This document shows positions 1 to 64,000 of a stretch of 64,000 nucleotides of DNA, one piece after another. Source of the stretch: Verrucomicrobiia bacterium (GTDB taxonomy: Bacteria > Verrucomicrobiota > Verrucomicrobiia > Limisphaerales > DSYF01); NCBI GenBank assembly GCA_035765895.1, contig DASTWL010000063.1, forward strand, positions 1 through 64,000, written 5' to 3'. A model generated the notes under the pieces. The model saw only the letters and a list, made by a program, of their open reading frames with translations. It was not told where the DNA came from and did no database searches. A program made the translations under genes and the position numbers. How positions within the stretch are numbered: position 1 is the stretch's first letter; each line of letters opens with the position of its first letter.

Positions 1-2014
1 GGGTTTGCAGCACCTGAAACGTGTCGCGCACGTCGTTGAACAGCGCCTGTTGATAAACCGCCAGCTGGTCGGCCGTCTCGCGCCGCTCCAGTCCGTCCCC
101 GCGCAGCATTTCGCGCCGGAGATTTTCAATGGCGGTGCGCAGGGACTTCAGCCGGTCTGCCAGGGCCGCATCGTTGGTTTTAACTTCATCATACGCCGCG
201 CCAAAATAGCCGTAGAGCGAGTAGAGCGTCCGGCTCAATTCCGGCACATTCACGGGCGCGGGGTCCGGCGGGGCAAAATTCAGGGGGGCGACGTCCTGTT
301 TGATCGCGCCGATCAACCCCAGCTTTTTCTTCGGATTTTCGCGCAGGTATTGCGTAATGGAATCCACGCCGGACACCGCAGGCAGGTTGGTGAGCCGCGC
401 CTCCCAGGCGGCCGCCTGGTCGAGATTCGACGCGACGACCGCGCCAAAGATGACCGATTTATTGGCGGTGGCGATCAGCTTGTGCTCGGCTTGCACCGCG
501 GCCAGGCCCTTGCTCTGCATGTTGAGCAGGTTGTAGTCAAAAAACACCTTCCGCAGCTGGGTGCCCGCCAGCACGCACAACCCCACCGTCAATCCGGTCG
601 TCAGCACGGGCCGTTGCAGCCACAGTCTCTCGATGCGCGCCCGGTGCTGGGGTTCGTGGTAATCGTGATCCAGCACATTTTGCCGGCCGCGCAGCAGCAG
701 GGCGGGGAGCAGGGTCATCATCGGAATCAGGCAGACAATCAGCCCGCCGCCGCAGATCACGCCCATTTCCTGAATGCCTTTGAAATGGGTGAACGCCATG
801 GCCAGAAAGCCGGCGGCCGTGGTGATGGCGCCGGTGAAAATGCCCTTGCCCGTGAACACCATCGCCTTGGTCAGGGCTTCCAGTTCGGTGTGCTGATGCC
901 GCAGCTCCTCCTCGTAGCGCGTCACGAGGTGCACCCCAAAGTCGATCGCCAGCCCGATCAACATCGGCACAAAGGTGATCGTGAGGATGTTCAGATGCCC
1001 CACCGTCAGCGTCGCGAAGGCCATGGTGTAGGCCAGCCCGATCAGCAGACAGAACGTGGCCTTCACCGGTCGGCCGGTTTCGTTGTAGCCGTAGATGAAA
1101 ATCAGCGCGCACAGGAACAGCGACACCACGCTCGCCAGCATCGTGTCCTTCTGCGATTGCAGCATTTCGTCCTCTTCCAGCACGGGCTCGCCGGTCAGGC
1201 CCACGTTGACCCCCGGCACTTCGATGCGGGTTTGCTCAATCAACTGGCGGAGGCGCGCCACCGCCGCGCTGTTCAAATCGTCGGTTGGCGCGTGCGCCGT
1301 GACCAGGAAGATGCGGCCGTTGTCGAAGGTGATGTAAATCTGCTGCTCCGCCTCGGGGCCGGCGTTGAACAGGGCGTTCAAGCCGGGCGACGGCGGTTTG
1401 CCCGGGCGTTTCAGCGCGGCCGTGGCCTGGTTGATGATGCGTTCGAGCGCCGGCAGGGCGTCAACCAGCGACCGGTTCTCCGGATTGTCCTCCCGGCTGG
1501 CGGTGCGAATCTGCGTGTTCACCAGGTTGAACAATGAAACGAGATTGGTCGCCTTGGTGAACTGGCTGACGAACGGCCGGTAATCCCGCAGCGTCTTTTG
1601 CAGATCCCGCAAATCCTCCTCGGGCACGAACAACAACGCCTTCGAGCCCAGCGTCTTGAGGTCACCCTTGTAGAAGACGTTGACGAAGTGGTTGGTGTCT
1701 GCTTCGAGCTTGGCGCCGAGCCGTTCGACGAACTGCCGGTTCTTTTCCGCCTCGCCGCTTTGCACCACCACCACCAGGTCGTCCGGCTGCGGGAACTCGG
1801 CCTTCAACCGCAGGAAATCCTCGTTGTATTTCAAGTGCGGCCCGACGAGCGCGTTGCGGTCCGTGTTGAACTGGAGGAAGCAAACCGTGTAGGCCGCGCA
1901 GGCGACCGCCAGGAGCAGTTGGGGCCAGATGAACCACGCGGGCCGCCGGTGAATGGCGCCTGTCAGCCACGTCAGACAACGGCCGAAAAAGGTTTCGCCA
2001 GACAGCGGCTTCAT
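1..2014 (-). CDS. MMPL/RND-family exporter, partial (C-terminus beyond left edge)
   Basis: Inner-membrane RND-superfamily exporter of the MMPL type. About 671 codons are visible from an ATG at 2012-2014, and the frame stays open to the window edge. A first membrane segment lies at about residues 27-47 (FIWPQLLLAVACAAYTV), then a large periplasmic domain (about 50-300). A membrane cluster follows, with the signature GLAIDFGVHLVTRYEEEL near residues 350-367, then a second periplasmic loop containing NPKKKLGLIGAIKQD. The arrangement resembles the hopanoid-associated transporter HpnN and other lipid exporters, but the substrate cannot be read from sequence. No hopanoid genes lie in the window, so the HpnN link is only resemblance. 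Long open frames on the opposite strand here are antisense shadows. Confidence 0.85.
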   Translation of the reverse strand, partial: MKPLSGETFFGRCLTWLTGAIHRRPAWFIWPQLLLAVACAAYTVCFLQFNTDRNALVGPHLKYNEDFLRLKAEFPQPDDLVVVVQSGEAEKNRQFVERLGAKLEADTNHFVNVFYKGDLKTLGSKALLFVPEEDLRDLQKTLRDYRPFVSQFTKATNLVSLFNLVNTQIRTASREDNPENRSLVDALPALERIINQATAALKRPGKPPSPGLNALFNAGPEAEQQIYITFDNGRIFLVTAHAPTDDLNSAAVARLRQLIEQTRIEVPGVNVGLTGEPVLEEDEMLQSQKDTMLASVVSLFLCALIFIYGYNETGRPVKATFCLLIGLAYTMAFATLTVGHLNILTITFVPMLIGLAIDFGVHLVTRYEEELRHQHTELEALTKAMVFTGKGIFTGAITTAAGFLAMAFTHFKGIQEMGVICGGGLIVCLIPMMTLLPALLLRGRQNVLDHDYHEPQHRARIERLWLQRPVLTTGLTVGLCVLAGTQLRKVFFDYNLLNMQSKGLAAVQAEHKLIATANKSVIFGAVVASNLDQAAAWEARLTNLPAVSGVDSITQYLRENPKKKLGLIGAIKQDVAPLNFAPPDPAPVNVPELSRTLYSLYGYFGAAYDEVKTNDAALADRLKSLRTAIENLRREMLRGDGLERRETADQLAVYQQALFNDVRDTFQVLQT

Positions 2015-2048
2015 GCGGGGTTCACGGCGGGCAGGGGCGGAAGGCCGG

Positions 2049-2387
2049 CTATTTCACCGGCTCGACGAATACCGCCGTGCCGTAGCACAGCACCTCCGTG
2101 ATGCCGGGCGCGATTTCGGTGGCGTCATAGCGCACGCCCACCACGGCATTCGCGCCCATCTGGCCGGCATGTGCCAGCAACTGGTTGAAGGCATCCTCTC
2201 GCGCACGTTCGCACAGCGAGGTGTAGAGCGTGATATTGCCGCCCACCAACGCCTGCAGGCTCGCGCCGATGTTTCCGATGACCGAGCGCGAGCGCACAAT
2301 GATGCCCCGCACCACCCCGAAGTTGCGGGTGACCCGGTATCCGGGCAGCTCGAAGGTCGTTGTGGTGAGAGGATGCGTCTGGCTCAT
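2049..2387 (-). CDS. YbjQ/UPF0145 family protein
   Basis: Small (112 aa) cytoplasmic protein of the YbjQ/UPF0145 family, sometimes called a putative heavy-metal-binding domain. Family hallmarks are the early [18 protein letters not shown] segment, the central [26 protein letters not shown] stretch, and the terminal [13 protein letters not shown]. Length is normal for the family, which forms pentameric or larger rings in solved structures. It lies 34 bases upstream of the MMPL gene on the same strand, so the two could be co-transcribed. The biochemical role is unknown, and metal binding is only a family annotation. Confidence 0.85.
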
Positions 2388-2442
2388 ACGCAGGGGAATT
2401 CAACACCATGAAGCGAGCCGGCAAAAGCGGAAACTGACAGGG

Positions 2443-3138
2443 TCAGCCCGCGGCCTGCAACCGGTAGCCAATGCCCGGCTCCGTCAGAATCAGCGTTGGC
2501 TGGGCGGGATCGGCCTCCAGTTTTTCCCGCAGGTGCGCCACATACACCCGCAGATAGTGCGTCTGCTCCACCGCGCCGGGCCCCCAAACTTCCGTCAAAA
2601 GCTGGCGATGCGTGATCACCCGGCCGGCATGACGCACCAGCAGGCGCAGCAGATTGTATTCGGTGGCGGTCAGGCTGACCGACCTGCCCTTCACCGTCAC
2701 CTGGCGGGTGGCCAGATCCACCACCACGTTTTCCGCCTGATAAACCCGTTCCGCTTCCGGCTGGGTGGCATGCCGCAACGCCACCCGGAGGCGCGCGAGC
2801 AATTCCGCTGAATTGAACGGCTTGGTGACATAGTCATCTGCGCCGCCGTCCAGCGCTGCGACCTTGCCGGCCTCGTCGTCCTGCACGGAGAGAATCACCA
2901 CCGGCACGCGGCTCCATTCGCGAATGCGCCGCAGCACTTCCTGCCCTGAAAGATCGGGCAGGCCGAGGTCGAGGACGATGATGGCGGGACGATGTTGCGC
3001 CGCCAGCGCGAGACCCGCACTGCCGCTGCCGGCGGCCAGCACGCGGTAGCCATTGGCCTCCAGCGTCACGGTCAACAGCCGCCGGATTTGCGGCTCGTCA
3101 TCCACGACCAACACCAGGGGTTTCGGAATTTCGCTCAT
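2443..3138 (-). CDS. kdpE: KdpE response regulator
   Basis: Cytoplasmic OmpR-type response regulator (231 aa), the partner of the sensor kinase KdpD. Residues 1-120 are the receiver domain: acidic pair DDE near residue 18, phospho-acceptor Asp in IIVLDLGLPD at about 57, and the conserved Lys in DYVTKPFN at about 106. Residues 130-230 are the winged-helix DNA-binding domain (LTATEYNLLRLLVRHAGRVITHRQLL, then the LREKLE and GIGYRL features of KdpE). Its ATG overlaps the kdpD stop (ATGA), so the two are translationally coupled. It should activate the kdpABC promoter upstream when potassium is scarce or osmolarity is high. Confidence 0.95.
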   Translation of the reverse strand: MSEIPKPLVLVVDDEPQIRRLLTVTLEANGYRVLAAGSGSAGLALAAQHRPAIIVLDLGLPDLSGQEVLRRIREWSRVPVVILSVQDDEAGKVAALDGGADDYVTKPFNSAELLARLRVALRHATQPEAERVYQAENVVVDLATRQVTVKGRSVSLTATEYNLLRLLVRHAGRVITHRQLLTEVWGPGAVEQTHYLRVYVAHLREKLEADPAQPTLILTEPGIGYRLQAAG

Positions 3139-5807
3139 GGCCTTTCTTCCGGAACAGGCGGCAGTTTCACGCGCGGCAGCCGGACGGTAAAGCGCGCCCC
3201 ACCATCGGGACGGTTGGCGGCCTCGACCCGTCCGCCTTGGGCTTCGGCGAAGCCCTTCACCAACGAAAGTCCCAGGCCGGTTCCGCCAGGTGCGGCGTCC
3301 GGGCCGCGTTGAAAGCGGTCGAACAAACGCGTCGCCAGTCCGGGCGGCAGGCCGGGGCCGCGATCCGCCACGTCCAGCACCAGCCAGTCGGGTTCCAGCC
3401 GGGCGCTCACGACGATGGGCGTGCCGGGGGGCGTGTGCGCGGCGGCGTTGCCGAGCAGGTTGACGAGAATCTGTTCCGTCAGTGCTGCATCCAGCTTCAC
3501 GGGTTCATGACCAAACGCGATGTCCACGGTCACAGCCCGATCCGCCAGCCCGCGGCTCAAACTCTCGCACGCCAGCCGCACCACGTCGTGCAGGTCGTGC
3601 CAGTCGAGGCGCGGATGCAGGTGGCCCGCTTCCAGCCGCGACAGGTCGAGCAGGTTGCGCACGAGCCGGTTCAAGCGCGCCGTGGCCTCGTCAACTTCAC
3701 CCGCCAGCGTTCGTTGCGCGGGATTCAGTGCGCCGGCTTCGCGCAACCCGCTCGCGGCGCTCGCGATGGCGGCCAGCGGCGTGCGCAGCTCGTGTGAGAC
3801 GGAGTTGAGCAGAGTTTTGCCGAGCCGCTCCGATTCGGCCACCAGCGTGGCGCGTGCCTCCGCATCGCGCAATTGCTGCCGGTCCAGCACCAACGCGATC
3901 TGCCGCGCAAAGGCGTCCAGCAGCTCTCGTTGCGCCGGCGGCACGGTGGCCGCATTGGGAAACCGCAAGCTCAACACGCCGGGCACCCGGTCGCCCGCCA
4001 TCAACGGCAGGTGAACCCCCTCGGCCGAGGCCAGCGTGTCGGTCCCACGCCCAGCGGGCTGCTGATGTTGCAACGCCCAGACCGCGACGCTGAGCTCCTT
4101 TTCCGGCAGCGTCCACGTGCTGGCGAAGTAAGGCGTCAGCGGTGCTGGCCCGGGTTCGTCCGGCAGCGACAACGCCACGTCTGCGCGAAACGCTTCCCCC
4201 ACGTGCCGCACGACGACGCCCAGCAGTTGCGCGAGGTCGCCAGACTCCGCCAGGTCGCGCGTGAGCAGATACAAGGCGGTGGCGCGCTGTTCGCGGGCAC
4301 GCTCGGCGATTTGCTGTGCCCGCAAGCGCGCGGCGAGATGCCCCATCGCCAGCGCAACGACGAAGTAGGTGGCGAACAACATCGTGTCCTCGGCGTTGTC
4401 GATGCGGAACGTAAACCTCGGTTCCGTGAAGACAAAGTTCCACAACAGCGCCGTGACCGTGGCGGCGGCCAGCGTCGGACCGCGCCCCACGAACATGCCC
4501 AGCAACACCACGCTCAACAGGAACACCAGCGCCACGGACTGGTAACCAATCCAACGCTGGAGCACCGCGTTCAAAACGGTCGCCACCGCGCTCACGCCCA
4601 GGGCGATGCCGTAACTGCGCAAATCGGATTGCGCCAGCCGCGGTGGCCGTCCGGGACGACCGGGTGCCCCGGCCGTCTCCGCGCGCACCGCCAGCACATC
4701 GACGTTGCCGCTTTCGCGGATCAGCCGGTTCAGAAACGATCCGCCCCGGAACAGCTCGAGCACGCGCCAGCCGGCGGGTTTGCCGACCACGATCTGCGTT
4801 GCGTTGCGTTCACGCGCCACGCGCAACAGCGCCGCTACCACGTCCGGGTCGCTCGTGGTGACGACCTCGGCGCCCAGCTCACGCGCGAGGGCGAGGTGTT
4901 CGGCGAGGCGCCTGTTCTCTGGCTCGCCCACCGCGCGGGGTTGTTCGACATACACGGCCAGCCACGGTGCGCGCAGCTCGCCCGCCAGCCGCCGTGCCCA
5001 GCGAATCAACGAGGCGGAGGTCGGGCTCGCGCTCACCGCCACCAGCAGTCGCTGCCCGGACTTCCAAGGGTCGGCGATGCCATGCGCCTGTCGGTAATCG
5101 CGCACGTCCTGGCCAACCTGTTCCGCGGCGAAGCGCAACGCCAGTTCGCGCAGCGCGGAAAGATTGCCCGCGCGGAAAAAATTGTCCTGCGCTGTCGCGG
5201 CCCGTTCTGCGAGGTAAACCTTGCCGGCGGCCAGGCGCGCCCGCAATTCATCCGGCGGCAGGTCCACCAGCTCGAGTTCGGCCCCGGCCAGCACGGTGTC
5301 CGGCACGGTTTCGTAAATGGCGATGCCGGTGATTTGCCGCACCACTTCGGCGCGGCTTTCGAGGTGCTGGACGTTGAGCGTGGTGAAGACGTCAATGCCC
5401 GCCGCCAGCAGTTCGAGCACGTCCTGGCAGCGCTTGGGATGACGCGCGCCCGGCGCGTTGGTGTGGGCGAACTCGTCCACCAGCACGAGCTGCGGCCGGC
5501 GTGCCAGCGTGGCATCGAGGTCGAAATCCGTGAGCTGCACGCCGCGATATTCGAACCGCGCCCGCGGCAGGGTGGGCAGCCCCGCGGTGAGCGCGTCCGT
5601 TTCCTTGCGCCCGTGGGTTTCGACGTAGCCGATCACAACGTCACGCCCTGCCTTCAATTCGCGCTGGCCGGCCTCGAGCATGGCGTAGGTCTTCCCGACG
5701 CCCGCACACATGCCGAGAAAGACCTTGAGCCGGCCGCGTTGCTGGCGCAGGGCTTCGCTCTGAATGGCGGCCAGCAACGCATCGGGATTGGGGCGGCCTT
5801 CGCTCAC
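3135..5807 (-). CDS. kdpD: KdpD sensor histidine kinase
   Basis: Full-length membrane sensor kinase (890 aa) for potassium limitation. Residues 20-230 are the KdpD N-terminal domain, with Walker-A-like GMCAGVGKTYAML and the VDEFAHTNAPG block. About 250-370 is a universal-stress-protein-like domain (LLVAVSASPTSASLIRWARRL, ending IVVGKP). About 400-505 holds four membrane segments, followed by a GAF-like region. The HisKA box is SVSHELRTPLAAIASA (His near 668), and the HATPase domain carries DRGPGLPPG and GTGLGLSLVKGF. It sits 4 bases after kdpC and overlaps kdpE. All expected KdpD modules are present, so it should be functional. Confidence 0.96.
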   Translation of the reverse strand: MSEGRPNPDALLAAIQSEALRQQRGRLKVFLGMCAGVGKTYAMLEAGQRELKAGRDVVIGYVETHGRKETDALTAGLPTLPRARFEYRGVQLTDFDLDATLARRPQLVLVDEFAHTNAPGARHPKRCQDVLELLAAGIDVFTTLNVQHLESRAEVVRQITGIAIYETVPDTVLAGAELELVDLPPDELRARLAAGKVYLAERAATAQDNFFRAGNLSALRELALRFAAEQVGQDVRDYRQAHGIADPWKSGQRLLVAVSASPTSASLIRWARRLAGELRAPWLAVYVEQPRAVGEPENRRLAEHLALARELGAEVVTTSDPDVVAALLRVARERNATQIVVGKPAGWRVLELFRGGSFLNRLIRESGNVDVLAVRAETAGAPGRPGRPPRLAQSDLRSYGIALGVSAVATVLNAVLQRWIGYQSVALVFLLSVVLLGMFVGRGPTLAAATVTALLWNFVFTEPRFTFRIDNAEDTMLFATYFVVALAMGHLAARLRAQQIAERAREQRATALYLLTRDLAESGDLAQLLGVVVRHVGEAFRADVALSLPDEPGPAPLTPYFASTWTLPEKELSVAVWALQHQQPAGRGTDTLASAEGVHLPLMAGDRVPGVLSLRFPNAATVPPAQRELLDAFARQIALVLDRQQLRDAEARATLVAESERLGKTLLNSVSHELRTPLAAIASAASGLREAGALNPAQRTLAGEVDEATARLNRLVRNLLDLSRLEAGHLHPRLDWHDLHDVVRLACESLSRGLADRAVTVDIAFGHEPVKLDAALTEQILVNLLGNAAAHTPPGTPIVVSARLEPDWLVLDVADRGPGLPPGLATRLFDRFQRGPDAAPGGTGLGLSLVKGFAEAQGGRVEAANRPDGGARFTVRLPRVKLPPVPEERP

Positions 5808-5811
5808 GGCC

Positions 5812-6384
5812 TTATCTTAATGAATCCACCGCCAGGTTCAGCTTCAAAACATTCACGCGCGGCTCGCCCAAAAAGCCGAGCTGCGGCAGTTCAACGCTGC
5901 GGTCAACCAGAGCCGCCAACCGTTGCTGCTGCTCCGGCGTGAAATGCCGCGCCGCCGCCACGCGGTTAATCTGGAAGCGCGCGGCCTCCGGGCTGATGTG
6001 GGGATCCAACCCGCTGGCCGAGGCGAGCAACAAGTCCGCCGGCACGGGTGCGTCCGCCGGCAAATGCTGCGCTGCGCGCCATTGAGCCGCGCGCGCTTCG
6101 ATGGCGTGTTTCAAGTCCGCGCTCGCCGGGCCCTTGTTGCTGGCGCCGGACGGAACGGTGGCGAAGTCGCCTGCCGAGGGCCGGGGCCAGAAGTAAGCCG
6201 CGTTGGTGAAGCTTTGTGCGATCAGCTCCGAACCCGCCAGCTCGCCATCACGCGCAATCAAGCTGCCCTGTGCCTGCCTTGGGAATAGCAGCCTGGCCAC
6301 GCCGGTTACGGCAAGCGGATAGATGATGCCGGTGAGCAACGTCAGCACGGTGAACATGCGAAGGGCCGGAAGAATCGTTTTCAT
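5812..6384 (-). CDS. kdpC: KdpC, potassium-transporting ATPase subunit C
   Basis: Periplasm-facing accessory subunit (190 aa, normal length) of the high-affinity K+ pump KdpFABC. One N-terminal membrane helix (residues 5-30, [23 protein letters not shown]) precedes the soluble domain. That domain contains [41 protein letters not shown] and the terminal [11 protein letters not shown], all typical of KdpC. The start codon overlaps the kdpB stop in an ATGA arrangement. KdpC is known to stabilise the complex and raise nucleotide affinity of KdpB. Confidence 0.96.
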
Positions 6385-8471
6385 GCGAGGCCAATGTGGG
6401 TGATGAAGAGGTCGATCAACTTGATCCCAACGAATGGCGCAACCAGGCCGCCGAATCCGTAAACCAGCAGGTTGCGCCGCAGAATGATCGCGGCCCCAAG
6501 GGGACGATAACTCACGCCGCGCAGGGCCAGCGGCACAAGCGCGATGATGATCAATGCGTTGAAAATCACCGCGCTGAGGATTGCGCTTTGCGGCGAGGCC
6601 AGCCGCATCACGTTCAACGCCGCGAGCGGCCCCGCGTTGGCGCCGGCCACCGCATAAAGCCCGACGAACATTGCCGGCAGGATGGCGAAATATTTGGCCA
6701 CGTCGTTCGCAATGCTGAACGTGGTCAACGCGCCGCGCGTCATCAGGAGTTGCTTCCCGATCTCGACGATCTCGATGAGCTTCGTCGGGTTCGAGTCGAG
6801 GTCCACCATGTTGCCGGCTTCGCGCGCGGCCTGCGTGCCGGTGTTCATGGCCACGCCGACGTCAGCTTGCGCGAGCGCCGGGGCGTCGTTCGTGCCGTCG
6901 CCGGTCATCGCGACGAGATGGCCCTTTTCCTGTTCAGCTCGGATGCGCGCGAGTTTATCCTCGGGCTTGGCCTGTGCCATGAAGTCGTCCACTCCCGCCT
7001 CGGCGGCGATGGCGGCGGCGGTCAGCGGATTGTCGCCCGTGATCATCACGGTGCGGATGCCCATCTTGCGAAGCTGCGCGAACCGCTCCTTGATGCCGCC
7101 TTTTACCACGTCCTTGAGTTGAATGACGCCGAGCACATCGGCATTGTCGGCAACGACGAGCGGCGTGGCGCCTTGGCGGGAAACGTCCTCCACCGTGCTG
7201 GCAACCGCATCCGGGAAACGGCCGCCTTGGGATTCGACGAATGATTGCACTGCGCCGGCCGCGCCTTTGCGGATCGCGCGCGGCATGTGACCGTCGAGTT
7301 TTGGAAAATCCACGCCGCTCATCCGGGTTTGCGCAGTGAATGGAACGAACTGCGCGTGTGGCGCTGCGACTTCGCGTCCGCGCAGGCCGAATTGTTCCTT
7401 GGCCAGCACCACAATGCTGCGACCTTCGGGAGTTTCGTCCGCGAGCGAGGCGAGTTGCGAGGCATCCGCCAGCCGCTCCGGGGTGATGTTGGGTGCGGGT
7501 AGAAACGCGGCGGCCATGCGGTTGCCCAATGTGATGGTTCCCGTCTTGTCGAGCAGCAGCACGTCGATGTCCCCCGCCGCTTCAACCGCTCGCCCGCTGG
7601 TCGCCATCACGTTGCGGCGGATCAACCGGTCAATGCCGCTGATGCCGATGGCGCTGAGCAGCCCGCCGATGGTCGTGGGAATCAGACAGACCAGCAACGC
7701 CACCAGCACCGGGAGGCTCAAGTTGGAAGAACCTGCTTGTCCGGCGGCGGTCTGACTGTATCCAGAAAATGCCGGCAGCGTGAACACCGCCAGGATGAAT
7801 GCCGCCGTCAAGCCGAGCAGCAGCAGGCCCAGCGCAATTTCGTTCGGCGTCTTCTGACGCTGGGCGCCCTCGACCATCGCAATCATACGGTCGAGGAAGG
7901 TGTTACCCTTCTCCGAGGTGATGCGAATGACGATGCGGTCGCTGATGACGCGCGTGCCACCGGTCACGGCGCTGCGATCGCCGCCACTCTCGCGAATCAC
8001 GGGCGCGCTTTCGCCCGTGATGGCCGATTCATCCACGGTCGCGATGCCTTCGATGACTTCGCCGTCGGCGGGGATGACGTCATTCGCCTCGCACACGACC
8101 GTATCGCCTTTCTGCAACTCCGGCGCGGCCACGCGCTCTTCACTGCCGTTGCGAAGCCGCCGGGCCATCGTCTGGGTGCGCGCCTTTTTGAGGCTCTCCG
8201 CCTGCGCCTTGCCGCGCCCTTCCGCGAGCGCCTCGGCGAAGTTCGCGAACAACACGGTGAACCAGAGCCAGAGGGTGATTTGCAGGTCGAAGCCGGACCA
8301 CTGACCGGCGAACAGGTTGCGCAGCACCGCCACCGTGCACAGCGCCGCACCCAGTTCGGTGATGAACATCACGGGGTTTGCCCACTGCACACGCGGGTCG
8401 AGCTTGCGCAGCGCCGACCAGACGGCCGGTCGGAGCAGTTGCGGGTCCAACAGGGAGGATGATTTTTTCAT
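6381..8471 (-). CDS. kdpB: KdpB, P-type ATPase subunit of the K+ pump
   Basis: Catalytic subunit (696 aa) of KdpFABC, a P-type ATPase that energises K+ import. The actuator domain has the TGES loop ([17 protein letters not shown], near residues 150-160). The phosphorylation motif is [14 protein letters not shown] (Asp near 305). The nucleotide-binding region is followed by the hinge [19 protein letters not shown] and [18 protein letters not shown]. Seven membrane helices fit the family plan, including the C-terminal pair. It starts 18 bases after kdpA ends. All catalytic motifs are intact. Confidence 0.97.
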
Positions 8472-8489
8472 GGTGATCAGCCCGGCGGG

Positions 8490-10181
8490 TTAAAACACCC
8501 GCCCTTGCAGCATCAGCAGTTGTTCAATGACCGGACCCAGCGTCAGCGCGGGCAGGAACGTGAGCGCGCCGACGATGATGACCACGCCGATGAGCAGCAC
8601 GACAAACAAAGGTCCGTCTGTGGGAAAGGTGCCGCTCGAAGCGGGTGCCACCTTTTTGCCGGCCAGGCCGCCCGCCAGCGCCAGCGCCGGGATGATGACG
8701 GCAAAGCGCCCGACCAACATGCAGAACGCACCGAGCAGATCATAGAATGGCGTGGCGGCATTCAAGCCCGCGAAGGCGGAGCCGTTGTTGTTGGCCATCG
8801 AGGCGAACGCGTAAAGAATTTCGCTCAAGCCGTGCGGGCCGGCGTTGTTCAGGCTGCTTGTGCCCGCTGGAGTCACGGCGGCGATCGCCGAGCACACGAG
8901 CACCATCACGCACGGAGCGAGCACGGCGATCATGGCGAGCTTCACTTCACGCGCCTCGATTTTCTTGCCCAGGTATTCCGGCGTGCGTCCCACCATCAGA
9001 CCCGCGAGAAATACGGTGAGCACCACAAACATCAGCATGCCGTATAAGCCCGCGCCCACCCCGCCGAAGACGACTTCGCCGAGGAGAATGTTGAACAACG
9101 GCACCAGCCCGCCCAGCGGCGAAAAGCTGTCGTGCATCGCATTGACAGAACCGTTGGAGGCGTCGGTCGTTGCGGTGGCCCACACCACCGAGTTGGCAAT
9201 GCCGAAACGCGTTTCCTTGCCTTCCAGATTCGGCAGCCCCGCAAGCGCCGGGTTCGGTTGGTATTCGGCCCATAACGCCAGCCCGAGTCCCGCGAGGAAC
9301 AGCACCATCATCGCGGCCCAGATCGCCCAGCCTTGGCGCCGCGAACCCACCATGCGGCCGTAGGTCAGGCACATCGCCGACGGAATCAGCAGAATGGCGA
9401 GCATTTCGAGGAAGTTCGTCAGCGGTGTGGGGTTCTCGAACGGGTGCGCCGAGTTCGCGCCGAAGAATCCGCCGCCGTTGGTGCCGAGTTGTTTGATGGC
9501 GATCTGTGAGGCGGCGGGTCCGAGCGGGACAAGCTGGTGGGCGTGTTCCAGCGTGGTGACATTGGCGTAGGGGGAGAAGCTTTGCACCACGCCCTGCCCT
9601 ACCAGCACCACAGCCAGCACTAGCGACAACGGCAGCAACACATAAAGCGTCGCGCGAACGAGGTCGGCCCAGAAGTTGCCCAGCGTTTGCGTGGATTTAC
9701 GAGCGAGGCCGCGCGTCAACGCCAGCAACACCGCGATGCCGGTGGCGGCACTGACGAAGTTTTGCACCGTGAGCCCGAGCATCTGCGTGAGGTAGCTCAG
9801 CGTCACCTCGCCGGAATACGCCTGCCAGTTGGTGTTGGTGACGAAGCTGACGGCGGTGTTCACCGCCAGATGCCACGCTGGCGCGGGCAGATGCTGCGGA
9901 TTCAGCGGCAGGACGCCCTGCCCCCATTGCAGCAGGAACAGGAACACGACGCCCGCGAGATTGAACCACAGCAGCGCGGCGGCGTATTCGGTCCAGCGCA
10001 TTTCCCGTCCGGGATCAACGCCGGCCAGCCGGTAGATGAACTGCTCGATGGGACCCAGCAACCGCGACAGCAGATGCCGCTCGCCCGTCAGGGCGCGGGC
10101 CAGGAATTCGCCGTGCCACGGGGTCAACGCCACCAACGCGCCGACATACACGATGATCTGGAGCCAATCGCGCTCGTTCAT
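8490..10181 (-). CDS. kdpA: KdpA, potassium-binding channel subunit
   Basis: Channel-like K+-selective membrane subunit (563 aa, family about 555-565), related to the SKT/Trk superfamily. It has ten predicted membrane segments. Selectivity-filter-like loops are visible as [15 protein letters not shown] (about 112-126), [23 protein letters not shown] (about 225-247), [15 protein letters not shown] and [14 protein letters not shown]. It is the first gene of kdpABCDE. No kdpF peptide is seen in the 100 bases upstream, which is common outside enterobacteria. The start chosen gives the canonical short N terminus ([12 protein letters not shown]). Confidence 0.96.
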
Positions 10182-10221
10182 GCCGCCACGCTAGGCGGGT
10201 GTTGCGGAAGGCGTTAATCAA

Positions 10222-10240
10222 AACGCGGTCTCGCCGCGTT
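10222..10240 (-). terminator. Inverted repeat between the pilT-like gene and kdpA
   Basis: A perfect 7-bp stem (AACGCGG / CCGCGTT) with a 5-base loop lies in the 100-base gap between the pilT-like gene and kdpA, both on the minus strand. Read on that strand, the stem is followed by TTGATT and preceded by a T-run. It could be a weak intrinsic terminator of the upstream gene or an operator for kdp control. Sequence alone does not decide. Confidence 0.4.
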
Positions 10241-10281
10241 AAAAAAACGTCAAAATGAGCGGGATGCTCCGTTGACGCCGT

Positions 10282-11343
10282 TCAATGTTTCTCCGGCATG
10301 ATCCGGTCCGGATGGCGCGCCCGGCTGACGGCGGTGTCGTAGGTGATGAGGCACTTGCAGTAGAGGTCGTAGAGGCAGTTGTCCATGAGCACCATGCCGT
10401 CCTTGCGCCCCATTTGCAGCGTGTTTTCCAGCTGGTGCAGCTGGTTTTCGCGGATGAGATTTCGCACTGCGCCGTTCGCGGTCAGCATTTCGTAGGCGAG
10501 CACGCGGCGGGTGCGGTCCGCGGCGGGCAGCAAATCCTGCGAGATGATGCCCTGCAGGGCATTGGCCAGCTGCAAAATGATCTGTCGTTGGGCGCTGCCT
10601 TCAAACACGCCGATGATGCGCTCCAGGGCGTGCGAGACGTTCGGTGAATGCATCGTGGCGAGGACGAGGTGGCCGGTTTCCGCCGCGGTCAACGCCGTGG
10701 AAATCGCTTCGTAGTCGCGCATCTCGCCCACGACGATCACGTCCGGATCCTGCCGCAACACGTGGATCAGTGCGCGGTTGAACGAGCGCACGTCGGTGAG
10801 CACTTCCTGCTGCACGACGATGGCGCGCTTGTTCTGATGCACGAATTCGATGGGATCCTCGATGGTGACAATCTTGCAGCGCCGCTCGCTGTTGATGAGG
10901 TCCACCAAGTAGTTCAACGTCGTCGTCTTGCCCGCGCCGGTCGGGCCGGTGATGAGCACCAGGCCGTTGGGCTTGCGCGCGAGTTCATCCAGGCGTTCGG
11001 GCAGGCCGAGCTCTTCGCGGGTGGCGATGCGGTCGCCGCAGAAGCGGAAGCTCAGTTCGGGATGCCCGTTGCGGCGGTAGAAGGTCACGCGCACCCGGCC
11101 GGCGGCGCTGTGCAGCAGCGAAATGCAAAGCTCCCACTCATTCTCAAATTTTTTCCGCTGTTGCTCGTTCAGCAGGCCGTTCGTGATGTCCGTGATGTCG
11201 GTTTCGGTGAGCGCATCTTCGTCGGCGAGGATGATTTCCCCGTTCACGCGATACGCGGGCGGCACACCGACGACCAGGTGCAGGTCCGATGCATCAAAAT
11301 CGCTCGCGGCGGCCAGGAAACGATCCAGGTTTTCTGAGCTCAT
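10282..11343 (-). CDS. PilT/PilU-like type IV pilus retraction ATPase
   Basis: Secretion-type hexameric ATPase (353 aa from the ATG at 11341-11343) of the PilT/PilU group that powers pilus retraction. The N-terminal domain has ASDLHLVVGVPPAYRVNGEI. The core has Walker A GPTGAGKTTTLNYL (near residues 133-146), the Asp box region IVTIEDPIEFVH, Walker B DPDVIVVGEMRDYEAISTAL and the His box GHLVLATMHSPN. A longer open frame begins 28 codons earlier, but those residues are Cys/Arg-rich and not family-like, so the internal ATG is preferred. No pilin or other pil genes are nearby. Several PilT-like paralogues are usual in such genomes, so the exact role (PilT, PilU or a relative) is open. Confidence 0.9.
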   Translation of the reverse strand: MSSENLDRFLAAASDFDASDLHLVVGVPPAYRVNGEIILADEDALTETDITDITNGLLNEQQRKKFENEWELCISLLHSAAGRVRVTFYRRNGHPELSFRFCGDRIATREELGLPERLDELARKPNGLVLITGPTGAGKTTTLNYLVDLINSERRCKIVTIEDPIEFVHQNKRAIVVQQEVLTDVRSFNRALIHVLRQDPDVIVVGEMRDYEAISTALTAAETGHLVLATMHSPNVSHALERIIGVFEGSAQRQIILQLANALQGIISQDLLPAADRTRRVLAYEMLTANGAVRNLIRENQLHQLENTLQMGRKDGMVLMDNCLYDLYCKCLITYDTAVSRARHPDRIMPEKH

Positions 11344-11491
11344 GGATGTGCAGCAGGACAAGCATCGTGCCCGTCCCGTGGGTTTTTCAAGTTGAAACGG
11401 CGCCCGGGATTGATTCTGACGCACCACCGAACAGGCGGGACGCCTGTCCCACTACCCTGGCGGCGCCAGCCTGAATCGGCATGCCTGGTCT

Positions 11492-12271
11492 TCATCGTCT
11501 GAAGCACTGCCTGACCAAACCGCGCACGCGGAGCCAGAAGCCGGTCTGGGCGACGTGCAGCAACGCGGCGCGCACTTCATCCGAGCGCGGGTTCAATTCC
11601 CGGGCGCGGTTGAATGAAACCGTGGCGGCGCCGGCCAGGCCGAGCGCCTGCTGGCACCGGCCCAGTTCGAGCCAGAGCAAAAAATGCCCCGCATTCCACT
11701 CCACCGCCTGCTGGAGCAGTTTCAAGGCGAGCGCGAACTGCTCGTAAAAGGAGCGGACGCGGGCGGCGAGCCAGGTGGTGAACCAATCCTGCGGCGCGAG
11801 CAACCGCGCCTTGTCGAAGCAATAATCGGCGCGGCTTTCCCGCCGGGCGAGCAGCACATCGCCGCGCGCCAGCCAGACGTAGGGAGTGTCGCCGCGTTCC
11901 TCGAGCGCCGCGTCCGAAAACGCCATCGCGCCCTGCAAATCCCCGGCGCGGCCGAGCGCCACGGCCTTGGCGGCAAGCAGCTCGGGCTCGTGCGGAAATT
12001 GTTCGAGCGCCTTGTCCGCCCACAGCCGGGCTTCTTGAAATTCGCCCAGTTCAATGAGCATGCGGACCTGACCGGTCCATGCCGCGGCGCAGCGCGGATT
12101 GAATTCGAGCACCTTGGAAAAGTGGCGCAGCGCGGACTCGAACCGGCCATTCTCGAACGCCGTCCGGGCTTCGGCAAGGAAGTGCGCCTCATCGCGCCGG
12201 GCCGTTTGCAGCGGCTGATGTGAACGCTCCTCGGAACCGTCCCCGAGTTCAAGATTTCCGAAGCGGCTCAT
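11492..12271 (-). CDS. Tetratricopeptide-repeat protein
   Basis: Soluble 259-aa TPR protein without a signal peptide. Repeats are visible from about residue 27: AEARTAFENGRFESALRHF, then GQVRMLIELGEFQEARLWADKAL, AKAVALGRAGDLQGAMAF, a repeat around ALALKLLQQAVEW and LELGRCQQALGLAGAATVSF. The Ala/Gly/Leu pattern fits the TPR helix-turn-helix unit. It is likely a protein-protein interaction scaffold. It lies about 150 bases downstream of the pilT-like gene's start on the same strand and 18 bases downstream of a small membrane protein gene. No enzymatic domain is seen. Confidence 0.8.
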   Translation of the reverse strand: MSRFGNLELGDGSEERSHQPLQTARRDEAHFLAEARTAFENGRFESALRHFSKVLEFNPRCAAAWTGQVRMLIELGEFQEARLWADKALEQFPHEPELLAAKAVALGRAGDLQGAMAFSDAALEERGDTPYVWLARGDVLLARRESRADYCFDKARLLAPQDWFTTWLAARVRSFYEQFALALKLLQQAVEWNAGHFLLWLELGRCQQALGLAGAATVSFNRARELNPRSDEVRAALLHVAQTGFWLRVRGLVRQCFRR

Positions 12272-12289
12272 GACCCGTTGATAGCAAGC

Positions 12290-12625
12290 TCACGCCGGCG
12301 GAACCACCGAATTCTTTGGCGCGCCGGCCGGACGTTTCACCAGCTTCGCGCGCGCCTTGCGCAATTCGTCGGCCGACAGCGCGTGGCCGACGAGGCGTTC
12401 CCGTCGCCTGGCGCGGGCCAGCCACGCGGCGCGGATGATCTGGGCGGCCAGAAGCAGCGCCAGCCACGGCAGCACGGGAAAAACGTAATCCCGATAGGCA
12501 TCCGCCGGAAGCCGGGCCGCCAGGAACGTCGCGACGAGCAGGCACGCCAACGCGACGAGGAACACGGCAGCATTGCGTCCGCGTCCCCGCAGGTTCTCAA
12601 ACAAGCCGGCCCAGAACGGACTCAT
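12290..12625 (-). CDS. Small two-helix membrane protein
   Basis: Protein of 111 aa with two clear membrane segments (residues 19-38, AAVFLVALACLLVATFLAA, and 47-67, YVFPVLPWLALLLAAQIIRAAW), followed by a basic cytoplasmic tail (ARARRRERLVGHALSADELRKARAKL). It sits between the TPR gene and the Ycf46-like ATPase gene, all minus strand and closely spaced (18 and 15 bases), which suggests one transcript. I do not recognise the family. The function may be linked to the ATPase or the TPR protein. Confidence 0.65.
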   Translation of the reverse strand: MSPFWAGLFENLRGRGRNAAVFLVALACLLVATFLAARLPADAYRDYVFPVLPWLALLLAAQIIRAAWLARARRRERLVGHALSADELRKARAKLVKRPAGAPKNSVVPPA

Positions 12626-12640
12626 AACGAAGCAAAAAGT

Positions 12641-14161
12641 TTAGCTCCCCCGCGCCACGTTGGCGCTGCGCGCCCGGCCTTCGGCCCACGTGCGCAATTC
12701 ACCAATCTGTTCCGCCATCGTCTTCGCGAGCGGCACCGTCTGCGCGATAGACGCGAGCACCTGCGCCGTCGTCAAATCGGTGCGGGCATAAAATGCATCG
12801 TAGAGCGCGCTGTTGATGGCCTCCTCGATTTCCGCGCCGCTGAACTGGTCGCTCGCGTCCGCCAGCGCGGCCAGATCGAAGGCCGCCGCGTCACGACTGC
12901 GCCTGGCCAGATGGATGCGGAAAATCTCCCGTCGCTCCGCACGGCTGGGCAGATCCACGAAGAAAATTTCGTCGAGCCGGCCCTTGCGCAGCAGTTCGGG
13001 CGGCAGGTGTGCAATCTCATTGGCGGTGGCGACGACGAACACCGGCGCCGTTTTCTCGGAGAGCCAGGTCAGGAACGTGCCGAACACGCGCGCGGTCGTG
13101 CCACCGTCGGCAATGCCCGAGCCTTGCGAGCCGGCGAACGCCTTGTCGATTTCGTCCACCCACAGAATCGCGGGCGCCACGGACTCGGCCACGGCAATGG
13201 CGCGGCGCACGTTTTCCTCCGACGAGCCGACGAAACTGCCGAACATCCGGCCCATGTCGAAGCGCAGCAGCGGGAGCTGCCAGAGGTTCGAGACGGCCTT
13301 TGCGCACAGGCTCTTGCCACAGCCCTGCACGCCGAGCAGCAGCACGCCCTTCGGCGCGGGCAGGCCGAACGCACGGGCTTCGTCGGTGAAGGCGGCGGCA
13401 CGTTTGGTCAGCCACTCCTTCAACACCGCCATGCCGCCGACGTGGTTGAAGTTTTCGTCGGTGGCGTAGTATTCCAGCAGGCCGCTCTTGCGGATGATTT
13501 GCTGCTTCTCCGCAAAGACGTCGCCCACGGCGTCCGCGCTCAAGCGCTCGTCCTTCACGATGATTTTGGCGAAGACATTCTCCGCCTCGCCAATCGTCAG
13601 GCCGAGTGCGGCCTGCAGCAGGCGCTCGCGCCCGGCTTCATCGAGGTCGATGGTTACCTGTTTGAATTGCTTTACGTCGGTGATGATGTGATCGAGCAGC
13701 GCGGACAAATCCTCGCGCGCCGGCAGCGGGTGGTTCAGCACCGTGATTTCCTTTTCGAGTTCCGTGGGGATTTCCAGCACCGGCGAGATCAGGATGATGG
13801 TCTTGTGGCTGTTCTTCAGATGGAGCGCGATGTCCTTGAGCTTGCGCGTCACGGCAAAGTTGTTCTTCGTCAGAAACGGATGAAGATCCTTGAACACAAA
13901 CAACGCAGGCTCGACCTGTTCGATGACAAGGTCCAGCGCCGCGAGCGGTTCCTTCGTGGCGGGGCTGCGATTTTTTTGCGATTGAATGGACGTTCCGGCC
14001 GGCACAATGCCGGTGCTGCACGTCCACTCGAACACGCGCTTCTGCCGCTTCTTCGCAATCTCGGCGATGAGTTCCTGCACGCGCAGCTCCTCGCTCGAAA
14101 TGATGTAGAGTATCGGATACCGCGCCCGGATCAGTGTTTCGATTTCGGTGGGGAAGGACAT
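12641..14161 (-). CDS. Ycf46-type AAA+ ATPase
   Basis: Cytosolic AAA+ ATPase (506 aa) matching the Ycf46 family of cyanobacteria and plastids, which is widespread in bacteria. The N-terminal 250 residues begin [23 protein letters not shown] and hold a degenerate P-loop-like domain. The AAA core has Walker [16 protein letters not shown] (near 280), Walker [16 protein letters not shown], sensor-1 VVATANEI, arginine finger region [16 protein letters not shown], and the C-lid [16 protein letters not shown]. In cyanobacteria the family has been linked to inorganic carbon acclimation. Here the partner is unknown. The 747-aa open frame opposite it is antisense noise. Confidence 0.9.
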
Positions 14162-14188
14162 GGACGGGAAGGCGTGCTTGGTTCGGGC

Positions 14189-14407
14189 TCAGCCAAGGAA
14201 ACGTTTCCACCACGGCCGGCCGGGCCTGGGCAGGTTTGCGATGGACTGGCTAAGCCGTTGTTCGACCGCGGGCGGCACGCTGACGCCGGCACGGTCTTCA
14301 CGCAGCGCCTCCTCCACGGTGGCGAATTCGCGGGCCGAGGTGTGCTGGGACGGCGTCCGGGAAACTTGTTCCTGTTCACGGGATGCGGTTTTGATCTGGC
14401 GTTTCAT
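14189..14407 (-). CDS. Small hypothetical protein downstream of the sigma factor
   Basis: Hydrophilic 72-aa protein: a polar N-terminal half (KTASREQEQVSRTPSQHTS), then EFATVEEALREDRAG, PPAVEQRLSQSIANL and a basic C-terminal tail PWWKRFLG. It begins 8 bases after the sigma-factor gene stop, so it is very probably translated from the same message. It is too short and soluble for a classical membrane anti-sigma factor, but the position invites that idea. No recognised domain. Confidence 0.6.
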   Translation of the reverse strand: MKRQIKTASREQEQVSRTPSQHTSAREFATVEEALREDRAGVSVPPAVEQRLSQSIANLPRPGRPWWKRFLG

Positions 14408-14415
14408 GATTCACC

Positions 14416-14976
14416 TCAGGCGGTTTTCTCAAACTGTGCGGCAAAAACCTTGCGGGCGCGGTGCAGTTTGCCCCGCACGGCGTCGGCGGTCTGTCCGGTC
14501 AAATCGGCGATTTCCTCGTAGCTCATTTCCTCGTCGGCCACCAGCAACAACAACAGCCGATACTCGGGTGTGAGTCCGTCCAACGTGGTTTGAATGCGTT
14601 CGCCCAGTTCCTTCACCTCCAGGATGCGCAGGGGGGAGTCCCCCGCGGCGGGGGCGGTGTCGAGCAACGCGGTGTCATCGGTCGTGGTGATGTGCCGCTG
14701 GTGCCAGCTGGATTGCAGGTTGTGACAGTGATTGATGGTGATGCGATAAAGCCAGGTGCGGAAGGCGGATTCGCCGCGGAAGTCATCCAGCTTGCGATAA
14801 ACCTTGAGGAACACGTCGTGCGTCACGTCCTCGGCGCGCTGTGGGTCGCCGAGATAGCGCAGCGCGAGGTAATACACCGCGCGGCTGTGCTCGTGGTAAA
14901 GGTCGGCGAACCCGGACGGCTCCAGCCCGGGCGGCGTGGCTTTTTCAACGCCAGAATCGTTCACGAGGGTTTCCAC
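14416..14976 (-). CDS. ECF sigma-70 family RNA polymerase sigma factor
   Basis: Extracytoplasmic-function sigma factor (186 aa). Region 2 is residues 22-90 (FADLYHEHSRAVYYLALRYL, AEDVTHDVFLKVYRKLDDF, AFRTWLYRITINHCHNL). Region 4 is about 125-180 (LTPEYRLLLLLVADEEMSYEEIADL, then the recognition helix area GQTADAVRGKLHRARK). Length and domain order are standard for group ECF. A small protein gene follows 8 bases downstream instead of a recognisable transmembrane anti-sigma gene. The regulon cannot be inferred from the window. Confidence 0.9.
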   Translation of the reverse strand: METLVNDSGVEKATPPGLEPSGFADLYHEHSRAVYYLALRYLGDPQRAEDVTHDVFLKVYRKLDDFRGESAFRTWLYRITINHCHNLQSSWHQRHITTTDDTALLDTAPAAGDSPLRILEVKELGERIQTTLDGLTPEYRLLLLLVADEEMSYEEIADLTGQTADAVRGKLHRARKVFAAQFEKTA

Positions 14977-15155
14977 GGCGGATTAGACAGCAGCCGCGCG
15001 GAATCGTCACGCACGAAGGACGGCGCCGGCATCCTCGAATGACAAAACTGTAATGTCCCGGCCGGGTCCGCATTCATCCGCACATGGTCTGTTGAAGTGG
15101 AAAGGACGATCCGGTGATCGCCGAACAACGAAGACAGCCAACAAAAGGATATGAC

Positions 15156-15439
15156 ATGAAACTCAACACACTTGCAGTGATGGTGGCCGCGGGTCTGTTC
15201 GCGGCCGGAACGGTGTTTGCCGGGAACGGCCCCGGCCCGCGCGGCCAGGGCCACGGCGGCCCGCCGCAATCCGCCGAGGAGCGCGCCGCCCGGCAGGGCG
15301 CGTGCCTGGAAAAGGAACGGCGGCGTGTGCCCACAGGGCGGTCCGCGTGCGAATTGCCCCGGCTTGGGCAGAGGACCAGGCCAGGATCAGGGCCATCAAT
15401 GGCGGCGCCGGGGGAGTGGGTTGCCCCTTCAGCCCCTGA
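15156..15439 (+). pseudogene. Small Gly-rich secreted protein, apparently double-frameshifted
   Basis: An ATG at 15156 opens a signal peptide (MKLNTLAVMVAAGLFAAGTVFA) followed by a Gly/Pro-rich segment and AEERAARQGACLEK. In the annotated frame the reading then becomes Arg-rich and runs antisense through the response-regulator gene. One base later in register (around 15316) the sequence continues NGGVCPQGGPRANCPGLGRG. One further base shift near 15397 gives NGGAGGVGCPFSP and a TGA at 15437-15439. That composite of about 90 residues has the even Gly/Cys/Pro texture expected of a small exported protein. Either the gene is decayed or the assembly has two single-base errors. If neither is true, the protein runs to 15902. 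Confidence 0.55.
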
Positions 15440-15482
15440 GACAACAACATTCCTCGCCGGCCGAGGCAATGTCGGCCACGCT

Positions 15483-15866
15483 TCACGCCGCCAGGTGTTT
15501 CCGGATGGAAGCCACCACCTCGGGCATGTCCACCGGCTTGGCCAGGAACTCCAAGCCGCCGATCTGGCCGCCGTGCGAGTTCACTTCCTGCTTGGTGGCC
15601 GCCGCGGTCAGGAAGATGATCGGCACCTTCTCGAACCGGGGGCTGGCTTGGAAATGCGCGGCCAGCTGCCCGCCGTCCACGCCCGGCATGAGCACGTCCA
15701 GCAGGATGAGGTCCGGCTGAAACGTGAGCGCGGCCGTCAGGGCATGCGGGGCGGCGTTTTCGACCTGCACCACGAACTCACCGGTCTGTTCCAGGTTCAA
15801 TTTCAGCATCCGGGTGATGCCGGGTTCATCATCCACCACGAGAATACGCTTCTTGCGCGGGTTCAT
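15483..15866 (-). CDS. Single-domain response regulator (CheY-like)
   Basis: Stand-alone receiver domain (127 aa). Acidic pocket is DDEPG (residues 12-16), the phospho-acceptor Asp lies in LILLDVLMPGVDG (about 57), the Thr in IIFLTAAATKQE (about 85) and the Lys in FLAKPVDMPEV (about 110). There is no output domain, so it acts by protein contact, probably with the kinase whose gene ends 13 bases upstream. A strong ribosome-binding site AGGAGG precedes the ATG by 6 bases. Co-transcription with the kinase is likely. Confidence 0.92.
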   Translation of the reverse strand: MNPRKKRILVVDDEPGITRMLKLNLEQTGEFVVQVENAAPHALTAALTFQPDLILLDVLMPGVDGGQLAAHFQASPRFEKVPIIFLTAAATKQEVNSHGGQIGGLEFLAKPVDMPEVVASIRKHLAA

Positions 15867-15879
15867 AGTATTCCTCCTT

Positions 15880-18426
15880 TCAGGCTTTCAGCACCACGGT
15901 GACGAGCGCGCCCCCTTCGGGCGCATTGGTAATTTCAATTTCTCCGCCGTGCAGGGCGACGATCTTTCGCGCCACGGAAAGTCCCAGGCCGGTGCCGGTG
16001 CCGACCGGCTTGGTGGTGAAAAACGGATCAAAGACCTTCGGCAGCACGGCCTCGCTGAGGCCGGCTCCGGTATCCTGCACCTGCGCGATGATGACCATGT
16101 CGCCCGGATGGAACCGTCGGAAAATCGGTTCGCGGGCGGACAACGAGTCGAGCTTGTGCGTCCGGGTTCGGACCGTGAGGGTGCCGCCCCGGTCCATGGC
16201 TTGAATGCCGTTGATGAAGATGTTGATGAAGACCTGCTGGAGCTTCTGCGAATCCGCGGGCAGGCGCGGGAGCAGCGGGTCGAGTTCCTCCTTCAGGGTG
16301 ACGTGTGAAGCGATCAACTCGTTGCGGACCAACATCAGCGAGCGTCGGATCACTTCATTCACGTCCTCCTCCGCCCAGTGGAATTCCAGGCTGGCGGACA
16401 GGCTCAACATCTCGCGGATGATGGTGTTGGCCCGTTTGACGGCGTCGCGCATGTCGTTCAACGCCGCGGCGAGGTTTTCATCCGGCTGGCCAAGGCGCGT
16501 CCCGAGGTAATCCAGCCCCATCAGAATCGTCTGCAGCGGATTTTTGACCTCATGCGCGACGCCGGCGGCCAGCGTCCCGAGCGATTCCAGCTTCGCCGCC
16601 TGGATCAACTGGAGCTGCGCCTCCTTAAGTTCCTTGTGGGAAACCTTCAACTGCCGCACCATCGTCTTCAGCAGCAACCCGCGCCGCGTGAGCCGTTCAT
16701 AAGCGCGCTCCAACTGCTGGGCCGCCAGCCGCCGCTCCGTGATGTCCTGCACCATGCCGACAGAACGCACGATCTGGCCGTTGGCATCGCGCACGTGCTC
16801 GCATTTCTCGTGGACGATGCGGACTTCGCCCGTGGACTTGCGAATGACCCGGTGTTCGATCTCGTAAGTGTCACGGCCGTCGCGGACGGAGTCCGAATAG
16901 GCGGTGGCCACGGCAGCCCGGTCCTCGGGATGCACCCGCTCGAGAAACTCGTCGTAAGCGACGCCCGATTCCTGCCGCTCCATGCCGAAGATGCGATAAA
17001 CCTCGTCCGACCAGGTCAATCCGTGGGTGGCGAGGTCCAGTTCCCAACCGCCCACGTGGGCGATGGATTCCGAGCGCCGCAGCCGTTCATCACTCTTCCG
17101 CAAGCGTTCCGCCGCCGTTTTGCGTTCCGTGATGTTGCGGGCGATGCCCACGAGGCCGATGATTTTTCCGTCCGCATTTTTGAGCGGCACCTTGGTCGTC
17201 AAAAACCAGTGCTGCTGCCCCGTCCGGTTCACCACGGGCTCCTCGCGATTGGACAACGGCTTGCCGCTGCGAAGAACCGCCTCCTCGTCGGCGCGATACT
17301 GCGCGGCCAGTTCCTGCGGAAAGAAATCGTGATCCGTCCGGCCCAGCGCCTCCCGGGTGTCGTTGGCACCCAACAGGCGCGCATGTGCCACATTGTTCAG
17401 CAGAAACCGGCTCTCCGTGTCTTTCACAAACACGCAGTCCGGCAGATTGTCGATCAGCGTGCGGAGGAGATTGCGTTCATGTTCGAGCGCCTCCTCAGAC
17501 CGTCGGTGCTCCACAAACTGACCGATGTGCGCCCCTGCGGCGCCGAGCACCTCCAGCATGCGCTCGTCAGGCTGCTGTGGCTCGCGGCTGTAAAGCTCGA
17601 TGACGCCGACCGTCTGATGGTTGAAATGAACCGGAAAGGCGCAGCCGCAGCGCAGCCCGGCCTTGGCTGGTGGTAAATCGCAGGCGAGGTCGGGATCGCA
17701 CGAAACATCAGGAACCCAGACTGGCCCGCCCCGCAGCCAAACGCGGTTGGGAAGACCAGCACCCGAGCGGACCGCGTGCCTGCGGCCGCCCGGTCCAAAG
17801 TCAGCCGCTGGCAGCGGCGCCCGCCAGAACTCGTTTTCGCACCGGAGCGCGCCGGCCTCGCCGGTCCAGCAGGTCGCATGATGCCAGAGCAGGATTTTGC
17901 ACAGATGTTCGAGCACCAGCGGCATGGCTCCGGCCAGTGTATTCCATTCTGCGAGGTCGCGGGTTACGGCATATTCAGCCGCCAGCAGCAATTCAGCCCG
18001 TTTGCGGCTGGTGATGTCTGCGATCAAACCATCGTAAGCCACCAGCTGCCCCTGAGGGTCATGATGGGGAATGGTGGTGTTTTGAACCCAACGCACGCCC
18101 CCCTGCTTGTGCATCAGCCGATGCTCCAGGGGGGGCGGCACATCGCCGGCCAGGATGCGGCTCGCCTGGGCCACCACTGCGTCACGGTCCTCCTCGTGAA
18201 TCACCCGATACCAAAGATACGGATCGGCCGCGAACTCAGCGGAGGTGTAACCCGTGACCGCCGCGCAGCCCGGCCCGTGTGACGTTGCCCCGGAGCGGCC
18301 ATTTTCCACCTTGACCGTGTAGATGTAGTCCGTGGTGGCCGCGAGCAAGCGACGATAACGTTGCTCACTTTCCCCCAGCGCCTGCTCGACCTGCTGGCGT
18401 TCCGCCATCAGGATTTCTGTCTTCAT
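15880..18426 (-). CDS. Multi-PAS/GAF sensor histidine kinase
   Basis: Large soluble hybrid-input kinase (848 aa) with no membrane segment. Domains in order: PAS (about 20-140, YRRLLAATTDYIYTVKV), GAF (about 150-310, ending ELYSREPQQPDERMLEVLGAAG), PAS (about 320-440, LPDCVFVKDTESRFLLNN), PAS (about 450-570, HVGGWELDLATHGLTWSDE), a coiled-coil linker, HisKA (LAAGVAHEVKNPLQTI, His near 622) and HATPase (DTGAGLSEAVLPKVFDPFF, GTGLGLSVARKI). A strong GGAGG site precedes the ATG. It is paired with the response regulator downstream. The signal is unknown, but PAS/GAF inputs usually sense redox, light or small ligands. Confidence 0.92.
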   Translation of the reverse strand: MKTEILMAERQQVEQALGESEQRYRRLLAATTDYIYTVKVENGRSGATSHGPGCAAVTGYTSAEFAADPYLWYRVIHEEDRDAVVAQASRILAGDVPPPLEHRLMHKQGGVRWVQNTTIPHHDPQGQLVAYDGLIADITSRKRAELLLAAEYAVTRDLAEWNTLAGAMPLVLEHLCKILLWHHATCWTGEAGALRCENEFWRAPLPAADFGPGGRRHAVRSGAGLPNRVWLRGGPVWVPDVSCDPDLACDLPPAKAGLRCGCAFPVHFNHQTVGVIELYSREPQQPDERMLEVLGAAGAHIGQFVEHRRSEEALEHERNLLRTLIDNLPDCVFVKDTESRFLLNNVAHARLLGANDTREALGRTDHDFFPQELAAQYRADEEAVLRSGKPLSNREEPVVNRTGQQHWFLTTKVPLKNADGKIIGLVGIARNITERKTAAERLRKSDERLRRSESIAHVGGWELDLATHGLTWSDEVYRIFGMERQESGVAYDEFLERVHPEDRAAVATAYSDSVRDGRDTYEIEHRVIRKSTGEVRIVHEKCEHVRDANGQIVRSVGMVQDITERRLAAQQLERAYERLTRRGLLLKTMVRQLKVSHKELKEAQLQLIQAAKLESLGTLAAGVAHEVKNPLQTILMGLDYLGTRLGQPDENLAAALNDMRDAVKRANTIIREMLSLSASLEFHWAEEDVNEVIRRSLMLVRNELIASHVTLKEELDPLLPRLPADSQKLQQVFINIFINGIQAMDRGGTLTVRTRTHKLDSLSAREPIFRRFHPGDMVIIAQVQDTGAGLSEAVLPKVFDPFFTTKPVGTGTGLGLSVARKIVALHGGEIEITNAPEGGALVTVVLKA

Positions 18427-18449
18427 GCCCGCCTCCTTCCAGCATTGAT

Positions 18450-18461
18450 TATGTTAACATA
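18450..18461. promoter_or_regulatory. Palindrome TATGTTAACATA upstream of the histidine kinase gene
   Basis: A perfect 12-bp palindrome lies 23 bases upstream of the kinase start codon, in a short AT-rich patch inside GC-rich surroundings. Position and symmetry fit an operator. No transcription factor can be assigned from sequence. Confidence 0.35.
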
Positions 18462-18513
18462 CAATCAGCCGACGTGCTTGGGGTGGCGGGGCCCCCACCC
18501 TCAATTTGCCCGC

Positions 18514-19620
18514 TCAGGCATTCTTGATGAACAGCTTCCCGGGCAACTGGCGGATGAGGCGTTTCATTTCGAGGCTGAACAACGCCACGTTCGTGGCGGA
18601 AGCCGGCAGACCGCATTTGCGAATGACCTCGTCAATGCTCATTTCCTCCCGGCCGAGCACGGCATAAACCTTCTGCTCGTGCTCGGAGAGTTCCAGCGCG
18701 GGCAGGGTGCCGGTTTCGGCCGGCGAGGGCGGGCGATTGCTCGCGGGGAACAGGTATTCAAATTCGCTCAGGATGTCCTCGACACCTTCGCAAAGCTTCG
18801 CGCCCTTCTTGATGAGATCGTGGCAACCCTTGCTGCGCGGCGAGTCAATGCGTCCCGGCACGGCGAACACCTGCCGGCCGTATTCGGTGGCGAAGTTCGC
18901 CGTGATCAGCGCGCCACTGGTCAGGTTTGCCTCGACCACCACCGTGCCGAGCGTCATGCCGGCGACGATGCGGTTGCGGATGGCAAACGATTGCCGGTCG
19001 CCGTTGCGGTTGAAGGGAAATTGCGAAATCACCGCGCCGTTGGCGGCGATGCGTTCAAACAACTCCGCGTTCTCCGGAGGAAAAACCACGTTGATGGCCG
19101 TGCCCAGGATCGCAATGGTCCGGCCCTTCGCGCTCAGCGCGCCCTGGTGCGCGGCGGTGTCGATGCCGCGCGCGCCGCCGCTCACGACCGTGACGCCCGT
19201 GTAGGCGAGCTGGTAGCCAAGCTTGCGCGCCGTCTCGATGCCGTAATGCGTCGTCTGCCGGGAGCCGACCATGGCCACGGAATTCTTGTCGCGCTCGGCG
19301 AGCTGGCCCTTCACGTAAAGCACCACGGGCGGATCGTAAATCTCGCGCAGCAACGGCGGATATTCGGCGTCTGCCTGGGTGACAACATGGCAGCCAAAAT
19401 CAGCGATGCGCTTGAGTTCGCCCGCGAGATCAACCGACCGTTCCCAATCGGCGATGGCGGTGGCGGTTTCGTCGCCGATGCCGCGCACCGAGAGCAGTTG
19501 TGATTTGGAGGCCCGGAGCACCGTGGCGGCGTCGCCGAAGAACTCCAGCAGCTGGCGGACGCGCACGGGGCCGACGCCTTCGACCAGATTCAACGCCACC
19601 AGTGCTTCGCGGGAGTCCAT
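18514..19620 (-). CDS. dprA: DNA processing protein DprA (Smf)
   Basis: Cytosolic single-strand DNA-binding protein (368 aa) that loads RecA on incoming DNA during natural transformation. The N terminus carries helix-hairpin-helix/SAM-like repeats (LVEGVGPVRVRQLLEFFGDA, LLSVRGIGDETATAIADWE). The Rossmann-type core has VAMVGSRQTTHYG and the diagnostic VVSGGARGIDTAAHQGAL, GTAINVVFPPEN and VVEANLTSGALITANFA. A C-terminal winged-helix module is visible (LSEHEQKVYAVLGREEMSIDEV). All family features are intact. No other competence genes are in the window, apart from the PilT-like ATPase. Confidence 0.96.
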   Translation of the reverse strand: MDSREALVALNLVEGVGPVRVRQLLEFFGDAATVLRASKSQLLSVRGIGDETATAIADWERSVDLAGELKRIADFGCHVVTQADAEYPPLLREIYDPPVVLYVKGQLAERDKNSVAMVGSRQTTHYGIETARKLGYQLAYTGVTVVSGGARGIDTAAHQGALSAKGRTIAILGTAINVVFPPENAELFERIAANGAVISQFPFNRNGDRQSFAIRNRIVAGMTLGTVVVEANLTSGALITANFATEYGRQVFAVPGRIDSPRSKGCHDLIKKGAKLCEGVEDILSEFEYLFPASNRPPSPAETGTLPALELSEHEQKVYAVLGREEMSIDEVIRKCGLPASATNVALFSLEMKRLIRQLPGKLFIKNA

Positions 19621-19707
19621 GCGGCGAGGTTAAGAACGCAGCGGGCGCGGGCAAGTCCGGTGTTTGCCCGGCCGCCTCAACCGCCGCGCGGGTGAACGGC
19701 ACTCCTG

Positions 19708-21174
19708 CTACAACAGGCTGATCTGCGATTTTTCCTGGGCCACGACTTCGGCCAGGCTGGCCACACGGCGTTTGCGGCTTTCGATGATGTGCTTGTCCAG
19801 CGTGGCGTCGTAGGTCACCGGATAATTGCCGTCGTAGCACGCCATGCAGAAGCTCTCCGCCGGATGGCCGGTGGCCTTGACCATGCCTTCCTGGGAGAGG
19901 TAATGCAGCGAATCGGCGTTGAGATACTTGCGAATCTCCTCGCGGCTGTGGTTGGCGGCCATCAGCTTGCTGCGGTCCGGGAAATCAATGCCATACACGC
20001 ACGGATTCATGTGCGGCGGGCAGCTCACGAGCACGTGCACCTCCTTGGCGCCGGCCTCCTTCAAATTGTTTACACGCGACTTGCACGTCGTGCCGCGCAC
20101 GATCGAGTCGTCCACGATGATGACACGCCGGTTCTTCACCAGCTCGTGAATCAGGTTGAGCTTCACGCGCACGTTGAAGTCGCGGATGAGCTGCGACGGC
20201 TGGAGGAAGCTGCGGCCAACGTAGTGGTTGCGGACGAAGGCCATCTCATAGGGGATGCCGCTCTCGAGCGAGTAGCCGAGCGCGGCGCAATTGCCGCTGT
20301 CCGGCACCGGCACCACGATGTCGGCGTCGATCGGGCACTCGCGGGCGAGTTGCCGGCCCATTTCCACGCGCACCTGATAAACGCTGCGCCCGGCGAGATT
20401 GCTGTCCGGCCGGGCGAAGTAAACGTATTCAAAAATGCAGAACGCGCGGCGCTGTTGCTCCGGGAACGCCTGCACGCTCGTCAGCCCCTCGTCGTTGATG
20501 ATGACGATTTCGCCGGGGGCGACGTCGCGGATGAACTTGGCCTGGATCAGGTCGAGCGCCGTGGTCTCGCTGGAGAGCACGTAGGCATCGTCCTTTTTGC
20601 CGATGCACAACGGCCGGAAGCCGTGCGGGTCGCGGACGCCGATGAGCTCTTTTTCCGTCATGATGACGAGCGAATAGGCCCCTTCGATGCGGCGGACGGT
20701 CTGCACGAGGTCATTGGCCTTGCCGTTGAATGTCGGCTGCGCCATCAGGTGCAGGATGATTTCGCTGTCCACCGTGGTCTGGAAAATCGAGCCGCGGGAT
20801 TCCAGCTCCTCGCGAAGCTGCGAGGCGTTGGTCAGGTTGCCGTTGTGGGCGATGGCGATCTGGCCGATGGCGCAATCCACCGCGAGCGGCTGGGCATTGC
20901 GCAGGTGCGACGAGCCGGTGGTCGAATAGCGCGTGTGGCCGATGGCCATCTTGCCCACGAGCCCGTGGAGGATTTCACTGTTGAACACCTGCGGCACCAG
21001 GCCCATGCCCTTGTGGACGCGGAACTGTTTGCCGTCGGAGGTGGCAATGCCGGCGCTTTCCTGCCCGCGATGTTGCAGGGCATAGAGGCCGAAGTAGGTG
21101 AGTTCCGCGGCGTTGGGATGGCCATAAATGCCAAAAACGCCGCAATAATGTTTGGGGTAGTGCTGGGTGTGCAT
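19708..21174 (-). CDS. purF: Amidophosphoribosyltransferase PurF
   Basis: First enzyme of de novo purine synthesis: PRPP + glutamine to phosphoribosylamine. From the ATG at 21172-21174 (488 aa) the protein starts with a short propeptide MHTQHYPKHY before the catalytic Cys11 (CGVFGIYGH), as in Bacillus-type PurF. The glutaminase half has LQHRGQESAGIA and GHTRYSTTG. The PRTase half has the PRPP loop VIIVDDSIVRGTTCK. Iron-sulfur ligands of the oxygen-sensitive class are visible as CIFEYVYFARPDS, CPPHMNPCVYGIDFP and FCMACYDGNYP. An upstream in-frame start 15 codons earlier lacks family similarity. Confidence 0.95.
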   Translation of the reverse strand: MHTQHYPKHYCGVFGIYGHPNAAELTYFGLYALQHRGQESAGIATSDGKQFRVHKGMGLVPQVFNSEILHGLVGKMAIGHTRYSTTGSSHLRNAQPLAVDCAIGQIAIAHNGNLTNASQLREELESRGSIFQTTVDSEIILHLMAQPTFNGKANDLVQTVRRIEGAYSLVIMTEKELIGVRDPHGFRPLCIGKKDDAYVLSSETTALDLIQAKFIRDVAPGEIVIINDEGLTSVQAFPEQQRRAFCIFEYVYFARPDSNLAGRSVYQVRVEMGRQLARECPIDADIVVPVPDSGNCAALGYSLESGIPYEMAFVRNHYVGRSFLQPSQLIRDFNVRVKLNLIHELVKNRRVIIVDDSIVRGTTCKSRVNNLKEAGAKEVHVLVSCPPHMNPCVYGIDFPDRSKLMAANHSREEIRKYLNADSLHYLSQEGMVKATGHPAESFCMACYDGNYPVTYDATLDKHIIESRKRRVASLAEVVAQEKSQISLL

Positions 21175-21298
21175 CAACGCGCGCCACGTTATTCCACCGA
21201 AGCCGTGCCCAATCGGCAAGTTTCAAATTCAAGCGCCCATCCCAACGGCCCGGAAACTTGTATTTGCCGCGCCGGGAAGGTTTTGCTCCAATGTCCCC

Positions 21299-22846
21299 AT
21301 GAACCGCAAGGCACTTTGGCGGTTGCGTTTAAAGCGCCTGGGCCTGGCGATGCTCCTGCTGGGTGTCCTGGTTGCTGGAGCGCTGCTTGTTGAACGGTTG
21401 CGCGGCAGCCTTGCGTTAAATCATCGCCTCGCCGAACTCGCGAAGCAGGGAGAGCGTTTGCAAGTGACGGCGTTTGCGCCGGCGCGGACCACCACGAGCA
21501 ACGATGCCGCCGCCGCCCTGCTCCGCCTCACGAACCAGCTGGATGCAACTTCTGCCGTGTGGACAACGTCGCCGCCCATGGGCCGCTACGCCGCACCCGG
21601 CAAGTTGATTGTCGCCACCAAACTCAACACCTGGATCAACGACCGGGAAACGAATGACTGGCGAACCGTTGCGAAGTCCCTCGGCCAGGACCGCGCGGTG
21701 CTGGAAAGCATCCACAGCGCCTTGCTGCGCCCCGGGTGGAACGACGGCTTTGCGTATGACAACGGCTTCCTCGATTTCAAAATCGGCCCGCTCGTCGTCT
21801 GGAAAAATTTTTCCCAGCGCCTTGCGCTGACCGCCTTGATGGCGTTGCGGCAAAATGACCCTGAATCCGCCGTGGCGCGTATCGAGGATGCGGGCCAGCT
21901 GCTGAAGTTGCAGGCCAATTCGCCGCTGCTCATCGCGCAGCTCGTGAGGCTCGCTTCCGCAACGGTGGTTTGGAATGCGACTTGGGAGATTGTTGTCAGC
22001 GGCCAATGCTCCGAACCCCAGCTCGCCCGGCTGCAAGCCGCGTGGGAAGGCCTGAACTTCCAAGCCGATATGGAGCGCGCGATGCAAATGGAACGCAACA
22101 TGACGCTCGACCAATACGACTTGATGCTGGCCGATGCCGGACAGTGCGCCAAAGCGTTGGATGAACTGGAGCAGGCGGCCGAATTTGGGCTGGCATCCGA
22201 TCCGCCCACACGGGGCTTCTGGTTGCATTCTGTTTACGCTCCGGTCTGGAGCTTTGCCTGGGCGCGCCAAGACGAACTGCGTTCGCTCAACCGTTGGCAG
22301 GAGTTGATTGAATTTGACCGCGCGGCCCGGGCCCAGTCGTGGAGCACCGTGAGCAACCAAGCGGCCCGGCTCAACAATTCCACGGGGTTGTTTGCGGTCG
22401 CGCCGGACGATGAGGGGCACGCCCGGATGAATCTTTATGACCGGCTGCGTTTTCTCTGGTCCGGCCAAACTTTTTCCGTTGGCAGCAGCATGACGCGCAA
22501 GGCAATGCAATGTGAGACGCAACGCCGGATGCTGGTCACCGCCGTGGCACTGCACCGCTGGAAACTACGGACCGGCACACTGCCCGCGAATCTCACCGCG
22601 CTGGCGCCGGAACTCCTGGCCGATGTGCCGTTGGATTTGATGAACCATCAGCCGCTGGTTTATCAGGTCGCGGCTGACGGCTCGATGCGTTTGTATTCGG
22701 TTGGTGTCGATGGCCGGGACGATGGCGGAGACCCGCGCCCGGCGGATGCGAAGGGCGATTATCACACGATGTGGGACGGCCGCGACGCGATTTGGCCCGC
22801 CGCCGCCGATGAGCAGATTGCGGAGGCCGTGGCCCACGCCAAGTGA
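21299..22846 (+). CDS. Hypothetical membrane-anchored protein
   Basis: Protein of 515 aa starting at the ATG at 21299. The longer open frame upstream runs antisense into purF and is not family-like. A basic N terminus (MNRKALWRLRLKRLG) precedes one membrane helix (LAMLLLGVLVAGALLVERL), placing the rest outside. The body is helical. The C-terminal part (CETQRRMLVTAVALHRWKLR, GTLPANLTALAPELLADVPLDL, YQVAADGSMRLYSVGVDGRDDGGD) resembles a pattern common in Verrucomicrobiota and Planctomycetota proteins, where PxDP/SVGxDGxDDGG motifs follow a pilin-like or secreted core. Function unknown. It is convergent with purL, 16 bases away. Confidence 0.7.
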   Translation: MNRKALWRLRLKRLGLAMLLLGVLVAGALLVERLRGSLALNHRLAELAKQGERLQVTAFAPARTTTSNDAAAALLRLTNQLDATSAVWTTSPPMGRYAAPGKLIVATKLNTWINDRETNDWRTVAKSLGQDRAVLESIHSALLRPGWNDGFAYDNGFLDFKIGPLVVWKNFSQRLALTALMALRQNDPESAVARIEDAGQLLKLQANSPLLIAQLVRLASATVVWNATWEIVVSGQCSEPQLARLQAAWEGLNFQADMERAMQMERNMTLDQYDLMLADAGQCAKALDELEQAAEFGLASDPPTRGFWLHSVYAPVWSFAWARQDELRSLNRWQELIEFDRAARAQSWSTVSNQAARLNNSTGLFAVAPDDEGHARMNLYDRLRFLWSGQTFSVGSSMTRKAMQCETQRRMLVTAVALHRWKLRTGTLPANLTALAPELLADVPLDLMNHQPLVYQVAADGSMRLYSVGVDGRDDGGDPRPADAKGDYHTMWDGRDAIWPAAADEQIAEAVAHAK

Positions 22847-22862
22847 CCCAGCTTGCGCGGGT

Positions 22863-25373
22863 TCATTCCATGGCCCGCGCGATGGAGTTCCACCAGCCGT
22901 CGTGCAGTTCGGTGAGCGGGGCGGAGAATTCACCGGCTCTGGTCTTAATCGTCAGCTTGTCGCCGCCCACGGTGCCGATCTTCACGGCGGGGACCCCGAG
23001 CAGCTTCGCGCGCTCGATGACTTTCGTCGCGTTGATGGCTTTCGTGCTGATGACGACGCGGCTTTGCGTTTCGCCGAAGAGCAACGCGTCGAGGCGCGGC
23101 TTCCATTCTGACACGCCAGCTTCAATTGAACCGAGGTGGGTGATGTCTACCGTGGCTCCGATTAAGCGCGGCGTGTCCTTGGCGATGAGTTCGCTGATGC
23201 AGCTTTCGGCCAGCGCCACGGCAAGGCCGCCGTCGCTGCAATCGTGCGCGCTCTTGATGTCGCCGGTGTGGATGAGGCCGAGCAGCGACGTGTGCAGCGT
23301 CTTCGCGATGTCGAGGTCGCAACGCGGCGGGCTGCCGCTCTTCTTGCCGTGGATGACTTGCAGATAGGCGCTGCCGCCAAGGCCGAAGATGGGATCTGCG
23401 GTGTCCACGGGCGTGCCGAGCAGGATGATGGCGTCACCTTCGTCCTTGAACCATTGCGTGGTGATGTGCTCGGGCTTCTCGATGAGTCCCACCACCGCGA
23501 CGGTCGGCGTCGGATCAATCGGGCCGCTCGGGTTCTGGTTGTAGAGCGAGCAATTGCCGCCGGTGACGGGCGCGTTGAAGGCGCGGCAGCCGTCGGCGAG
23601 GCCGCGCACGGATTCCTGCATCTGCCAGAACAACTCCGGCTTGTGCGGGTTCGCCATGTTGAGATTGTCCGTCGCGCCCAGCGGCACGGCACCGGAACAG
23701 GCAAGGTTACGGCAGCACTCGGCCATCGCAGCTTTCCCGCCTTCGTAGGGATCGAGGTAAACGTAAACGCCGTTGCAGTCCACGCTCATGGCGATGAACT
23801 TGTCCGGCACCTTTGCAGCGGTCGGATTCGTTTCGCACTGCGGCACGCAATCGGCCTTGATACGCAACACCGCGGCATCGCTGCCGGGGCAGACGATGGA
23901 GTTGTTGCGCACCATGTGGTCGTATTGGCGATAGACCCAGTTCTTCGACGCGATGCTCGGCCACGCGAGCAGCTTCTTGAGATCGTCCATCGGCGACTTC
24001 GTGTCGGCGATACCGTCGAGGCGGAACGCGCGGACATCCTTCAAGTAAGCCGGCTCCTGCGATGCACGCTGATACACGGGCGATTCATCGGCGATCTTCT
24101 TCGCCGGAATGTCCGCGACGATCTTGCCGTTGTGACGCACGACCATGCGGCCCGTGTCGGTCACGACACCGACCTCGGCCCACGGCAGATCCCACTTGTC
24201 GAAAATGCGTTTCACTTCGGCCTCGTGACCTTTCTTCACGATGATGAGCATGCGCTCCTGCGATTCGGAGAGCATGATCTCGTAGCTCGACATGTTCGGC
24301 ACGCGCTGCGGCACCTTGTTGAGTTCGATTTCGATGCCGGTGCCAGCGCGCGCGGCGGTTTCGCACGTGGAACAGGTCAAACCCGCGGCGCCCATGTCTT
24401 GAATGCCCGCGACGCAACCGGTGGCGAGCAATTCCAAACACGCTTCGCACACGAGCTTTTCCATGAACGGATCGCCGACCTGGACGGCGCCGCGCTGTTG
24501 CTGCGCGGATTCGTCGGTCAAATCCTGCGACGCGAAAGCCGCGCCTGCGAGGCCGTCGCGCCCCGTGGCCGGGCCGACGTAGAACACGGGATTGCCGATG
24601 CCCTTGGCCGCGCCGCGCGCGATCTGGTCGTGGCGCAGCACGCCGAGGCAGAACGCGTTCACGAGCGGATTGCCCTCGTAGCTCTTGTCGAAATACACCT
24701 CGCCCGCGATGGTCGGGATGCCGAAACAATTGCCGTAATGCGCGATGCCATTTACCACGCCAGCAAAGAGGCGGCGGTTGTTCTTGATGTTTGCGCCTTC
24801 GGCGGAATCATTTTGCCCGCCCTCACCCCGGCCCTCTCCCCCGGGGAGAGGGAGGTCCGTTGCGGACGTCGTTGCTGAAATCGTGCGTGTTTGCCCGTCG
24901 CCGCCGCCAGCTTCTCCCTCTCCTGGGGGAGAGGGCCGGGGTGAGGGCGGACGTTCATCACTAATTGGTCCGAACCTGAGTGAGTTCAGCGCCGCAATCG
25001 GCCGCGCGCCCATGGTGAAGATGTCGCGCACGATGCCGCCGACGCCGGTGGCCGCGCCCTGGAAGGGTTCGACCGCGCTCGGGTGGTTGTGCGACTCGAT
25101 CTTGAACGCGATGGCGAGGTTGTCGCCGATGTCGATGATGCCGGCGTTCTCCTCGCCGGCGCCGACGAGAATCTTCGGCGACTTGGTGGGGAAGGTGCGC
25201 AGCAGCGGCTTGGTGTTTTTGTAGGAGCAATGCTCGCTCCACATCACCGAGAAGATGCCGAGCTCGGTGTAGCTGGGTTCGCGGCCGCCGAGGATTTCCT
25301 TGGCGTGGGCGTATTCCTCGGGCGTCAGGTTGTGTTTGGCAACCAGTTCAGGCGTGATGGCGGGTTCGGTCAT
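22863..25373 (-). CDS. purL: Phosphoribosylformylglycinamidine synthase PurL, with in-frame repeat insertion
   Basis: ATP-dependent amidotransferase large subunit (836 aa from the ATG at 25371-25373), making FGAM with PurQ and PurS. Small-type PurL is usually about 720-760 aa. Family motifs: [85 protein letters not shown] and [14 protein letters not shown]. Between LNSLRFGP and [18 protein letters not shown] it carries about 46 extra residues ([14 protein letters not shown], then [13 protein letters not shown]) translated from a palindromic repeat. The frame is kept, so the enzyme may still work. A TTG four codons upstream is an alternative start. Confidence 0.93.
24817..24950. repeat. REP/BIME-like inverted-repeat element inside purL
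   Basis: Two perfectly complementary 26-base arms (24817-24842 and 24925-24950) flank an 82-base centre. Each arm continues into its own small hairpin (CCCTCTCCCC / GGGGAGAGGG type). This CTCACCCCGGCCCTCTCCC family is a widespread dispersed repeat of GC-rich genomes whose translations give [12 protein letters not shown] and [13 protein letters not shown]. Here it sits in the purL reading frame without breaking it. No transposase is nearby, so mobilisation would have to be in trans (RAYT-like enzymes are the usual suspects for such elements). Confidence 0.85.
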
Positions 25374-25381
25374 GGGAAAAT

Positions 25382-26086
25382 TCAAATCAAACTCAACGAC
25401 GGGAGCGGAAAGCTAATCAAACGATGTTTCCGTAAAGTTTCTTTTGCCAAGTCAGGATATTCCGGAAAGTTTTCGATCAAACGCGCCTTCTTCTTCACGG
25501 CCATAAAGTAGAAAAACTCTATTGCTTCAACCACGCCGTCAGACGTGTTTAACATCCAGTTTTTTATCTCTTCGCAGGCCGCATCTTCATCTCCACTGGA
25601 AATCATTTCTGAAATTTCACCAAGTCCTTTGAATGGAGCGAAATTGTCGTTGTATGAAACACGAAAAGTTTTCCAACCAACTTCAAGCAACTTGTGATCT
25701 CGTGCTTTATCCTCCTCCTTGTCGTGAAATTCTTTGCTGTCCGCCTCGATTGCAATTTTCAGAAATGGATTTCCAAAATCGACAAAGTATCCGAGCACCG
25801 GAAACTCAGGATATAGAACCACAGGTCGGCTTCTGATGCTTGCCCACAACGAGCTTTCGTTTTTGTTAAATTTCCAATCGAATGGATAAACACTATACCA
25901 AGTTGTCAGGCTCTCGCTGGCAAGGGCCATGATCTTTGGCAGCGCTTCATTGTAATACCTGCGGACGATTTTACGCCTTTCCGAGTTCGGAGAATATTCA
26001 TATTCGTGCTCGCGTTCGATGTCCCGTTGAATCGCATCCCATAAATCGTTGAAGCTTTCTTCCTTCATGCTTGGGACGTTGGTCAT
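25382..26086 (-). CDS. Putative PD-(D/E)XK-fold nuclease inserted in the purSQL operon
   Basis: Protein of 234 aa coded by DNA clearly more AT-rich than its neighbours. The central part reads [20 protein letters not shown], then [20 protein letters not shown]. This is the order seen in DUF559/Vsr-like endonuclease-fold proteins: Asp, strand, E-x-D, His, RD, and a GW-x-x-x-R strand. The N terminus ([23 protein letters not shown]) and C terminus are helical. It starts 22 bases after purQ and ends 8 bases before purL, so it is probably co-transcribed. Composition and position point to horizontal acquisition. Nuclease function is inferred from the motif only, and I do not recognise a specific family. 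Confidence 0.7.
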
Positions 26087-26107
26087 TCGATTGAGCTTCT
26101 GTCGAAT

Positions 26108-26821
26108 TTAAGCCGCCTTGGCCTTCGCCTGATTCTCGAGCCAGGCGATCATGCTTTGGAAAATCAGCAGGCCGTCGTCGCTGCCGAGGAGCTTCTCGCT
26201 CGCGCGTTCGGGATGCGGCATGAGGCCGGCCACGTTGCGGCGCGCGTTGCAGACGCCGGCGATGTTGAGCTGCGAACCGTTCGGGTTCGCGCCCTCAGTG
26301 ATTGCGCCCGTGGCGTCGGTGTATTGCCAGAGGATCTGGTTGTTCGCCTGCAACTGGCTGAGCGTTTCGGCATCGGCGAAGTAGCTGCCTTCGCCATGGG
26401 CGATGGGCACGCGCAGCAGTTTGCCGGCGGGAATCTGGTTCGTGAACGGCGAATCGGGCGTCGGCGATTTCAGGAAAACATGTTCGCAGCGGAACTGGAG
26501 CGATTTGTTCCGCACGAGCGCGCCGGGCAGCAGGTTGGCTTCGCAGAGGATCTGGAAGCCGTTGCAGATGCCGAGCACGAGCCCGCCGTTGTCGGCGAAC
26601 TGCTTCACGGCCTGCATCACGGGGCTGAACCGCGCGATGGCGCCGGTGCGCAGGTAATCGCCGTAGCTGAAGCCGCCGGGCACGATGACGGCGTCGGCGT
26701 CGCCGAGCGAGGCGTCCTTGTGCCAGACAAGGCGCGCGGTGTGGCCGAGGACGTTGCGGAGGACGTGGACGGAGTCCTGATCGCAGTTGGAACCGGGAAA
26801 TTGTAGGACGGCGAAGTTCAT
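26108..26821 (-). CDS. purQ: Phosphoribosylformylglycinamidine synthase glutaminase subunit PurQ
   Basis: Class-I glutamine amidotransferase (237 aa) supplying ammonia to PurL. It begins with the family hallmark [15 protein letters not shown]. It has the nucleophile elbow [20 protein letters not shown] (Cys near 86) and the catalytic His/Glu pair in the C-terminal [11 protein letters not shown]. The oxyanion and substrate loop [17 protein letters not shown] is also present. Gene order purS-purQ-(nuclease)-purL on the minus strand is the standard split FGAM synthase arrangement apart from the extra gene. Confidence 0.96.
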
Positions 26822-26830
26822 GGCTTAATT

Positions 26831-26907
26831 TACCGCGGAGGCGCAGAGGCGCGGAGAAAAACAAATTGAAAACTTTCCTCTCCGCGTCTCCGCGTCTCGG
26901 CGGTTTA
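26831..26907. repeat. Palindromic repeat in the purS-purQ gap
   Basis: Imperfect inverted repeat of about 29 bases per arm (26831-26859 and 26878-26907) around an AT-rich loop. Arm cores are CGGAGGCGCAGAGGCGCGGAG and its near complement CTCCGCGTCTCCGCGTCTC. This GGAGACGCGGAGA family is another common dispersed bacterial repeat, different from the one in purL. It lies between two co-transcribed genes and could form an mRNA hairpin that affects expression. Confidence 0.75.
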
Positions 26908-26910
26908 AAT

Positions 26911-27153
26911 TCATTCGATCTCCAGCTTGTAGTCCTCGATGATGGGGTTGCTGAGGAGCTTGTGGCACGCGTCGTCGATGGCCTTCTGCGCGGCGACCTT
27001 GTCGGTGCCGGGCGCGAGGTCGATCTCGATGTATTTGCCGATGTGCACGCCGGCGACGCCGGTGTAGCCCATGTGTTCGAGCGCGCCCTGGACCGTCTTG
27101 CCCTGCGGGTCAACGACGGCCTTTTTCGGAGTGATGATGATCTTGGCTTTCAT
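26911..27153 (-). CDS. purS: Phosphoribosylformylglycinamidine synthase subunit PurS
   Basis: Small 80-aa subunit that bridges PurQ and PurL in the split FGAM synthase. It starts MKAKIIITPKKAVVDPQGKT and has the conserved ALEHMGYTGVAGVHIGKYIE and the terminal helix/strand NPIIEDYKLEIE. Length is normal. It is the first gene of the purS-Q-L group, so purine-dependent control should act upstream of it, but I see no clear PurR box or riboswitch in the 100 bases upstream. Confidence 0.95.
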   Translation of the reverse strand: MKAKIIITPKKAVVDPQGKTVQGALEHMGYTGVAGVHIGKYIEIDLAPGTDKVAAQKAIDDACHKLLSNPIIEDYKLEIE

Positions 27154-27249
27154 GAACGGGCGGGAACGCCGCCGCCCGTGAATTTTTAGCCAAGCCGTCG
27201 CGCCGGGCGAGAAGTTTCTGGGCCGAAGAGGGAAGATCCGGGGAACGCG

Positions 27250-27957
27250 TTACACGCCGAGGTGCGTCAGGTCCACTTCGGGAAAGTGCTGGCGGGCGCA
27301 GGTCGGGCAGATGCCGTGGGTGAAGGCGGCCGAGGTATGCTGGGCGATAAAGGCCTCGACCCGCTGCCAGTAGCCTTGATCGTCGCGAATCCCGTGGCAG
27401 TAGGAGCAAATGGGCAGCAGGCCGCTCAACGTTTTCACGTTGGCGAGGGCATTGGCCAGTTGGTGGGAGACACGGCGCAATTCCATTGTGTTGACAGCCA
27501 TGCGGGCAAGCGCTTCGAGCGAGGCTTGCTGGGCGGCCGTCAACTGGCGCGGTTTCTGGTCGATGACACACAACGAGCCAAGTCCATGGCCCTGCGGGTT
27601 GCGCAACGGCGCGCCGGCGTAAAAGCGGATATGCGGTTCCATGGTAACGAGCGGATTCCACGCAAAGCGCTCGTCCTTGGTCGCGTCTTCGACCACGAGC
27701 GTGTCCGGCTGGAGAATGGTGTAGGCGCAAAATGCATGATCGCGCGGGGTTTCCGCGAGGCGGAGGCCGATCTTGGATTTAAACCACTGCCGGTCGCCAT
27801 CCACGAGCGTCATGATGGCGATGGGCGCCTCGCAAATCGTCGAGGCCAGCGTGGTGATGTCGTCAAAAGCCTGTTCGGGCGGCGTGTCCAGCAAGCGGTA
27901 TTGGCGCAAGGCCTCGAGCCGTGCGGCTTCATTCTCCGGTTTGGGTGGCGTTTTCAT
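27250..27957 (-). CDS. GAF-domain sensor protein with C-terminal zinc-ribbon-like tail
   Basis: Soluble protein of 235 aa. Residues about 15-165 form a GAF domain of the type often found before histidine kinases: ALRQYRLLDTPPEQAFDDIT, ICEAPIAIMTLVDGDRQWFKS, FCAYTILQPDTLVVEDATKD, APLRNPQGHGLGSLCVID. After a short helix (SLEALARMAVNTMELRRVSHQL) the C terminus has ICSYCHGIRDDQGYW and GICPTCARQHF, a CxxC pair plus CxxC pair that may bind a metal. No kinase domain follows. The start is ambiguous among ATGs at 27957, 27963 and 27978. 27957 was chosen because AAAGAAG lies 7 bases upstream. Confidence 0.8.
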   Translation of the reverse strand: MKTPPKPENEAARLEALRQYRLLDTPPEQAFDDITTLASTICEAPIAIMTLVDGDRQWFKSKIGLRLAETPRDHAFCAYTILQPDTLVVEDATKDERFAWNPLVTMEPHIRFYAGAPLRNPQGHGLGSLCVIDQKPRQLTAAQQASLEALARMAVNTMELRRVSHQLANALANVKTLSGLLPICSYCHGIRDDQGYWQRVEAFIAQHTSAAFTHGICPTCARQHFPEVDLTHLGV

Positions 27958-28139
27958 TGGCATGCTTCTTTGAACCATCTTATCGGCACGCGAGGAGAAA
28001 ACTTTAGCCGCCCGGCAAGGCTCCGGCGCTGCGGCTGACAAAGCCTTGTCACTGCAAGCTAATCTGCGCCGGGCTGGTGTCCGGCGACAGGCCCTTTTCC
28101 GGCGGCGGGCCGGGCGCGACGCGGTTTTGGCCTTTCCAC

Positions 28140-28168
28140 TTGTCAGTGTTTTACCCCGGGCCTAGAGT
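28140..28168 (+). promoter_or_regulatory. Predicted sigma-70-type promoter for the GST-like gene
   Basis: TTGTCA (28140-28145) and TAGAGT (28163-28168) are separated by exactly 17 bases, 33 bases before the start codon at 28202. The same layout with a TAGANT -10 is seen before serA. Confidence 0.45.
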
Positions 28169-28201
28169 GCCGTCAGTGACAAGGGCCACGCGTTATTTGC
28201 C

Positions 28202-28879
28202 ATGATTGAGTTGATTCAGTTTCCTTGGAGTCCGTTCTGCATCGTTACCCGACGCATCCTCGAGTTTTCGCAGGCCCGCTTCAAAATCACCGACCTCAAA
28301 CTGACCGGCGATCGCTCCCTGGTTTGGGAGCTGACCGACCAGCGTTACTACAAGGTTCCGGTGGTCAAAGACGGTAAAAACGTGGTCTTCGAACTCGACG
28401 AGGAGACCCAGATTGTCGCGAAATACCTCGACGACCGCCTGGGCCTCGGCCTTTTCCCGCGCGAACTGGAAGGCGTGCAGTCCGTCATCTGGCGCAACAT
28501 CGAACACGAGATTGAAGGCCTCGGGTTCAAGTTGAACGACGTCTTTTACCGCGATTTCGTGAAGCCGGCCGATCAACTGCCCTTCCTGCGCCACAAGGAA
28601 CGCCGGTTTGGCACCGGCTGCATCGACCAATGGCGCGCGTCGCGGCCGCAATTGCTCAAGCAACTCGAGACAAAGCTCGTGCCCTACGAGGAAATGCTGG
28701 CCTACCAACCCTTCCTGCTCGATGAGCGGCCGCGCTTCGTGGATTTCGATCTTTACGGCATGCTCGGCAACTTTCTCTTCAGCGGCCATTACCGGCTGCC
28801 CAAGGCGCACAACCACCTGCGCGCCTGGCACCGCCGCATGCAGCACATCACCCTTTCCCAAGTCGCAAAAAATCAGTGA
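28202..28879 (+). CDS. Glutathione S-transferase-like protein
   Basis: Cytosolic protein of 225 aa with an N-terminal thioredoxin-fold GST domain (MIELIQFPWSPFCIVTRRIL, then KVPVVKDGKNVVFELDEETQIVAKYLDD) and a helical C-terminal domain (LLKQLETKLVPYEEMLAYQPFLLDERPRFVDFDLYG). SPFC at residues 10-13 is the glutaredoxin-like position used for thiol chemistry. The cis-Pro in KVPVV is conserved. Substrate unknown. Its stop codon overlaps the GTG start of the phoH-like gene (GTGA), so the two are translationally coupled. That is an unusual partnership worth noting. Confidence 0.8.
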   Translation: MIELIQFPWSPFCIVTRRILEFSQARFKITDLKLTGDRSLVWELTDQRYYKVPVVKDGKNVVFELDEETQIVAKYLDDRLGLGLFPRELEGVQSVIWRNIEHEIEGLGFKLNDVFYRDFVKPADQLPFLRHKERRFGTGCIDQWRASRPQLLKQLETKLVPYEEMLAYQPFLLDERPRFVDFDLYGMLGNFLFSGHYRLPKAHNHLRAWHRRMQHITLSQVAKNQ

Positions 28880-30210
28880 AAAACTACATCCTGGACACGA
28901 ATGTCCTGCTCCACGATCCCCACAGCCTGCTCAATTTCGAGGAAAACTCCGTCCTCATTCCCATCGAGGTGATTGAGGAAATTGACCGCTTCAAGCGCGA
29001 GTCCTCCGAGCTGGGCCAGAACGCCCGGTCCGTTTCCCGTTCACTCGACGAACTCCGCCAGCACGGTGCCTTGAGCGACGGCGTCCCGCTGCCGAACGGC
29101 GGCCGGCTCAAAATCGTTTACGAGCACAAGCACAACGGGAACGGCAACGGCAATGGCAACGGCGAGGACGCGCCCAAGTTCAGCAACGATTCCGTGGACA
29201 ACCGCATCCTGACGCTCGCCTACGGCATCAAGAAAAAGAGCCCCAAGGTGCCGACGATTCTGGTCTCGAAGGACATCAACCTGCGGATCAAGGCCGACGC
29301 CATCGGGCTGAAGGCCGAGGATTACGAGACCGACCGGGTTTACATCAAGGACCTCTACACCGGGATGCGCGAGATTCCGATGCATCCGGACAAGCTCGCG
29401 AACTTCCGCGCGAACGGCGAATTGGAGGCCGACGGCGGCAAGCAATATTACCCCAATGAGTATTGCACGCTCGTGGACGAAACGAACCCCAAACGCACGG
29501 TGCTCTCGCGCGTGGATGACTCCGGCGCCAGGTTCATTCCGATCCTCGACTGCCGCGACGGCGTGTGGGGCATCAAGCCGCGCAACCGCGAGCAGCACTT
29601 CGCGTTTGACGCGTTGCTCGACGACCGCATCAAGCTCGTCACGCTCATGGGCAAGGCCGGCACCGGCAAGACACTCATGGCGATGGCCGCCGGCTTGAAA
29701 CGCACCGTGCTCGACCGCGAATTCCGCCGCCTGGTTGTCGCCCGCCCGACCATTGCGATGGGCAAGGAACTCGGCTTCCTGCCCGGTTCGCTCGATGAAA
29801 AGCTCGCGCCGTGGATGCAGCCCATTCACGACGCGCTGGAAATGTTGAGCGATTTGAACATGGGCCACGACCATCGCCGCAGCAGCGACCTGATGCGTTC
29901 CGGCACCATTGTCGTCGAGGCGCTGAGTTACATCCGCGGCCGCAGCATTGCGAACCAGTTCATGATCATCGACGAGGCGCAGAACCTGACGCCGCTGGAA
30001 GTGAAAACCATTGTCACCCGCGTGGGCAACGGCACCAAGCTCGTCTTTACCGGCGACCCCTATCAGATCGACAACCCCTACGTGGATTCGTCCTCGAACG
30101 GCTTCAACTACATCGTGAGCAAGTTCCGCGACCAGTCGCTGGCCGCGCACATCGAGCTGCAAAAGGGCGAGCGCTCCGAGCTGGCCGAACTCGCGGCGAA
30201 CATTCTGTAG
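28876..30210 (+). CDS. PhoH-family ATPase with N-terminal PIN domain (YlaK-like)
   Basis: Cytosolic RNA-metabolism protein (444 aa, GTG start). Residues 1-130 are a PIN ribonuclease domain (NYILDTNVLLHDPHSLL, IPIEVIEEIDRFKRE, and later DNRILTLAY and VSKDINLRIKADAIGL). Residues 235-444 are the PhoH ATPase: Walker A LMGKAGTGKTLMAMAAGL, the VVARPTIAMGKELGFLPG block, Walker B QFMIIDEAQNLTPLEVKTI, and GTKLVFTGDP. PIN-PhoH fusions are thought to be RNA helicase-RNases. Between the two PIN halves there is a low-complexity NGNGNGNGNG tract, from a hexanucleotide repeat at about 29136-29163 that could be length-variable. Confidence 0.93.
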   Translation: MKNYILDTNVLLHDPHSLLNFEENSVLIPIEVIEEIDRFKRESSELGQNARSVSRSLDELRQHGALSDGVPLPNGGRLKIVYEHKHNGNGNGNGNGEDAPKFSNDSVDNRILTLAYGIKKKSPKVPTILVSKDINLRIKADAIGLKAEDYETDRVYIKDLYTGMREIPMHPDKLANFRANGELEADGGKQYYPNEYCTLVDETNPKRTVLSRVDDSGARFIPILDCRDGVWGIKPRNREQHFAFDALLDDRIKLVTLMGKAGTGKTLMAMAAGLKRTVLDREFRRLVVARPTIAMGKELGFLPGSLDEKLAPWMQPIHDALEMLSDLNMGHDHRRSSDLMRSGTIVVEALSYIRGRSIANQFMIIDEAQNLTPLEVKTIVTRVGNGTKLVFTGDPYQIDNPYVDSSSNGFNYIVSKFRDQSLAAHIELQKGERSELAELAANIL

Positions 30211-30330
30211 TGATTCGGTGGTGGGAGAGGCGTCCCGCCTGTCCGGTTGCGCGCACGATTGGCCGCCAAACCTGGCAACCGGCCCGGTCGTGGCTCCCAG
30301 GGCCGGCAAGCTGCCGGTCCCACGGCTGGT

Positions 30331-30591
30331 TTACGAACTGGGTGAGAGCAGCTCCGCCTTGATGGCCGCCAATTCCGCCTGCGGTTCGTCGCCCACGTGC
30401 GCCAGTTTCCCGGCGTGCCGATACCAATAACGGCTGTTGCCCAAGTCGCCCTCCTGCTTGTGCAACACCGCATGAATCCACGCCGCGGTCGCATCGCCCT
30501 CGTATTGCTGCACCAGGTTGTGGGCAGCCTCCCACTTCTTGGTCAACGCCAGTTCGACCGCGCGCAGCAGTTCATCGGGTGAGGCATTCAT
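30331..30591 (-). CDS. Conserved hypothetical protein (86 aa)
   Basis: Short helical protein of a conserved family also known in proteobacteria. It reads ALTKKWEAAHNLVQQYEGD, AAWIHAVLHKQEGDLGNSRY and WYRHAGKLAHVGDEPQAELAA. The AAWIHA-LH-EGDL-N--YWY-RAG pattern is the family hallmark. It looks like a single TPR-like unit. Function unknown. It is convergent with phoH and divergent from the secreted protein gene at 30818. Confidence 0.75.
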   Translation of the reverse strand: MNASPDELLRAVELALTKKWEAAHNLVQQYEGDATAAWIHAVLHKQEGDLGNSRYWYRHAGKLAHVGDEPQAELAAIKAELLSPSS

Positions 30592-30817
30592 GGGCGTGTT
30601 TTACCGACGGGCCGGCATTGCCGCAAGGGCCGGCCGAGATTCCGGCGGCTTTCAATTCAGCGGGCTTTTTGCCGGGCAGGCGCGGGTCGCCGGCATGGAC
30701 GATTCTCCGGCCAGTTCGCATTTGACCGGTTGCGGCGGGCGAGGCCAATATCGCACAACCACCACCGAGCAGTTCAGTTCCCAGAACGATCCAAATCCAA
30801 AAACACGAAAGGTTCCC

Positions 30818-31516
30818 ATGAAGAAATTCATTCTGTGCAGTGCCCTGGTGGCCGTGGCCGGTGCGTTGTTCGCCGCGGACGCGAAGGAAGAGGTCACCGC
30901 CGCCATCAAGAAGCTGGGCGAACAGCCCAATTACAGTTGGAAAACCACGGTGGTCGTGCCTGACAGCGCGCGCTGGCGTCCCGGCCCCACCGAGGGAAAG
31001 ACCGAAAAAGGCGGCGTCCTTTACCAGAAAATGACGTTTGGCGACAACACGACGGAAATCGTCAAGCAGGGCGACAAAGCCGCCTTTACGGACCGGGATG
31101 GCGAATGGCAGTCGGCGGCCAACTCGGAAGGTCAGGAAGGTCGTGGACGATTCATGGCAGCGATGGTGCGGAGTTTACAGGCCCCGGCGGCGCAGGCGGC
31201 GGACATCGCCGGTGGCGTGAAGGAATTCAAATCGGACGGCGACGCCTGGGCGGGTGATTTGACGGAGGACGCAGCGAAGAACCTGATGCGCTTCCGGCGC
31301 GGCGGTGGTGACGGCCCGACGATCAGCGACGCAAAGGGCTCGGCGAAGTTTTGGATCAAGGACGGGGTGCTGTCGAAATATGAATTCAAGCTCTCCGGCA
31401 AGATGGATTTCAACGGCAACGAAATGGACATGGATCGCACCACCACGGTCGAGATCAAGGACGTGGGGACGACGAAGGTCGAAGTGCCGGAAGGGGCGAA
31501 GGCGAAGCTGTCGTGA
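30818..31516 (+). CDS. Secreted hypothetical protein
   Basis: Exported protein of 232 aa starting at the ATG at 30818, with signal peptide MKKFILCSALVAVAGALFAA. The mature part is Lys/Asp/Gly-rich, with repeated short strands (PNYSWKTTVVVPDSA, GVLYQKMTFGDNTTEIV, KFWIKDGVLSKYEFKLSGKM, TTTVEIKDVGTTKVEVPEGA). These suggest a beta-rich periplasmic fold similar to LolA/LppX-like or DUF-type lipocarrier folds. That assignment is speculative. A longer upstream open frame has no signal peptide and is not preferred. Transcription would run toward the converging slipin gene. Confidence 0.75.
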   Translation: MKKFILCSALVAVAGALFAADAKEEVTAAIKKLGEQPNYSWKTTVVVPDSARWRPGPTEGKTEKGGVLYQKMTFGDNTTEIVKQGDKAAFTDRDGEWQSAANSEGQEGRGRFMAAMVRSLQAPAAQAADIAGGVKEFKSDGDAWAGDLTEDAAKNLMRFRRGGGDGPTISDAKGSAKFWIKDGVLSKYEFKLSGKMDFNGNEMDMDRTTTVEIKDVGTTKVEVPEGAKAKLS

Positions 31517-31613
31517 GCCCGGGCGCCATTCGGCGAAATTGATGAAACTCAACCGGCCGGGCCGCGGTGACGCGACCCGGCCTTCTGTTTACGTCGCCGT
31601 AAATACAAGTCCG

Positions 31614-32384
31614 CTACTTCTTCAAAAACGGGGCGAAGAGGTCGACCGGGATGGGCAGGAAAGTCGTTGTGTTATGTTCGCTCGAGATTTCCCGCATGGT
31701 TTGCAGGTAGCGCAGTTGGAGGGCGATGGGCTCCTTGCTGATCAGCGCGGCGGCTTGAACCATTTTCTCCGCCGCCTGGAACTCGCCCTCGGCATTCACG
31801 ATTTTGGCGCGGCGCTCGCGCTCAGCCTCGGCCTGCTTGGCCATTGCGCGCTTCATGCTGTCGGGCAACGCCACATCCTTCACCTCCACCGCGGTGACCT
31901 TGACTCCCCACGGGTCAGTCTGGCGGTCGATGATTTCCTGGAGCGTGTGGTTGATTTTTTCGCGCTGGGCGAGCAGCTCGTCCATCTCGGCCTGGCCGAG
32001 CACGCTGCGGAGCGTGGTTTGCGAAATGAGCGCGGTGGCCTTCCAGAAGTTTTCCACCTTCACCACGGCGGCCATTGGATCCACGACGCGAAAGTAAACT
32101 ACGGCGTCCACGGTTACGGGCACGTTGTCGCGGGTCATGACTTCCTGCTTGGCCACGTCGATGGTGACGACGCGGAGGTCCATCTTGACCATGCGGTCCA
32201 CGATGGGGATGAGGAAGATGAGGCCGGGGCCTTTGGCGCCGAGCAGTTTGCCGAGACGAAAGATGACGCCACGCTCGTATTCACGCAGGATGCGGACCAT
32301 CTGCGGCAGCACGATGGCGGCGATGATGATGGCCGGAATCAGCCAGAACGTGAGGTTCATGAGTTGTTGGATGAGCTGGGGCAT
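31614..32384 (-). CDS. Slipin/stomatin-like SPFH-domain membrane protein
   Basis: Membrane protein of 256 aa with one N-terminal hydrophobic helix ([20 protein letters not shown]) and an SPFH/Band 7 domain: [103 protein letters not shown]-type segments. The coiled C terminus ([22 protein letters not shown]) mediates oligomerisation. It follows the NfeD-like gene by 69 bases on the same strand. NfeD/slipin pairs are a known conserved unit acting at membrane microdomains, where the NfeD protease may cleave the slipin tail. Confidence 0.93.
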
Positions 32385-32453
32385 AATCGTTGTTCCCTTC
32401 CTGGTTCGCGTTGTTTTTCGTTGAGCTGGCCCGCTGGCGTCGCCGCCCGCGGT

Positions 32454-33734
32454 TCACGTCCTGCGTTTCACCTTGAGCGTCAGGCCCTCCACGGAGACCA
32501 CTTCAACGGGGACGTCCTTTTCAATGACGTCGTCGCTGACGGCCCGCCAGATTTCGCCCTCGATGAAAACCTTGCCTTCGGTGCGGCTGATGCGGGAGAG
32601 CGCGGGGATGACCTGGCCGATCATGGTCTCCCGGCCCGCGCGCACCGGCAGCGATTGCGCCCGCAGCCCCTTCCCGACGACGAACAGGAAAAACGCCACC
32701 GTCAGCACCACGCCGGGAATGATGTAACCGAGTGACAGCCGGAAGGCCGGGTCGGCCCGGTTGAACAGCATCAGCGCGCCGAGGAAAAAGGCGATGATGC
32801 CGCCGCCGGTCAACACGCCGTGCGTTGGCGCGAACACGTCGATCACGAACAGCAGCACGGCCAGGCCGATCAGCGCCAGCCCGGCAATGTTGACGGGCAG
32901 GATGCTCGACATGTAGAGGACCAGGATGAAGGCGATGGCGCCCACCACCCCGGGCAGGATGGCGCCCGGATTGCTGAGTTCGCCGATGATGCCGTAGATG
33001 GCGACGAGCATGAGAATGAACATCACTTCCGGCCGCCAGAGGGCCTGGAAGACGCGTTCGCGGGCAATCATGGGAATGGCCACCACCGAAGCACCCGCGG
33101 TGTGCAGCACCTTGTCACCCACCTTGCGCGTGTCGAGTTGCTGCAACAGGTCGGGCACGTCCTTGGCAATCAAATCAATAACCTTCAGTTCCAACGCTTT
33201 TTCCGCGGTGATGGAGGCGCTTTCCTTCACAGACGCTTTGGCCCACTCGATGTTGCGCCCGCGCTTCTGGGCGATGGCTTCGATGTAGCTGGTCGCAAAG
33301 TTTTCCAGCTTCTCCTTCATCACGTCATCGGTCTTTTCCTCGCCGCCCGGAACGCCGCCGATGGAGACCGGGTGCGCCGCGCCGATGCTGGTGTTGGGAG
33401 CCATGGCCGCGATGTCCGCCGCGAGGGTGATGAAGCATCCGGCGCTGCCCGCATTCGCGCCCGAAGGGGCGACGTAAACCACGACCGGCACGGGCGACGC
33501 GTAGAAGGCCTGCACGATTTGCTTGGTGGAATCAAGCAACCCGCCGGGGGTGTCGAGCTGGAGAATGAGGCAGGCATCGCCGCTCTGGCCGGCGACCTGG
33601 GTGGCGCGCTCAATGTAGCTGGCGGTGGCCGGTCCGATGGCGCCATCAATCTTGATGAACCCGACCTGGGCGGCCAGCCCGGGCCTTGTCCCCGCCACGA
33701 ACATCAGGAGAGCGATAAGAAATCGGCATGTCAT
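32454..33734 (-). CDS. NfeD-like membrane-bound serine protease (ClpP-class)
   Basis: Long-form NfeD protein (426 aa) from the ATG at 33732-33734, with GAGGG 6 bases upstream. A signal peptide (CRFLIALLMFVAGTRPGLAA) leads into a ClpP-class protease domain: DACLILQLDTPGGLLDSTKQIV, VVVYVAPSGANAGSAGCFITLAADI (Ser in the GANAGSAG motif) and PNTSIGAAHPVS. Residues about 230-345 contain four to five membrane helices. The C-terminal OB-fold domain has EGKVFIEGEIWRAVSDD and VEVVSVEGLTLKVKRR. It pairs with the downstream slipin gene. Confidence 0.93.
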   Translation of the reverse strand: MTCRFLIALLMFVAGTRPGLAAQVGFIKIDGAIGPATASYIERATQVAGQSGDACLILQLDTPGGLLDSTKQIVQAFYASPVPVVVYVAPSGANAGSAGCFITLAADIAAMAPNTSIGAAHPVSIGGVPGGEEKTDDVMKEKLENFATSYIEAIAQKRGRNIEWAKASVKESASITAEKALELKVIDLIAKDVPDLLQQLDTRKVGDKVLHTAGASVVAIPMIARERVFQALWRPEVMFILMLVAIYGIIGELSNPGAILPGVVGAIAFILVLYMSSILPVNIAGLALIGLAVLLFVIDVFAPTHGVLTGGGIIAFFLGALMLFNRADPAFRLSLGYIIPGVVLTVAFFLFVVGKGLRAQSLPVRAGRETMIGQVIPALSRISRTEGKVFIEGEIWRAVSDDVIEKDVPVEVVSVEGLTLKVKRRT

Positions 33735-33852
33735 GGCTTCCCTCACCGCCAACAACTTACCTGATGCCGGGGGCTGCGCAAACTCGATTTGGCCGGCGGT
33801 GGGGCGAGACTTCGCGCTTTTGCTGCCCCGCCGACACGGCTAGGGTGCGCGC

Positions 33853-34323
33853 ATGTCGCTGGTGCGCATTCTGGTGGATGGCTACAGCCTGCTGCACAAC
33901 TGGCCCGAACTGGCGCCGGGGCAGGCACGCCATTCCGCGCCCGCCCGCGACGCCCTGGTGGAGAAACTGACGCAGTATCACGATGCGACGGGCACGCCGG
34001 TGAGCATTTTCTTCGACGGCTCCTTCGCCCGCGGCGCAGGCCCCAAGCCGCATTCCACGGCGGCGGTGGAGGTGCTGTTCTCGAGCGGCGGCCAGACGGC
34101 GGATGACTTGATTGAACGCGCCGCCCACCGGTTTCAGCCCTACGGCCAAGTGCTGGTGGTGACGGACGACATGGCCGAACGCGAAACCGTAATTGCGCTG
34201 GGCGCCTCCGCCGCGAGCTGCGACAATTTCATCGCCATGGTGCAGGCGGCACTGCATGAACTCGCCAACGACCTCAAACATCACAATCGCAATGAGCGAA
34301 ATCGCTTCAATCGACGGCAGTGA
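33853..34323 (+). CDS. NYN-domain RNase (YacP/Rae1-like)
   Basis: Small cytosolic PIN-like nuclease (156 aa) of the NYN/YacP group. The fold opens with VRILVDGYSLLHNWPEL (conserved Asp9). The second acidic cluster is ARDALVEKLTQYHDATGT, then VSIFFDGSFARG (Asp54), GQTADDLIERAAHRF (DD near 83) and VLVVTDDMAERE. These acidic positions form the metal-binding active site in the family. YacP (Rae1) of Bacillus cleaves mRNA in the ribosome A site. The same activity here is inferred, not shown. It overlaps no neighbour, and the VWA-like gene follows 19 bases later. Confidence 0.88.
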   Translation: MSLVRILVDGYSLLHNWPELAPGQARHSAPARDALVEKLTQYHDATGTPVSIFFDGSFARGAGPKPHSTAAVEVLFSSGGQTADDLIERAAHRFQPYGQVLVVTDDMAERETVIALGASAASCDNFIAMVQAALHELANDLKHHNRNERNRFNRRQ

Positions 34324-34342
34324 TCGTGTTTTCATCCGCCTC

Positions 34343-35527
34343 ATGAAGACCTTGCGTGCCGCCCTGGCGGCGGTGTTCGCCCTGTGGCTGACGGGCTTAA
34401 CCGTGGCCCGGGCAGTGGAGCCGGCGGCCCCGGGTAAAAAGGCCCAGCCCGCGCGGTGGTTGTTGATCGTGGACACTTCGTCCGCCATGGAACGCCGGGC
34501 CAAGGCGGTGGAAGGCGTGGTCGGGGAACTGGTGGCGTCCGGCATGAACGGCCAGATTCATCCGGGCGATGAGCTGGGCATCTGGACGTTCAACAAGGAA
34601 CTCCGCGCTGGCGCCGCGCCGTTGCAAACGTGGCAGCCGGCGCACTCCAACAGCATTGCCGGCCATCTGGTGGCGTTTCTCGCCAAACAAAAGTATGAAG
34701 GCAAGGCGAACTTCCAGCCCGTGCTCGCCGAGTTGGGCCGGCTGGTTCCGGTCTCACGGCAGCTGACCATTCTGGTGATGGCCGACGGTTCGCAACCGAT
34801 CGCGGGCACGCCCTTCGACGCCGCCATCAACGCGTCCTACGAAAAAACCCGCGCCGAACTCGCCCGGACGCGCATGCCGTTGGTGACGGTGCTGCGCGTC
34901 TATCACGGCAAATACATCGGCCAGAATGTATCCTTCGCTCCGTGGCCGGTTGAATTCCCGCCCTTCCCGCCAGAACCGCCGGTGACGGAAAGCCGGCCCA
35001 CCACGGCGGCTCCGCCGGCCGTGCCGCCCATTACCGCGACGGCCAAGCCCATCATCATTCACAGCGAACCTAAACCGGCTGAATCAACCAACTTGATCAC
35101 GGCGCCGCTGGCGCCTGCTCCGTCGCTGCCCTTGGTGACCACCCAGCCCGCCCCCGTTGTAACGGTGGCGCCTGCGCCCGCTGCTCAACCGGTCGTTGAG
35201 GCGCCGGCGGCACCGCCCGCCGTTTCGCCGCCTGTAGTCCAACCGTTGGCAGAACCCATGACACCGCCCGTTGCGCCCGCGCCCACCGCCACACCATCCG
35301 CGGCGGCACCCGTTGCTCCGTCGCCGGCGGTTGCGGTCGCGCCGGAGGCCGTTCCCACGGCACCGACGGCCACCGCAGACACGGTTACTGCGCGCAAATG
35401 GCCGCTGATTCTGGGGATTGGCTGCTTCTGGGTGGCCATCATGGTGGCGCTGGTGCTGGCACGCCGCGCCCGGCGGCAGGCCGGAACCAGTTACATTACA
35501 CGTTCGATTGATCGCGAGATGAAGTGA
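34343..35527 (+). CDS. VWA-domain protein with Pro/Ala-rich stalk and C-terminal membrane anchor
   Basis: Exported 394-aa protein starting at the ATG at 34343, with signal peptide MKTLRAALAAVFALWLTGLT. Residues about 35-210 resemble a von Willebrand factor A domain (WLLIVDTSSAMERRAKAVEG, GDELGIWTFNKEL, LTILVMADGSQPIAG). The metal site DxSxS is degenerate (DTSSA). Residues about 215-355 are Pro/Ala/Val/Thr-rich low complexity, a likely extended stalk. A terminal helix (WPLILGIGCFWVAIMVALVLA) followed by RRARRQAG anchors the C terminus. It is probably a surface or periplasmic sensor or adhesin. Family precedent is only general. Confidence 0.78.
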   Translation: MKTLRAALAAVFALWLTGLTVARAVEPAAPGKKAQPARWLLIVDTSSAMERRAKAVEGVVGELVASGMNGQIHPGDELGIWTFNKELRAGAAPLQTWQPAHSNSIAGHLVAFLAKQKYEGKANFQPVLAELGRLVPVSRQLTILVMADGSQPIAGTPFDAAINASYEKTRAELARTRMPLVTVLRVYHGKYIGQNVSFAPWPVEFPPFPPEPPVTESRPTTAAPPAVPPITATAKPIIIHSEPKPAESTNLITAPLAPAPSLPLVTTQPAPVVTVAPAPAAQPVVEAPAAPPAVSPPVVQPLAEPMTPPVAPAPTATPSAAAPVAPSPAVAVAPEAVPTAPTATADTVTARKWPLILGIGCFWVAIMVALVLARRARRQAGTSYITRSIDREMK

Positions 35528-35594
35528 TGCCGCCGCCTTCGCGGGATTTTAGTTTGGCCTTAAACGCATCACCTGTCCTGCGTCCGGGGATTGT

Positions 35595-35623
35595 TTGACC
35601 TGTCCCTGACCCTAACCTAGACT
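35595..35623 (+). promoter_or_regulatory. Predicted promoter for serA with a very short leader
   Basis: TTGACC (35595-35600) and TAGACT (35618-35623) with a 17-base spacer. The start codon at 35636 lies only 12 bases after the -10 box, so the transcript would be nearly leaderless, consistent with no visible Shine-Dalgarno sequence. Confidence 0.55.
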
Positions 35624-35635
35624 CGCCGCCCATTT

Positions 35636-37234
35636 ATGAAAGTGTTGGTTTGCGACCCCATTTCGCCCAAGGGCATTGCCCTCCTTCAGGAACGCCCCGA
35701 ATTCAATGTCGTGGTGCTGCCCAAGAAGCACACCGAAGCCGAGTTGCTGCCGCTCGTGGCGGACGCCGCGGCCATCATCGTGCGTTCCGAGACGGAAGTG
35801 ACCCAGAACGTGCTCGAAGCCGCGCCGCAATTGCGCGTCGTCGGCCGGGCCGGCGTGGGCGTGGACAACATCAACGTGGAGGCCGCCACCGCGCGCGGGG
35901 TGGTCGTCATGAACACGCCTGGTGGCAATACGGTCACCACGGCGGAACTGACCTTCGCGATGCTGCTGAACCTGGCCCGCAAGGTGCCGCAGGCGCATGC
36001 CTCGATGGCCGGCGGCAAGTGGGATCGCAAATTGTTTTCCGGCGTTGAAATGGCCGGCAAGACGCTCGGCGTGCTCGGCATGGGCCGCATCGGCGGCGAA
36101 GTGGCCAGGCGCGCCCTCGCCTTCGGCATGAAGGTGGTGGCCTACGACCCGTTCCTGACCGAGGGCCGGGCCCAGGCGTTGGGCGTGGAACTGGTTTCCG
36201 ACCTCGACGGCATCTATCGCGTGGCGGATTTCATCACTGTGCACATGCCGGTGACGGAGCAGACGAAGGGCATGTTGAACGCCGCCGCGTTCGCGAAGAT
36301 GAAACCCAACGTGCGCATCGTGAACTGCGCCCGCGGTGAAATCATCGTGGAAAACGACCTGCTCGCCGCGCTGGATTCCGGCAAGGTCGCGGCCGCCGCG
36401 CTGGACGTCTTTCGCGTCGAGCCGCTGGCCGCCGATCATCCCTTTCGCAAGCATCCGGCGCTGGTTCTCACGCCGCATCTGGGCGCCAGCACGAAGGAGG
36501 CGCAGGAAAAGTGCGGCATCGAAGTCGCCGAAGTCATCGCCTCGTATCTCCTGACCGGCGAAGTCCGCAACGCGGTCAACCTGCCCTACCTCGACGCGAA
36601 GACTTACGAGCAGGTCAAGCCCTACCTCACGCTTGGCGAAAAGCTCGGCAAGATGCTGGGCCAGATCACGCCTTCGGCGGTGGACCGTTTGCACATCACC
36701 TACGGCGGCAAGGCGCAGGAACTGCCGAACATCGACCCCATCACGCGCGCGGTGCTGGTCGGTTTCCTGTCCTGCTCGGACAACAAGGACATCAACAACG
36801 TCAACGTGCGCAGCGTGGCGGCGGCGGCCGGCCTGACCGTGGAGGAAAAGCGGTCCAATGAGCCCGTCACTTTCAACGAATGGCTGCACGTGCAGGCCTT
36901 CAACGGCACCCAAAAAGTGGGTTCCACGGGTGGCACCTTCTTCGGTTCGCCCGACAATCCGCGCATTGTGCGCGTGCTCAGCCGGCCCACGGAAATTGTT
37001 CCTTCCGGCGTGGTGCTGCTGCTGACAAACAAGGACGTGCCGGGCATCGTCGGCCAGCTCGGCACCTTGCTTGCCAAGCACAAGGTCAACATCGCCGGCA
37101 TGAGCCTCTCCCGTGACACCGTGGGTGGCCATGCGCTGACGGCCCTGAATCTCGACAGCGTGCCGCCGCCGGCCTTGATCCAGGAAATCGAAAACGATCC
37201 GAACATCTCCAACGTCCAAGTGGTCAAACTCTAG
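35636..37234 (+). CDS. serA: D-3-phosphoglycerate dehydrogenase SerA
   Basis: First enzyme of serine synthesis (532 aa, long form as in Bacillus and Mycobacterium). Substrate-binding half starts KVLVCDPISPKGIALLQERPE. The NAD domain has GRAGVGVDNINVEAATARGV, GKTLGVLGMGRIGGEVARRA, then NCARGEIIVENDLLAALDSGKVA and the catalytic His region LTPHLGASTKEAQEKCG. Residues about 320-450 form the allosteric substrate-binding (ASB) domain, and about 455-532 the ACT domain (VVLLLTNKDVPGIVGQLGTLL), typical of serine feedback regulation. The parvulin gene follows 9 bases later. Confidence 0.96.
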   Translation: MKVLVCDPISPKGIALLQERPEFNVVVLPKKHTEAELLPLVADAAAIIVRSETEVTQNVLEAAPQLRVVGRAGVGVDNINVEAATARGVVVMNTPGGNTVTTAELTFAMLLNLARKVPQAHASMAGGKWDRKLFSGVEMAGKTLGVLGMGRIGGEVARRALAFGMKVVAYDPFLTEGRAQALGVELVSDLDGIYRVADFITVHMPVTEQTKGMLNAAAFAKMKPNVRIVNCARGEIIVENDLLAALDSGKVAAAALDVFRVEPLAADHPFRKHPALVLTPHLGASTKEAQEKCGIEVAEVIASYLLTGEVRNAVNLPYLDAKTYEQVKPYLTLGEKLGKMLGQITPSAVDRLHITYGGKAQELPNIDPITRAVLVGFLSCSDNKDINNVNVRSVAAAAGLTVEEKRSNEPVTFNEWLHVQAFNGTQKVGSTGGTFFGSPDNPRIVRVLSRPTEIVPSGVVLLLTNKDVPGIVGQLGTLLAKHKVNIAGMSLSRDTVGGHALTALNLDSVPPPALIQEIENDPNISNVQVVKL

Positions 37235-37243
37235 TCCGACTTT

Positions 37244-38386
37244 ATGAACATAATCCGAACGAACTCCGTGCTGCTCCTGGCGGCGCTTACTGCCGTCCAT
37301 CTGACCGCCAGCGCGGCGGATTCGACGAACACCGACGCGGCGCTGGCCAAGGATTCCGTGGCCAAGCCCCTGGAGCTGTTCGCCAATGACATCGTGGCGA
37401 AGGGCGACGACGTGAAGGTCACCCGCGCCATGCTTGACGAGGCGATGATCAACATCAAGGCCTCCGCCGCGGCGCGGGGGCAGGCCATTCCGCCGCAGCG
37501 CATGACGGCGCTTGAGTCGCAGGTGTTGGACCGCCTGATCGGCATGCAGTTGTTGAACAAAATGGCGACCGCCGCCGACCGGACGAATGGCCTCGAGTCC
37601 GCTCAGAAACAGTTTTCCCTCATCAAGACGAACGCCGGCAGCGAGGAAAACCTGCTGCGGCAGCTCAAGACCGTGGGCATGACGGTTGAAGAGTTGAACA
37701 AGAAGCTCGCGGAGGAGGCCGTGGCCGACGCCGTGTTGCAGCGCGAAATCAAATTTGATGTGAGCGATGCCGATGTGAAGAAGTTTTACGACGACAACCC
37801 GAGCCAGTTCGAGCAGCCGGAAACGGTGCGGGCCGCGCACATTTTGATCAGCACGCAGGAGAAGGACGGCTCCGAAATGAGCGATGCCAAGAAGGCGGAG
37901 AAGAAGAAGCTCGCCGAAGGGCTGCTCAAGCGCGCCAAGGCCGGCGAGGATTTTGCCAAACTGGCGCAGGAATACTCCGACGATCCCGGCTCCAAGGATC
38001 GCGGCGGCGAATATACCTTCCCACGCGGCCAGATGGTGCCGGAGTTTGAAGCCGCGGCGTTCGGCATGGAAACCAATCAAATCAGCGACCTTGTCACCAC
38101 CCAGTTTGGCTACCACATCATCAAGCTGCTCGAGAAGCATCCGGCCAAGACTGTTTCCTTTGAAGAAGCAGCGCCGGACATCCGCAAATATCTCAAAACG
38201 CGCGGCATTCAGCAGCAGATTCCCGCCTTCATGGCCAAGCTGGAAAAGGACGCGCACGTCGAGATTCTGGACCCGGATTTGAAACAGGCGGCCGCCGACC
38301 GCGCGAAGGCGCTGGCGGAACAGCCGGCCGATGCAGCGGCCAAACCGCCCGTCGCAGGCGAGAAGAAAACGGACGGTCAGAAGTAA
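37244..38386 (+). CDS. Periplasmic parvulin-type peptidyl-prolyl isomerase (SurA/PrsA-like)
   Basis: Exported folding factor of 380 aa. Signal peptide SVLLLAALTAVHLTASAA is followed by a helical SurA-N-like domain (QAIPPQRMTALESQVLDRLIGMQLL, residues about 80-180). The parvulin core is residues about 195-310 (ETVRAAHILISTQEKDGSE, FAKLAQEYSDDPGSKDRGGEYTF, QMVPEFEAAAFGMETNQISD, QFGYHIIKLLEKHPAKTVS). The terminal Lys/Ala/Pro-rich tail is low complexity. It probably assists outer-membrane or periplasmic protein folding. It lies just after serA and is closed by a strong terminator. Confidence 0.92.
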   Translation: MNIIRTNSVLLLAALTAVHLTASAADSTNTDAALAKDSVAKPLELFANDIVAKGDDVKVTRAMLDEAMINIKASAAARGQAIPPQRMTALESQVLDRLIGMQLLNKMATAADRTNGLESAQKQFSLIKTNAGSEENLLRQLKTVGMTVEELNKKLAEEAVADAVLQREIKFDVSDADVKKFYDDNPSQFEQPETVRAAHILISTQEKDGSEMSDAKKAEKKKLAEGLLKRAKAGEDFAKLAQEYSDDPGSKDRGGEYTFPRGQMVPEFEAAAFGMETNQISDLVTTQFGYHIIKLLEKHPAKTVSFEEAAPDIRKYLKTRGIQQQIPAFMAKLEKDAHVEILDPDLKQAAADRAKALAEQPADAAAKPPVAGEKKTDGQK

Positions 38387-38409
38387 TCGCCCGCTTCAAA
38401 AGCATTCAA

Positions 38410-38436
38410 GGCCCGGCTCACGCCGGGCCTTTTTTT
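38410..38436 (+). terminator. Rho-independent terminator after the parvulin gene
   Basis: Perfect 8-bp GC stem GGCCCGGC / GCCGGGCC with a TCAC loop, followed by seven T residues. It lies 23 bases after the parvulin stop codon. The hairpin overlaps the 3' end of the minus-strand gene remnant at 38418-38734, so it may serve both strands. Confidence 0.92.
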
Positions 38437-38734
38437 ATTGGCGGAGATCCGGCCTGGCGCAGTTCCTTTCGCAGCCGGCGGCGGACGCAGAGAACCAGAA
38501 AAAGCCCCGCTGCCACGAGCGGAACGATGAGCCAATTTCGACTTCTCTCAGGCACACACAAGCAAAGGCAACGGCATAGCTCGTAGCCAGCAGCGCGATT
38601 TGGACGGCAAAGCGGCGCCCCAAGGGATTGTCCCGCGTTGCCTTCACGGATTTCCAGCGCACCAGCCAGCCCCACCACGCGCCCAAGCCGGCGGCAACGG
38701 CAACGAAAGCAACGGCAAGAACGGCGCCTGACAT
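38418..38734 (-). pseudogene. Small three-helix membrane protein, frameshifted
   Basis: The uninterrupted frame from 38734 encodes MSGAVLAVAFVAVAAGLGAW and a second helix (FAVQIALLATSYAVAFACVC). It then becomes non-hydrophobic (SSFRSWQRGFFWFSASAAG). A one-base shift near 38540, in the GTGTGTGCC/GAGAGAA stretch, puts NWLIVPLVAAGLFLVLCV and a basic tail RRRLRKELRQAG in register, ending at 38418. The third helix is too good to be chance, so the gene most likely once encoded a protein of about 105 aa with three helices. Either it is decaying or there is a single-base sequencing error. Family not recognised. Confidence 0.5.
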
Positions 38735-38752
38735 GACGAATCCATGGCGCCG

Positions 38753-39163
38753 TCAGCCGGCTCCGTAACGCTTGCTGAACTTCTTCTTGGAATCGGCGTC
38801 CGGCGCGGCGCTCGACGCCGTGTGGTCGTGGGGGGCGGGCGTGTTTGCCGTGGGTTCGGTCGGAGGCTGCTGGACGGTTTCCACAAAGGCCAGGCGCACG
38901 CTCATCAGGTGCTGCTTCAGCAGTTGCTCTTCTTCAGGTGAGAGGTTGCCCCGGGTTTTGGTGGCGAGCATTTCGAGCTGTTCCACGAACAACTGGGCGG
39001 CCTCCAAATCAGTCTCGGTCTGGCCTGTCACCGGATTCGGAGCGCGGCCCATCAGCACCAGGGCGGTGCTGGCCAGCTGCATCACCATTTGGGCGAAGAG
39101 CGCAGCGTGCATTTCTTCGCGCGTCATCGGCGCGTCGGCAAATTCACCGATGGGATTATTCAT
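38753..39163 (-). CDS. DUF1844 family protein
   Basis: Cytosolic helical protein of 136 aa. The conserved core MTREEMHAALFAQMVMQLAS, LVLMGRAPNPVTGQTETDLE and AAQLFVEQLEMLATKTRGNL is the DUF1844 signature. The C-terminal 40 residues (PPTEPTANTPAPHDHTASS) are low complexity. It overlaps the start of the LON-substrate-binding-domain gene by 8 bases, so both are read from one message. Role unknown. Confidence 0.85.
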   Translation of the reverse strand: MNNPIGEFADAPMTREEMHAALFAQMVMQLASTALVLMGRAPNPVTGQTETDLEAAQLFVEQLEMLATKTRGNLSPEEEQLLKQHLMSVRLAFVETVQQPPTEPTANTPAPHDHTASSAAPDADSKKKFSKRYGAG

Positions 39164-39833
39164 GGCTTGCGTCGGTGCGGTGGCGGCGAATGTCCGCCAG
39201 CAGAAATTGAATCAGTTGCCGCAGCCGGGCATCGACCGCGACGGTTTCCAGAATGGTCTGCCGTTCCCGCGCGTCGGGCAGGACGGCGCACGAGACGAGA
39301 TCGGCGAGCTGGGCCGGGTCTTCGATGGCGCCGAGGTATTTGAGCACTTCCTTGGCGGGGATGCCACTGGCCTGCGTGCCTTCGAGATCCGGTGCGGGCG
39401 CGACGGGAAACGGGAAGGGCAGGCCGAGCTTGATGCGCTCCTCCAGCAAATCCCGCAGCTTGTCCACCAAGGCATCCACCGCCACAGTGTCGCACGGCGG
39501 TGAGGGGAGCAGTTCGACACGATGCTTGCGATAAGGCTTGTAGCGGACCGCCTCACGCAGCTGCACGCGCGCCAATCCCTGCAAAATGAGGTGCGAGGTG
39601 GCGTCCTTGTGCTGGACGGAGACGCGGACGACGCCCAGGCCTGCCACCGGGATGGGTGTTTCGCGCATTGAACCCGGCCGTTGCATGGCCACGGCGAACA
39701 TGCGATGCGTTTCCAGCGCGTCGCTCAGCATCCGCCGGTAACGGGGCTCAAAGATGTAAAGCGGCAGCAACGCCTGGGGAAAAAGCGTGGCGTTGGAAAG
39801 AATCATAACCGGCACTTCGTGCGGCAGTTGCAT
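39156..39833 (-). CDS. LON peptidase substrate-binding-domain protein
   Basis: Stand-alone Lon N-terminal-type domain protein (225 aa) without ATPase or protease parts. Motifs: PHEVPVMILSNATLFPQALLPLYIFEPRYRRML, AVAMQRPGSMRETPIPVAGLGVVRVSVQ, TSHLILQGLARVQLREAVRYKPYRKHRVE. The C-terminal half is helical. Such proteins are widespread and may act as adaptors. It is likely first in a two-gene unit with the DUF1844 gene. Confidence 0.88.
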   Translation of the reverse strand: MQLPHEVPVMILSNATLFPQALLPLYIFEPRYRRMLSDALETHRMFAVAMQRPGSMRETPIPVAGLGVVRVSVQHKDATSHLILQGLARVQLREAVRYKPYRKHRVELLPSPPCDTVAVDALVDKLRDLLEERIKLGLPFPFPVAPAPDLEGTQASGIPAKEVLKYLGAIEDPAQLADLVSCAVLPDARERQTILETVAVDARLRQLIQFLLADIRRHRTDASHE

Positions 39834-39969
39834 GCCCGTAATCTAGGGGCAGTCTGCGCCAGTGCAAGCGGGCAGGCTTGCCAAACCGGCGGGTTCGTCT
39901 CATTGTGGGCGGGGCGCGCGGCCGTTTTTTTGAATTTCCCGATTCAGGCTGCGTCTCAACCACTCATTT

Positions 39970-40740
39970 ATGAAAGTGAAAGTTCTAGCTGCAATTCTGG
40001 CGGTGGGCGTGCTGGGTCTGGTGATCGCGCTCCTCTCCAATCGCAAGACCATTGCGGAACAACAGGAAGCGATTGCCTACCACTCCAACCAATGGGCGGA
40101 AACCCGCATCAAACTGGATGACCTGAAGCAGGTGCATGCTGCGACCGAGGCCGATCTGGACAAGCGCAACGCGGAATTCCTCAGCCTGACCAATGCCTAC
40201 ACCGAGGCGCTGGGCACCTTGTCGAAGACGGAAACCGAACTCAAGCAGACCGAAGATTCCTTGAAAATGACCAAGGATGAACTGGCGGCGCGTGATGCGA
40301 AAATTGCATCCCTTGAAGAGCAGAACAAGGAGCTCGACACCAAGTCCGCCGCACTGAGCACGGCCATCACGAACCTCACCACACAGATTGAGCAAACCCA
40401 GAAAAAACTCGCGGCCTCCGAAGGCGACAAGGAATTCCTTCAGAAGGAGTTGAACCGGTTGATGGCCGAGAAAGCCGAACTCGAACGGCAGCTCAACGAT
40501 CTCAATTTCCTGAAGGCCCAGGTTTCGCACCTCAAGGCCGAACTCTCCATCGCCAGGCGGCTGGAGTGGATTCGGCAGGGACTTTTTGCGCCGGGCGAAA
40601 AGAAGGGCGCCACCTTGCTGATGGAAAAGAATCCGCCGAAGCCGGCGCCGACCAACAATTACGACCTGAACGTCGAAATCAAATCGGACGGCAGCGTGAA
40701 GGTGATTCCGCCGCTGACCAACGCCCCGGCCGGCAAGTAA
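39970..40740 (+). CDS. Coiled-coil protein with N-terminal membrane helix
   Basis: Membrane-anchored protein of 256 aa. Helix at residues 4-22 (VLAAILAVGVLGLVIALLS) is followed by one long coiled coil (residues about 25-200) rich in Glu/Lys/Leu heptads (LKQTEDSLKMTKDELAARD, QTQKKLAASEGDKEFLQKEL). The C-terminal 40 residues hold KPAPTNNYDLNVEIKSDGSVKV. It probably spans the periplasm as a structural rod. No family recognised beyond this general shape. A terminator follows. Confidence 0.75.
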   Translation: MKVKVLAAILAVGVLGLVIALLSNRKTIAEQQEAIAYHSNQWAETRIKLDDLKQVHAATEADLDKRNAEFLSLTNAYTEALGTLSKTETELKQTEDSLKMTKDELAARDAKIASLEEQNKELDTKSAALSTAITNLTTQIEQTQKKLAASEGDKEFLQKELNRLMAEKAELERQLNDLNFLKAQVSHLKAELSIARRLEWIRQGLFAPGEKKGATLLMEKNPPKPAPTNNYDLNVEIKSDGSVKVIPPLTNAPAGK

Positions 40741-40761
40741 GGCGCGGATGACTTTGCACGG

Positions 40762-40793
40762 CGGCCCGCTCTCACCGGAGGGCGGGCCGTTTT
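40762..40793 (+). terminator. Rho-independent terminator after the coiled-coil gene
   Basis: Stem CGGCCCGC / GCGGGCCG (8 bp) with a 12-base loop, followed by TTTT, 21 bases after the stop codon. Confidence 0.8.
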
Positions 40794-40848
40794 CGTTCGC
40801 CCGCTTGACTGCCCGCGCCGCCGCGTTATTACATATTCCCATCTGACT

Positions 40849-41169
40849 ATGCCAACTTACGCTTACGTTTGCGCCAAGTGCGGCCACGAATTCGATAAAT
40901 TTCAGTCCATGAAGGATCCCGCGCTGACCATTTGTCCGCAGGACGCCTGCGGCCAGAAGCGCTGGGGCAAGGGCAAGGTCAACCGCCAGCTCGGCACGGG
41001 CGCGGGACTGCTGTTCAAGGGTTCGGGCTTTTATATCACCGACTACCGCAGCCCGAACTACCAGCAGGCGGCGAAGAAGGAATCCGCCAGCACCACTCCG
41101 GCGCCGGCGGAAAAGAAAACCACCGGTGGTGAAGCCAAGCCGGCCAAATCGGGGGCCAAGCAAGCCTAG
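40849..41169 (+). CDS. FmdB-family zinc-ribbon protein
   Basis: Small protein of 106 aa. Residues 1-45 are the FmdB-type zinc ribbon: PTYAYVCAKCGHEFDKFQSM, then two further Cys in ICPQDACGQ, giving a likely four-Cys metal site. The central GLLFKGSGFYITDYR is the family hallmark. The Lys/Ala/Pro-rich tail is disordered. FmdB proteins are called putative regulators, but the mechanism is not established. A promoter-like TTGACT with a 16-base spacer to TATTAC lies at 40805-40832. Confidence 0.9.
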   Translation: MPTYAYVCAKCGHEFDKFQSMKDPALTICPQDACGQKRWGKGKVNRQLGTGAGLLFKGSGFYITDYRSPNYQQAAKKESASTTPAPAEKKTTGGEAKPAKSGAKQA

Positions 41170-41196
41170 CCGCCCGCCGGGCGTTGTTCGCTCACC

Positions 41197-42537
41197 ATGA
41201 AAATCGCCGCCGCCTTCGCCCTCACGCTGATTGCGGCGGCGCCCGGTTTGGCGCAGTTGCTGCCCACCGCGACCACTGCGGCGTGCAGTGCCACCGGGCA
41301 GTTTACCGTGACGGCGCCCCGCGTTGCCAGCTGGCTCCGTGCGACGGGTCCCGTGGGCACCAACACGGACTGGGTCCGGCTGGAGCCGACTTACGTGGCG
41401 ATCTCCGCCGAACGAATCAAACAGGCCGTCTGGCGTGACCTTGGCATCAGCGGCGGCTGGCAGCAGCGGGTTGCCATCGCCCTGCAACCGGCGCGGAGCG
41501 CGGACGAACGGGTCACCATTGTTTCGGATCGCTCGCCGGGCGGCTGGAGTTATCGCGTGCTGATGCCGGACCAGTTGACACGTGAGCGTTACCTGCGCGC
41601 CATGGTGCAGGTGGTTTTGCTGGAGGTGGCCAATCGCACGGCGCAGGAGCGTTCCGCGGAAATTCCATCCTGGCTGGCCGAGGGCCTGCTTTTCGAACTG
41701 CTCTCCAATGAAGGCGCGGAACTGGTGTTGAATCCGCCGCACCGCTCGGCCAACGGCGTCTTTTTCCACACCGTGACCACCGATGCGCGCCAGCTCAGCC
41801 CGCTCGAGAAGGCCCACAAAATTCTGCTGGGTTCCACGCCGCTCACGTTTGAGGAATTGAGCTGGCCGGCGCCCGGACAATTGGACGGCCCGGGCGGTCC
41901 GGCCTACCGCGCCAGCGCCCAGTTGTTCGTCAGCGAACTCCTGGCCTTGCCCGACGGCCCGGCCTGCCTGCGCGATTTTTTGGCGACGTTGCCCAATTAT
42001 CTCAACTGGCAGATGGCGTTCTTGCGCGCCTTCAAGCCGCACTTCAGCCGGCCGCTGGACATTGAGAAATGGTGGGCGCTCCAAGGCGCGGAGTTTGCCG
42101 GGCGCGACCTGACCCAGACCTGGCCTTACGAAGAAAGCTGGCGCAAGCTTGCGTCCGCCGTGCGGCAGCGGGTGGATGTGTTTGCCGCAACCAACCAGCT
42201 GCCCAAGCAGTCCGAGGTGAAATTGCAGGCCGTCATCCAGGAATGGGAACCCGCCCGGCGGGATCAGGTATTGCGGGACAAACTCATGGAGTTGATTTCC
42301 CTGCGCCTGCGGCTGGCGCCGGAACTGGCGCCGCTGGCCACGCAATACGCGGAGACGCTCGACGCGTGGTTCAAACTCCGCGAAGCGCCCGCACCTTCCG
42401 GCAAAATGCCGCGAGCGACGGATCTGGCCCTGCGTCGCAATGGCCGCGCACTGGCGCAACGGCTGGACGTGTTGGATGCGCTGCTCGAAAAGGCGCGGCC
42501 GCAGTCCCTCGCCGGCAACGCACCGGCTCCGCGCTGA
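41197..42537 (+). CDS. Secreted hypothetical protein
   Basis: Exported protein of 446 aa with signal peptide KIAAAFALTLIAAAPGLAQ. The middle part has ERYLRAMVQVVLLEVANRTA and AEIPSWLAEGLLFELLS. This resembles the region around the active site of gluzincin peptidases (peptidase MA-like), but without an intact HExxH motif. I therefore regard it as a possible inactive relative. The C-terminal third is helical with repeated Arg/Leu/Ala (LRLRLAPELAPLATQYAETLDA). It starts 27 bases after the FmdB gene and converges with the MoxR gene. Confidence 0.72.
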   Translation: MKIAAAFALTLIAAAPGLAQLLPTATTAACSATGQFTVTAPRVASWLRATGPVGTNTDWVRLEPTYVAISAERIKQAVWRDLGISGGWQQRVAIALQPARSADERVTIVSDRSPGGWSYRVLMPDQLTRERYLRAMVQVVLLEVANRTAQERSAEIPSWLAEGLLFELLSNEGAELVLNPPHRSANGVFFHTVTTDARQLSPLEKAHKILLGSTPLTFEELSWPAPGQLDGPGGPAYRASAQLFVSELLALPDGPACLRDFLATLPNYLNWQMAFLRAFKPHFSRPLDIEKWWALQGAEFAGRDLTQTWPYEESWRKLASAVRQRVDVFAATNQLPKQSEVKLQAVIQEWEPARRDQVLRDKLMELISLRLRLAPELAPLATQYAETLDAWFKLREAPAPSGKMPRATDLALRRNGRALAQRLDVLDALLEKARPQSLAGNAPAPR

Positions 42538-42549
42538 ATCATCCAATGC

Positions 42550-43677
42550 TCACGTCGGGCGCGTGGCGGCGGCATCGGTTTGGGCGAGAATCTCCGCCAC
42601 AATGTCCTGCGGCCGGCGAGCAGGCGTATCCTTGTCCTCCCGCCCGATCAGCCGGTGCGTGAGCACGGCGGGGGCAATCGCCCGCACGTGCGCCATGGTG
42701 GCGGTAGCGGAACCTTCAATCGCGGCGAGTGCCTGTGCCAGGCGAAACAATCCCAGCGACGCCCGCGGGCTGGCGCCCAAGCGCAGGGCCGGGTGTTTGC
42801 GGGTGGCATGCACCAGCGCGAGCAGATAATCGCACACCTCTGCGTCCACCTTCACCGCACGCACCGCCTGCTGGCAACGCATGATTTGGTCCGGTGTAGC
42901 CACGGGCTTGAGCGTTTCAATCGGATGCCCCAGTTGAAACCGCTCACACATTTCCCGTTCATCCTGCAAGGCGGGATAGCCCAGGCTCAGACGGACCAGG
43001 AACCGGTCCTTTTGCGCTTCGGGCAGCGGAAAAGTTCCCTCCTGTTCGATGGGATTCTGCGTTGCGATCACCATGAAGGGATGCTGCAAATGGTAGGTGA
43101 CGCGCTCGGACGTGATCATGCCTTCGCCCATGGCCTCCAGCAGCGCCGCCTGTGTGCGGGGACTCGCCCGGTTGATTTCATCCACCAGCACGAACTGCGA
43201 AAACAGCGGCCCGAACACGAACTCGGTCCGGCCGGTTTGTGGGTCCACGCGCGCCTCGCCGAGCACATCCTGCGGTTGCAAATCGGGCGTGCACTGGATG
43301 CGCTTGAACGTGCAGCCGGCACTCTGGGCCAGCGCGCGGCCCAGCATCGTTTTGGCCACCCCGGGCACGTCCTCCACGAGCAAATGGCCCTCGGCTAAAA
43401 GAGTCGCCACCGCGAGGACGATGGGCTCGTGCTTGCCCACGATAACTCTTTCCATGTTGGCGACCAGTTGCTGGGCGAACGGAGCCACTTCGGCCGGCTT
43501 CAACGGCTCCACCTCGGTGATGGGCGGGATGGTGACTTTAGGTCGCTTGCTGCCCGCAGGTTCCACAAGCACCAGCCGTGTTGTCTTTCCGCAATGGGGA
43601 CACACGGCTTCCTTGCCCGCCATCGAATCGGGCGTTTCCAGGGACTGCCCACAATGCTGACAAAGATATTTCGCCAT
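42550..43677 (-). CDS. MoxR-family AAA+ ATPase with N-terminal zinc ribbon
   Basis: Chaperone-type ATPase of 375 aa from the ATG at 43675-43677. Residues 1-35 contain two CxxC pairs (YLCQHCGQSLETPDSM, AVCPHCGKTTRL), an uncommon addition to MoxR. The core has LVEDVPGVAKTMLGRALAQS (Walker A region), QFVLVDEINRASPRTQAALLEAM (Walker B), VIATQNPIEQEGTFPLPEAQ (sensor 1) and the C-terminal lid. MoxR proteins usually work with VWA-domain partners in metal insertion or complex assembly. No DUF58/VWA partner gene is next to it. Confidence 0.92.
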   Translation of the reverse strand: MAKYLCQHCGQSLETPDSMAGKEAVCPHCGKTTRLVLVEPAGSKRPKVTIPPITEVEPLKPAEVAPFAQQLVANMERVIVGKHEPIVLAVATLLAEGHLLVEDVPGVAKTMLGRALAQSAGCTFKRIQCTPDLQPQDVLGEARVDPQTGRTEFVFGPLFSQFVLVDEINRASPRTQAALLEAMGEGMITSERVTYHLQHPFMVIATQNPIEQEGTFPLPEAQKDRFLVRLSLGYPALQDEREMCERFQLGHPIETLKPVATPDQIMRCQQAVRAVKVDAEVCDYLLALVHATRKHPALRLGASPRASLGLFRLAQALAAIEGSATATMAHVRAIAPAVLTHRLIGREDKDTPARRPQDIVAEILAQTDAAATRPT

Positions 43678-43928
43678 GCTGCTTGCTCCGCCGGGCCGGG
43701 GCCGCCCGCAGCCCGCTGCGCCCATTAACTCCCGTTTGCGAAATAGTTCGAGCTATTTTTCACGGTTCCAGGCCGGAGTGGAGGGATATGCGTCCTTGCC
43801 CTGCCGGCCAAATGAAACTTGCCGTCGTGCAGAGACCGGGCAAAGTAATTCTGCCTGTCAGCGTGGGCCGGCCGGGCTTTGCCAGGCGGAAAGCCGGACC
43901 CATCAACCGATCAAGGTTTAAATTTTCT

Positions 43929-44005
43929 GCGCCCGTAGCTCAGTTGGATAGAGCATCTGCCTTCTAAGCAGGTGGTCCCGCGTTCGAATCGCGGCGGGCG
44001 CGCCA
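43929..44005 (+). tRNA. tRNA-Arg (anticodon TCT)
   Basis: Complete cloverleaf of 77 bases with encoded CCA. Acceptor stem GCGCCCG pairs with CGGGCGC. The D arm is GCTCAGTTGGATAGAGC, the anticodon loop CTTCTAA (anticodon TCT) with stem TCTGC/GCAGG, and the T arm CCGCGTTCGAATCGCGG. Discriminator base G. It marks the left border of the accessory block that follows, and tRNA genes are common integration sites. Confidence 0.97.
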
Positions 44006-44519
44006 CTTTTTGAAGCCCACGGAAACCCTGTCAATCAAGGCTTTCCTGGCCTCTGCGCCCCGACATCCGGCCCCCTTCTCAGGCCGGCCAAGGGCCGAAA
44101 ACCGGCCGTCAGTCCACGCATCGGTCCACTGTCCTCGGGGGGTGAAAAAGCGCTCAAGCGAAAACTACCCATAATGGGATATTCCAAAAAGACCACCGAA
44201 TTTCCACGAAAATCCAGTATCCAAGCGTCACTGACAAATATGGACGATGCTCTTTTAGAAGCGATTTTGGCTGAAGAATATCCCGGATGCCCAGCTTGGA
44301 ACTCTCGCATTTATCCCAATGCCCAACGCAAAAGCCCGCCGCGCACTGGATAAGCTGTATTCATCGAAGCGGAAGACGCATGCATGCCGGCGGGACCCAC
44401 CAGGTGAACGGGATAGCGTGGCCGGGAACCCGCGCCCGGAGCACCCGCTCGACCTGCAGACACAGCGGTGGTAGCCGGAACTATTCCGACACCGCAAACA
44501 CCGTGCTTCGGTGAAACAA
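44006..44519. other. Gene-free stretch after tRNA-Arg with degraded element traces
   Basis: No convincing gene. A 59-codon open frame (44174-44353, starting MGYSKKTTEFPRKSS) has no visible ribosome-binding site. The segment at about 44143-44180 (GAAAAAGCGCTCA, then GAAAAC and CCCATAATGGG) resembles one at about 46063-46105 (GAAAAAGGCGCTCA, then GAAAAC and CCTGTAACGGG), which immediately precedes the recombinase-like N terminus of the hemerythrin gene. This suggests duplicated 5' ends of an integrase-type gene left after decay. Confidence 0.4.
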
Positions 44520-46010
44520 ATGCCTGTTCATTCCAACAGCCCGCTGATACTGGTCCAAATTGTGCGCCCGATAATGTTCCTTCTTGTTTGTTTGTGCAGT
44601 CTTGCGGCGGGAGCCGCGCCGGTCAGCAGCCTCACACTGACCTCGTCCAGCCCCCACTTGGAAAGCGCTTTCAACTGGAACAAAGCAAAAGCGCTGAGCT
44701 GGGTGCGGACGGGTGTGAAAAGCGGCTACATTCCCTGCTACTGGGCCGGCTACAATTACCGCCAGGCTTTTTACGTGAGGGATATCGCCCACCAATGCGA
44801 GGGGGCGGCCTTATTGGGCCTCAATAATGAGAACTTCTCCATGTGGCAGGCGTTCGCCGGCACGGCCAACGAGTCGCGGCAGTGGTTTTGCCTGTGGGCG
44901 CTGGATTTCCACGGGAAAACCTACGCCGTGGATTATCGCAGCGATACCAACTTTGTTCGCGAGATTCCCGCACCACTGGAACTCGTGGACAAAGCCTACG
45001 CCTGCTATAAGTGGAGCGCCGATCCACGTTGGATCGGCGACCCGGTCCTGACGAACTTTTACCGGACCACCATGAATCAGTTTATCGCCAAACACGATGA
45101 CAACGGCGACGGCATCGCAGAGGGGCATTCTATCGACATTTTCGACGGCGCCTGCGGCTCTTACTGCGAACAATCGGCCGGTGGCTATGGAGTGGGCGGC
45201 GACAACATCGCCACCACCTGGTCGGCCTACATCGCCTACGCGAACCTGCTGACGGCGACGGGCAGGCGTTCCGAAGCCGCTCTCTGCCTGGCGAAGGCCG
45301 ATCGCGTGAAGCGCGAGTATGACCAGAACTGGTGGAATGCCGGCGCGGGAAATTACTACGCGGGCCGGACCATCGGCTTGACCGGCTGGATTACGAACTT
45401 TGACCAGTTTAGCAAGGAAACTTACGATTTCCAAGCGGTCAAGTGCATCGCCCAACCGGGAGACAGGGCTGATGCCATGCTGGAAAAAATAGACCATAAT
45501 TACCGGGAGAACCGGAGGCATTATAATTTCGAATCCTTCACCTATTTACCTGAGGTTTTCTACAATTACGGCATGAACGACAAGGGCTGGTATTGGCTGA
45601 AGTGCATCATGGATTCTCACTATGACTATCCGGAGGTGTCGTTCACATCCGTCGAATTTATTGCCACGGGGATGATGGGCATCGAGCCGGACGCGCCGAA
45701 CCACAAAATTGCCACGCTGGGCCGCCTAACCGACGAAGTGGGCTGGGTTCAACTCGATCACATCCCGGTCGGAGCCTACGACGTGCTGGTAAAGCACGAA
45801 AATTCCAACCGAACTACCACGGTCCGGAACAACACCGGGGACGCAACGCTGACCTGGGAGGCACGGTTTCCCGGCTCGTTCGAGATGCTCATTGTCGATG
45901 GTGTGCCGCGAACTGCCAGGCATAAAACTCTCAATGGCGTGAACGTTAGTTCCGTCGAAGTCCTGCTGCGCGGTGGTGAGCAAAAGACCGTCAAGGCCGA
46001 AGCGCAATAG
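44520..46010 (+). CDS. Secreted six-hairpin glycoside hydrolase (alpha-L-rhamnosidase-like)
   Basis: Exported carbohydrate-active protein of 496 aa. Start is the ATG at 44520, and a GTG at 44511 is an alternative. The signal peptide region is PIMFLLVCLCSLAAGAAP. The body has the alternating aromatic helices of an (alpha/alpha)6 toroid: YWAGYNYRQAFYVRDIAHQ (conserved RD), KHDDNGDGIAEGHSIDIFDG, YAVDYRSDTNFVRE and FESFTYLPEVFYNYGMND. The C-terminal 100 residues (GRLTDEVGWVQLDHIPVGAYDVLVKHEN, FPGSFEMLIVDG) match the beta-sandwich that closes GH78-type enzymes. The exact substrate is unknown. It is first in the block after tRNA-Arg and differs functionally from its nitrogen-oxide neighbours. Confidence 0.75.
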   Translation: MPVHSNSPLILVQIVRPIMFLLVCLCSLAAGAAPVSSLTLTSSSPHLESAFNWNKAKALSWVRTGVKSGYIPCYWAGYNYRQAFYVRDIAHQCEGAALLGLNNENFSMWQAFAGTANESRQWFCLWALDFHGKTYAVDYRSDTNFVREIPAPLELVDKAYACYKWSADPRWIGDPVLTNFYRTTMNQFIAKHDDNGDGIAEGHSIDIFDGACGSYCEQSAGGYGVGGDNIATTWSAYIAYANLLTATGRRSEAALCLAKADRVKREYDQNWWNAGAGNYYAGRTIGLTGWITNFDQFSKETYDFQAVKCIAQPGDRADAMLEKIDHNYRENRRHYNFESFTYLPEVFYNYGMNDKGWYWLKCIMDSHYDYPEVSFTSVEFIATGMMGIEPDAPNHKIATLGRLTDEVGWVQLDHIPVGAYDVLVKHENSNRTTTVRNNTGDATLTWEARFPGSFEMLIVDGVPRTARHKTLNGVNVSSVEVLLRGGEQKTVKAEAQ

Positions 46011-46114
46011 ATGCGGCTGTGGACAAATTGGCAACAGCGACCCGCGAGCGATGGCTCGTGGTTGGAAAAAGGCGCTCAGAAGAAAACACCTGTAACGGGT
46101 AAACGACCACGAGC

Positions 46115-47242
46115 GTGAATGCGGGAATTGCCGCCGACCGAACAAACAAAAAGCCATCAGCCGGCGAACAAGCACCGGGAATCTACCTGCAAGCTGAAGG
46201 AGAACGGGGGATCTACCACTACAAGGACTGCGAGGGGAGAATCACCTGCCATTACCATGGGTGTCCGTGGATCGCGGGGAAGCGAATCTGGCGATCGCTG
46301 GGATTTGCCTTCATGGCGCAGAGCAGCCTGAAGCTGGCACGCGAGGAATACAATCGCCGTCGCACCGAAGCCGGCGGTCAATCCAAACAACACGCCCTCT
46401 CAATGCGGGCTGGAGCCGAGAACAACAGTGAGACCAAAAAGGCCGCCGACCCTGGCGGGAAGTTGTCCGTGGCCGAAATCCTCACCCGTTGTCGTGATGC
46501 CGGCTTCCCGGACAAATACCTGACCACGGGCGCCGTCATTGATTTCGGCCCGAGCTCATGCCACGTTGCCGCCATGCAACTGCTCGAGGAATTGCGCGCC
46601 GAGCATGATCTGATTGACCAGATGCTGGATTCATTTCGGACCGCAGTGAGTCAATTCGTCGGCGCCCAAAGCGGCCCGCAGGACTTGGTTCGGTTCGTTC
46701 GCTTTTTTCGCGTGTATGCCGACCAATTCCACCATTCCCGGGAAGAGCAAGTGCTGTTTGCGACCCTGGCAAATCAACTCCATCTTCCCGGCGATCACGG
46801 CCCGATTGCCGTCCTGACCGATGATCACCGTCAATTCAAAGCCTGGCTGGATCAGATCGAGCAGTTGGTCGCGAAGCAACCGTTGCCGCCGACGGATCAA
46901 ATTCGACTCCGGACCACGACCGAACAATACATCGCGGCCATGCAGCACCATATTGACGCGGAAAACTCGGTCCTGTTTGTTGAAGGCGAGATCTGTCTGC
47001 AGGATGCCGGGATACCCGAACTTCCGTCCCGGAGCCTCACCGCCGACGAGCAGCAGGTTCGGCTCCTGGCGGAAGAACTTCTGCAACGCTACCCGCCCAC
47101 GCCAAACGTGGAGGTCATTCGCGGCGATGGTTGCGTCATGTGTCCGGTCTATCAAAAGACCTGCGACGGCTACGAACGTGAATGGTCCAAGGCCTCCCGG
47201 TGGGGTCATGCGGAAGACGACGATCCGTTTTCCGACGGGTGA
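46115..47242 (+). CDS. Hemerythrin HHE protein fused to a recombinase-like N terminus
   Basis: Open frame of 375 aa (GTG start). Residues about 20-150 look unlike hemerythrin. GIYHYKDCEGRITCHYHGC, KRIWRSLG and SSLKLAREEYNRRR resemble the arm-binding start of tyrosine recombinases, and LSVAEILTRCRDAGFPDKY their linker. Residues about 154-290 are a clear HHE domain with likely di-iron ligands: LRAEHD (His164), FHHSREE (His206/207, Glu210), DDH (His238), MQHHIDAEN (His278/279, Glu283). The tail has CVMCPVYQKTC (Cys340, 343, 350), which could bind metal. An internal ATG at 46574 could give a hemerythrin-only product. Di-iron hemerythrins bind O2 or NO, which suits the nsrR neighbour. Confidence 0.75.
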   Translation: MNAGIAADRTNKKPSAGEQAPGIYLQAEGERGIYHYKDCEGRITCHYHGCPWIAGKRIWRSLGFAFMAQSSLKLAREEYNRRRTEAGGQSKQHALSMRAGAENNSETKKAADPGGKLSVAEILTRCRDAGFPDKYLTTGAVIDFGPSSCHVAAMQLLEELRAEHDLIDQMLDSFRTAVSQFVGAQSGPQDLVRFVRFFRVYADQFHHSREEQVLFATLANQLHLPGDHGPIAVLTDDHRQFKAWLDQIEQLVAKQPLPPTDQIRLRTTTEQYIAAMQHHIDAENSVLFVEGEICLQDAGIPELPSRSLTADEQQVRLLAEELLQRYPPTPNVEVIRGDGCVMCPVYQKTCDGYEREWSKASRWGHAEDDDPFSDG

Positions 47243-47299
47243 CTCAATTTCCAAAAGCGTGGCGCCGCCAATGGCGAATCTCTCAACACCTAAGAAGCA

Positions 47300-47674
47300 T
47301 CACATCACGGAGTAGCGGCCCTTCCCGGGTGCGGTCTCCCCCAATAAAGAACCAATGACCTGAGCCGCGCAGCATGAGCACGGAGTGATGGGGTGGCGTG
47401 CGGCTTTCCGAGCAAAATTGCGGGTGCAGCGCGCAACACGCAACACGAGCACGGGACAACTCCGATTTTCCCCACCGAGCCTATCAATCAGCTCCGTGCG
47501 TGATTACGGGAAGTCGAGCCAGCGCGCTGCCAATTGCTGCTTGAGCGCCGGATAAAATTCCGGCAGTCCGGCCATCTGTGCACAGCCGGGACAGAAATAC
47601 GGCCCTTTGCCCGTGTCCATGAAACGGGGTTTCAGCAGATCCAACCGGCCCAGTTGCAGGGTCGCATCAAGATT
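47300..47674 (-). pseudogene. Decayed DUF3088-family gene downstream of nsrR
   Basis: The frame directly after the nsrR stop reads LDLLKPRFMDTGKGPYFCPG, then CAQMAGLPEFYPALKQQLAARWLDFP and a TAA at 47504-47506. Beyond that stop the same frame continues ELIDRLGGENRSCPVLVL before losing family character and ending at 47300. DUF3088 proteins read LFLLKPGF-D, then YCPHCA--EGLL--YP-L, D-R-VDFPRPR and later GE-NQS-PVLVL, so the match spans the stop. There is also no good start codon. This is therefore a pseudogene, originally a small protein with a CPxC motif, co-transcribed with nsrR. Confidence 0.7.
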
Positions 47675-48106
47675 TCAGAGTTGAAGCACGGCGCGCATTT
47701 TCGACGGCTGTTTGATCAGGTCCGCCAGAGTATAGCGATCCAGCACCGCGAAGAAGGCCGACGCGGCCTCATCCAGCACGCCCCGCAATTGGCAGGCTGG
47801 GAAGATTCGGCACTGAGAACCGGGTTTGTCCGTGCAATCTATGACGGCCTCGCTTTCCTCGCCCAAGCGGACGATGTCGCCGACTCGAATCTTCTCGGGG
47901 GCGCGGCCGAGAGTGAATCCACCTCCCGCTCCGCGCTGCGTTTGCAGATAACCGCTGCACCCCAAGTCGTGGACCACCTTGACCAGATGATGACGTGAAA
48001 TGCCGAACGTCTCAGCCACCTGGTCGACGGTGACTCGCTGGGGCCCGCGCAGGGCCGCCTGCATGAGCACACGGAACGCGTAATCGGAATAAGCGCTCAA
48101 TCGCAT
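47675..48106 (-). CDS. nsrR: NsrR-type Rrf2-family nitric-oxide-sensing repressor
   Basis: DNA-binding Fe-S regulator (143 aa) starting at the ATG at 48104-48106. The N-terminal winged helix reads MRLSAYSDYAFRVLMQAALR, then VDQVAETFGISRHHLVKVVH, GYLQTQRGAGGGFTLGR. The cluster ligands are Cys91, Cys99 and Cys105 (DCTDKPGSQCRIFPACQLRG), and the tail is FFAVLDRYTLADL, as in Escherichia coli NsrR. The first spacing (C-x7-C) is three residues longer than in the E. coli protein. NsrR represses genes until NO nitrosylates its cluster. It diverges from the pdh operon, with an NsrR box in the shared gap. A TTG 12 codons upstream is rejected because it lacks family similarity. Confidence 0.9.
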   Translation of the reverse strand: MRLSAYSDYAFRVLMQAALRGPQRVTVDQVAETFGISRHHLVKVVHDLGCSGYLQTQRGAGGGFTLGRAPEKIRVGDIVRLGEESEAVIDCTDKPGSQCRIFPACQLRGVLDEAASAFFAVLDRYTLADLIKQPSKMRAVLQL

Positions 48107-48146
48107 CGAAACCAAGATGCAGCGGAGATTGCAAGGACACAAGCTA

Positions 48147-48169
48147 AAAATGTATTTGAAATACAGCTT
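48147..48169. promoter_or_regulatory. NsrR operator between nsrR and pdhA
   Basis: The perfect palindrome TGTATTTGAAATACA (48151-48165) sits inside a 23-base site that fits the NsrR consensus GATGYATTTNAAATRCATC with arms AAAA...GCTT. About 20 of 23 positions agree with the extended consensus. It lies 41 bases upstream of the nsrR start and 42 upstream of the pdhA start, so NsrR would control both directions. Confidence 0.82.
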
Positions 48170-48184
48170 TAACTCGCCTACGTT
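48156..48184 (+). promoter_or_regulatory. Predicted promoter of the pdh-nirK-ndh operon
   Basis: The right half of the NsrR box contains TTGAAA (48156-48161). A 17-base spacer leads to TACGTT (48179-48184). The -35 box is thus inside the operator, so NsrR binding would block RNA polymerase. The -10 match is weak (3 of 6). Confidence 0.55.
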
Positions 48185-48210
48185 TGGAGGGCGTTCTTTG
48201 GTGCACTGTT

Positions 48211-49287
48211 ATGGAAACAACTTTGGAGATCATTCCATCCGCCGCTGCGGAAATAAATCATACCTTGGAGGTGCAGGAGAAGATTCAGTTTCTGCGCCAG
48301 ATGCTCCGTATTCGGCGGTTTGAGCAGGCGGCGCTCAAACAATACCAGACCAGCGGCCAGATCGGCGGCTTTTTGCATCTTTGCATCGGCCAGGAATCCG
48401 TCGCCGTCGGCACGATGTCGCTGTGCGGCGACGACGACCATATCATCACCGGCTACCGCAACCACGGTCACGCCCTGGCGGCCGGCATGAGCATGAATGA
48501 ATGCATGGCGGAGTTGTTCGGCAAGGCCACGGGTTGTTCCAAAGGGAAGGGGGGTTCGATGCACTTCTTCGCTCCGGACAAGAATTTCTGGGGCGGACAC
48601 GGCATTGTCGCCGGGCAGACCCCGCTCGGCCTCGGATTGGCCTTCGCGCTGAAATACAAAGGCATCAAGGGCTGCTGCCTTTGCTACCTCGGTGACGGCG
48701 CGGTCAATCAGGGCGTTTATCAAGCCTCGCTCAATCTCGCCTCGCTGTGGAGTCTGCCGGTGGTTTACATCATCGAAAACAACCAATATTCGATGGGCAC
48801 GAGTCAGGAACGTTCCTCCGCCTGCCGGGATTGCCTGGCGGCACGGGCCGAGGCTTACGACATCGAGTGGGATCGGTTTAACGGCGAGGACATTTACGAA
48901 GTGCGTGCCAAAACATTGCCCGCGATTCTGCGCGCGCGAGAGGAATCGCGGCCCACGGTTCTGGAAATCGCCACCTACCGTTACTATGGTCACTCGGTTT
49001 CCGACGCCAACGCCAAGAAATACCGCAGTCCGGAGGAAATTGAAAAATATCGCAAGCTGCACGACCCGATTCAGCTTTGGCAAAAGCGATTGTTGGACGA
49101 AGGCGTTTTGACCGAAGAACAGGCAGCCGAGTTGGATGCGGTGGCCATGGCCGAGGCCGCCGAGTCGGTGCGCTTTGCCCAGGAGAGTCCGTTGCCGGAG
49201 AAACCCGACATTTTCGCGGACGTTTACTGCGAAGTGGATCGGCAGACGGCCGCCGGCCGGACCGGAAAATTTTTCTTCAATGATTGA
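48211..49287 (+). CDS. pdhA: Pyruvate dehydrogenase E1 component, alpha subunit
   Basis: Thiamine-diphosphate-dependent decarboxylase subunit (358 aa) of a mitochondrial/alphaproteobacterial-type pyruvate dehydrogenase. Motifs: GGFLHLCIGQESVAVGTMSL, DHIITGYRNHGHALAAGM, GKATGCSKGKGGSMHFF, the ThDP motif YLGDGAVNQGVYQASLNLAS ending in ENNQYSMGTS, and the phospho-loop-like YRYYGHSVSDANAKKYRS. The ATG at 48211 is preferred over a TTG 9 codons upstream. It is the first gene of the operon. Acetoin dehydrogenase is the main alternative, but the GGFLHL/YRYYGHS details favour PDH. Confidence 0.93.
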   Translation: METTLEIIPSAAAEINHTLEVQEKIQFLRQMLRIRRFEQAALKQYQTSGQIGGFLHLCIGQESVAVGTMSLCGDDDHIITGYRNHGHALAAGMSMNECMAELFGKATGCSKGKGGSMHFFAPDKNFWGGHGIVAGQTPLGLGLAFALKYKGIKGCCLCYLGDGAVNQGVYQASLNLASLWSLPVVYIIENNQYSMGTSQERSSACRDCLAARAEAYDIEWDRFNGEDIYEVRAKTLPAILRAREESRPTVLEIATYRYYGHSVSDANAKKYRSPEEIEKYRKLHDPIQLWQKRLLDEGVLTEEQAAELDAVAMAEAAESVRFAQESPLPEKPDIFADVYCEVDRQTAAGRTGKFFFND

Positions 49288-49299
49288 CCGCGAATTTCC

Positions 49300-50274
49300 A
49301 TGCCTGTCATCACTTATCGCAAAGCCTTGAACGACGCGCTGGCGGAGGAACTCGCGCGGGACGAAAACGTTTTCATCATCGGCGAGGAGGTCGCGCACTA
49401 CAACGGCGCTTACAAGGTGACCGAAGGCTTGTGGCAACGGTTTGGCGACAAACGCGTGCTGGACACACCAATCACCGAAGCGGCGTTCATCGGCCTGAGT
49501 GCCGGCGCTTCGATGCTGGGGCTGCGCCCGGTCGTTGAATTGATGTTTTGGAGTTTTGCCTATGTGGCTTACGACCAGATCGTCAACAACGCCGGCTGCA
49601 TCCGCTACATGTCCGGCGGCCAGATCAATCTGCCACTGGTCATTCGCGGCCCGGCCAACGGCGGCACCAACGTCGGCGCCACGCACTCGCACACGCCAGA
49701 AAGCATCCTGGCGAACAACCCCGGCGTGAAGGTCGTTTGCCCCGCCACGGCCTACGACGCAAAAGGGCTGATGAAAACCGCCATCCGCGACAACGATCCC
49801 GTCTTTGTAATGGAGAACACCCTGCTCTACGGCGAGACGTGGGAAGTGCCGGATGAGGAATACTTGATTCCGCTCGGCGTCGCCGACGTGAAACGCGAAG
49901 GCGCGGATGTCTCGCTCATCGCGCATGGACGCGCGGTCATCACGAGTTTGCAGGCGGCGGAAATTCTGGCGCACGAACACAACATCCACGCCGAGGTCGT
50001 GGATTTGCGCTCCATCCGCCCGCTGGATGAAGAAACTCTCCTGCGCTCCGTGCGCAAAACCCATCGTGCCGTGCTGGTGGACGAGAACAAACCCTTTTGT
50101 GCCGTGAGCGCCCAAATCGCCGCGACCATACAGGAAAAAGCGTTCGACGATCTGGACGCGCCGGTCCTGCGCGTTTGCACGCTGGACGCGCCGGCCATTT
50201 ACAGTCCGCCGCTCGAAAAACTTCAACTGCCCACGCCCGAGCGCGTCGTGGAAAAAGTTTTAAGCATTGCCTGA
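49300..50274 (+). CDS. pdhB: Pyruvate dehydrogenase E1 component, beta subunit
   Basis: Partner E1 subunit (324 aa) that forms the alpha2beta2 thiamine enzyme. It begins VITYRKALNDALAEELARDE and has IIGEEVAHYNGAYKVTEGL, DTPITEAAFIGLSAGASMLG, FWSFAYVAYDQIVNNAGCIRY and the C-terminal transketolase domain (DVSLIAHGRAVITSLQAAE, EVVDLRSIRPLDEETLLRSV). Length and motifs match PDH beta. It starts 12 bases after pdhA. Confidence 0.94.
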   Translation: MPVITYRKALNDALAEELARDENVFIIGEEVAHYNGAYKVTEGLWQRFGDKRVLDTPITEAAFIGLSAGASMLGLRPVVELMFWSFAYVAYDQIVNNAGCIRYMSGGQINLPLVIRGPANGGTNVGATHSHTPESILANNPGVKVVCPATAYDAKGLMKTAIRDNDPVFVMENTLLYGETWEVPDEEYLIPLGVADVKREGADVSLIAHGRAVITSLQAAEILAHEHNIHAEVVDLRSIRPLDEETLLRSVRKTHRAVLVDENKPFCAVSAQIAATIQEKAFDDLDAPVLRVCTLDAPAIYSPPLEKLQLPTPERVVEKVLSIA

Positions 50275-50281
50275 TGCCGTT

Positions 50282-51520
50282 ATGCCCTACATTGAAATGC
50301 CCAAACTGAGCGACACGATGACCGAAGGCACCGTGGTCAAGTGGCGCAAGGCCGTCGGCGAGCCGGTTGACGTTGGCGACGTCATTGCCGAAATCGAAAC
50401 TGACAAGGCGGTGATGGAACTGGAAGCTTTTGATGGCGGAACGCTCCAGGAAATCTATGTCAGTGAAGGTGGCAAGGCACGGATCGGCGAAAAACTGGCG
50501 TTGCTGCTGGCGGCGGGGGAAGACGCGCCGCAAAAGGACGGCCAGGCTGCCAAAACGCAACAAGTCAATCCGCTGGCCGGGAGTCCGAGCCGGACATCTC
50601 CGGCTCCAGCCAAAGCGGAGAAAGCCGCCGCACCCGTTTCGCGCGGCCGCGTGAAAGCCTCGCCATTGGCGAAGAAAATTGCGGGCGCAAAACGCGTGGA
50701 CCTGGCTTTGATTCAAGGTTCCGGCCCAGGAGGACGCATCGTTGCCCGCGACGTCGAGTCGGCTCCCGTTACACCGGCGGCGATCCCAACAGCGGCGGCC
50801 GCAATTCCCGTCTTGCCGCCCGGCCCCGGCGACCGGCGCATACCGCTTACCGGAATGCGCAAAATCATTGCCGAGCGGTTGCTCGCCAGCAAAACGCAAA
50901 TTCCGCATTTCTACCTGAACATTGAAGTGGACGCGGGTGAACTCGTCCGGCTGCGAACACAGTTGAACGAGCACTTGGAAAAGTCCGGTCAGGGCAAACT
51001 GACGTTCAATGATTTCATTTTGAAAGCCGTGGTCGCTGCCGCCACGAAGGTTCCGCGTGTCAATGCATCCTTCGCTGGCGACGCTGTTATTGAATACACC
51101 GACATTCACCCTTCGGTGGCGGTGGCCGTTGAGGATGGTTTGGTGACGCCGGTCATTCGGCAAGCGCAGAAGAAGTCGCTGCGCGAAATCAGCGAAGCGG
51201 TGAAAGACCTGGCCACGCGCGCCCGCAGCAAGAAAATCAAGCCGGAGGAATATCAGGGTGGCACGCTCACCGTGTCGAATCTGGGCAGCCACGGTATTGA
51301 TAGCTTTTCGGCGGTCATCAATCCGCCGCAGGCCGTCATCCTTTCGATTGGCGCCATCGTGAAAAAGCCGGTGCTCAACGCACAGGACCAGATCGTTCCG
51401 GGCCATCGCCTCGCCATCGGTTTGAGCGCAGATCATCGTGTGGTGGATGGCGCCACCGGCGCGCAGTATCTCGCGGAACTGCGCGGGCTGCTCGAGAATC
51501 CAGCCGCGTTGTTGCTTTAA
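50282..51520 (+). CDS. pdhC: Dihydrolipoamide acetyltransferase (PDH E2)
   Basis: Core acyltransferase of the complex (412 aa from the ATG at 50282). Residues 1-80 are one lipoyl domain (MPYIEMPKLSDTMTEGTVVK; lipoylation Lys42 in ETDKAVMELE). A Pro/Ala linker leads to the E3-binding domain (about 122-160, VKASPLAKKIAGAKRVDLAL, GPGGRIVARDV). The catalytic domain (about 185-412) has TGMRKIIAERLLASKTQIPHFY, IHPSVAVAVEDGLVTPVIR and the active-site box SADHRVVDGATGAQYLAEL (His near 385). All parts are intact. It follows pdhB by 7 bases. Confidence 0.94.
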   Translation: MPYIEMPKLSDTMTEGTVVKWRKAVGEPVDVGDVIAEIETDKAVMELEAFDGGTLQEIYVSEGGKARIGEKLALLLAAGEDAPQKDGQAAKTQQVNPLAGSPSRTSPAPAKAEKAAAPVSRGRVKASPLAKKIAGAKRVDLALIQGSGPGGRIVARDVESAPVTPAAIPTAAAAIPVLPPGPGDRRIPLTGMRKIIAERLLASKTQIPHFYLNIEVDAGELVRLRTQLNEHLEKSGQGKLTFNDFILKAVVAAATKVPRVNASFAGDAVIEYTDIHPSVAVAVEDGLVTPVIRQAQKKSLREISEAVKDLATRARSKKIKPEEYQGGTLTVSNLGSHGIDSFSAVINPPQAVILSIGAIVKKPVLNAQDQIVPGHRLAIGLSADHRVVDGATGAQYLAELRGLLENPAALLL

Positions 51521-51530
51521 TTGAATGCTT

Positions 51531-52907
51531 ATGAATTACGATCTGATTGTCATTGGCGGCGGTCCCGCCGGCTATGTCGGCGCCATTCGCGCCGCGCAAG
51601 TGGGCAAACGCGTCGCCTGTGTCGAAAAAGAGCGAGCCGGCGGCACCTGCCTCAACTGGGGCTGCATCCCCACCAAATCGCTGCTGCGCAACGCCGAACT
51701 GTTTCACCTGATGAAGCAGCGCGGTGGCGAGTTCGGTTTCAGCTTCGACAACCTCCGTCACGACTGGAGCAAAATCATCAAACGCTCGCGCGACGTCGCC
51801 GACAAAAACGCCGCCGGCATCGAGCATTTGTTCAAGAAAAACAAGGTGGACTATGTTCGCGGCGAAGCGTCGCTCACCGACGCCGGTGCGGTGACGGTAA
51901 AAAGCGCCGATGGGAAAACCCAGAAACTCGAAGCCGCGAAAATTCTGATCGCCACCGGCGTCGTGTCGCGGCCGCTGTCCGATTTTCCGTTCAACGGCAA
52001 AACGGTCATCAGCAGCCGCGAAGCGATGGTTTTGGCAAAGCAACCCAAAGACATCATTATCATCGGCGCCGGCGCGATCGGTGTTGAGTTCGCCTATTTC
52101 TTCAACGCCTTCGGCACGAAGGTCACGCTCGTAGAGATGCTGCCGGATCTTCTGCCGCTTGAAGACGCCGAAGTTTCGCAAGCGCTGGAAAAGACCTTCG
52201 TTAAACAGGGTATCAACGTTCTGGCAGCCACCAAAGTCGTCAAAGCCGAAGCCACCGGCCAGGGCGTGAGGATCACCGTCGAAGGGAAAAAATCTGAAAC
52301 GCTGGAGGCTGAAGTCTGCTTGGTGGCCATCGGTGTGCAGCCGTTGCTGCCGGCCGGCCTGTCGCTCCAACTCACGCCGCGCGGTTTCATCCAGACAACG
52401 GATCGTTATCAAACGAGTGTTCCGGAAGTCTTCGCCGCCGGAGACATCATCGGGCCGCCCTTGCTCGCGCATGTCGCCAGTTATGAAGCGATTCAGGCCG
52501 TCGAGGGGATGTTCACCCATCACCTCCCGAAGCGAATCAGCTTTTTTCCCAGTTGCACCTATTGCCAGCCGCAAGTAGCGAGTGTCGGTTTGACCGAGCG
52601 CGCGGCACGGGAACAGGGATTGAAATACCGGGTTGGGAAATTCCCCTTCAGCGCCAGCGGCAAAGCCCGCGCCGTGGGCGAAGTGGATGGTTTTGTGAAA
52701 CTACTTTTTGGCGAGCCTTATGGCGAACTGCTCGGCGCACACATCATCGGCGCGGAAGCGACGGAGATGATCGCCGAACTGGGCCTGGCGCTCACGCTCG
52801 AAGCGACCCATGAGGAAATTGTGGCCAGCATTCATGCCCATCCGACCTTGAGCGAAGCCGTCCACGAAGCCACCGGTCAGGCTTATGGGGCCGCGATCCA
52901 CCTTTAG
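51531..52907 (+). CDS. lpdA: Dihydrolipoamide dehydrogenase (E3)
   Basis: FAD disulfide reductase (458 aa) that reoxidises lipoamide with NAD+. FAD motif: YDLIVIGGGPAGYVGAIRAAQ. The redox pair is Cys40/Cys45 in GGTCLNWGCIPTKS; most homologues have CLNVGC or CLNRGC. The NAD motif is IIIGAGAIGVEFAYFFNAFG, the second FAD motif region VFAAGDIIGPPLLAHVASYE, and the catalytic His-Glu is in the C-terminal IHAHPTLSEAVHEAT. The start at 51531 (MNYDL) gives the usual N terminus. A further ATG lies 6 bases upstream. It follows pdhC by 10 bases. Confidence 0.95.
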   Translation: MNYDLIVIGGGPAGYVGAIRAAQVGKRVACVEKERAGGTCLNWGCIPTKSLLRNAELFHLMKQRGGEFGFSFDNLRHDWSKIIKRSRDVADKNAAGIEHLFKKNKVDYVRGEASLTDAGAVTVKSADGKTQKLEAAKILIATGVVSRPLSDFPFNGKTVISSREAMVLAKQPKDIIIIGAGAIGVEFAYFFNAFGTKVTLVEMLPDLLPLEDAEVSQALEKTFVKQGINVLAATKVVKAEATGQGVRITVEGKKSETLEAEVCLVAIGVQPLLPAGLSLQLTPRGFIQTTDRYQTSVPEVFAAGDIIGPPLLAHVASYEAIQAVEGMFTHHLPKRISFFPSCTYCQPQVASVGLTERAAREQGLKYRVGKFPFSASGKARAVGEVDGFVKLLFGEPYGELLGAHIIGAEATEMIAELGLALTLEATHEEIVASIHAHPTLSEAVHEATGQAYGAAIHL

Positions 52908-52925
52908 CCGATGTGAGAATTTGGC

Positions 52926-53159
52926 ATGAAGGAAGAAATGAAACCCGTTCAGGAATCGAAGCCAGCGTCAACGTTCGACGACGGCGTCGCGTGCGATGTT
53001 TGCGGAAGGTTCGGCGCTTATCGCTTTGGCGAGCGCTTGCTTTGCCAGGAATGTTACACGGGCAGCGGTTCTTGCTGCCCGGAGTTCGGCAAAGATGATT
53101 TGTGGACATTCCTGGAAGAAGGTCCGAAGGCATCGAGCCGATCCCTCGAGTCCCAATGA
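52926..53159 (+). CDS. Small Cys-rich zinc-ribbon-like protein
   Basis: Protein of 77 aa between lpdA (18 bases) and the ferredoxin gene (27 bases), so it belongs to the operon. It has CDVCGRFGAYRFGERLLCQECY, i.e. CxxC (Cys23, 26) and CxxC (Cys40, 43), followed by a CC pair (Cys50, 51) and an acidic tail (FGKDDLWTFLEEG). This pattern fits a zinc ribbon or an Fe-S binding knuckle. I do not recognise the family. A role as metal donor or assembly factor for the neighbouring redox enzymes is only conjecture. Confidence 0.75.
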   Translation: MKEEMKPVQESKPASTFDDGVACDVCGRFGAYRFGERLLCQECYTGSGSCCPEFGKDDLWTFLEEGPKASSRSLESQ

Positions 53160-53186
53160 AACACATAAAGAGAAAGGCAAAACATC

Positions 53187-53537
53187 ATGGCCGACAAGAA
53201 TAGCCGATTGCCACAGAATGTTCCTGGCGCCTGGTATGTGGACTCCACCTGCATTGATTGCGATCTATGCCGGGAAACCGCATCCAGCGTTTTTCGGCGC
53301 GACGAAGATAATGGCAACAGCATCGTGTTCCACCAACCCGAGACCGTGGAGGAACTGCGCCAGGCAGAGGAAGCGATGGCCGGCTGCCCGGTCGAGGCAA
53401 TCGGCAATGATGCCTCCTCGCCCTCTGCGCCAACCGAGACAGCAGATTCCGAATCACCCGGGCCGGCGGTCGTCGTTCCGTCGGTTTGCGCTCCTGATCA
53501 AGCCAGCGCTAAAAAACAGGTTGTGCCTGATCGTTGA
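53187..53537 (+). CDS. Ferredoxin, single [4Fe-4S] cluster type
   Basis: Soluble electron carrier of 116 aa. Cluster ligands are CIDCDLC (Cys22, 25, 28) and the distant CP (Cys67 in MAGCPVEAIG), the pattern of small one-cluster ferredoxins. Residues 76-116 form a Ser/Pro/Ala-rich tail with a lone Cys, not usual for the family. It lies just upstream of nirK, so it may feed electrons to nitrite or NO metabolism or take them from the dehydrogenases. Direct partner unknown. Confidence 0.9.
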   Translation: MADKNSRLPQNVPGAWYVDSTCIDCDLCRETASSVFRRDEDNGNSIVFHQPETVEELRQAEEAMAGCPVEAIGNDASSPSAPTETADSESPGPAVVVPSVCAPDQASAKKQVVPDR

Positions 53538-53560
53538 CATTTCCTGAACGAAGTGGATTT

Positions 53561-54568
53561 ATGAAAATGAGATTTTTCCCAACCATCTTGGTTGGAGCCA
53601 TTACTGCGACGCAATTGGCCTGCGCCGCCTTGCCTCATGTCGAAACTCAGCTCACCTACGCGCCGAATGTTCCTCCGCCGGTTACAAGGCAGAAACCGGC
53701 CATCGTGGAGGTTAATCTGGTCGCTGCGCACAAGGTGATGCCGCTGTCGTCTTCATCGGATTACACCTTTTGGACCTTCAACGACCATGTGCCGGGCCCG
53801 TTCATCCGCGTCCGCGCCGGTGATTGGCTGCAGGTGCGAATCTCCAACACCGATCCGAGCGGCATGCCGCACAACGTGGACTTTCACGCCGTGACGGGGC
53901 CGGGCGGCGGGGCGCAAGTGTTGACCGTCACACCGGGAACGACGAACGTGGGGTGGTTCCACCTTCTGCATCCGGGCCTGTTCGTCTATCATTGCGCGGT
54001 TCCGCCCATGATTGACCACATTGCCAACGGCATGTTTGGTCTCATTTTGGTGGATCCGACGAATGGATTGCCGCATGCCGATCGCGAGCTTTACGTCATG
54101 CAAAGTGAGTTTTATACGACAAACAATCCCAACGGCGGCCGGCTGCTCGGGTTCTCGCATGAGCGCGCCATGGAAGAACACCCGACTTATGTGGTGTTCA
54201 ACGGCCAGTCCGGCTCCATGTTCTTCTCCGACGCGCCGTCCGCCAAAGCCGGCGATCGCATTCGCATCTACTTTGGCAACGCCGGCCCGAATCTCATCTC
54301 CTCCTTTCACGTCATCGGGACGCTGATGCAAAATGTCTATCGTGAAGGCAGCCTGACTGACCCTGCGGCGCACGATTTGCAAACGGTGACGGTGTCTCCC
54401 GGGTCGTCAGCCATCGTTGAGTTCACGCCGGTGGTGCCGGGAATTTACACGTTTTTGGATCACGACATGGCACACGCCGACAAGGGTGCGTCAGGACAAA
54501 TAAACGTGAGTGGTGCGCCGCGGCTGGACATTTACCGCTCTGCGCAGGATGGCCCGCCAACACAGTAA
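53561..54568 (+). CDS. nirK: Copper-containing nitrite reductase NirK (AniA-like class)
   Basis: Periplasmic enzyme reducing nitrite to NO (335 aa, signal peptide MKMRFFPTILVGAITATQLA). Two cupredoxin domains. Type-1 copper ligands are His104, Cys145, His153 and Met158 (MPHNVDFHA and YHCAVPPMIDHIANGM). Type-2 ligands are His109, His144 and His301 (FLDHDMAHADKGASGQINV), with catalytic Asp107 and His250 (SSFHVIGTLMQNVY). The SSFHVIG and HPTYVVFNGQSGSM blocks match the AniA/class-II group. The start at 53561 gives a proper signal peptide. It sits 23 bases after the ferredoxin gene and is the NO source the upstream NsrR box would respond to. Confidence 0.94.
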   Translation: MKMRFFPTILVGAITATQLACAALPHVETQLTYAPNVPPPVTRQKPAIVEVNLVAAHKVMPLSSSSDYTFWTFNDHVPGPFIRVRAGDWLQVRISNTDPSGMPHNVDFHAVTGPGGGAQVLTVTPGTTNVGWFHLLHPGLFVYHCAVPPMIDHIANGMFGLILVDPTNGLPHADRELYVMQSEFYTTNNPNGGRLLGFSHERAMEEHPTYVVFNGQSGSMFFSDAPSAKAGDRIRIYFGNAGPNLISSFHVIGTLMQNVYREGSLTDPAAHDLQTVTVSPGSSAIVEFTPVVPGIYTFLDHDMAHADKGASGQINVSGAPRLDIYRSAQDGPPTQ

Positions 54569-54624
54569 ACCGTTACCGATGGTCAGATTTGTGGTCGGAC
54601 GGTTGCGTTCTGGAGACGTGAAAA

Positions 54625-55908
54625 ATGCAGGACGAGGACAAAAGCGAGAAACGTGTGGTGGTGCTGGGCGCCGGCTTTGGAGGGCTGACGTTTTGTCAGG
54701 CCTTCAATTGTCCGCGTGCCCGGGTCACACTGGTGGACCGGCAAAACCACCACCTGTTTCAGCCCCTCCTGTATCAAGTCGCCACTGCCGGTTTGTCGGC
54801 GCCGGAGATTGCCCAACCCATCCGCTCAATCCTCTCTCGACGAAAGCATGCTGAGGTGCTCCTGGCCGAGGTCACAGGAATGGACCTGACCCGTCGCGAA
54901 GTGCGGCTTAACCACACTGTCATGACCTACGATTATCTGGTGCTGGCCCTTGGCGGCGTGACCAGCTACTTCGGCCATCCGGAGTGGGAGCAGCATGCGC
55001 CCGGGCTCAAATCACTGGACGATGCCTTGCGAATCCGGCGTCAAGTGCTGCTCGCGTTCGAACGGGCTGAAACCGCGCTCGACGCCGGTGAACAGGCACG
55101 CCTGATGACCATCGTGGTCGTGGGCGGTGGTGCCACCGGAGTTGAACTCGCCGGTGCGTTTGCCGAACTGGCTCGGCGTGTGTTGAAGCGGGACTTTCGC
55201 CGAATCGATCCGCGTCGCGCACGTGTGATCCTGCTGGAGGCAGGGCCGCGGCTGTTACCGCAATTCTCCGAGCAACTGGCCGCGAAGGCTGCACGCCGAC
55301 TGACGGCGCTCGGAGTGGAAATTCACACTCACACTCGCGTCGAGAACATCGGGGAAGGGTTTCTTGTCCTGGCAAATGGCACTCGGATCGAAAGCGCGAA
55401 CATGATTTGGGCCGCAGGGGTCGCAGCCAATCCGCTGGCGCGACTGCTGGGCGTCGAACTGGACCGCGCAGGAAGGGTGCGCGTCAGTCCGGACCTGAGT
55501 GTTCCTGGCCACCCGGAGGTTTTTGTTGTTGGTGACATGGCTGTGGTTCAGGGCCACGATGGGCGGACTGTGCCTGGAGTATCGCCAGCGGCAATCCAGA
55601 TGGCACGCCATGTCGCACGCGTCATTGCCCGCGAGTGTCGGGCCGGTTCCGCGAATCTCTCCGGGCGGCCCGCGTTTCGGTATTGGAACAAGGGCACGAT
55701 GGCCACGATTGGCCGGTCGGCCGCAGTCGCCCAAATTGGGCGTTTTGAATTCTCGGGGTGGCTGGCTTGGGCCGCATGGCTGCTTATACACCTGGTTTTC
55801 CTCATTGGTTTTCGCAATCGGGCGGCCGTCCTTTTGCAGTGGATTTACTCCTATTTCACCTACAAAAGAGGCGCTCGCATCATCACCGGTCTGGACAGCC
55901 TGCCCTAA
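54625..55908 (+). CDS. ndh: Type II NADH dehydrogenase
   Basis: Monotopic membrane flavoprotein (427 aa) passing electrons from NADH to quinone without proton pumping. FAD motif: RVVVLGAGFGGLTFCQAF. QNHHLFQPLLYQVATAGLSA is the quinone/FAD family signature. NAD motif: TIVVVGGGATGVELAGAFAEL. VFVVGDMAVVQGHDGRTVPGV completes the FAD site. The C-terminal amphipathic anchor is FSGWLAWAAWLLIHLVFLIG followed by FRNRAAVLLQW. It lies 56 bases after nirK, and the coupling to PDH-derived NADH is natural. Confidence 0.94.
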   Translation: MQDEDKSEKRVVVLGAGFGGLTFCQAFNCPRARVTLVDRQNHHLFQPLLYQVATAGLSAPEIAQPIRSILSRRKHAEVLLAEVTGMDLTRREVRLNHTVMTYDYLVLALGGVTSYFGHPEWEQHAPGLKSLDDALRIRRQVLLAFERAETALDAGEQARLMTIVVVGGGATGVELAGAFAELARRVLKRDFRRIDPRRARVILLEAGPRLLPQFSEQLAAKAARRLTALGVEIHTHTRVENIGEGFLVLANGTRIESANMIWAAGVAANPLARLLGVELDRAGRVRVSPDLSVPGHPEVFVVGDMAVVQGHDGRTVPGVSPAAIQMARHVARVIARECRAGSANLSGRPAFRYWNKGTMATIGRSAAVAQIGRFEFSGWLAWAAWLLIHLVFLIGFRNRAAVLLQWIYSYFTYKRGARIITGLDSLP

Positions 55909-55989
55909 ATTCACGCCCCGGCGACCGCGGGAAGCGCCGGGCGGGGGGGCGCTGAAGACGCAGGCACGGGCTGAAGGGATGGGGCATTC

Positions 55990-56361
55990 TCAAACCTCCA
56001 AGAGCATCCGCAGTGGCTTCTCCACGCCCTCCTTGATGCGTCGCAGGAATATCACGGCTTCTTGGCCGGATAGCGCAATGGGGCGTTCTTATATGGCGTG
56101 CAACCCGGGGATGCCGCTCTAAGGCGGATTCACCAGCGGCGTCGAAAGCCATGATCCGAAGACTCCGCCGTTGGTTGTGGCGAACGTTCCGCCTTCAAGT
56201 TCATCGGGCTTGAGTTTGGTTCCCCGGTTGCCCTGGGCGAATGCGGAAACTGGTTGGTCGAACTCGGCAAAGCTCAACCGAACCGCCTCGCGCAACACTG
56301 GCACAACCAAACCGCGGTCGGTGCTGACGACCACACCGATGACTGTTGCGACCCAAGTCAT
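55990..56361 (-). pseudogene. Remnant of 2-oxoglutarate dehydrogenase E2 (odhB/sucB)
   Basis: Minus-strand reading gives VIGVVVSTDRGLVVPVLREA, LSFAEFDQPVSAFAQG, LKPDELEGGTFATTNGGVFG and SWLSTPLVNPP, the unmistakable C-terminal catalytic domain of OdhB. Then come a TAG where Gln is expected, SGIPGLHAI, a TAA where Lys is expected, ERPIALSG, and after a loss of about 20 residues that should include the DHRxxDG box, EAVIFLRRIKEGVEKPLRMLLEV and TGA at 55990. Everything is in one frame. The gene is dead: two stops, an internal deletion and no N-terminal two thirds. It differs clearly in sequence from the intact pdhC product. Confidence 0.82.
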
Positions 56362-56364
56362 ACC

Positions 56365-56497
56365 CCTTTTCGCCAAGGGATGGCGCGAAATGCCAAAAGT
56401 GCTGGCAACCTCGTTTACGGCAACCCTTTAGGGGACTATGCAAGGCGGCTTGCACGAGCGGGCACCCTGAGTAATCGGAACAGGCGCTGCGTCGCAT
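56365..56497 (-). pseudogene. Truncated, frameshifted nsrR copy
   Basis: From an ATG at 56495-56497 the minus strand reads MRRSACSDYSGCPLVQAALH, which parallels the intact NsrR start MRLSAYSDYAFRVLMQAALR. After a one-base shift near 56418 it continues VNEVASTFGISRHPLAKR (intact: VDQVAETFGISRHHLVKV). It stops being NsrR-like after that helix and fuses directly to the odhB remnant. The second NsrR box lies just upstream of this dead copy, as in the intact locus. Confidence 0.78.
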
Positions 56498-56540
56498 CGG
56501 GAAGCAAGCCGCATGAGCAGCAAGGGTGGATTCAAAGCTA

Positions 56541-56563
56541 AAGTTATATTTGAAATACAACTT
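56541..56563. promoter_or_regulatory. NsrR operator upstream of the hemerythrin-ric genes
   Basis: AAGTTATATTT-G-AAATACAACTT is a near-perfect 11-1-11 inverted repeat and agrees with the extended NsrR consensus at about 20 of 23 positions. It shares the core TATTTGAAATACA with the box at 48147. It lies 35 bases upstream of the hemerythrin start codon. Confidence 0.85.
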
Positions 56564-56578
56564 TAGGTTCGTTATCCT
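56550..56578 (+). promoter_or_regulatory. Predicted promoter of the hemerythrin-ric unit
   Basis: TTGAAA (56550-56555, inside the NsrR box), a 17-base spacer, then TATCCT (56573-56578). This is the same geometry as the pdhA promoter: -35 in the operator with the same spacer length. Confidence 0.6.
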
Positions 56579-56598
56579 TTTGTTCGACGAGCGCGCCT

Positions 56599-57045
56599 AT
56601 GAACACTGCCAGCATCAACGAACACTACACTCACGATCATGACAGGCTGGATGAGCTCCTTCACCAGTTCTTAACGCTCAAGAACTCCGACCGTGCGCAG
56701 GCGGCCACCAATTTCCGGGAATTCAAAGCCGGGCTGGAACAACACATCGTATGGGAGGAGCAGATTCTGTTTCCTGCATTCGAGGGCAAGACTGGAATGG
56801 TCGCCGGGCCGACGGAAGTGATGCGTTGGGAACACCGGCAAATCCGGGGCTTTCTTGAATCCATCGCGGACAGGCTCGTGCGCGATGACTTTGACACGAC
56901 TGACGAAGAAGCCGGCTTGCTGGCGGTGCTTGAACCGCACAACCACAAGGAGGAGAACATCCTCTATCCCATGATTGATCAGGTCACACGCGCTGAGGAG
57001 CGGGCGGAGATTTTCGCCCGCATGAGCGCGAGCGTAAGCCATTGA
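56599..57045 (+). CDS. Hemerythrin HHE-domain protein
   Basis: Cytosolic di-iron protein (148 aa) of the HHE type. Likely ligands are in YTHDHDRLDELLHQF (His12/14), EQHIVWEEQILFPAFE (His49, Glu53), RWEHRQIRGFL (His79) and LEPHNHKEENILYPMID (His114/116, Glu119). Such domains bind O2, NO or buffer iron. It is the first gene after the second NsrR box, and the ric gene follows 52 bases later. Expression should rise when NO releases NsrR. Confidence 0.88.
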   Translation: MNTASINEHYTHDHDRLDELLHQFLTLKNSDRAQAATNFREFKAGLEQHIVWEEQILFPAFEGKTGMVAGPTEVMRWEHRQIRGFLESIADRLVRDDFDTTDEEAGLLAVLEPHNHKEENILYPMIDQVTRAEERAEIFARMSASVSH

Positions 57046-57097
57046 AAGCGCTCAACCGTCAAACCAAACACCTGAATGCCATCGCCGAAGAACTTTT

Positions 57098-57799
57098 GTG
57101 AAAACTATAACACCTGAAACCACTGTCGGAGAACTCGTCCGTGCTGTGCCAGCCCGTTCGCGCATCTTTGAAAACCTCGGCGTTGATTACTGCTGCGGTG
57201 GCAAGAAGCCATTGGCGGAAATCTGTCGCGCCAAAAACCTCGATCCTGCCACGGTGATTGCCATGCTGAACGCGCTCGACCGCGCGGCGGACGTGCCGAG
57301 CGCCAATCCCGACGCGATGGGTCTGGCCGAACTGTGTGATCACATCGAGCGTGCGCATCACGATTACCTGCGCGAAGAACTGCCGCGATTGGATTTCATG
57401 ACGCGCAAAGTTGCCGCCGTTCATGGCGATCGTGAAGCACGACTGCTCGAGGTGCGGCGCGTGTTTGAATCGTTCAACGCGGCGATGACGGCGCATACGG
57501 ACGAGGAAGAGGCGGTCGTATTTCCGAAGATTCGGCAGTTGGCGGCGGCGAATGGAAACCGGGCGGGCATCGTGACCGAACTCAAGGCCACCTTCGCAAA
57601 GCTGGAATCCGAGCATGACAGTGCCGGCGGAGCGCTCGAACGCTTCAAGGAATTGACGGACGGTTACACCCCGCCGGACTGGGCCTGCAATACGTTCCGC
57701 GCCCTCTACGACGGCCTTCGGCAGTTGGAGCGCAACATGCACCAGCATGTTCACAAGGAGAACAATGTCCTCTTTGTAAAGGCGCTGGCCACAGAGTAA
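57098..57799 (+). CDS. ric: RIC/YtfE/ScdA-family di-iron repair protein
   Basis: Iron-sulfur cluster repair protein (233 aa, GTG start), known from E. coli YtfE and Staphylococcus ScdA to restore clusters damaged by NO or peroxide. The N-terminal ScdA-N domain has VPARSRIFENLGVDYCCGGKKPLAE (Cys32/33). The HHE part has ERAHHDYLREELPRL, MTAHTDEEEAVVFPKI, LESEHDSAGGALERF and MHQHVHKENNVLFVKA, supplying the His/Glu di-iron ligands. ytfE is a classic NsrR target, which supports the operator upstream. Confidence 0.93.
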   Translation: MKTITPETTVGELVRAVPARSRIFENLGVDYCCGGKKPLAEICRAKNLDPATVIAMLNALDRAADVPSANPDAMGLAELCDHIERAHHDYLREELPRLDFMTRKVAAVHGDREARLLEVRRVFESFNAAMTAHTDEEEAVVFPKIRQLAAANGNRAGIVTELKATFAKLESEHDSAGGALERFKELTDGYTPPDWACNTFRALYDGLRQLERNMHQHVHKENNVLFVKALATE

Positions 57800-58594
57800 C
57801 CACGGCAAAGCTTCGGCCGCCGCCGAACATGCCCGCGCCCCGATCAATCCGAACATGACGCTCAGGCAGTTGTTGCCTGGGAGGCCGTGTTCGGAAGGTG
57901 TTGGAGGGCGCCGGAGCCAACCCCCCTTCGGGCTGGAGACCGGACACGCACGGAATTCCACGAGGCCGACTGAAGATTGGCAGCCTGCTTGAAAGGACGC
58001 GGGAGCGTTCGCTGGCGGACCCTGTCAAACTTGGAGCCCAGGAGCAGAGCACCATATACCGCAGCACCCGGGATCGGGAGGGGATCGCACAGTGGAGCCG
58101 CGTTCCGATGTGAGCAATCATTGACCTCGTGCGCCCCAAGCCGGAGGCGCGAACCGCGGATTTGATTCCTTTGGCGATGCCCTCCACGTCGGCGTCCATG
58201 ACGACACGCGAACCGGCCCTACCGTTGGACCTGCCTGTTGCTCAATTGCTCAATGAGCTGAAGAATGAATGCCTTTCCGCGATGGGTGGGCCAGCCGCCA
58301 AGCCGGTTTTGGATTCGCCGGTCCATCGTTTCGGAGGATCAGTTGGGCGTTTCAGAATCGGTCTTCATAAGCCAACCGGAAGAACTTCGGACCTGCCAGC
58401 AGCGGTCATCACTCTCTTGGAGAAAGCCGGCGGAACGGCGCGGCAAACCAGTCAACGGATGGGGCAACCACCGGGGTTCACGGAGCAACGGCGGCAGCCA
58501 TCAAATTGATTTCTCCGCGCGCCCGGACCATTCAATTCATTCTCGGCCCAGCCCATCAACCGCGCAGGTCCACAGGTTCTCGTCCAGGGGCGGC
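57800..58594. other. 795-base stretch without a supported gene
   Basis: Open frames across this stretch (for example one from 58129) have odd composition and no recognisable motifs. The long upstream extension of the YgjP-like frame (from 58265) is Arg/Ser/Gly-rich and unlike the family. I see no terminator with a T-run and no clear promoter. It marks the right end of the accessory block and may hold decayed DNA. Confidence 0.5.
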
Positions 58595-59374
58595 GTGGAA
58601 CAGCTTGTCGAGCTCGGCCGGGCTGCATTTACTGCGCGTGTGCAATTCACATTTCCACGGCCCGCTGACACGAGCTCTCCCTCGGTGGAGCGACTGCGGG
58701 TGGCCGGTCGCGAAATTCCGCTGGCCCTGGTGGTCAATCTGCGGGCGCGACGTTACGTGCTGCGATTGCGTCCGGACGGTTCGGCGCGCGTGACCATCCC
58801 GCGCGGCGGCTCGCGGTTGGCCGGCCGGCGTTTTGCGGAAGGACATGAGCCGTGGCTGGCGCGGCAACTGGAGCGGCTGGCGAACCGCCCGGCGCATCCC
58901 GAGCCGTGGCGGTTGGGCACGGAGGTCTTCCTGCGCGGCGAGCGGAGAAAAATCGAGGCGGCTGTCGGGAGCGACGGCAGCGCAATTCAACTCGGCGACG
59001 AAGTGATTTCAGTGGGCGGCAGCACCGCCGATTGGCGGCCGGTCATCGAACGGCATCTCTGGCGGCTGGCGATTCGCGAATTGCCGCCGCGGGTTTTGGA
59101 ACTGGCGGCGAGTCACCAATTGACCGTGTGCCGCATCACGGTGCGGAACCAGCGGACGCGCTGGGGCTCCTGTTCGCGGCGGGCGACGATTTCGTTGAAC
59201 TGGCGCCTGGTTCAGACGCCGCCCTTCGTGCGCGACTACATCATTTTGCATGAGCTGTGTCACCTGCGGGAGATGAATCACTCGATGCGTTTCTGGCGCG
59301 AGGTCGGGCGGGTCTGTCCGGACTTTGCGGCGGCCGAGCGGTGGTTGAAGCAGCACGCCGCCCTGCTTCGTTGA
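58595..59374 (+). CDS. YgjP-like zinc metallopeptidase (M48/DUF45 family)
   Basis: Soluble protein of 259 aa from the GTG at 58595 (GGGG 4 bases upstream). The family core starts VERLRVAGREIPLALVVNLRARRYVLRLRPDGSA. The zinc site is in the C-terminal DYIILHELCHLREMNHSMRFW (HExxH-type HELCH plus a later His). The preceding VRNQRTRWGSCSRRATISLN is the WGSC signature of YgjP proteins. These are often found near type I restriction enzymes, but none is seen here. The N-terminal start is uncertain by up to about 45 residues. Confidence 0.85.
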   Translation: MEQLVELGRAAFTARVQFTFPRPADTSSPSVERLRVAGREIPLALVVNLRARRYVLRLRPDGSARVTIPRGGSRLAGRRFAEGHEPWLARQLERLANRPAHPEPWRLGTEVFLRGERRKIEAAVGSDGSAIQLGDEVISVGGSTADWRPVIERHLWRLAIRELPPRVLELAASHQLTVCRITVRNQRTRWGSCSRRATISLNWRLVQTPPFVRDYIILHELCHLREMNHSMRFWREVGRVCPDFAAAERWLKQHAALLR

Positions 59375-59447
59375 GACACAGCTGGCGCTCGCCAACATCC
59401 GGGGGCGCGGCTTGCGATTTCGGATTTCCGCCTTACGATGCCCGTGC

Positions 59448-60335
59448 GTGCTTACTCTGGATCAACTGGCCGGACTTTTGGAACAACACCGTGCGGAGTC
59501 GGATGCCCGCGTGCGGGAATTTGCCGTTGGCGGACGAGTGTTTCACTTCAATGCGCAACCGGCCCTGATGGGAGTGATCAATTTGTCCGCCGATTCTTGG
59601 TATCGCGAAAGCGTTTGCCTGACGGCGGAAAGCGCGGTTCAGCGCGGGCTGACGCTGGCCGCCCAGGGCGCGGCCATCGTGGACGTCGGCGCGGAATCCA
59701 CCTTGGCGCACGCTGTGCGGGTGGCGGAGGCGGAGCAAAACTCCAGGCTGCTGCCGGTGATTCGTGAGCTGCGTGCGGCCAAGGTGCTGGTTTCGGTCGA
59801 GACGTATCAGCTGGCGGTGACCCGCGCGTGTCTCGAAGCCGGGGCCAATGTCTTGAATCTGACGGGCACGGAGCGGAGCGATGAATTGTTCCGCCTGGTG
59901 GCCGATCACGATGCGGCGGTCATTCTCTGCCATGTGCAGGGGAAAAACGTTCGCGAAGTGGGCGATTTCGATTTCGGCGCCGATCCGGTGGCGATGCTGT
60001 ATGAGCATTTTGCCCGGCAAATTGAAGGCGCCACGCGCAATGGCGTGGAGCGGATATTCATCGACCCGGGACTGGGTTTTTATTACCGCAACCTGCAGGA
60101 CAGCGCGGTCCGCGTGCGGCATCAGATGAACATTTTTCTGAACACGTTCCGGTTGCGCACGCTGGGCTTTCCGGTGTGTCACGCGTTGCCGCACGCGTTC
60201 GAATATTTCGGGGAAGAAGTCCGTTGTGCCGAGCCGTTCATGGCGGTGCTGGCGGCGCTGGGCAAAACTGATTTGTTCCGGACGCACGAAGTGGCGCGGG
60301 TGAAAGCGGTGCTCGACACGCTGCGGGTGTTCTGA
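59448..60335 (+). CDS. Divergent dihydropteroate-synthase-like protein
   Basis: TIM-barrel pterin-binding-domain protein of 295 aa (GTG start at 59448; a TTG at 59412 is possible). FolP-like signals: ALMGVINLSADSWYRESVCL (FolP usually MGIINVTPDSF), AAQGAAIVDVGAESTLAHAV (FolP DIGGESTRPGA) and VSVETYQLAVTRACLEAGANVLN (FolP SIDT). The barrel end FIDPGLGFYYRN resembles FolP DPGIGFGK, but Lys is replaced. Several substrate-binding residues differ, so it may not be the folate enzyme. A related corrinoid or pterin methyl carrier role is possible. Confidence 0.7.
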   Translation: MLTLDQLAGLLEQHRAESDARVREFAVGGRVFHFNAQPALMGVINLSADSWYRESVCLTAESAVQRGLTLAAQGAAIVDVGAESTLAHAVRVAEAEQNSRLLPVIRELRAAKVLVSVETYQLAVTRACLEAGANVLNLTGTERSDELFRLVADHDAAVILCHVQGKNVREVGDFDFGADPVAMLYEHFARQIEGATRNGVERIFIDPGLGFYYRNLQDSAVRVRHQMNIFLNTFRLRTLGFPVCHALPHAFEYFGEEVRCAEPFMAVLAALGKTDLFRTHEVARVKAVLDTLRVF

Positions 60336-60349
60336 CGAAGCCGCTCCGC

Positions 60350-60778
60350 TCACCGCGTCTGCGGAAAGATCTGGTAAAGCAGGAGGTAGATGATCACGCC
60401 GGTGACCGAGACATACATCCACATGGGCCACGTCCAGCGCGCCAGCTTGCGGTGCGTTTCAAACTTCCGGCGCGCGGCCAGCGTCACGGTGGCAATCACC
60501 AGCGGCACGATGACGCCGGCCAGCACGGTGTGGGTGAGCAGCAGCGTCAGGTAATACGGCCGGAACCACGCCGGGTTGCGGAAAACCGTGTGGCCGGCGT
60601 GGGCGTGGTAGTAGAGGTAACCGCAAAGAAACAGCGTCGAAGTCGTCAGCGCCGCGATCATGCAATTGCGATGGGCGCGCTGGTTCTGCTGTTTGATGAA
60701 CACATAGCCTGCCGTGAGGAGCGCGGCGCTCAGCCCGTTCAAGGTGGCGTTGACGGCGGGCAAATCGGCGAGGGTCAC
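60350..60778 (-). CDS. DUF420 membrane protein
   Basis: Integral membrane protein of 142 aa with four hydrophobic segments (AVNATLNGLSAALLTAGYVF, NCMIAALTTSTLFLCGYLYY, YLTLLLTHTVLAGVIVPLVI and the C-terminal WPMWMYVSVTGVIIYLLLY). Conserved His residues are in FIKQQNQRAHRNCM, HAHAGHTVF and LLTHTVL. DUF420 proteins, related to the CtaM group, accompany SCO1 and heme-copper oxidase genes and are thought to help their assembly. Its ATG overlaps the SCO1 stop (ATGA). Confidence 0.88.
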   Translation of the reverse strand: MTLADLPAVNATLNGLSAALLTAGYVFIKQQNQRAHRNCMIAALTTSTLFLCGYLYYHAHAGHTVFRNPAWFRPYYLTLLLTHTVLAGVIVPLVIATVTLAARRKFETHRKLARWTWPMWMYVSVTGVIIYLLLYQIFPQTR

Positions 60779-61434
60779 GACTCGTTCTCCAGTTGCCTGA
60801 GCGCTGCCAGAATTTGCTGCTTCACGTCCGGCCAGTTGATCAGATCTCCCTGGGTCTGAAACGCACCCCGCAAGCGTCCCTGCTTGTCCACCACCACGAA
60901 GATGGTGCTGTGCACAAACAAATCCACGGGATCCTTGCGTTCTTCAGGCCGCTTTGCGACGGCAGTGAGCTTCAAGCCATCGATGGCCAGGTTGGCCACC
61001 GCCACCTTGTCGCCGGTAAGAAACGTCCAGCGGGCGGCATCGGCGCCGAATTTGGCGGCATATTTTTGCAGCACTGCCGGCGTGTCGTAGTCGGCATCGG
61101 TTGTGAGTGACACCAGCCGGGCGCCCGAGTCGGCGGGCAGCGCGGTTTGCAGTTCGTGCATCTTGCCGGTCATGATCGGGCACGGGCCCGCGCAACGGGT
61201 GAAAATGATGTCGGCCACCCAGGCGTGTCCCTTCAAGCCGGCGAGGGTCACCGGCTGGCCAAGCTGGTTGGTCAGGGCGAAATCCGGCACCTGACTGATG
61301 ACCGGCAGGTTGACGGTTTGGTTGTTTCGTGTGGCCTTCAACTTGATGAGCACCAACGCGAGGGCGAGCAAGGACGCAACCAGCACGATGCCGACCCACA
61401 CGGACCAACTGACCGCTTTTCCGGTGCGATTCAT
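60775..61434 (-). CDS. SCO1/SenC copper chaperone
   Basis: Membrane-anchored thioredoxin-fold protein (219 aa from the ATG at 61432-61434). An N-terminal helix (WSVWVGIVLVASLLALALVLI) is followed by VPDFALTNQLGQPVTLAGLKG. The copper site is CAGPCP (CxxxC, in DIIFTRCAGPCPIMTGKM), with the distant His in DLFVHSTIFVVVDKQGRL. This delivers copper to the CuA centre of cytochrome oxidases. It is coupled to the DUF420 gene. No oxidase subunit genes lie in the window. Copper delivery to NirK is also conceivable. Confidence 0.92.
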   Translation of the reverse strand: MNRTGKAVSWSVWVGIVLVASLLALALVLIKLKATRNNQTVNLPVISQVPDFALTNQLGQPVTLAGLKGHAWVADIIFTRCAGPCPIMTGKMHELQTALPADSGARLVSLTTDADYDTPAVLQKYAAKFGADAARWTFLTGDKVAVANLAIDGLKLTAVAKRPEERKDPVDLFVHSTIFVVVDKQGRLRGAFQTQGDLINWPDVKQQILAALRQLENES

Positions 61435-61523
61435 GACGGGGAACTTACGGGGTGAAGCGGTTTCCGCCAAGGGGAGAAACCGCCGCTGAACCGCTCTCCC
61501 AACGCCGGGCGGGGGGTGGGCAT

Positions 61524-61552
61524 TTTACGGCGGCGCAAATCGGGCCTATATT
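61524..61552 (+). promoter_or_regulatory. Predicted promoter for the SpoIIAA-like gene
   Basis: TTTACG (61524-61529) and TATATT (61547-61552) separated by 17 bases, 42 bases before the ATG at 61595. Confidence 0.5.
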
Positions 61553-61594
61553 CCGGCATGGCGGGCCGGGCAAATAACCCGCTGAAGAGCAGTT

Positions 61595-61987
61595 ATGCCG
61601 ATCAAATCAACACCACTGATTTCAGAGAAGGTCTTGCACGTTCGCGTGAGCGGGCGGTTGAGCGACGCCGACTATCGCCAGTTTGTTCCTGAAGTCGAGG
61701 CGTTGTTGGCAAGGCACGGAAGCCTGCGATTGTTGGTTGAGCTGGCCGACTTTCATGGCTGGGACGCGGGCGCACTGTGGGACGATTTCAAGGTGTATTT
61801 GAAACACGGCAACGAAATCGACCGGCTGGCCATCGTGGGCGAAAAGCGGTGGCAGGAATGGATGACCCGTCTGGCCCGGCCCTTCTTGAGCGCCGAAATT
61901 CGTTATTTCGACCACGGGCACGAGAGCGAAGCGCGCCGCTGGATTCTGGAGCAATGCGTTGTCGCTACCGCAGAAGACAAGCCTTGA
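61595..61987 (+). CDS. SpoIIAA-like (STAS-related) protein
   Basis: Cytosolic protein of 130 aa of the SpoIIAA-like/DUF3478 family. Sequence cues: VLHVRVSGRLSDADYRQFVPE, LRLLVELADFHGWDAGALWDD, HGNEIDRLAIVGEKRWQEWM and IRYFDHGHESEARRWI. The fold is STAS-like, but the phospho-Ser site of true anti-anti-sigma factors is not conserved. A possible role is lipid or ligand binding. It stands alone between divergent SCO1 and the convergent AIM24-like gene. Confidence 0.85.
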   Translation: MPIKSTPLISEKVLHVRVSGRLSDADYRQFVPEVEALLARHGSLRLLVELADFHGWDAGALWDDFKVYLKHGNEIDRLAIVGEKRWQEWMTRLARPFLSAEIRYFDHGHESEARRWILEQCVVATAEDKP

Positions 61988-62030
61988 GCGGGTTGCTGTT
62001 GTATGATGTGTGCCGCACCGCGGGCGGCTT

Positions 62031-62873
62031 TCAACTGTTGTCGCCGTCCAGCAAATCACCCAGCCCGCCGAGAATGGATCCTTCGCCCTTGCGGCGCCCG
62101 CCCCCTTGCGGCGCGGCCGCGTAAATCCGGCCGGCGAGCCGGCTGAAGGGCAGCGATTGGAGCCACACGCGACCGGGACCGCGCAAAGTGGCGAAGAAAA
62201 GCCCCTCGCCGCCGAAAAGCGCCGTTTTGATTTTGCCGACAAACTGGATGTCGAACTCCACAGTCGGCTGAAAGCCTACCACGCAGCCGGTGTCCACCCG
62301 CAGCAGTTCACCCGGAGCGAGCTGGCGTTCGATGATGGTTCCGCCGGCGTGCATGAACGCCCACCCGTCGCCCTGCAGCCGTTCCATGATGAAGCCTTCC
62401 CCGCCAAACAGGCCGGCACCCAGGCGCTTGTTGAACGCGATGCCGATGCTGACGCCTTTGGCCGCGCACAAGAACGCGTCCTTCTGCGTCCAGATTTCGC
62501 CGCCCAATTCGGCCAGGTGCACGGGGATGATTTTGCCGGGATAGGGCGCACCGAAGGCCACCCGCTTTTTGCCGGCGGTCCGATTTTGAAAGACCGTCAT
62601 GAACAGCGATTCACCCGTCAGCAAACGTTTGCCGGCGCCCATCAACGCGCCCAGAAAGCCGCTGTTCTGTTGCGAGCCGTCCCCGAAAATGGTCTCCATT
62701 TCGATCCCGTCGTCCATATACATCATGCCGCCCGCCTCGGCGACCACGGCTTCATTGGGATCCAGTTCCACTTCCACAAACTGCAAATCGTCACCGTAAA
62801 TCTGGTAATCGACCTCGTGCATGGCCCGCGAAGGGACGGGGCCGCCAATAATGGGGGGCAGGTTGCTTTGCAT
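62031..62873 (-). CDS. AIM24/TIGR00266-family protein
   Basis: Protein of 280 aa from the ATG at 62871-62873, of the widespread AIM24 family (TIGR00266), a double beta-helix fold. Cues: [124 protein letters not shown] and [23 protein letters not shown]. The tail is Gly/Arg-rich. Mitochondrial AIM24 affects inner-membrane organisation. The bacterial role is unknown. Confidence 0.9.
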
Positions 62874-63003
62874 GGTCCGAAGATAGGAACCACCCGGGGA
62901 GGCGCAGCTACAAAATCCGGGAATTTCCATAATCAGGGTGTCGACGGGCCGTCAGGAAGCGGCTGGCGTTTGGTGGTGCTTGCGCTACTCTGCGCTTGGA
63001 TTT

Positions 63004-64000
63004 ATGGGCAAAATGTTTGATTCGATCGACTGGGTCATCGCCGACATCCGGCGCGGGCGGATGGTGATCCTGGTGGACGACGCGGACCGCGAGAACGAAG
63101 GTGACGTCATCATGGCCGCCGAGTTTGTGACGCCTCAAGCGGTCAACTTCATGGCCAAACATGGGCGCGGTCTCATCTGCGTGCCCACCACCAGCGAACG
63201 GCTCAAGCAACTCGGGATCGAGGAGATGGTCAAACAAAACCGCGACAGCTTCAAAACCGATTTCCAGGTGAGCGTCGACGCGGCGCGTGGCATCAGCACC
63301 GGCATCAGCGCGGCCGACCGCGCCCGCACGATCGCCATCATGGCGAGTCCGACCGCGCTGCCCGAGGATCTCGTCCAGCCCGGGCATGTGTTTCCGCTGC
63401 GGGCCAAGCCGGGCGGGGTGTTGCAGCGTGCCGGCCACACCGAGGCCGCCGTTGACCTTGCCACGCTCGCCGGCTGCCGGCCCATGGCGGTGATCTGTGA
63501 GATCATGAACGATGACGGCAGCATGGCCCGGCTGCCGCACCTCCGACGGTTCGCCGCGAAGCATCGTCTGAAAATCGCCACGATCGCCGACCTCATCGAA
63601 TACCGACGCACCCGCGAAAAGCTGATTGAGCCCGTGGAAACCATCAAGATGCCGACGGACTACGGCGATTTCAACCTGCACCTGTATCGCTCACGCCTTG
63701 ATGGCCAGCATCACCTGGCGCTGGTGCGGGGTGACGTGGCCGGCAAAAAGGGCGTGCTCGTGCGCGTGCACAGCGAATGCCTGACCGGCGACGTGTTCGG
63801 CTCGCGCCGGTGCGATTGCGGGCCACAACTGCACCAGGCCCTGCGGCAGATTGCCGAGGCCGGCCGTGGGGTGCTGGTTTACATGCGGCAGGAAGGGCGC
63901 GGCATCGGGCTGCCCGCCAAGATCAAGGCTTACAAGCTGCAGGAGGCCGGGCTCGACACGGTGCAGGCCAACGAGAAACTCGGGTTCCCGATGGACCTGC
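63004..64000 (+). CDS. ribBA: Bifunctional RibBA, partial (C-terminus beyond right edge)
   Basis: Riboflavin synthesis enzyme, 332 codons visible. Residues 1-205 are 3,4-dihydroxy-2-butanone-4-phosphate synthase ([55 protein letters not shown]). From about 240 the GTP cyclohydrolase II part begins ([20 protein letters not shown]) with the zinc ligands in [16 protein letters not shown] (C-x10-C-x-C) and [18 protein letters not shown]. Starts at 63004 or 63013 are both possible. The frame is open at the right edge. Confidence 0.95.

Follow-up and report, generated by a model that had tools for sequence, protein, structure and literature searches.

A predicted DUF559/Vsr-like endonuclease gene between purQ and purL in a Verrucomicrobiia bacterium, at a junction variably occupied across its order

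The window analysed here is the whole stretch of 64,000 nucleotides from a Verrucomicrobiia bacterium. In its purine operon, one open reading frame stands between purQ and purL; it begins with an ATG, encodes 234 amino acids and lies exactly where the first-pass annotation had placed it. The genes and junctions concerned are as follows:

26911..27153 (-), purS; the purS-purQ junction of 89 bp served as a control
26108..26821 (-), purQ, the upstream flank, of whose 3' end some other filled sites hold a copy
26087..26107 (-), left junction, 21 bp from the purQ stop to the nuclease start
25382..26086 (-), DUF559 / Vsr-fold (EDxHD-like) nuclease gene, 234 aa, stop included (ORF, Pfam PF04480, AF2 model)
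25374..25381 (-), right junction, 8 bp from the nuclease stop to the purL ATG
22863..25373 (-), purL, the downstream flank, with its ATG at 25373

The downstream gene has a peculiarity of its own. Within purL, at 24815-24950 (-), there is a GC-rich inverted repeat that keeps the reading frame; its arms resemble CCGCCCTCACCCCGGCCCTCTCCC and the complement of that sequence. The open frame of PurL with this repeat is longer than in a same-genus genome (849 aa vs 782). From its look, the repeat may be a REP/REPIN-type element.

The ORF had been described as deviating in composition from its surroundings, and the measurements bear this out. Its GC content is 43.8%, compared with a mean of 62.1% (sd 3.4) for 705-bp windows over the 64-kb window, which was the reference. 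As few as 0.07% of the sliding 705-bp windows had a GC content as low as that of the ORF, and 25051-26355 was the sole region of the 64-kb window with 705-bp windows below 52% GC. The GC3 value of the nuclease gene was 0.49, vs 0.87 for purQ and 0.82 for purL.

The protein matched the Pfam family DUF559 (PF04480) on aa 75-146 with 29.3 bits against a gathering threshold of 20.6 (E = 8.3e-7). Its match to REase_MTES_1575 (PF18741) reached 24.3 bits, under the Pfam cut-off of 38.2, and Pfam revealed no further DNA-binding module on the protein. Searches against the PADLOC and NCBIfam models gave no match, and those against PHROGs gave a chance-level match at most. Three further DUF559 matches were present in the window's genome (C33:86577-86900, C53:2657-2977 and C19:1252-1563); these scored 107-127 bits, vs 30.5 bits for the window nuclease.

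An alignment of 33 sequences was built from the window protein (P0001), 31 proteins from viral contigs and one from an archaeal draft genome. Together with the predicted structure, it divides the protein into three parts:

25865..26086 (-), helical N-terminal part, aa 1-74, in which Y45 and P66-Y67 are conserved (alignment, model)
25649..25864 (-), nuclease core, aa 75-146 (Pfam, alignment, AF2 model)
25412..25639 (-), C-terminal helical part, aa 150-225, common to the closest viral-contig relatives (alignment, model)

In these closest relatives, the C-terminal part carries the pattern TS.G(V/I)..AI...YF ... L..HRS. Residues E77, R85, D103, F104, P107, E114, D116, H121 and G137 were invariant in 33 of 33 sequences, and D126, R129, W138 and R142 were at least 90% conserved. 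The first-pass annotation had read a PD-(D/E)XK-like pattern into the protein, and the residues it named turned out to be true motif positions: D103 (VDF), E114/D116 (EAD) and H121 (HD) are among the invariant residues, and R129 and R142 (FRV) are among those conserved in at least 90% of the 33 sequences. The conserved catalytic-type residues expected of a Vsr/EDxHD-type PD-(D/E)XK nuclease are present as E77, D103, E114, D116 and H121; the metal-binding role among the conserved residues is our assumption from the fold. Judged by this alignment, the ORF is intact, with every conserved residue in place.

The AlphaFold2 model built from the 33-sequence alignment reached a pLDDT of 85.4 and a pTM of 0.83; an earlier model from four sequences was poor (pLDDT 53.9), and its match list agrees with that of the later one. 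The core elements follow in the order H75-85, E92-97, E100-106, E111-116, H123-135 and E139-144, which is the alpha-beta-beta-beta-alpha-beta core of Vsr/EDxHD-type PD-(D/E)XK nucleases, and D103, E114 and D116 sit on central strands and E77 on the first core helix, as the fold expects. The best solved match was the catalytic domain of I-Bth0305I (Z 8.8 over 93 residues, rmsd 2.2), to which Foldseek gave a probability of 1.00 but an E-value of 2e-3; NGO0050 (Z 7.5), Vsr (Z 6.8) and TnsA (Z 6.2) were further neighbours. The comparison with Vsr and DUF559 folds that the first-pass annotation had proposed as a check thus found the fold present and the acidic residues suitably placed on the secondary structure. 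In addition, a profile of the 33-sequence alignment matched NGO0050 (3hrl) with an E-value of 4.1e-13 and I-Bth0305I with one of 0.077. No Foldseek E-value against solved structures was below 0.001 (the best were 1.7e-3 and 2.0e-3), and mitoribosomal proteins scored comparably against the model (Z 7.4-8.2); the fold alone is therefore not proof of DNA cutting. Taken together, the model and the conserved motif indicate that the product is likely an intact endonuclease with a DUF559/Vsr-like (EDxHD-type) PD-(D/E)XK fold that would cut DNA.

Two roles suggest themselves from these structural matches. Genes for homing endonucleases often lie between conserved genes, and a free-standing enzyme of this type might cut empty purQ-purL junctions and be copied in by repair, so that the gene would have placed itself. 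The best solved match is the catalytic domain of such an enzyme, and EDxHD is listed as one of six homing families in the accessible part of PMC3943268; on the other side, Pfam shows on the protein nothing beyond DUF559 and the sub-threshold MTES_1575 match that could serve as an added DNA-binding module. The second role is that of a Vsr-like mismatch-repair nuclease acting at T:G mismatches. It would agree with the match to the Vsr fold and with Caulobacter VsrA, a protein with a DUF559 domain for which, according to the accessible portion of PMC12907096, a role at T:G mismatches is predicted. However, no C5-cytosine methylase (PF00145) was detected at E<=0.001 in the window's genome, which is 96% complete, whereas 10 of 14 control genomes were positive. 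Because this methylase was not detected in the genome, we regard a Vsr repair role as very unlikely, and the replication-type neighbourhood of the viral relatives described below also speaks against it.

To reveal the relatives of the nuclease gene, genome and viral contigs were searched. A four-row profile detected relatives at 63 loci on viral contigs, of which 41 were extracted and 30, together with L080, were aligned; this profile was run on viral contigs only, so that "mainly viral" describes the recovered relatives and not the true host spread. On genome contigs, a single-sequence scan recovered no relative of the nuclease, and a two-row profile recovered one, in an archaeal draft genome. 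Among 146 genomes, the window's own included, there was one other match, a weak one of 64 residues within a 1155-aa frame. A full-length relative with 45% identity (L081) was found in another genome of the same class, where its neighbours, named by eye, are a TIR-like ORF and a phage-head-like ORF. In the phylogenetic tree, the window protein grouped with L081 (100/97) and then with L082 (96/95), and these three fell within a group of 15 members whose other 12 came from viral contigs (90/95). This group forms an open fork, and the outer branching of the tree is therefore unsure.

The neighbourhoods of the viral relatives point to phage replication. By eye, the nuclease gene follows replication-type genes in ten viral loci, though not directly in L105. 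Family searches placed a DnaB-like helicase directly upstream of the relative in L100 and L107; in L101 and L104 this position is taken by a phrog_6028 protein, ahead of which L101 also has an initiation protein. RusA was found in L104 and L107 and NinB in L110. Because of these viral relatives and their replication neighbours, recovered with a best query that covered viral contigs only, the nuclease gene appears to be phage-derived. The strongest rival to a host role starts from the same observations, namely that a phage replication or recombination nuclease is carried passively at a place that merely tolerates insertions, with no selected role in the host. The DnaB or initiator genes beside the viral relatives, with RusA and NinB in some, would suit this scenario, as would the AT-rich composition of the gene and its presence at purQ-purL in one genome only; the intact ORF with all its conserved residues argues against it.

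A same-genus genome (G001) shows the junction without the gene. Its purQ-purL gap is 36 bp and contains no nuclease, and no gap interrupts its alignment with the window over all 714 nt of purQ or over the initial 300 nt of purL. The nuclease was thus either gained in the window's genome or lost in G001. Gain is the simpler explanation, because tight purQ-purL sites are common and none of the 31 other filled purQ-purL gaps contained a relative of the nuclease (tblastn, E<=0.1). The first-pass annotation had suspected that the gene is mobile, and its absence from the same-genus genome, its near-absence from 146 genomes and its many relatives on viral contigs sustain this suspicion. The same distribution bears on homing. 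Neither recurrence at the same site nor an intron or intein was found, the gene lying between two intact genes, and elsewhere in the 146 genomes there is just the weak 64-residue match. Because the nuclease gene does not recur at purQ-purL, in 0/31 other filled gaps, we consider it improbable that homing brought it there. Most likely, the gene would have been gained horizontally, entering the purQ-purL junction after the split from the same-genus relative.

Synteny in relatives, another check proposed at the outset, showed a junction that is empty in G001 and variably filled across the order. Among the purQ and purL matches listed over 320 genomes, about 160 places for each gene, together with some from other comparisons, hand-matching of pairs on one contig and at most 6.1 kb apart yielded 61 gaps, of which 26 were at most 100 bp, 3 were 101-200 bp and 32 were longer than 300 bp. 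In genus g44 alone, 15 of 22 gaps exceeded 300 bp, ranging from 349 to 2883 bp. Most inserts were small (27/32 measured 0.3-3 kb), and the six empty sites retrieved measured 10-36 bp. In 24 of 31 filled relatives, the insert had a GC content at least 3 points under that of the purQ beside it.

Two control junctions behaved differently. First, the NfeD-stomatin junction, located elsewhere in the window, was at most 241 bp in 56/56 pairs, and 0/56 gaps exceeded 300 bp, vs 32/61 at purQ-purL (Fisher p 4e-12); this junction was hand-matched in 60 of 225 genomes, giving 56 one-contig pairs, 2 split pairs and 2 genes without a partner. Second, the purS-purQ junction was at most 152 bp in 30/30 loci picked by purQ likeness only and, in a second set of 40 loci, reached 371 bp once and did not exceed 134 bp in the other 39. 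In those 30 loci picked by purQ likeness, purL lay inside the 1.5-kb flank in 11, at distances of 10-36 bp (4 loci), 133-166 bp (2 loci) and 416-734 bp (5 loci). The other 19 showed no purL within the flank, of which nothing was left in one of them; these loci may hold longer inserts or a moved purL. Outside the order, closeness of purQ and purL was rare among 145 genomes (97 bp in G397, 598 bp in G447 and 60 bp in G434). Conserved flanks, variable cargo and a frequently empty state, as expected of a hotspot, were all found at purQ-purL among these 61 gaps. The relatives' genomes are mostly draft assemblies. The best reading of these sequence comparisons is that the purQ-purL junction serves as an accessory-gene slot across the order.

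To identify what the slot carries, 40 ORFs picked by length and by eye were scanned from 25 filled sites, comprising 24 relatives and the window; second members with matches were settled by blastp, and the seven of the 32 filled sites outside this set are L045, L060, L062, L067, L069, L070 and L073. Pfam families of toxin-antitoxin, restriction/methylase or nuclease type were present at 17 of the 25 sites. They included HigB, HicA, HicB and PIN among toxin-antitoxin families, Eco57I, D12 methylase and HNH among restriction or methylase families, and YhcG_C, PDDEXK_3 and DUF559 among nuclease families; the remaining cargo consisted of DUF4160, DUF4268, DUF4143/AAA, Sel1, HAD-like and Y1 transposase proteins and unknown ORFs. 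The PADLOC candidate models PDC-S02 and PD_DExK each matched 3 of the 40 cargo proteins among the first 25 of 132 models. The cargo thus includes known or candidate immune or toxin-antitoxin genes, as in defence hotspots. Since relatives often carry small toxin, restriction or nuclease genes there, purQ-purL has the look of a landing site for mobile genes that has so far gone unnoticed. The link to defence proposed in the first-pass annotation stands in part: the company at the site is of defence type, which is indirect support, but the PADLOC models do not match the protein itself. The high share of toxin, restriction or nuclease genes at scanned sites also counts against passive carriage of the nuclease, whereas cargo without a defence link, such as Sel1 and HAD-like proteins, fits a tolerant site. 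On balance, we regard passive carriage as possible, though not probable.

The first cargo ORF shared the strand of purQ in 23 of 31 relatives; in three of the other eight (L056, L062 and L065), a frame resembling HicA or HigB runs in the same direction as purQ and begins directly behind it. Several further features of the inserts were observed. IS200-like Y1 transposase genes (L046 751-1350 (+) and L048 1882-2343 (-)) stand beside HNH-type or HTH genes. Three genomes, belonging to two families, encode a small HAD-like protein (MKNANIFVDVDLTL / MKNANVFVDVDLTL...) immediately ahead of purL (L047 2222-2545, L056 2738-3061 and, in L060, just before purL). The long inserts L060, L061 and L070 share large membrane-protein-like and Gfo/Idh-like ORFs, both named by eye; because of these two shared genes, part of the longer gaps may represent an old conserved insertion rather than recent cargo.

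The inserts also contained traces of purQ itself. The filled gaps were compared with four 240-nt segments, three from purQ and one from the start of purL. Part of the last purQ segment recurred in 8 of the 32 gaps (E<=1e-6), whereas the first and middle segments of purQ and the purL segment recurred in 0/32. A purQ-end copy is lacking at 24 of 32 filled sites, the window's own among them. In L065, two copies surround separate genes. The copy in L061 resembles purQ ends of another family more closely (85.6% over 139 nt) than its own (75% over 161 nt). A 39-nt piece in L060, known from the cross-genome comparison only and outside the 8/32, has its counterpart in the purQ end of a g44 genome (94.9% alike), its own purQ not being among the best listed. 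For the nine loci with copies, L060 included, the best match was the own purQ in 4 and the purQ of another genome in 5, some of the margins being small. The copies start at various positions, between 83 and 171 of the last 240 nt, which disfavours a fixed attachment site and favours homology-based exchange. Apart from the IS200-like Y1 transposase at two sites, no recurring recombinase was found among the 40 scanned cargo proteins. A site-specific integrase acting at purQ was set aside, given the varying copy starts and the lack of a shared recombinase.

Similar cargo recurs in different families of the order. The PDDEXK_3 cargo was 93% alike between G164 (f62) and G262 (f43), the D12 methylase cargo 81% alike between G229 (f43) and G013 (f11), the YhcG cargo 77-79% alike among G242 and G261 (f43) and G024 (f22), and the HicB cargo 78% alike between G087 (f48) and G037 (f35). 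In several pairs, the cargo was no more alike than PurQ, and vertical descent of some cargo is therefore possible. PurQ itself was 96.6% identical between G024 (f22) and G261 (f43), vs 76.5% between G254 and G235 of one f43 genus. This likeness fits the transfer of a whole purQ-cargo-purL block, and a mis-binned contig would look alike. G024 (locus L049) and G261 (L058) also have PurL starts that are 99.2% identical, with a YhcG gene between purQ and purL. A bolder reading, which we find doubtful, is that the purQ 3' end acts as the recombination address of integrase-free cassettes and the pur operon as an integron-style expression slot without an integrase; units of a gene plus a purQ 3'-end fragment would then cross families, integrate by homology and stack up, as in L065.

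Considering all of these findings, we think it somewhat probable that the gene encodes an intact mobile endonuclease, residing in an accessory slot within the pur operon that recombination would supply with genes, and acting on foreign DNA. The cargo of this slot would often consist of toxin-antitoxin, restriction-modification or nuclease genes, singly or a few together, which mostly share the strand of purQ and so could ride on transcription of the pur operon. Most likely, the cargo would be exchanged through purQ/purL homology, either as purQ-cargo-purL DNA or as cargo with a purQ 3'-end fragment, and without an integrase of its own. The nuclease would most likely cut a restricted class of DNA, defined by sequence, structure or modification and absent from the host, and would thereby counter phage and other mobile DNA on its entry. 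We are led to this function by the motif, which is intact, by a family of phage type and by the kinds of cargo that the site holds in relatives.

Compared with published hotspots, the slot differs in scale and place: it lies inside one biosynthetic operon, with small cargo and scars of the purQ end, and related genomes show it directly both filled and empty. For this order, of which the genomes used here are for the most part drafts, the purQ-purL gap could serve as a simple bait for unknown small immune genes and as a clean place to study the movement of integrase-free gene cassettes. The literature searched, in part by titles and the openings of abstracts and mostly without subscription papers, showed no purQ-purL hotspot or integration site, which gives no proof of absence.

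The protein resembles NGO0050 (3hrl) and Caulobacter VsrA in its core domain, the positions of its acidic/histidine motif and its fold. It differs from them in its additional conserved N- and C-terminal helical parts, in the link of its viral relatives to phage replication genes and in a genome in which no C5-methylase was detected. The catalytic core of I-Bth0305I, an EDxHD homing endonuclease, is its best structural match (Z 8.8), but no intron, repeated target site or added DNA-binding module was found for the window gene. In the accessible parts of PMC10121019, PMC5635113 and PMC10250203, defence hotspots are described as islands between core genes or at tRNA genes, and those of Escherichia coli hold defence systems mostly carried by mobile elements (PMC10121019). 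The nearest parallel is Pseudomonas aeruginosa, in which defence hotspots flanked by core genes occur without a single mobilising element (PMC10250203, as far as its available text goes). The purQ-purL slot shares with these conserved flanks, changing cargo with immune genes and lower GC; unlike them, as that text presents them, it lies inside one biosynthetic operon, has small inserts and is marked at some sites by purQ 3'-end copies. A model of exchange by recombination at the core genes on either side has been published (available portion of PMC5635113); like the process proposed here, it requires no integrase. Compared with that model as its available portion sets it out, exchange at purQ-purL would extend across families of one order rather than within a species, and the copies left behind are of the purQ 3' end only.
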